DNA of 21,156 nucleotides from positions 1-21,156 of the forward strand of contig JAEOUI010000009.1 in NCBI GenBank assembly GCA_016839425.1, in the 5' to 3' direction. Shown piece after piece: positions 1 through 21,156 of the stretch; position 1 is the stretch's first letter, and each line of letters starts with the position of its first letter. Both the position numbers and the translations under genes were made by a program. Source of the stretch: Promethearchaeota archaeon. Lineage in GTDB: Archaea; Asgardarchaeota; Lokiarchaeia; Sigynarchaeales; SOKP01. The notes beneath the pieces are model-generated. The model saw nothing but the letters and a program-made list of their open reading frames with translations, did not search any database and had not been told where the DNA came from.

Positions 1-33
1 AAATACAAGCTTAAAAAATTATACAATTAATTC

Positions 34-53
34 AATAAAATAATTATTTTATT
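34..53. repeat. Perfect 20-bp AT-only palindrome at gene end
   Basis: AATAAAATAA followed directly by TTATTTTATT is a perfect inverted repeat that overlaps the TAA stop (44-46) of the leftward SIR2-TPR gene. Leftward of it the transcript would read into a U-rich stretch (complement of the A-run at 13-18). It may act as a terminator or 3'-end signal, but a chance palindrome is plausible in such AT-rich DNA. Confidence 0.35.
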
Positions 54-2929
54 TGAGATTTTGCGTATAATATCATTGAATTAAGCTTTAATCCTGGTGG
101 TGTGCTTTCAATCCCTTCCTGTTTGTAAATTTCCATTGCTTTTTCCAAGTAATTTATGCTATCCTCGTATTTATGCTGAGAAAATAAAACCTGACCAATA
201 CTCATTAGGCACATAGATTTAGATCTCAAATTCCCAGACTTATCGTAATATTCAAGCGCTTTGTTGTAATAATTCATGCCCTCGTCGTGGTTCCCCTGTG
301 CCATATAGATGTTTCCAATTCCCATTGCGTTATCTGCAATTCCCGCGGGATTTTCCAATTCTTCTTCAATTTGCAGCGCCTTTTGGTAATACTTGAGGGC
401 TTCTCCGAAATTATATTGAAAGTAATAGATGCTACCCAAGCAGACATACGCGCGAGCCTTGCCTTTTAAGCTTCCCAATTCCTCGTAGATCTTCAAGGCT
501 TCCTGCTGGTTTTTTAATGCTTCTGGAAAGTTTCTCAAGTTTTGGTGGATTCCACCAATATTCGTATGGCACATTGCAGCAGTGGCGATATCTCCGATTT
601 TCTTGCTGCTTTCCAAGGCTTCTTGATATTTAGACAAGGCTTCTTGATAATTTCCTTGCAAGTTGAGAACTCCCGCGATACCTACTTGGTTTTGAGCTAT
701 TAAGGACAAGTTTCCAAGACCTTGTGTTATTTCTAACGCTTTTTGATAGTTTATAAGCGCCTCTTGTAAGTTTCCAATATTAAAATAAGTAGTAGCAATG
801 TTTGTCAAATTTTTTGATTGTCCTGGCACATTTCCAATTTCCATGTTAATCTCTAAGGATTGCTTCATTAAATCTAACGCCTCTTGAGTTTTTCCTTTTA
901 GCTGGCAGATATTACCCAAGTTCATTAAATTTAGCGCTTTGGATACTAAATCGCTCAATTTTTCGTTAATCTCTAAAGATTCTTTGAATTTGATCGTTGC
1001 TTCGTCGTATTTTCCTTGATTCGTTAATAAGGTTCCTATATTTGTTAAAATACGAGATTTACTGTTTTCATCTCTTATAGTTACGCTAATTTCCATTGCT
1101 CCCTGGTATGTTTCCAACGCCTCTCGATAATTTCCTTGATTAAGGAATAGAGTTCCCTTACTAATTAAGGTGTTTATAGTCTTTGATAAATTTCCTAAAA
1201 CTTTTGAAATTTCAAGCGAATTATCGAAGAAGGTAGAAGCTTGCTGATAGTCGCTTCTAAGCATGTACATGATACCTACATTATTTAGTTTTGCTGATTT
1301 TCCGTCTAAATCGCCTAACTTGTCGTCAATCTCTAATGCTTCCTTGTAGTTATTCGTGGCAGGGTTAATATTCCCTTGATCCCTATAAGCGTCCGCCTTA
1401 TTAGCTAGTAATATGGATTTTGTGGCTAAATCGCCCAATTGGTCGTTTATATCCAATGCTTCCTGAAAGCGATATAGAGCATCCTCGTATTTGCCCCGCC
1501 TTATTAAAATAGCTCCAATGTTATTGAGCGTCTTAACCTTCCCTTTTAAATCTTCTTTTTGATCTTGTATCTCGTAAGCAGAATTAAAATAGGTTAATGC
1601 TTTTGGATAGTCGTGTTTATTAGCAGTGGCCGTGCCGATATAATGCAAGCTTTCGGCTGCGCCTTCTTTATCTCCTAATTCTTCCCGAATTTTTAAAGAT
1701 TTTTCAAAATTGTTTAGGGCCTCGTCATAGCGACTCTTCATCAATTCACTCATCCCAAGCTTTATGTGAAAATCGGCTTGGGACGCTAATTTCCCTTTTG
1801 ATATTGAGATTTGAAGCGCTTTTTCGGAAACTCTCTTTGCGTCATCTGGTCTTGCTAACCTATAATAGAGTTCGTGAGCGAAAGCATGTTTTTTGAAATC
1901 GTTGTTAAAATCAACATTTCTTGATACAAAAGATCTAAAATCTTCTGGTTCAAATAGTTTTTGACTAATTTCTTCGTGGGGAGCATCTTTAACAACAATG
2001 TTCCATAATCTTTCTCTAAAAAAATGAGAAGTGTGTGTGTTAATCTTGAAAATCTCGATTGAGTTATTTTGAATTATTGCGCTTTTAGCAATTTCCGTCA
2101 ATAATGCAATTTCCTTATCTGAACCCCCCTCTGATGAAGTATAGTCAAATTTAAGCAACTCGAGGTTCGTATCGCTCGAATGATTTATCCACACAAGCTT
2201 TGATATACCATGAAGTTCCTTTAAAGTAGGCCCAATGTCGAAATCGTCGCTTCCAGAATAACCCGCCACCACTAATGTTGCATTTTGTAGGGCGTTGAAA
2301 AGTGTTTTTCTCTTGTATGGCTCTAAGGCGAATGTCTCTCCTTCCCCTCTTTCCTTTCCTAGAGATGATAAAGTGGTGACTAGAGTCTCTTTCGTTGCCG
2401 TATCTGTAATAATATTCTTATTTGTACCGTGCAATTTAATCAAGGGATATTTTCCTGATTCTAATACCATTCTTGGATCCCCATATTTAAGAAAATCTTC
2501 CTTAGTAATGATGGGAACGATTAGTTCCTTATTTTTCATGACATTTATCATTGCATATTCGATAAGGTAATCGAAGTTTGTCGTTGCAACGAGTTGGTTC
2601 TTCTTTATGACATTTGCTAAAAAATAATGAATCATATTTGGTTCTTTAAAGATGTCAAAATATTCCATCGCTTTTAGATCGGGATCAAAATTATGTTGAA
2701 GGATTTCAACGATTAACTCGTATCTCAAACCTTCTAGATTCTTAATAATACTGACTTCCTCTTCGGGTGTACCGAGCTCTATCAATGCATCGCTAAACCC
2801 AATTGCAGAAGGCACGGAAGATGGTTTATCCATTGATATCCCCGCACCTACTAGAAAAAATAGCTTGTTTTCACCTGAAAAAATCTCTTCTAATCGTTTT
2901 TCAGGAGAACCTTCAACTTTGAAAGACAT
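44..2929 (-). CDS. SIR2-domain protein with 15 C-terminal TPR repeats
   Basis: Seen: residues 1 to about 310 form a SIR2-like (SIR2_2 type) domain with GAGIS at 28-32, TTNFD at 116-120, KLHG with the candidate catalytic His at 167, and GYSGSDD at 223-229. Residues about 345-943 are 15 TPR units, each almost exactly 40 residues, with the pattern NIGxxYxxxGxYxEALxxYxxALEI. There are no membrane segments or signal peptide, so it should be cytosolic. Family knowledge: SIR2 domains of this divergent type are commonly NAD+-consuming effectors in prokaryotic immunity, whereas TPRs bind proteins or peptides. Inference: the TPR array is the sensor and the SIR2 domain the output. A second SIR2-TPR protein starts at 6710 on the other strand, with the same residues kept. 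The ATG at 2929 has AGGA about 5 bases upstream in the mRNA. A deacylase or non-immune regulatory role is possible. The domain call is firm, the role is not. Confidence 0.85.
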   Translation of the reverse strand: MSFKVEGSPEKRLEEIFSGENKLFFLVGAGISMDKPSSVPSAIGFSDALIELGTPEEEVSIIKNLEGLRYELIVEILQHNFDPDLKAMEYFDIFKEPNMIHYFLANVIKKNQLVATTNFDYLIEYAMINVMKNKELIVPIITKEDFLKYGDPRMVLESGKYPLIKLHGTNKNIITDTATKETLVTTLSSLGKERGEGETFALEPYKRKTLFNALQNATLVVAGYSGSDDFDIGPTLKELHGISKLVWINHSSDTNLELLKFDYTSSEGGSDKEIALLTEIAKSAIIQNNSIEIFKINTHTSHFFRERLWNIVVKDAPHEEISQKLFEPEDFRSFVSRNVDFNNDFKKHAFAHELYYRLARPDDAKRVSEKALQISISKGKLASQADFHIKLGMSELMKSRYDEALNNFEKSLKIREELGDKEGAAESLHYIGTATANKHDYPKALTYFNSAYEIQDQKEDLKGKVKTLNNIGAILIRRGKYEDALYRFQEALDINDQLGDLATKSILLANKADAYRDQGNINPATNNYKEALEIDDKLGDLDGKSAKLNNVGIMYMLRSDYQQASTFFDNSLEISKVLGNLSKTINTLISKGTLFLNQGNYREALETYQGAMEISVTIRDENSKSRILTNIGTLLTNQGKYDEATIKFKESLEINEKLSDLVSKALNLMNLGNICQLKGKTQEALDLMKQSLEINMEIGNVPGQSKNLTNIATTYFNIGNLQEALINYQKALEITQGLGNLSLIAQNQVGIAGVLNLQGNYQEALSKYQEALESSKKIGDIATAAMCHTNIGGIHQNLRNFPEALKNQQEALKIYEELGSLKGKARAYVCLGSIYYFQYNFGEALKYYQKALQIEEELENPAGIADNAMGIGNIYMAQGNHDEGMNYYNKALEYYDKSGNLRSKSMCLMSIGQVLFSQHKYEDSINYLEKAMEIYKQEGIESTPPGLKLNSMILYAKSQIK

Positions 2930-2995
2930 GTATTTCCTAGTAGAAATGGTTGTTTTTATTCATTTGTGTGAATTTTATTCGATTGGAGAAACGCA

Positions 2996-3005
2996 TTTAA
3001 ATAAA
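2996..3005 (+). promoter_or_regulatory. Candidate TATA box for the small membrane protein
   Basis: TTTAAATAAA lies about 65 bases before the ATG at 3069. With the usual archaeal TATA-to-start spacing of about 25 bases this gives a leader of roughly 40 bases, which includes the AGAGGAGA ribosome binding site at 3057-3064. Confidence 0.4.
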
Positions 3006-3068
3006 GTTAGGTTAAATTATATTACATATTAAATATGAATTAAAAGAATTAAATAAAGAGGAGAATAA

Positions 3069-3422
3069 ATGAGAAAAACTTATAAAAACGAAGGAATTAT
3101 GAAGGCATTGACTATTATCGGTGCTATCGTGAGTCTAATCTTCGTAATTCTCGGCTTATTATCATTCTACAATGTCTACTATGTGCCATATCCGTATTGG
3201 AACCCATTTGGGGTTGATGTCCTTCAAGTCATTATTGGTTCTATTGTAGGGTTAGTCATTGCGGCATTAACATTAATGTGTGCTGTAAAGCCAGGTGATC
3301 CAATTCCATTTAACTGGGTTATATTGCTTATTTTTGCGATACTGTTGATAGTTTTTGCTCACGTGTTAGGTGGAGTGTTAGTGCTCATTGCGTTCTTGAT
3401 CGGGCTGATAGAAGATCTTTAA
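3069..3422 (+). CDS. Small three-helix membrane protein, function unknown
   Basis: 117 residues. Hydrophobic segments at about 14-34, 49-71 and 83-112 (the last long enough for one long or two short helices) make it an integral membrane protein. A Tyr/Pro-rich loop (YYVPYPYW region, about 38-45) lies between the first two. No catalytic motif is visible and I do not recognise the family. The ATG at 3069 is preceded by a strong AGAGGAGA ribosome binding site with 4 bases between. A second ATG at 3099 also has GAAGGA just upstream, and would give a 107-residue protein beginning at the first helix. The gene stands alone, divergent from the SIR2-TPR gene and convergent with the ligase gene, with a T-rich terminator after it. 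Confidence 0.7.
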   Translation: MRKTYKNEGIMKALTIIGAIVSLIFVILGLLSFYNVYYVPYPYWNPFGVDVLQVIIGSIVGLVIAALTLMCAVKPGDPIPFNWVILLIFAILLIVFAHVLGGVLVLIAFLIGLIEDL

Positions 3423-3434
3423 AAGAAAATTTGA

Positions 3435-3460
3435 TTTTTCCTTTTTTTTGTTTTTTATTT
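3435..3460 (+). terminator. T-run terminator after the membrane protein gene
   Basis: Three consecutive T-tracts (5, 8 and 6 T's) follow the stop at 3422 within 40 bases, without a GC-rich hairpin. This is the typical archaeal intrinsic terminator form. It lies just before the 3' end of the opposing ligase gene. Confidence 0.55.
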
Positions 3461-3469
3461 AGTGTGAAT

Positions 3470-4330
3470 TTAGCATTCTAAAAAGTACGAAATGATTTCT
3501 TCGACTAAATTTATTTCCGTTACCCTTTGCAGGCCTTTATATCCGGGAATTGAATTGACTTCTATGACTTGATAGCCTTTCTCGCTTTCGATGATGTCCA
3601 CACCGGCAATCTCAGTTTTAGTAATTTGAGCCGCCTTTATGGCCATATTGCTTAATTCACTGGTTAAATCAATCGGTTCTGATCGAGCACCTGCGTGAAT
3701 GTTCGTTTTCCAGTTATCGCTCTTTCGATACATACCCGCAATTGCCTTGTTTCCAAGCACGAGTATCCTGATGTCTCTATTGTAATGTTCCACGAACTCT
3801 TGGAGGTAAAACACATCGTTTAGCTTTTCTAAAGTGTAAAAAACATTTTCAGCAAAAGATTTGTTGTTTATCCTTGTTACACCAACGCCCTTTGAACCAA
3901 ATAGGGGTTTTAGAACAATATCTCCTCCTAACTCGTCAAATGCTTCTATGGCATCCTCGGCATTCTCGCAAATTATGGTTTTGGGAGTTGATATTCCGTG
4001 TCGCTCCAGGTAAACTGATGTCAAGAACTTATCGCTGGCTATTTCCAAGGAATTTCTGGAATTAATCAGTTTCGTTCCGTGCAACTCTATTGCGGTGAGT
4101 AAATCTAATCGAAAGAAGATTTTTTGTGTCACATCCGCTCCAAATCCTCTCACCAAGGCTTTGTTGCCTTCTATATCTTCAAATTCTCTGTGAAAATCGT
4201 GGATGTTTATTTTAACTTTTGTGGACGCAGGAACGAAATATCGGACATTATATCCCCGTCTATTTAATTCAGAAGATAAAGATTGTACTTCGGGATCTAA
4301 TGGCTTGGGGGTTATTATCATTGAATACAT
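3470..4330 (-). CDS. RimK/MptN-family ATP-grasp glutamate ligase
   Basis: 286 residues, the usual length for the RimK/MptN/CofF family, which adds glutamate to a carboxylate through an acyl-phosphate using ATP. Seen: an ATP-grasp fold with DIVLKPLFGSKGVGV (about 135-149), YLQEFVEHYNRDIRILVLGNKAIAGMYR region (about 177-200), WKTNIHAGAR, AGVDIIES, and the metal/ATP-binding EVNSIPGYKGLQ near the C-terminus. The pattern FR-D-LL-x-IELHG-x-KLINS before the ATP-grasp core fits MptN (tetrahydromethanopterin:alpha-L-glutamate ligase) as well as archaeal RimK. If MptN, it would finish a methanopterin-type C1 carrier, a natural methyl donor for corrinoid proteins. The substrate cannot be told from sequence; LysX-type amino-group-carrier ligation is less likely. 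The ATG at 4330 or the one at 4321 could be the start. It is monocistronic here. Confidence 0.8.
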   Translation of the reverse strand: MYSMIITPKPLDPEVQSLSSELNRRGYNVRYFVPASTKVKINIHDFHREFEDIEGNKALVRGFGADVTQKIFFRLDLLTAIELHGTKLINSRNSLEIASDKFLTSVYLERHGISTPKTIICENAEDAIEAFDELGGDIVLKPLFGSKGVGVTRINNKSFAENVFYTLEKLNDVFYLQEFVEHYNRDIRILVLGNKAIAGMYRKSDNWKTNIHAGARSEPIDLTSELSNMAIKAAQITKTEIAGVDIIESEKGYQVIEVNSIPGYKGLQRVTEINLVEEIISYFLEC

Positions 4331-4595
4331 AATTTTTTTGTTTTATGTGGTAAAATTAGGCTTTTAAATGATTCTATTTTATTAAAAATTCCTCAAATTA
4401 AAAAAGTACTATTTATAGTTTGATTTATCTCATACTTCTTGATTTTGTATCTTAGCAAAATATTTCACGAATTTATCGCGGTCTTATGGTTTATGATAGG
4501 GAGAATTTTAATTTTTACAAGGCTTATGTAATATATCAAATAAATTACTATTTACGCATTAATCAAAATTTACTTTCGATTCGAGATGATAACTC

Positions 4596-5204
4596 ATGGA
4601 CACAAGCGAGAAACCTGACCAACTTAATAATGACATTGAGATACTGGTAAAAGTTACCAGCGAAATCCAAGATCTTTATCTTAAAAAACTCCAACAACTT
4701 GAGGATTTGAAAAATGAGATTTCAGATTTAAAAGAAGTGCTCAATTCTCTCAAATCTATGGTATCCATCCAATCTTTTAAGAGCGCAGATGAATTGTATT
4801 CAAAATCAACATCAAAATGCGAAGATGGTAGCGATATTTACTTTCAAGAGACTGTCCATCCAGATAAAGTCAAAGGTGGCAAGTTAAAAAGAAAAATTTT
4901 CACTCCTGACGGTGGAAAGGGGGAAAAACTCCTTGCTATTTTGAATTTCATTAGTATGAAAGAAATAACCATTAAATTTCTCTATCCTGAAGAATCTTCA
5001 ATCCGAGAATCATCGGAGGATTTTATTAAAATTTTTATTAAAGAAGCTTTAGTTAAAGTCAAGGAAAAAAATCCCGATCTGAAGGTCAATTACGAATATT
5101 TAAAGAAATCAGACTTGATAAATTCAATTAAGATCTTGAATGTTAGGACTATGGAAGATTTCGATCTAATTACTTCAAAAATACAAGATCTATTAATCAA
5201 TTAA
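4596..5204 (+). CDS. Coiled-coil protein of unknown function
   Basis: 202 residues, not recognised. The first 60 residues are a charged amphipathic helix (leucines and isoleucines every 3-4 residues, roughly 12-58), suggesting a coiled coil that mediates oligomerisation. Residues about 85-200 look like a mixed alpha/beta domain: a GGK-rich turn (about 104-122), a hydrophobic strand (LLAILNFI), and an acidic and lysine-rich C-terminal helix ending at DLLIN. There are no cysteines in metal-like patterns, no membrane segment and no signal peptide. The ATG at 4596 has GAGATGAT about 8 bases upstream. It stands alone, with 265 bases of AT-rich DNA upstream and 226 downstream. Coding status rests on length and codon use, so it could be a lineage-specific Asgard protein. 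Confidence 0.6.
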   Translation: MDTSEKPDQLNNDIEILVKVTSEIQDLYLKKLQQLEDLKNEISDLKEVLNSLKSMVSIQSFKSADELYSKSTSKCEDGSDIYFQETVHPDKVKGGKLKRKIFTPDGGKGEKLLAILNFISMKEITIKFLYPEESSIRESSEDFIKIFIKEALVKVKEKNPDLKVNYEYLKKSDLINSIKILNVRTMEDFDLITSKIQDLLIN

Positions 5205-5373
5205 ATAGGTTTAGCAATGTGGCAAGCTTCGTATAGATCCTTTATTCTTTTTAAATAAATCATTTTAGATATTTTCATTCAATTGAAAAATTAAACTAGC
5301 TAGCTTAAAAATGGAAAGAGCGTGGTTGTTTATAAAAAAATTAAAATAAAATTAAGGGAATTTAAAAATTATG

Positions 5374-5388
5374 AAAAGTTATAATTAA
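5374..5388 (+). promoter_or_regulatory. Candidate BRE/TATA of first SCP2 gene
   Basis: AAAAGTTATAATTAA lies about 45 bases before the ATG at 5431, giving a predicted leader near 20 bases with no clear Shine-Dalgarno. The second SCP2 gene has a closely similar element (AAAGTTATATAT), so the two duplicates seem to have kept the same promoter type. Confidence 0.45.
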
Positions 5389-5430
5389 TGCTTTTTACGT
5401 TAATTAAATTAAAAAATAAGTTGATAAAAA

Positions 5431-5856
5431 ATGGTTGACCAAGGTTTATTGGATAAGATAAAAGGCACGATGGACGATCCTTCGGCGGCGTCCCTTGAGG
5501 ATATAGGTAATATATTAGAATTTATTAAAGAAATTTCCAAAGAAAACGACGATATTAAAGAAGAATTGGAAGATATGGATATAGTCGTTCAAATTATCAT
5601 AACCGACAAGGACGCAAAGTATTGGCTGAAAGCCCAGGAAGGTAAAGTAGATGCAGGCGAAGGAGATGTAGAAGACCCTTCTTTCACTTTTACTGCTCGA
5701 TTTGAAATTGCAGTAGGATTATTAACCGGTGAAATCGATTCTACTTCTGCATATATGGCAGGTGACATTACCGTAGAAGGGAATTTACAAGATGCAATGG
5801 CTTTTCAAGAACTAATTGAACTCGCTACTGAAGCCTACGAAGACCTTACTGAATAA
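5431..5856 (+). CDS. SCP2 sterol/lipid-binding domain protein, copy 1
   Basis: 141 residues, the size of a stand-alone SCP2 domain, which forms a hydrophobic tunnel that binds lipids or acyl chains. Seen: strands from VVQIIITDKDAKYWLKA (about 51-67), an acidic turn GEGDVEDPSFTF (about 76-87), and the diagnostic SCP2 end pattern AYMAGDITVEGNLQDAMAF (about 107-125). The N-terminal 50 residues are an acidic helical extension (DDIKEELEDMD). The protein is cytosolic and very acidic overall. Its tandem paralogue begins at 6123 and is about 81% identical by eye. The ligand is unknown; archaeal isoprenoid lipids or quinone-like molecules are possible, but this is only inference. Confidence 0.82.
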   Translation: MVDQGLLDKIKGTMDDPSAASLEDIGNILEFIKEISKENDDIKEELEDMDIVVQIIITDKDAKYWLKAQEGKVDAGEGDVEDPSFTFTARFEIAVGLLTGEIDSTSAYMAGDITVEGNLQDAMAFQELIELATEAYEDLTE

Positions 5857-5874
5857 GCAGTTAAAAAGCCGATA

Positions 5875-5883
5875 TTTTTTTTT
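5875..5883 (+). terminator. T-run terminator after SCP2 copy 1
   Basis: Nine consecutive T's begin 18 bases after the TAA of the first SCP2 gene, with another short T-run after CTAG. This is the archaeal U-run terminator form and supports separate transcription of the two SCP2 genes. Confidence 0.5.
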
Positions 5884-6056
5884 CTAGTATTTTCAATTCT
5901 TTTTTAGTATTTTTTCTGATAAAATTATAATATTTTAATTATAATATGAACAAGATGTTATGAAACATCGAGATCTAAATTACTCCATAAATAATTTTTA
6001 CATATATTGTTTTGACGATTAATTTACACCAGTAAAATCAAATCTTAAAATAACCT

Positions 6057-6068
6057 AAAGTTATATAT
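6057..6068 (+). promoter_or_regulatory. Candidate BRE/TATA of second SCP2 gene
   Basis: AAAGTTATATAT, about 55 bases before the ATG at 6123, is one of the clearest archaeal TATA boxes in the window. It resembles the element before the first SCP2 gene. Confidence 0.5.
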
Positions 6069-6122
6069 GATGCGATCATTATTACATACTATAACTAATT
6101 AGCTAAGAAATTGGTTAAAAAA

Positions 6123-6548
6123 ATGGTTGATCAAGCGTTATTAGACAAGATGAAAAGCATCGTGGACGATCCTTCGGCAGCAACTCTTGACGATATAAAG
6201 CAGCTTTTAGAATTTTCAAAACAAATATCTAAAGAAAACGATGATATTAAAGAAGAGCTCGAAGATATGGATATCGTCGTTCAGATAATCATTACCGATA
6301 AAGACGCTAAGTTTTGGCTAAAAGCGCAGGAAGGAGAAGTTGATGTGGGGGAAGGCGATGTAGATGGTCCTTCTTTCACTTTTTCAGCAAGTTTCGACAC
6401 GGCTGTAGGGATGTTAACTGGCGAAATTGATTCTACTTCTGCATACATGGCGGGTGATATTACTGTAGAAGGCAATTTACAGGACGCCATGGCGTTTCAA
6501 GAGCTAAATGAATTAGTCATGGAAGCTTACGAGGACCTTACCGAGTAA
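6123..6548 (+). CDS. SCP2 sterol/lipid-binding domain protein, copy 2
   Basis: Starting at ATG 6123 gives 141 residues beginning MVDQALLDK, exactly matching the length and start of copy 1 (MVDQGLLDK). An in-frame TTG at 6111 would add four residues but has no counterpart in copy 1, so I reject it. About 26 of 141 positions differ from copy 1, mostly in the N-terminal helix (10-34) and the loop before the end of the domain. The central strands and residues 98-127 are almost unchanged, including the SCP2 signature AYMAGDITVEGNLQDAMAF. The role is as for copy 1: binding of a small hydrophobic ligand in the cytosol. It has its own promoter and T-run terminator, and the SIR2-TPR gene follows 161 bases later on the same strand. 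Confidence 0.83.
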   Translation: MVDQALLDKMKSIVDDPSAATLDDIKQLLEFSKQISKENDDIKEELEDMDIVVQIIITDKDAKFWLKAQEGEVDVGEGDVDGPSFTFSASFDTAVGMLTGEIDSTSAYMAGDITVEGNLQDAMAFQELNELVMEAYEDLTE

Positions 6549-6578
6549 GACCATAATAATTTGATTATCTTTCCTTAA

Positions 6579-6592
6579 TTTTTTTTATTTTT
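6579..6592 (+). terminator. T-run terminator after SCP2 copy 2
   Basis: A T-tract (eight T's, then A and five T's) begins about 30 bases after the stop of the second SCP2 gene and precedes the next promoter region for the SIR2-TPR gene. Confidence 0.45.
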
Positions 6593-6709
6593 AATGTTTT
6601 CATTATACCATATTTTGGCTAGATCAAAAAATTATTTTCTTTTTTAAAAAATTTTAATAATATTTACTTTGCTAGATATTACAAATTCACAATTTTTAAT
6701 GAGTAATAG

Positions 6710-9700
6710 ATGCCTTTATTTGATATTTACGAAGAATTTAATAATCCACTTGGATCGCTTTTTTCTAATAACTTAAAATGGACCTTTTTAGTTGGTGCGG
6801 GCGCTTCAATGGATCCTCCATCTAATTTACCTTCTGCAAGAACTATTAGTCAAGTTCTTTTGAAATTATGTGCTCCAGAAGAAGAAGTAGAAAAATTAAT
6901 TTCTTTAGCTGCTTTAAGGTATGAGCTTATCGTCGAAGCGATTCAGCAGCAAACAGATAGAGAATTAATCTTCATGGATTATTTCGATGAAGTGGTAGAA
7001 CCAAATTTCATTCACATCTTTTTAGCAAGTGTCATTCAAGCGAAAAATCATGTAGTAACTACGAATTTTGATTATTTGATAGAAAGGGGCTTAATGCGAG
7101 TCTTGCCAGAAAAAGAAACGCAATATATTTATCCAATTATTACCAAGAATGATTTTTTAGAGCATCAAGATCCAGAACTCTTGATCAAAAAGGGAATGTA
7201 TCCCCTCTATAAGATTCACGGCTCAAAAACAAATATCATTACAAAAGAACAAACGATTGAATCGCTCGTTACAACGATATCTGACCTTGGAAAAGATAGA
7301 GAAAGTGGAGAAACATTCGCCATTGAACCGTATAAAAAACCGCTTGTTAATAACATTATGAGGGAGCGTTCACTCGTGGTTTTAGGATATTCTGGAAGCG
7401 ACGATTTCGATATAGGGCCCGTGTTAAAAGAAGTACCCTTCCTCGAGCGATTGATTTGGATCGATCACGCTAACACTGATAGAATAGAAATTAAAAAGAT
7501 AAAAAAAATAGTGGATTTAAGCGATTTAAAACACTTGTCAAAAACCGAGCAATTGCTTTTAGAAATACGCTCAGATGTTAATTTTAATGTTTATTTGATA
7601 CGAGCACCTACTGGGCGATTATTCCAAGAAATTTGGGATCTTATAATGCCTAATGAAGAAAAAATCTATCCTAAAAATATTGACGAGATTGATAAACCAA
7701 CCAAATTTAATGTATGGGCAAAAAACCTATACGGACAGATCGATAAAAAGAGTAAGTATCAATTAGCAGCAAAGTTATATACTGAATTGAACCAGTTCAG
7801 AGATGCCATCGAATGCGCAAAAAAGGGCTTGGATTCGTGCAAGATGGGAACTGAAAAAGAGGATACATACGCTATCGCCTATTTTTATGGCATTATTGGT
7901 AACGCTGCAAGTAATTTGGGAGAAATCGAAATGTCTCTTGAATATCACAACAAATCACTTGCCATTGATGAAAAGACCGGCGATAAAGACGGAACAATTG
8001 CGAGTTTGAGCGGAATCGGTTACATATATTATACTTTAGCACAATACGATAAAGCGTTCGATATTTTTAAGAAGGCATACGAAATTGCGATCGAGGAAAA
8101 CCTAGCAAGAAGAATATATACTATTAGCACGAATTTAGGAATGATTTACAAGGAATGGGGCGAATTTGATAAAGCTATGGAATATTTTAAGATTGGACTC
8201 CAACACGCAGAGAAAGAAGGAATGTTAAACGGAAAAGCCACTGTATACAGTAATATTGGCACGATTTATAAAATTCAAAAACAATATAAAAAGGCCTTGG
8301 ATAATTACATCTTAGCTCTTGAAATTAACAAGCAATTAGGGTATCTCAAGGGCATATCTGCTCGATTAAGTAATATTGGAGAAATATATCACATGGAGGA
8401 TAAAAATGATCTTGCCATACAATATTTCAATGAAGCCTTAGCAATTGACGAGGAAATAGGGAACATTGTTAATAAAGATAAGGTAATGGGCAACATTGCC
8501 CAGGTTTACCGTGCAAATAAGGAATACGATAAAGCCCTGGCAATATACGAAGAAACGCTCAGGATAGCAGAAAAGCTCAATCAGCAAAAATCTATATCGA
8601 TAAGATTAAACAACATTGCGATGATCTATAAAGAAATGAACGAATTAGATAAAGCTCTCGAATATTCGCAACGAGCTCTAGAAATGGATCTTTCTATCAA
8701 TTACAAACCTGGTATTGCAATTGATTACAATAATTTAGGCGCAATATACTATAAAATGGAAGATTACGATAATGCTCTTAAATATTACGCTCAATCTCTT
8801 GATCTAAACGAAAAAATGGGAAACGAAGAAATTAAGGAAATAAACTTAGTTAATATTCGCGACACTTACGAAGAACTGGGAAAAATTAGGCGTGATGAGG
8901 GGAACTTTTCAGAAGCAGTTTCTTATTATCAAAAAAGTCTTGAAATTACGCAAAATATGAATGATTTGGCAAATCAAGCTTTTTATTTGCACGCAATAGG
9001 AAAAACTTATTATTTTAACGATGTAAACGATACTGCTTTAGAATACTTCCAAAAAAGCCTTGAAATTGAACAAGAAATCAATAACAGGCAGGGAATATTA
9101 GATGCATATTATTACATTGCAGAAGTTCATAAAGAAGAGAATGAAACTCAATTAGCTGTTGAGTTTTATAAAAAATCTCTTGATATTGCTTATGAATTAG
9201 AAAACGAGGAAGATCAAGTACTTTTATTAGAAAAACTTGCCACGATTAGCTTTTCGCTTGGCAATAAAGAGGATATAATTGTATATAATGAACAATTAAT
9301 TCCTTTCTATCGAAAAGAAGGAAGATTAAAGGATATTGGAGAGATATATTCTGGGTTGGGTAATATATATGCCGAATTTGGACAACGAGAACGAGCCATT
9401 GAAGTTTTAAAAGAATCATTAGAAATTTCAAAGCAATTAGATTCAAAACAATTTATTGGAAACGCTTCTTATGGATTGGGATATATTTTTGAAAAAAACA
9501 AGGAATACAAGAAGGCCTTACCTTATTATCAAGAATCTGTAAAAATGGCATCACTTTTAGGAGATATGCCTCAAAAGAGCGCTCGTCTCAATCGTGTAGG
9601 ATTGATCCAGAAACATTTGGGTAATTATTCAAAATCAATTAAAGCGTTCGAGGAAAGTATTTCAATCTCGAGCGATTTAGGTAATGAGACAACTCTTGCT

Positions 9701-9862
9701 CATCGATACAATGCACTTGCAGGTGTTTATTTACGGGCCAAGGAATACGAAAAATCCATTTCGAATTACACGATATCGCTTAATTTGTTTAAAAAAACTG
9801 GGCAAAAAAAAAACGCTGAAATCATTTCAAACAACATTGAAAATGTCAAAAAAAAAATGTAA
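6710..9862 (+). CDS. SIR2-domain protein with about 17 TPR repeats
   Basis: 1050 residues. The SIR2-like domain shows GAGAS at 29-33, TTNFD at 117-121, KIHG with His170, and GYSGSDD at 226-232, so all candidate NAD-binding and catalytic positions are present. From about residue 350 to 1040 there are roughly 17 TPR units, mostly of 40 residues; one near 690-740 is enlarged to about 47 residues by an inserted GKIRRDEG-like segment. The SIR2 half is clearly paralogous to the 44-2929 gene (shared EEEV, LRYELIVE, PLYKIHG-type blocks), while the TPR halves are much more diverged. Family knowledge and inference are the same as for that gene: a TPR sensor linked to a possible NAD+-depleting effector. 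The gene ends one base before the convergent HD gene. No partner gene of a known SIR2 defence system (HerA, ThsB, Argonaute) is adjacent. Confidence 0.85.
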   Translation: MPLFDIYEEFNNPLGSLFSNNLKWTFLVGAGASMDPPSNLPSARTISQVLLKLCAPEEEVEKLISLAALRYELIVEAIQQQTDRELIFMDYFDEVVEPNFIHIFLASVIQAKNHVVTTNFDYLIERGLMRVLPEKETQYIYPIITKNDFLEHQDPELLIKKGMYPLYKIHGSKTNIITKEQTIESLVTTISDLGKDRESGETFAIEPYKKPLVNNIMRERSLVVLGYSGSDDFDIGPVLKEVPFLERLIWIDHANTDRIEIKKIKKIVDLSDLKHLSKTEQLLLEIRSDVNFNVYLIRAPTGRLFQEIWDLIMPNEEKIYPKNIDEIDKPTKFNVWAKNLYGQIDKKSKYQLAAKLYTELNQFRDAIECAKKGLDSCKMGTEKEDTYAIAYFYGIIGNAASNLGEIEMSLEYHNKSLAIDEKTGDKDGTIASLSGIGYIYYTLAQYDKAFDIFKKAYEIAIEENLARRIYTISTNLGMIYKEWGEFDKAMEYFKIGLQHAEKEGMLNGKATVYSNIGTIYKIQKQYKKALDNYILALEINKQLGYLKGISARLSNIGEIYHMEDKNDLAIQYFNEALAIDEEIGNIVNKDKVMGNIAQVYRANKEYDKALAIYEETLRIAEKLNQQKSISIRLNNIAMIYKEMNELDKALEYSQRALEMDLSINYKPGIAIDYNNLGAIYYKMEDYDNALKYYAQSLDLNEKMGNEEIKEINLVNIRDTYEELGKIRRDEGNFSEAVSYYQKSLEITQNMNDLANQAFYLHAIGKTYYFNDVNDTALEYFQKSLEIEQEINNRQGILDAYYYIAEVHKEENETQLAVEFYKKSLDIAYELENEEDQVLLLEKLATISFSLGNKEDIIVYNEQLIPFYRKEGRLKDIGEIYSGLGNIYAEFGQRERAIEVLKESLEISKQLDSKQFIGNASYGLGYIFEKNKEYKKALPYYQESVKMASLLGDMPQKSARLNRVGLIQKHLGNYSKSIKAFEESISISSDLGNETTLAHRYNALAGVYLRAKEYEKSISNYTISLNLFKKTGQKKNAEIISNNIENVKKKM

Positions 9863-9863
9863 T

Positions 9864-10484
9864 TTAAAAAGTGGTTGACCAAATAGTTTGGGTCGTTTCT
9901 TGCTTTAATGCTTCGTAAAAACCGATAGCTATTTCGTGTCTTTTTAATGCAATTTTTTTTGAAAAATCAAGGTATAATTTGTCTTTTAATTTCAATATTT
10001 TATTCTCAAAGTGCTCTAAAACTAAAGGAAGGCCTCGATTGAGCGTGTTTGAAAATGCCACGACACGATAAATCCCAATGGAGCCGAGAGCGTCAATCTT
10101 ATCGCTATCTGATAAGATCTTGGCCTCTAATGTTATCGGCTCTATCCCATTCGAAAACGAGTGTGCTCGTATGCAATGTGCGATGTTATCTAAATCTTTT
10201 TGTGATATTTCGTAATCTAATTTTTTTAAAAAATCAATACCTATCTCTGCGGATAATTCTGCGTGGTTTTTGCGGTTCTTTTCTTTAATTTCGAATTTTC
10301 TTCCAATATCGTGAAGTAGGGATGCAATTTTTAGCACGAATAAATTAGCATTTAATTTAGTTCCGATATACACGCAATTTTCGAAGACGCGCTTTACATG
10401 ATCAAATCCATGCACATCATCGACTCCAGAATTTTGCTGGGAAAATTCTTTTACTATAGAAATTAATTTTTTTTCTTTAATCAT
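9864..10484 (-). CDS. HD-domain metal-dependent phosphohydrolase
   Basis: 206 residues. Seen: HGFDH with H29, the HD doublet LLHDIG at H58-D59, further histidines at 74, 103 and 108, and SDSDKIDALG at 125-134 carrying the distal aspartate. This is the normal H...HD...H...D arrangement of an HD phosphohydrolase of the COG1418 (YedJ-like) type. These are cytosolic enzymes that hydrolyse nucleotide or other phosphoesters with divalent metals. The true substrate is unknown. The ATG at 10484 lies 32 bases after the stop of the HAL2-like phosphatase gene, so the two are probably one transcript and may work in the same nucleotide-phosphate clearance step. The 3' end faces the SIR2-TPR stop with a single base between. 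Confidence 0.82.
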   Translation of the reverse strand: MIKEKKLISIVKEFSQQNSGVDDVHGFDHVKRVFENCVYIGTKLNANLFVLKIASLLHDIGRKFEIKEKNRKNHAELSAEIGIDFLKKLDYEISQKDLDNIAHCIRAHSFSNGIEPITLEAKILSDSDKIDALGSIGIYRVVAFSNTLNRGLPLVLEHFENKILKLKDKLYLDFSKKIALKRHEIAIGFYEALKQETTQTIWSTTF

Positions 10485-10516
10485 GCTTTTCAGCTCTATT
10501 TCTTGTTCTTATGAAA

Positions 10517-11437
10517 TCATTCAAATATTGGCATTGTACTAAGTTCTTGAAGCAAGTTATCATGAACGATACCATTGGATGCAACTATACCTGGTGCTGA
10601 CCATCTAATATGCTCGTCTTCAATCCATATTGGCTCGTTTTTAAGGTCCGTGACTTTCCCTCCCGCTTCTTCTACGATTAAAATCCCTGGCATGTAATCC
10701 CATGAATAACTGTGCTTTAGGTCGATTGGTTTGATATATAAATCAGCACTACCATCTGCAACCTTGCAAAACTTCAGCATGCTATCGATCTTTATAGACT
10801 TCTGAATTCCAATTTTTATAGCATACTCTGATACCCAAGGAAGATCGTAATGAAGCGATTGACACAGCACGAGATCTTTCAATTCTGATGTTTTACTTGC
10901 GCTAATTTTTGAAAAGGGCCCCTCACCATAAGATGCATGAGCGCCTTTACCTCGTTCGGCACAGAATAATGCCATACCCCTATCGTCGTAAGAAGGGACT
11001 GAGATCGCACACGCAGTAGGAAGGGATTCTTTCATAAAACCAATTCCAATGGCGTAAGACAATCCCTCAACAAATCCTTGAGTACCATCAATTGGATCTA
11101 TTGTCCATTGTCTTTTCGATGGAGGTCCCCGATAATTTACGATTTCCTTTAGATTTCTTATCTCTATGTGTAAATCGCGATAACACTTTAAGATCAAGCT
11201 TTCTGCGTCATCGTCAAGAATTGTACCTTCTTCTTCTGCGATGATGTTATCTTGGGGAAAGTTCCTTTTTAAAGAGTTGATGATATAGACTTGCGTGGCA
11301 ATATCTGCGAGAGTAACAGGCGTTTTATCGCTTTTTTCAAAGGATTGAAAACCGTTTTTTTTAAACCATTCCGGAATCCTTGAGGCGTCTTTTCCAAGCT
11401 TAATGGCTAATTTTGTCTCTTTTAAAAACGGAGTCAT
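10517..11437 (-). CDS. Inositol-monophosphatase superfamily, HAL2/CysQ-like bisphosphate nucleotidase
   Basis: 306 residues. Seen: KTPVTLAD (38-45), AEEE (67-70) and WTIDPIDGTQGF (111-122) with the metal-binding Asp114 and Asp117, and WDYMPG at 246-251 followed by EEAGGKVTD. These are the Li+-sensitive Mg2+-dependent phosphatase motifs. The KTPVT form, the lid-like insertion at about 72-110 and the length favour the HAL2/SAL1 branch, which converts 3'-phosphoadenosine 5'-phosphate (PAP) to AMP, over simple inositol monophosphatases (about 250-270 residues). A sugar-bisphosphate substrate is possible. It is cytosolic. The stop is TGA, which shows that TGA can serve as a normal stop in this genome. 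It is probably co-transcribed with the downstream HD gene. Confidence 0.8.
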   Translation of the reverse strand: MTPFLKETKLAIKLGKDASRIPEWFKKNGFQSFEKSDKTPVTLADIATQVYIINSLKRNFPQDNIIAEEEGTILDDDAESLILKCYRDLHIEIRNLKEIVNYRGPPSKRQWTIDPIDGTQGFVEGLSYAIGIGFMKESLPTACAISVPSYDDRGMALFCAERGKGAHASYGEGPFSKISASKTSELKDLVLCQSLHYDLPWVSEYAIKIGIQKSIKIDSMLKFCKVADGSADLYIKPIDLKHSYSWDYMPGILIVEEAGGKVTDLKNEPIWIEDEHIRWSAPGIVASNGIVHDNLLQELSTMPIFE

Positions 11438-11526
11438 TTCTTATCACTAAAATAGTACAATGCTGGATTAATTTTTAACCATTTGGTTTAAGATGGATAG
11501 TAAAATATTAAAATAAAAAGAGTGTG

Positions 11527-11543
11527 AAAAATAACAAAAAAAA
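11527..11543 (-). terminator. T-run terminator after PAN
   Basis: On the minus strand a run of eight T's, then GTTA and five T's, follows the PAN stop within about 25 bases. It separates PAN from the phosphatase/HD pair downstream. Confidence 0.5.
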
Positions 11544-11550
11544 TTTAATT

Positions 11551-12765
11551 TTAGACAAACAATTGTGCCTCATTGGAAGGGGAGGTTCTATTTTTTAAAA
11601 TATTATCAATTGCATCTAGAAAATCATGCTCCAATATGGTATTTGCATCTTTTCTTATGGCAAACATTCCTGCTTCGTTACATACGGCTTTTATATCAGC
11701 ACCACTAAATCCAGTGGTCAAATCTACGAGTTTTTTAACATTAATATTATCTTCGCAACGTAGATTTCTCATGTGAACCTTGAAGATTTCTTCCCGTGCC
11801 TTTTCGTTGGGAATGGGGATTTCTACAATCCTATCGAATCTTCCTGGCCTTAGAAGTGCTTGGTCTAAGATGTCTGCTCGATTTGTAGCGGCAATAAAGC
11901 GTACATTTCCCCGGTTATCAAAACCATCTAGTTCGCTTAATAATTGCATTAATGTTCTTTGAACTTCTCTATCTCCCGAAGTAGCATCTTCTGTTCGTTC
12001 AGCACCAATTGCGTCTAATTCATCTATGAAAATGATGGTCGGCGCTTTTTCCCGGCCTAGCTCGAAAATCTCTCTTATAAAACGCGCACCTTCTCCAATA
12101 AACTTGTTAATTAACTCTGAACCAACGACCCTGATGAAGGTGGATTGGGTCTTGTTAGCGACCGCTTTTGCTATTAAAGTTTTTCCGGTACCTGGAGGAC
12201 CTTGTAATAAAACGCCCTTGGGCGGTTCAATTCCAACTCTCTCAAATAATTGAGGCTTTGTTAAGGGTAATTCAACCGCCTCTCGTACTTCATTTATTTC
12301 TGGATCTAAACCACCAATATCGTCGTATGTAATGTCTGGAATGGAATCAAGCAATTCCATGCCTTTTATAAAAGGATCCTTTGAGGTTGGAAGTATTTCC
12401 ATGACCGAATAATTATGTTGATTGAGAGCGACATTCAAACCCGGATATAAATTCTCTTTCCTTAACGATTTGCTTGTGATAACCACATAGCTCTGACCAC
12501 TATAAGTTGAAATGACTACTCGTTCATTATTTTCGTCTAAAATGTCCGTTATAACACCCGTGATTAAGGGAGGCACCCTTAATTGGTTAAACTCTATCTT
12601 GAGCTCGTCAAGTTCTTTTTGTAGGGTGATTCGCTCATTATCCAATGTTTTCTTATCAACTTCAAGGATACGCAACCTCTTTTCTAAATGTTTTATGTAA
12701 GTTGCTAAATAATTCTCTTCTTTATGGTCTTTCTGCTTTTCGTCGTCTAAAGGCGTGCTTTCCAT
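11551..12765 (-). CDS. pan: Proteasome-activating nucleotidase (PAN), AAA ATPase
   Basis: 404 residues, the normal PAN length. PAN hexamers unfold substrates and feed them into the archaeal 20S proteasome. Seen: an N-terminal coiled coil (about 15-63), an OB-like domain (about 65-125), Walker A GPPGTGKT (189-196), Walker B IIFIDELDAIG (244-254), sensor-1 ATN (293-295), arginine fingers RPGRFDR (306-312), and the pore loop KFIGEG (221-226) with Phe as the aromatic residue. The C-terminus is LFV, where the usual HbYX proteasome-docking motif has Tyr; Phe keeps the aromatic but loses the hydroxyl. This differs from Cdc48-type ATPases, which have two AAA modules. It appears monocistronic with its own terminator. 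The start is ATG at 12765, with AAGAGAA just upstream. Confidence 0.93.
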   Translation of the reverse strand: MESTPLDDEKQKDHKEENYLATYIKHLEKRLRILEVDKKTLDNERITLQKELDELKIEFNQLRVPPLITGVITDILDENNERVVISTYSGQSYVVITSKSLRKENLYPGLNVALNQHNYSVMEILPTSKDPFIKGMELLDSIPDITYDDIGGLDPEINEVREAVELPLTKPQLFERVGIEPPKGVLLQGPPGTGKTLIAKAVANKTQSTFIRVVGSELINKFIGEGARFIREIFELGREKAPTIIFIDELDAIGAERTEDATSGDREVQRTLMQLLSELDGFDNRGNVRFIAATNRADILDQALLRPGRFDRIVEIPIPNEKAREEIFKVHMRNLRCEDNINVKKLVDLTTGFSGADIKAVCNEAGMFAIRKDANTILEHDFLDAIDNILKNRTSPSNEAQLFV

Positions 12766-13037
12766 TTCTCTTGATTCCTACAATTTTTTCTTTTATCTAA
12801 GTCGAACAAAACCTTACAACTATTTAACTTTATTTCTTTTAAAAACTCAATTATAATATCTCACAAACTAAGTAATAAAGTAGATCAAAAAATAAATTTT
12901 TTAGGTTAATAGCACGAATTTTAAAAATTAACTATCATAATTTTTTCAAATGGACTTAAATATTTCTAATGTAATGATAGGATGCAATCCTATTGTCGGT
13001 CATTCACGAGCATTTAATGAATTCCCTCATTCGTCCA
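12766..13037. other. Intergenic region between the selenoprotein operon and PAN
   Basis: This 272-base AT-rich gap holds the 3' end of the leftward operon, including the conserved stem-loop at 12962-13007, and the PAN promoter region. A TATA-like AAAGTTAAATAG (minus strand, about 12820-12832) lies about 60 bases before the PAN start. I see no further open reading frame with coding character. Confidence 0.5.
12962..13007 (-). promoter_or_regulatory. Candidate archaeal SECIS stem-loop, element 1
   Basis: In the mRNA sense this reads GUGAA, a short spacer, then AUAGGAU-UGC-AUCCUAU (perfect 7-bp stem, plus-strand 12977-12993), then CAUU and ...UUAGAAA. AAUG just after GUGA can pair with CAUU after the stem. 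It begins 30 bases after the TAA at 13038. The core GGAUUGCAUCC and the flanking GUGAA recur in element 2 behind the paralogous gene. Archaeal SECIS elements usually sit in the 3' untranslated region, as this does. I do not see the full GAA/A internal loop of the Methanococcus consensus, so the identity is tentative. Confidence 0.5.
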
Positions 13038-13511
13038 TTACTGTTTATTAAAATAATGCCGAAAGCATTCTTTTGAAGGATCAAATTTCTTTCGCAGGAT
13101 TGTTTTAAATCTCCCAATATCTAATCGATTTTTCACCTTTTGTCATCAACACCCTGCATCCTGTTGTAATTCAATAACGCTATCAGGATATAAGTTAAAA
13201 AATATGTTTTCACCAATGGGATTAAATTTTCTCATTAAACCGTCCTCGTTAGGTGCATACGGAGAAACACCCACATCTTCGTAAATTACTTCTTCTTCAA
13301 GATTTACGAACAATTGGAGGTAATTGTGAATGTAACCATCGTGAATGGGAAAAATCGATTCGGATGGATTATCTTGCGTGAATTTATCCACCATTGCTAA
13401 GGCTTCTATGAAGTTAGCATTATCGTCAAGCTCAAGAACAAAGGTCTTCCCTGCTTGCAAATCCTTTATAGGCATGCTTATTTTAAATGTTATTGTTTTA
13501 ATTTTTTTCAT
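13038..13511 (-). CDS. Candidate selenoprotein with Cys-Sec-Sec motif, paralogue 1
   Basis: Conventional reading stops at the TGA at 13146-13148 (121 residues). The same frame continues through a second TGA (13143-13145) for 34 further codons to TAA at 13038, giving 157 residues with Cys121-Sec122-Sec123. Downstream residues (NRLDIGRFKT, LRKKF, EC-x-x-HYF) match the paralogue upstream without gaps, and many codon differences are silent (CGA/AGA, TTT/TTC, AAA/AAG). That is evidence the region is translated. Residues 1-118 look beta-rich, possibly a beta-grasp or ubiquitin-like fold (VLELDDNANFIEALAMVDKF, YLQLFVN), ending near where MoaD-like proteins end. The function is unknown; vicinal selenols suggest binding or reduction of a thiophilic metal(loid). 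It is the last gene of the operon. ATG 13511 was chosen; GTG at 13514 is also possible. Confidence 0.72.
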
Positions 13512-13528
13512 CACCTTTTATATTATTA

Positions 13529-13569
13529 TTTCAATACGCTAGGGATGCTATCCCTGATCCGTTTTTCAC
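13529..13569 (-). promoter_or_regulatory. Candidate archaeal SECIS stem-loop, element 2
   Basis: In the mRNA sense: GUGAAAAACG, GAUC, AGGGAU-AGC-AUCCCU (perfect 6-bp stem with a 3-nt loop, plus-strand 13541-13555), AG, CGUAUUGAAA. The bases ACG and CGU can close an outer helix, leaving an asymmetric internal loop. GUGA on the 5' side and UGA on the 3' side could form tandem G-A pairs like those of kink-turn SECIS elements. It begins 20 bases after the final TGA at 13589 and matches element 1 in core and spacing. An alternative role is as a leader hairpin or operator for the next gene, whose start lies 15 bases further on. Confidence 0.5.
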
Positions 13570-13588
13570 TAAAATTTTTTGAAAAACA

Positions 13589-14086
13589 TCATTCCACGCT
13601 TTCAAGATAATTTTTTTTTCCGAAATAATGAACATAGCATTCATTGTCCTTACCAAACAGTTTTCGTAATGTTGTCTTGAATGTCCCATAATCGATTCTA
13701 TTAGCTCCATTTCCTCATCACCCTCAAGCCGAAGAAGTTAATGAAATTTCGCAATCGTCGTGTAAGTTAAAATCCAACCTTTTTTGTATTGGCATCACTC
13801 CTTTAGCACTTGCAGCAAAAACATTTATATCGGAATAAATTTCGTTTTCGATTGGATTCCAAAATAATTGTAAATAACACTTAACATAGCTATTTTGGTT
13901 GTGATCGATAAAATGGGATTCCTTCGGATGTTCAAATGCGTATTTATCCACCATTGCTAGAGCTTCGCTAAAGATGGCATCGTCTTTGACTTGAACAATA
14001 AATTCTTTATTCACGCTGATTCCTTTTATTGGAACCCTTAATTGAAATGTTACTTTCTTAATAATATCACTCTCTTTGTTTTGCAA
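13589..14086 (-). CDS. Candidate selenoprotein with Sec-Gly-Sec-Sec motif, paralogue 2
   Basis: Conventional reading ends at TGA 13724-13726 after 120 residues. Continuing in the same frame gives TGA-GGG-TGA-TGA (Sec121, Gly122, Sec123, Sec124) and then 41 codons to TGA at 13589, 165 residues in total. Sec123-Sec124 align exactly with the two TGA codons of paralogue 1, and the following NRIDYGTFKT, LRKLF, EC-x-x-HYF aligns without gaps. No ATG, GTG or TTG exists in this frame between the TGA codons and the conserved stretch, so separate initiation is unlikely. The N-terminal part parallels paralogue 1 (EALAMVDKY, YLQLFWN, a final strand DDCEISL). The start is TTG at 14086, 13 bases after the thioredoxin-like gene; no better start was found. 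The final TGA is taken as a true stop because the paralogue ends nearby. Confidence 0.72.
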
Positions 14087-14099
14087 TTGGCTTATAAAA

Positions 14100-14531
14100 T
14101 TACAATAGCCCCTTTTCGGTAAGAAGAAGGGGCAAATCTTGTTTTAATTCATATGATGTTGAATAAATCTTTTTCCCATCAACCACGATCGAGTTTCCTC
14201 GTAAGTTCAATTTCTTTGCTTCGTCCGAACTTAGTGATTTTGTCTCGTGTATTATATATTTAATATATGGTGTTAATGCTGTAAATACTAGATTCATAAA
14301 TTGGGACCACACACAAGAGCACGCTTCTAACGGCACGTATATATCCACCTTTAATTTATCTTTTGGAATGTTCTGAATAATTATGGGGGTTTTCGATTTC
14401 AGACTAATTTCTGTATCGTTTTGAGGCGAGCAACAGCAAGGTGCCTCTTGTTCGGGGGGGCAATATGTCTTCATATCTATATTAGTGTTCATATCATCGT
14501 CACTTGTTTTTTCTTTCTTATTTACATTCAT
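14100..14531 (-). CDS. Thioredoxin-like CxC protein (SaoT-like)
   Basis: 143 residues. Residues about 60-143 form a compact thioredoxin-like domain: a first strand KVDIYVPLEA, then the redox-site position Cys71-Ser-Cys73 (CxC rather than CxxC), a helix, TKSLSSDEAKKLNL, a strand SIVVDGKK, and a C-terminal helix. The N-terminal 50 residues are extra and hold Cys24 and a Cys32-Cys33-Cys34 triplet, which look like a soft-metal ligand tail. From memory this domain resembles the family named thioredoxin-like (seleno)protein SaoT, whose members can carry Sec in this motif; I could not check that. Its likely role is thiol/selenol exchange with the adjacent selenoproteins. The start ATG at 14531 has GAGGAT 7 bases upstream. 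It lies 21 bases after the ferredoxin gene. Confidence 0.72.
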   Translation of the reverse strand: MNVNKKEKTSDDDMNTNIDMKTYCPPEQEAPCCCSPQNDTEISLKSKTPIIIQNIPKDKLKVDIYVPLEACSCVWSQFMNLVFTALTPYIKYIIHETKSLSSDEAKKLNLRGNSIVVDGKKIYSTSYELKQDLPLLLTEKGLL

Positions 14532-14552
14532 TCTAATATCCTCATTTATTAT

Positions 14553-14855
14553 TTAACAACAACTCAAATTATCTTTACCTTTATTTTTTACCCTACCTCT
14601 TGCATCCCATAAGCAACCACATCCTTTTTGTTCTTGCATGATTATAGCTTGAGAAGGACAATTTATTTGACACGCACTGCATTGCACGCATAGTTTAGGT
14701 CGATTTACTTCAAATATGCCCCTTAAATTCTTAGTTGGTAAGCCAAATGGACATACTTCCTTGCAAGTACCACATCCACTGCATTTTGTTTCGTCTATCC
14801 AAACATTCAGAGCATCCCTTGGCAAATTATTGCAACAACTTTTTTCTATTGTCAT
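14553..14855 (-). CDS. hgcB: HgcB-like 2[4Fe-4S] ferredoxin with terminal vicinal cysteines
   Basis: 100 residues. Two complete cluster motifs, C25-x2-C-x2-C31-x3-C35-P and C56-x2-C-x2-C62-x3-C66-P, bind two [4Fe-4S] clusters. Extra cysteines are C7-C8, C79 and C81 (GCGC), and the C-terminal pair C99-C100. HgcB, which donates electrons to the corrinoid protein HgcA in microbial mercury methylation, has this size, a lone conserved Cys after the second cluster and a C-terminal CC pair, and lies directly downstream of hgcA, as here. The N-terminal CC is additional. It may therefore reduce the corrinoid of the upstream fusion and hand over or accept a thiophilic metal through its tail. The start ATG at 14855 has AAAGGT upstream. 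A generic ferredoxin is the alternative, less likely given the context. Confidence 0.78.
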   Translation of the reverse strand: MTIEKSCCNNLPRDALNVWIDETKCSGCGTCKEVCPFGLPTKNLRGIFEVNRPKLCVQCSACQINCPSQAIIMQEQKGCGCLWDARGRVKNKGKDNLSCC

Positions 14856-14891
14856 ATTTATACCTTTTATTTTCAGTTTTTCCTACTATCT

Positions 14892-16574
14892 TTAATAAAA
14901 ATATATTCCTATTGTTAAAAAAATTAAACTACTAATTAGTATAAACTTGTTTAATTTAGTAAACAAGGGATATTCAGCTTGAATTTCTTTTGGATTTGTA
15001 GCCATTGTATATCCACTGAAAGACATTGTAGAAAAAAAACCAAGCCAAAATTGAAAGCCTAGCATCAACAATATAGCTAGATTAAAACCGTGTATTAAAT
15101 ACGAGATTATCCCTAGCATTAGTAGGCTTAAAATTCCGAAAAAATAACCCTTGTAAATAAACTTTCTCGAAAAAGCGGATAATGGAAAGAATGTACTTAT
15201 CAATCCATTTACGATGATTATCCATAACGCTATTTCAGCAAAAATTAACGATTTATAAATCCAAAATTGCCCGAATGGAACCGAAAGAACCAAAAATATC
15301 AAAAAAAATGCGACCATTGGAAAAAGAAAGATCTTTCGAAATAAAAAAGATGTATGTGTTACATAGGCACGCATTCTATGAGAAAAATTGAACTTGATAA
15401 CGCTCATTTTCTCGGATTTTTCCTTCGTGTCGGACTTGAGGTATTCAGGCAAGGTGCTGGACCAAACGGGACCATATTTCACCCGAAATCTGAAGTTATC
15501 TTCTTTTTTAGGTAAATTTGGAATTGAAACTCCTCCAGCTGCGAGTTGGGGCAAAATCAAGGTTTTGTTTTCTGCAATATCTTGAATCCCCGTGGCTTCG
15601 ACGGCTTCAAGAAGTTGTTGATTTCCAAAATCACTACCACGAGCGGCGCACCAAACATTTATGCCATTTGAATCCACACATAGGATCCACGCGTCAAATC
15701 TCTTGAGGTGCCTTAATAATTTGATGTAAGTATAATCATAATTAGCCGTCACGAGAATCGGGGAATTTTTAGATGGGTTTCCAGATCGATAAATGCCAGG
15801 TTCGATCGGGATTCTATCGACTTGACCTGTCAATAAACACCTTAATATTCTTAGGTAGCTTTTAAAACCCTTATGGCTCTTTTGTTCAGGTATATAATAA
15901 CCTGGCACTTGAGATTGCCATTGATCGCTCTTTTTTAGTTCTAGCGCTTGAATTGCTCCGTGTTTCCATTGTTTTTGAGAAACAATCGTATATCCAATTG
16001 GTTCGATATATTGAAAAAACCATTTAAGTACTTGAGTTTGGTGAAGTCTTTGTCGTTTGAGCTTTTTTTTATATCGCCATCGTTTTATTTTAAACGGTAT
16101 TTTCCAAAATCCTGGTGGTAAAAATTCAGCTGATAATAAAAGTCTTCCTTCAGGTTTCAAGGCTTCCCAAGCTTTTCTTAGAAAAATTTGTTGTTCTAGT
16201 GGACGAAGTTCAGACAGCATGAAAGTAGATATTATTATATCTTTTGAATTTGCTTCCAAGAGAAAGTCGGAAAATGTTCCAATTTGATATAGTAGGTTTA
16301 TATCATCTCCTGTCGGATAGTTTGTCATTGCGTGACTTATCATCTTGTAATCTTTATCGATTGCAACTATATTGTTTCCTTTTAAGGCAATTTTCGAAGC
16401 TAAGGTGCCCGTTCCACAACCCACTTCTAGGATGGATTCTGAAGGGCCTATTTTATTTAGAATCCAGTCATTTACTTCGAGATTTACGCCTTTTGTGAGA
16501 GTTGTAAAATTATCGTCGTAAGTTTCGGGCTCTTCTTCTAGTTTGCGCATGTAAACAACTGCCGTTTCTTTCAC
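14892..16574 (-). CDS. SAM methyltransferase fused to HgcA-like corrinoid membrane protein
   Basis: 560 residues in three parts. (1) Residues about 15-215 are a class I SAM-dependent methyltransferase with motif I LEVGCGTG (49-56), acidic VAIDKD (70-75) and an LKPEGRLLLSAE motif (139-150). (2) Residues about 258-380 match HgcA: PGIYRSGNP, SPILVTANYD, DAWILCVDSNGINVWCAARG (294-313) and LPQLAAGGV. The cap-helix motif, usually N(V/I)WCA(A/G)GK, is NVWCAARG here; Cys309, the cobalt ligand in HgcA, is kept while GK becomes RG. (3) Residues about 412-560 contain five membrane helices, as in HgcA. Inference: a corrinoid methyl carrier anchored in the membrane with its own methyltransferase. I recall a RefSeq family CpaM (corrinoid protein-associated methyltransferase) but could not verify it. 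The start is GTG at 16574 (16 bases after the DUF166 gene) or ATG at 16550. Confidence 0.85.
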   Translation of the reverse strand: MKETAVVYMRKLEEEPETYDDNFTTLTKGVNLEVNDWILNKIGPSESILEVGCGTGTLASKIALKGNNIVAIDKDYKMISHAMTNYPTGDDINLLYQIGTFSDFLLEANSKDIIISTFMLSELRPLEQQIFLRKAWEALKPEGRLLLSAEFLPPGFWKIPFKIKRWRYKKKLKRQRLHQTQVLKWFFQYIEPIGYTIVSQKQWKHGAIQALELKKSDQWQSQVPGYYIPEQKSHKGFKSYLRILRCLLTGQVDRIPIEPGIYRSGNPSKNSPILVTANYDYTYIKLLRHLKRFDAWILCVDSNGINVWCAARGSDFGNQQLLEAVEATGIQDIAENKTLILPQLAAGGVSIPNLPKKEDNFRFRVKYGPVWSSTLPEYLKSDTKEKSEKMSVIKFNFSHRMRAYVTHTSFLFRKIFLFPMVAFFLIFLVLSVPFGQFWIYKSLIFAEIALWIIIVNGLISTFFPLSAFSRKFIYKGYFFGILSLLMLGIISYLIHGFNLAILLMLGFQFWLGFFSTMSFSGYTMATNPKEIQAEYPLFTKLNKFILISSLIFLTIGIYFY

Positions 16575-16590
16575 CCTTCACTCATATTTT

Positions 16591-17295
16591 TTAAGAAGTT
16601 CTGCTATTATATTCTTCTTGTATCGATAGAAAAAAGTCCTTAAGCTCGCTAGATAATGTTGTGGTTTTTATGGCATCGTAAAGTGAAAGTAAATGAATGA
16701 TACCAGCAACTTCCTTATCACAGGTTCGACCAAATCGGGGTGCTCTGCATTCGTGACATACTGCCAAGGCAAAATCGCGCAAATTATTATCATTTAAGGT
16801 CTTACCCTTAATAAATCGTGCTCCTGCTTCAGATGATCCGCATAAAGAAATTCTATCGACATCAACATCTAATACTTTTAATTCCTCGTTAATTTTTATA
16901 TGATACCGAGGTTTTCCAAAATAGGTCGCAAATTCGTCTATCTCGCTGATTCCCGTGTTATTCTCCAGAGAGCACATGGTTCTTGCGTGAATTACATGTG
17001 GGTTAATTGATTTTGCTTGCTCGTACAATCCATTACCTGGAAGAATACCTAAAATTAATGGTTTTCCAAGTTCCACTAGTTGCAAAATTATGTCTGGATG
17101 TCTAACATAGGAGATATAAAAGTCGCAATCGGGGATTTCGATATCGATTGGATCGTCTAACATCACGGTCTCTGGAATTTCTGGGACCAATATCCAATAT
17201 ACTTCAAAGCGTTCGTGTATGTTGTCAAAGGCTCTGTTACCGTATTTACCGTCTGAAACTAAACCAATATGAATTGAATTTTGAATGTATATCAC
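16591..17295 (-). CDS. DUF166-like protein, first gene of the operon
   Basis: 234 residues. The opening IGLVSDGKYGNRAFDNI, the middle DCDFYISYVRHPDIILQLVE, the MCSLE motif around Cys108 followed by IDEFATYFGKPRYHI, and RISLCGSSEAGARFI (Cys152) match my recollection of DUF166, an archaeal and anaerobe family once labelled thymidylate-synthase-like with no proven reaction. Near the C-terminus lies C180-H-E-C183 with C192, a plausible metal or cluster site. It is soluble, with no signal peptide. It begins with GTG at 17295 (no nearby ATG) and is divergent from the ArsR gene, 16 bases ahead of the methyltransferase-HgcA fusion. Its place at the head of a corrinoid operon suggests a part in corrinoid, C1 or metal handling, but this is inference. 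Confidence 0.65.
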   Translation of the reverse strand: MIYIQNSIHIGLVSDGKYGNRAFDNIHERFEVYWILVPEIPETVMLDDPIDIEIPDCDFYISYVRHPDIILQLVELGKPLILGILPGNGLYEQAKSINPHVIHARTMCSLENNTGISEIDEFATYFGKPRYHIKINEELKVLDVDVDRISLCGSSEAGARFIKGKTLNDNNLRDFALAVCHECRAPRFGRTCDKEVAGIIHLLSLYDAIKTTTLSSELKDFFLSIQEEYNSRTS

Positions 17296-17464
17296 TTCTT
17301 CTTTTAATATTAAATAATGTTTATCGTGCTTGAACTAGTTATATTTTTGCTCATTTAAAAATTTATTTATCCGATTAAGTACATTTCAATATGAATCAAA
17401 ATAAATTTAAATCATAAGGACTTATAATTATCTATCATTGAAACAATACTGGTGAATTTAATCG
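17296..17464. promoter_or_regulatory. Divergent promoter region of the arsR-like gene and the corrinoid/selenoprotein operon
   Basis: 169 bases between two divergent starts. For the leftward operon, AAAAATATAAC on the minus strand (17338-17348) is a TATA candidate about 45 bases before the GTG at 17295. For the ArsR gene, TTTAAAT near 17406-17412 or TTATAATTA at 17422-17430 could serve. A weak interrupted inverted repeat TATGA...TCATA (about 17390-17417) overlaps the rightward promoter and could be part of an ArsR operator. The layout suggests joint control by the ArsR protein, but the operator is not certain. Confidence 0.5.
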
Positions 17465-17854
17465 ATGGACCTCGTGAGAGAAAACGAAATCAAGGAGATA
17501 ATGAAATGTTGTTGGGGCGATTGCTGTGAAAAGTCCATTTTTGAAGATTTACAGGCATACGGTTTGGAACTTAAAAAAAGTCAAGCATTCGCTCAAATAT
17601 TAGAATTTCTAAATGCTCTTGCAAGTAAAGATCGCTTGATGATAGTAAAAACCCTGAAAGAAAGAGGAGAACAGTGCGTTTGTGAATTGGAGGCCATCTT
17701 GGACAAGTCGCAACCATCAATCTCACATCATTTGAGGCATTTAGAAAGAGTGGGCCTTATAAGGGGGTGGAAAAAGGGAAAATTCACATATTATGTCCTT
17801 ATGGAAAACGAATATAAAAAATATTTAGAATTATTTCTAAAAGAATTGAAGTAA
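17465..17854 (+). CDS. ArsR/SmtB-family metal(loid)-responsive repressor
   Basis: 129 residues with a winged helix-turn-helix: LNALASKDRLMIVKTL, then CVCELEAILDKSQPSISHHLRHLERVGLI, then the wing GWKKGKFTYYVL. Cys71-Val-Cys73-Glu-Leu matches the ELCVCDL metal site of ArsR repressors, which bind As(III) or Sb(III) in helix alpha-3. The N-terminus adds two vicinal pairs, C15-C16 and C20-C21 (CCWGDCC), which could supply further thiolates for a soft metal such as Hg, Cd or Bi. In this family metal binding releases DNA and derepresses the operon. It is divergent from the DUF166/HgcA-like operon and probably regulates both sides. Start ATG 17465 has GGTGA 9 bases upstream. The stop lies 12 bases from the convergent chemoreceptor-like gene. 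Confidence 0.87.
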   Translation: MDLVRENEIKEIMKCCWGDCCEKSIFEDLQAYGLELKKSQAFAQILEFLNALASKDRLMIVKTLKERGEQCVCELEAILDKSQPSISHHLRHLERVGLIRGWKKGKFTYYVLMENEYKKYLELFLKELK

Positions 17855-17866
17855 AAAAATTATTTT

Positions 17867-18778
17867 TTAAGGACTTTTTTTCTTCTGAATTCCCGAGCCA
17901 GAACTTTTACTTGAGAACTTGACATTTTGAGATAGCGCTTCTTTTAAAGCGTACGCTTCTTGGCCAAGCTGAGCCGCTGTAGCGGATATTTCCTCCATGG
18001 ATGCCGTTTGCTCTTCGGTGGCCGTGCTGATCTCTTCCATTCCTCTAGACATTTCCACGCTATCCATGGAGGCGCTCATGATGTTTTTCGTAATGAAATC
18101 CACGATTTCTCCCGTACGCTCGACCGAACTTTTAGATTCTTCGGCGAGCTTTTGAACCCTTTCGGCGACCACGGCAAATCCCCTGCCGTGCTCTCCTGCC
18201 CTGCCAGCTTCAATGCTGGCGTTTAGCGCAAGCAGGTTGGTTTGCTCAGAAAGGTTAGTTATGAGCTTTACGATGTTCTTGATCTGCTCGGTCATCTTGT
18301 TTACTTCCAAGAGCGTCGATTCCTGATTTGACGCTTTTCGTGCGATCTCGACCGTTGTTGCGGATATTTCCTCGGCAGAGGCATTTACCTCGTTTGCGCT
18401 AGCTGCTAACGCTGTTGCGCTTTCAGAAAGCCTTTGGGATGTTTGTTCGCTTTGATTTAGCACTTTTTCTATCTGTTTAGTCTTGGATTGTATTAACTTT
18501 TTTTGTGTTAATAGTTTCTTTAATATATAATAATTAGAAAAAAGAACAGGAGCTATTAGAATAATCGCTAAAATTAAATATAATGCAGCATTTTTCCGCG
18601 TTTCTGGATCTCCCGATAATGGAGATAATTCTACTGCTATAAAAAATGTCAGAGTAAGTAAAAATAGAATTTTAAATTCTAAAGATTTCCACTTGAGTTT
18701 AAAAAAAAATGTGAAAAACAATATAATGATTATCGTTGCGATTGGTGGTATTAAATAACTAATTAGGGTTTCAGACAT
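17867..18778 (-). CDS. Methyl-accepting chemotaxis-like protein, array copy 1
   Basis: 303 residues. The N-terminal 90 residues hold three hydrophobic helices (about 8-27, 35-52, 65-88) with only short loops, so there is no external ligand domain. I see no HAMP domain; a charged helix (about 89-115) leads straight into the signalling coiled coil. The hairpin tip ([39 protein letters not shown], about 183-221) is canonical apart from IEAGRAGE in place of IEAARAGE. Such proteins dock CheA and CheW; neither gene is in this window. Seen in the sequence: the signalling half is almost identical to its neighbours, while the membrane part differs. The gap to copy 2 is only 39 bases, so it is probably co-transcribed. 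The sensed cue may be membrane state or a partner protein. Confidence 0.85.
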
Positions 18779-18817
18779 TTCATATTGACCTTATATTATT
18801 TGAAAACATTATTAATA

Positions 18818-19747
18818 TTATTTTTTAAGAAACTTCTTTTTCTGAATTCCCGAGCCAGAACTTTTACTTGAGAACTTGACATTTTGAGATAGCGCTTCTT
18901 TTAGAGCGTAGGCTTCTTGTCCAAGTTGGGCCGCCGTTGCCGATATTTCTTCCATGGATGCCGTTTGCTCTTCGGTGGCCGTGCTGATTTCCTCCATTCC
19001 TCTAGACATTTCCACGCTATCCATGGAGGCACTCATGATGTTTTTCGTGATGAAATCCACTATCTCTCCCGTGCGCTCGACCGAGCTCTTGGATTCTTCT
19101 GCGAGCTTTTGAACCCTTTCGGCAACCACGGCAAATCCCCTGCCGTGCTCTCCTGCCCTTCCGGCTTCGATGCTGGCGTTTAACGCAAGCAAGTTGGTTT
19201 GCTCTGAAAGGTTAGTAATGAGCTTGACGATGTTCCTGATTTGCTCGGTCATCTTGTTTACTTCCAAGAGCGTGGACTCTTGATTTGACGCCTTTCGGGC
19301 AATTTCGACCGTTGTTGCGGATATCTCCTCGGCAGATGCGTTCACCTCGTTTGCGCTGGCTGCTAATGCCGTTGCGCTTTCGGAAAGCCGTTGGGACGCT
19401 TGCTCGCTGGCGTCAATCACGCTTTCCATCTTACTCGTTTTTAATTGAATACCTCTCTTCTGAGAAATTAATTTTCTAGTAATATAATATTGCGAAAATA
19501 CGACGGGAATTGCAATTATAAACCCACCAAGAGCATATATTCCAATATTTCCTGAATATTCTGGATCTGAGGTTAATATCGCTCCATCTATAGCAACTAG
19601 TGCTGTTAACGATATTAAGGCTAAATTTTTAAATTCAAGTGAATTCCACTTGAGCTTGTAAGCGAATTTAAAAATGAACATGTAAATCATCATGGAAATT
19701 GGAGTTAATGTCAATCGTACTATATTAAAAACTGGATCTATATCCAT
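18818..19747 (-). CDS. Methyl-accepting chemotaxis-like protein, array copy 2
   Basis: I start it at ATG 19747 (309 residues), because AAGGATAG lies 4-11 bases upstream. The frame opens five codons earlier at TTG 19762, which has no such signal. The N-terminal helices are about 5-29, 37-54 and 63-86, with the [10 protein letters not shown] motif between the first two shared in near-identical form with the other copies. The anchor-to-signalling linker ends in [10 protein letters not shown]. The signalling half differs from copy 1 by only a few residues (for example EQIRN for EQIKN). The C-terminal tail is [14 protein letters not shown]. Like its neighbours it lacks an extracellular sensor and HAMP domain. 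It has a clear promoter upstream. Confidence 0.85.
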
Positions 19748-19810
19748 TTTTCTATCCTTCAATTATTTTTTTGTTTTTAAATGTATTTTTTAATTACTTA
19801 TAAAAACAAG

Positions 19811-19820
19811 TTTATATAAA
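19811..19820 (-). promoter_or_regulatory. TATA box of chemoreceptor copy 2
   Basis: TTTATATAAA (palindromic, so identical on both strands) lies about 64 bases upstream of the ATG at 19747 in the minus sense. This predicts a start site near 19787 and a leader of about 40 bases that holds the AAGGATAG ribosome binding site. It would drive copy 2 and probably copy 1. Confidence 0.5.
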
Positions 19821-19980
19821 TTATCTGTATTTTTTTAATAAGCATTAATTTCATTACTATCGATTTCAAATCAAATAAATAAGTTACATTATCAATTTGA
19901 AGAAATTAAGATTATAATTTACACAAAATATAGCTCAATATCAATAAAGTAAAAATAAAGATATTATTTGGATAAATTTA

Positions 19981-20901
19981 TTATTTCTTGAAAAGCTTTT
20001 TTTTCTGAATCCCGGACCCAGAACTTTTAATGTCTTGAGAGAGCGCCTCTTTTAGAGCATACGCTTCTTGCCCGAGTTGAGCCGCCGTTGCCGATATTTC
20101 TTCCATGGATGCCGTTTGCTCTTCGGTGGCCGTGCTGATTTCTTCCATTCCTCTCGACATCTCCACGCTATCCATGGAGGCGCTCATTATGTTTTTCGTG
20201 ATGAAATCTACTATCTCTCCCGTGCGCTCGACCGAACTCTTGGATTCTTCTGCGAGCTTTTGAACCCTTTCGGCAACCACGGCAAATCCCCTGCCGTGCT
20301 CTCCCGCCCTTCCGGCTTCGATGCTGGCGTTTAATGCTAAGAGATTAGTTTGCTCGGAAAGGTTGGTAATGAGCTTGACGATGTTCCTGATTTGCTCGGT
20401 CATCTTATTTACTTCTAAGAGCGTGGACTCTTGATTCGAAGCTTTTCGAGCAATCTCCACCGTCGTTGCGGAGATCTCCTCGGCAGAAGCGTTCACCTCG
20501 TTTGCGCTTGCAGCTAAGGCAGTGGCGCTTTCAGAAAGCCTTTGTGAGGCTTGTTCGCTGGCATCTATAACATTCGCCATTTTTTGAGTTCTAACATAAA
20601 TGGTTTTTTTTTGCTTTAATTGGCTATTCAAGATATAATATTCACCGAGTATGATAGGGATGAAGATGACTAAGGTTAATAAGCCATTAATAATAGACCC
20701 CTCATTAGTGAAGATATCTCCAAACAATAGCAGGACATCTATCATAACCATACACAGTAAAAAATTTATCAAAGCAAGCGTTTTGAATTCAAGAGATTTC
20801 AATTTAAGCTTGAAAACAAATTTAAACACTAGAAGTAAAATTAAATATACAATTGGTGTCAAGATTAAAGTTAATATATTAGTAGCCTGATCATAAGCCA
20901 T
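19981..20901 (-). CDS. Methyl-accepting chemotaxis-like protein, array copy 3
   Basis: 306 residues, ATG at 20901 with GAGGATGG about 8 bases upstream. Three membrane helices (about 10-30, 41-61, 69-92) are joined by short loops, and the [10 protein letters not shown] motif follows helix 1. The signalling half has the same tip sequence as copies 1 and 2. Its tail is shorter: [20 protein letters not shown] in place of [21 protein letters not shown] 218-base AT-rich spacer separates it from copy 2, and it has its own TATA-like element, so it is a separate transcription unit. Confidence 0.85.
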
Positions 20902-20950
20902 TATTTTTCCATCCTCTTCTTTTTGTCTTATTTTAACGGTCTTTTATTTT

Positions 20951-20958
20951 ATTTAAAT
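20951..20958 (-). promoter_or_regulatory. Candidate TATA box of chemoreceptor copy 3
   Basis: TTTAAATA in the minus sense lies about 50 bases before the ATG at 20901, in the 77-base gap after the fourth array copy. The predicted leader is about 25-30 bases and includes GAGGATGG. Confidence 0.4.
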
Positions 20959-20978
20959 AATTTTTTAAGATAAATTTA

Positions 20979-21156
20979 TTATTTCTTGAAAATTTTTTTT
21001 TTCTGAATTCCAGAACCAGTTTTATTTTCCGAAGTCTTGATGTCCTGAGATAGTGCTTCTTTTAGAGCGTAGGCTTCTTGTCCAAGTTGAGCCGCCGTTG
21101 CCGATATTTCTTCCATGGATGCCGTTTGCTCTTCGGTGGCCGTGCTGATTTCCTCC
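20979..21156 (-). CDS. Methyl-accepting chemotaxis-like protein, array copy 4 (partial, cut by window edge)
   Basis: Only the last 58 codons are present. They encode the end of the signalling domain ([19 protein letters not shown], then [18 protein letters not shown]) and a tail ending [13 protein letters not shown] before TAA at 20979. The nucleotide sequence from about 21060 to the window end is almost identical to the same part of copies 2 and 3. The tail holds a small insertion (SENK-like) compared with copy 3. The array therefore has at least four members and continues to the right of the window. Confidence 0.82.
   Translation of the reverse strand, partial: EEISTATEEQTASMEEISATAAQLGQEAYALKEALSQDIKTSENKTGSGIQKKKIFKK

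Follow-up and report, generated by a model that had tools for sequence, protein, structure and literature searches.

Two paralogous genes on the minus strand of a 21,156-nucleotide stretch of DNA from a Promethearchaeota archaeon (contig JAEOUI010000009.1, here called the window) are, with near certainty, selenoprotein genes whose products carry adjacent selenocysteine (Sec, U) residues. In both genes an in-frame TGA-TGA pair interrupts a reading frame that continues into a conserved C-terminal tail. Decoding of the pair as Sec-Sec was deduced from four lines of evidence, namely the retention of the UGA pair in all relatives read, selection on the tail, SECIS-like elements and Sec machinery in the genomes of relatives. 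Taken as a whole, we regard it as reasonably probable that UGA-UGA is read as Sec-Sec by means of a 3' element and that the pair binds arsenite or a methylated arsenical and passes it on. The relevant features of the window are as follows.

12957..13036, minus strand: SECIS-like element of copy 1, immediately after the stop, together with a second conserved hairpin
13038..13514, minus strand: copy 1, selenoprotein gene, 158 residues with U at TGA-TGA; start GTG 13514 as listed, with ATG 13511 directly after; stop TAA 13040-13038
13143..13148, minus strand: TGA-TGA pair of copy 1, context A-G-C-U-U
13520..13598, minus strand: SECIS-like element of copy 2, with the likely TGA stop lying within its AUGA (13592-13589)
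13589..14086, minus strand: copy 2, paralogous selenoprotein gene; TTG start as listed; three predicted Sec, A-U-G-U-U
13715..13726, minus strand: TGA-GGG-TGA-TGA of copy 2; first TGA 13726-13724, pair 13720-13715
14100..14531, minus strand: TrxCAC, a Cys-rich, predicted thioredoxin-fold domain with a conserved CxC starting helix 1, just upstream of the two genes
14553..14855, minus strand: HgcB-like 2x[4Fe-4S] ferredoxin with CC at its end (NF040864, E 4e-12, 45.8 bits)
14892..16574, minus strand: CpaM-like methyltransferase fused to an HgcA-like corrinoid domain (NF043040, E 9.7e-35; NF040863, E 1e-48)
16591..17295, minus strand: DUF166 protein, head of the likely operon (PF02593, E 6.3e-31)
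17465..17854, plus strand: divergent regulator of the ArsR family, containing CC and CVC motifs (PF01022, E 4.9e-15)

The TGA pair and the tail behind it

Copy 1 reads ...QQDAGC-TGA-TGA-QKVKNRLDIGRFKT...HYFNKQ-TAA and copy 2 reads ...TSSA-TGA-G-TGA-TGA-GNGANRIDYGTFKT...HYFGKKNYLESVE-TGA. The two read-through products were identical in 68 of 156 aligned columns (44%, E 4e-40). As the preliminary description had noticed, the tails align in register: the alignment is gapless with 17 of 34 residues identical, a number reached by none of 100,000 shuffles (maximum 10). From the NR motif onward, pS and pN between the two copies were 0.62 and 0.31. The same description held that a dN/dS near 1 would speak against translation of the tail. 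In comparison with locus L001, the closest relative of the window genes (79% identical), dN/dS was 0.13 for the tail of copy 1 (pS 0.57, pN 0.13) and 0.10 for that of copy 2 (pS 0.70, pN 0.17), with synonymous changes near saturation in both cases. Over 282 moderately diverged pairs of GCUU genes, the median pN/pS of the tail was 0.41 (dN/dS 0.28), and it was likewise 0.41 ahead of the pair. The earlier observation that the tail of copy 2 has no start codon of its own was borne out, because no ATG, GTG or TTG occurs until a GTG two codons from the end.

Relatives were collected in several ways. A scan of GTDB contigs with two motifs from ahead of the pair yielded 42 loci, each with Lokiarchaeota or Lokiarchaeia in its title. 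L038 and L039 end ahead of the site and were not counted; the other 40 all have TGA-TGA, and none has Cys, Trp, TAA or TAG there. When 227 Asgard genomes were searched with a profile, 62 had matches, in 81 rows, 76 of which span the site, each with two or three TGA, while four were cut short and one was taken as spurious. Twenty further places from this search, ten distant ones included, were read, and TGA-TGA was present in 20/20. The unbiased counts of the pair are those of the upstream-motif scan, the Asgard profile search and the 20 further loci. Three motif classes were distinguished, GC-UU, AD-UU and A-U-G-U-U, the last consisting of copy 2 and copies in L001, L002 and L017; they were counted with a regular expression requiring UU, so that the count is no measure of the invariance of the pair. 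For the same reason a figure of 64 of 64 TGA-TGA was discounted, the expression itself picking genes by the pair.

A protein homology search with the part ahead of the pair returned 88 proteins, 80 ending at the motif and eight reading W-W. The full alignment, used in a second database search, matched 378 proteins, the best 120 of which were listed. Both searches together gave 139 distinct proteins including those of the window, 113 ending at the motif and 26 with W-W. A Cys-Cys form at the Sec positions was seen in none of the 139 (the second search being represented by the best 120 of 378). Homologues with TAA or TAG at the pair, which the preliminary description had named as speaking against its reading, were likewise absent from the 40 loci of the motif scan and the 20 further loci.

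Pseudogene tails, plain termination and a code with TGA as Trp were rejected. Reading of TGA as tryptophan, or general suppression, would account for the W-W given by some public gene callers and for how seldom TGA ends the other open reading frames of the window (1 of 18), but it is very improbable: TGA terminates 16 of 190 neighbouring genes, the pair is never TGG in the 40 loci, the 18 other open reading frames of the window use 40 TGG codons, and a covarying SECIS-like element and SepSecS exist. Least probable of all is that translation of the genes ends with the first TGA, as 113 of the 139 database entries are annotated, and that the tail is a separate or decayed frame, which is at odds with the selection on the tail, with the want of an early start codon in copy 2 and with the failure of TGA to drift to TAA or TAG in 40 + 20 loci.

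Copy 2 contains a fourth in-frame TGA (13591-13589), absent from the preliminary description. This codon is likely the stop, as it falls inside the SECIS core of its own gene. Its reading as Sec was set aside on the grounds that the downstream reading would be the SECIS itself. With the fourth TGA counted as the stop, the earlier prediction of two and three Sec residues was right. An extra in-frame TGA was also seen in the tails of L013 (LDIUNFK) and L094 (KKULDFG), where relatives have Gly or Arg; it may be a sequencing error or a Sec tolerated at a free position.

SECIS-like elements and Sec machinery

Most UU genes are followed by an AUGA, a stem with the consensus nUCUUUCA/UGAAAGAn, an A-rich loop and then GA or AA; the stop UGA shares bases with the AUGA in 12 of 64 genes. 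An ad hoc SECIS score, devised after the pattern had been seen, was at least 7.4 in 51 of these 64 genes compared with 7 of 398 control 3' ends. Ten of 54 candidates were dropped from the alignment (A3): seven distant loci, the near-duplicates L008 and L037, and L022 as a wrong pick. In the 44 remaining elements, from which the window was left out, 92.3% of cells pair, whereas slid partners pair in just 43-51%, and 42 double changes were counted against 12.5 in shuffles. Four of five covariation measures were reached by 0/500 shuffles; the further pair types were reached by 40/500. Directly behind the SECIS lies a second conserved, covarying hairpin, AUAGGA...UCCUAU (A3 columns 45-61; within 12957-13036 of the window), with 89.8% of cells paired. 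The accessible text of PMC11227280 holds no description of it.

A covariance model built from the 3' regions of relatives, with the window excluded, found both window elements: that of copy 2 at 13598-13520 (59.2 bits, E 2.8e-11) and that of copy 1 at 13036-12957 (54.1 bits, E 4e-10), these E-values being rough and the model including the L001 counterpart of the copy 2 element but not of the copy 1 element. The next-best match in the window had an E-value of 0.15. Both elements have the eukaryote-like core AUGA...GA. Copy 2 has an upper stem of 9 bp with no mismatches and an 11-nt A-rich loop; copy 1 has 10 bp with two mismatches and a 9-nt loop, and two of its model pairs are non-standard. 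Simple folding of the 3' regions gave weak z-scores (-0.7 to -1.6), so energy alone would have missed the SECIS. Scanning the window for tRNAs, or against Rfam at gathering score, gave no matches.

According to the accessible text of Huang et al. 2024 (PMC11227280), Asgard selenoproteins share with the UU family a 3' eukaryote-like type I SECIS with an AUGA_GA/AUGA_AA core and an A-rich apical loop, and in Lokiarchaeia the stop UGA may overlap the SECIS AUGA. The type I model given there comprises a 5'-GA_[G/A]A-3' core, an upper stem of 7-15 bp with at most two mismatches and an apical loop of 8-20 nt (PMC11227280). Core, stem and loop of both window copies agree with this model, its energy limit being left aside. 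Together with the second hairpin, the elements provide a compact, covarying set of eukaryote-like SECIS from archaeal relatives of eukaryotes.

In six whole genomes the covariance model produced 27 matches at E<=1, several of which were UU genes, and in G004 one lay 222 bases downstream of the selD match with its in-frame TGA. Fourteen further match loci were inspected. L115, L117 and L122 had no TGA-bearing frame, and the others were unclear save two: in L120 the element stands behind a two-Sec frame that we take to be FrhD, and in L119 behind an HdrA-like frame whose TGA is outside the printed part. Matches behind short frames with in-frame TGA, for example TSAIUGTGGSD, were observed in L112:1065-1494, L124 and L125; these frames may be further unlisted selenoproteins.

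Sec machinery was analyzed in the genomes of relatives. SepSecS (PF05889) was over cut-off in 36 of the 37 genomes holding the 42 loci, and above 300 bits in 35, with a cut-off loose enough to be passed also in 4 of 14 control genomes. By TIGR03531, M. jannaschii was the only control to match. With this model SepSecS was over cut-off in 57 of 61 family-bearing and 73 of 166 other Asgard genomes (Fisher p 1.2e-12; 227 genomes, G055 dropped, counts set by hand from two listings). The four family-bearing genomes without an over-cut-off match were G121, G037, G158 and G023. PSTK-like genes scored 125-173 bits in 34 of 37 genomes, all below the curated cut-off, and weak matches occurred in 9 of 14 controls. 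The tRNA-Sec search matched all 14 controls, five over cut-off, and therefore only two over-cut-off matches among seven genomes were used, both directly ahead of a SepSecS gene. SelD with an in-frame TGA was present in 5 of 7 genomes tried, and SelB exceeded 230 bits in 6 of 7, two of them over cut-off. In G001, a single contig of 2.27 Mb, tRNA-Sec, SepSecS and a TGA-containing SelD were present, with no clear match to SelB.

Predicted fold, gene neighbourhoods and known families

The UU protein is predicted to form a beta-grasp domain with Sec-Sec at the end of the last strand, followed by a helical tail of about 35 residues. MoaD/SAMP/Urm1 carriers have Gly-Gly at the matching position. On this prediction MoaD, ThiS, SAMP1 and Urm1 would resemble the UU proteins in fold and in placing functional residues at the end of the last strand; they differ in that the UU proteins have Sec-Sec for Gly-Gly, a C-terminal tail and no family match. 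A C-terminal Gly-Gly was absent, GCUU, ADUU or UGUU plus the tail being found instead. Foldseek with the UU model returned nothing at E<=0.001, and the UU and TrxCAC profiles found no PDB sequence at E<=10 and E<=5. Each window UU protein had one sub-cut-off match in Pfam at E<=1 (YjjI-like, 0.048; Glyco_trans_A_1, 0.055), and NCBIfam at E<=0.01, searched with copy 1, gave none.

The preliminary description had pointed to thiol metal-binding motifs in the operon, which can now be narrowed to an ars-type neighbourhood with HgcA- and HgcB-like genes. In many relatives the UU gene stands behind TrxCAC or the arsenite permease ACR3, CpaM-HgcA- and HgcB-like genes often accompany it, and the near family lies mostly beside ars genes. 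TrxCAC was the commonest nearest upstream gene among the families searched. In L011:421-1539 an ArsM arsenite methyltransferase (over cut-off) is fused to a TrxCAC domain, ahead of the UU gene. The window neighbours scored under curated NCBIfam cut-offs (HgcB-like, 45.8 vs 99 bits; HgcA-like, 166.2 vs 275 bits; the CpaM-like part, NF043040, also below) and are therefore named HgcA/B-like, not HgcA/B. The CpaM-like/HgcA-like fusion with an HgcB-like ferredoxin was seen at 14553-16574 of the window and in L005, L018, L026, L034, L035, L040 and L099; in these seven loci the operon adjoins ACR3. Such operons could possibly represent a corrinoid route of arsenic (or mercury) methylation.

A link of hgcAB to nearby acr3, arsC, arsM and arsR is known, and the accessible text of the two reports mentions no selenoprotein in these neighbourhoods (PMC7438021, PMC10349881). 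Unlike there, the HgcA-like part in Lokiarchaeota is fused to a CpaM-like methyltransferase, and no report of HgcA combined with CpaM was found in the open-access literature.

The families named for Asgard archaea are SelD, FrhA, HdrA, FrhD, Prx-like, AhpF-N-like and DsbA-like (Huang et al. 2024, PMC11227280); the UU family is none of these seven as described in the accessible text, and no domain model matched it to them (Pfam; NCBIfam for copy 1). HdrA, Prx and MvhD are named as selenoproteins for two lineages in the accessible text of PMC9723677. Table 1 of a 2026 review of prokaryotic selenoproteomes, as far as accessible, comprises 119 families (PMC13188914), among them the metal- or metalloid-linked HgcA, HgcB, SaoC, SaoL, MbdU and ArsM forms, several with a CU motif; it has no UU row and no MoaD-like family, with some rows that give no motif and could match. 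Among the literature matches listed, the accessible open-access text held no description of the UU family. By the accessible accounts, new selenoproteins are sought largely with the help of Cys-containing relatives (PMC13188914, PMC11227280); the Asgard survey began with known families and checked Cys homologues (PMC11227280). An all-Sec family could escape it for that reason. Such a family is detectable from tail conservation and SECIS alone.

Possible role in metalloid handling

As a Cys codon replaces the UGA pair in none of the genes read, the question arises of what chemistry would call for two selenols side by side. With ars and HgcA-like genes nearby, arsenic or a like metalloid is a testable answer, and a role in handling arsenic or a like thiophilic element is moderately probable from this context. 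Two adjacent UGA, and a third in copy 2, would be decoded as Sec with the aid of the RNA element just behind the stop, presumably by the Sec-tRNA, SelB and SepSecS whose genes were found in relatives. The predicted beta-grasp domain would end in Sec-Sec where MoaD/SAMP/Urm1 have Gly-Gly, with the helical tail behind it, and the pair would serve as a binding site for arsenite or a methylated arsenical on its way to export or methylation. Three soft ligands, a number well suited to As(III), would be available in C-U-U of the main class and in U-G-U-U of copy 2; the A-D-U-U class would have just two. Judging from gene order, TrxCAC may maintain the selenols in reduced form or take part in metalloid exchange, and ACR3 export and the CpaM-HgcA/HgcB-like corrinoid system may be further partners.

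A selenol pair with a nearby Cys or third Sec, set before an arsenite pump and beside a CxC protein, fits a metalloid carrier. The arsenic metallochaperone ArsD, encoded in ars operons, likewise has vicinal soft ligands. These are Cys, not Sec, and the likeness is in role only: copies 1 and 2 and TrxCAC had no Pfam ArsD match at E<=1. ArsD was also not among the 50 fold matches listed for TrxCAC, an absence that excludes nothing.

That the proteins are carriers rather than redox enzymes is plausible, falling a little short of probable. It is possible, if rather unlikely, that Sec-Sec is a redox centre, a selenol/diselenide couple working with TrxCAC and ferredoxin; arsenate, pentavalent methylarsenicals, peroxides or a corrinoid protein would be its substrates. 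The position of TrxCAC, with its predicted thioredoxin fold and CxC, as the most frequent nearest upstream gene would suit this, as would the presence of an HgcB-like ferredoxin at 19 of the 43 near loci and the ferredoxin and aldehyde ferredoxin oxidoreductase (AOR) genes beside the UU genes in L085, L091 and L093. The beta-grasp is not known as a usual redox fold, and some loci (e.g. L021 and L032) have the order ArsR-ACR3-UU without TrxCAC, where an efflux pump needs a ligand, not an electron donor. In favour of redox chemistry, most uncharacterised selenoproteins are considered likely redox in function in the accessible text of PMC13188914.

An origin from MoaD/ThiS/Urm1 as a sulfur or selenium carrier for tungsten-pterin (AOR) enzymes or another cofactor, with a later link to ars, is improbable. 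The predicted fold, with the pair where those carriers end, agrees with it; AOR genes flank UU genes in seven loci (L006, L010, L019, L026, L085, L091 and L093), and L098 has the order ferredoxin-ThiS-UU. Against it stand the lack of a Gly-Gly terminus, the extra tail, the mostly ars-associated near family, the lack of a Pfam ThiS match at E<=1 and a probability of 2.8% for the UU profile against the ThiS protein of L098.

Returning to metalloid binding, its most specific form is offered tentatively, as a rather unlikely whole: a selenium-based arsenic carrier with obligatory Sec-Sec and no Cys form, in which a diselenol trap (triselenol in copy 2) replaces the Gly-Gly of a MoaD/ubiquitin-like fold and which serves, with the CpaM-HgcA/HgcB-like system and ACR3, an Asgard methylation-and-export route. 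If true, this would be the first time that a protein family is defined by an obligatory pair of neighbouring Sec residues without a cysteine form.

Elsewhere in the window, at least three consecutive genes at 17867-21156, by eye of the methyl-accepting-chemotaxis type, have nearly identical C-terminal halves and differing N-terminal membrane parts. Two large proteins encoded at 44-2929 and 6710-9862 have, by eye, a SIR2-like start and many TPR-like repeats and are perhaps defence-related.
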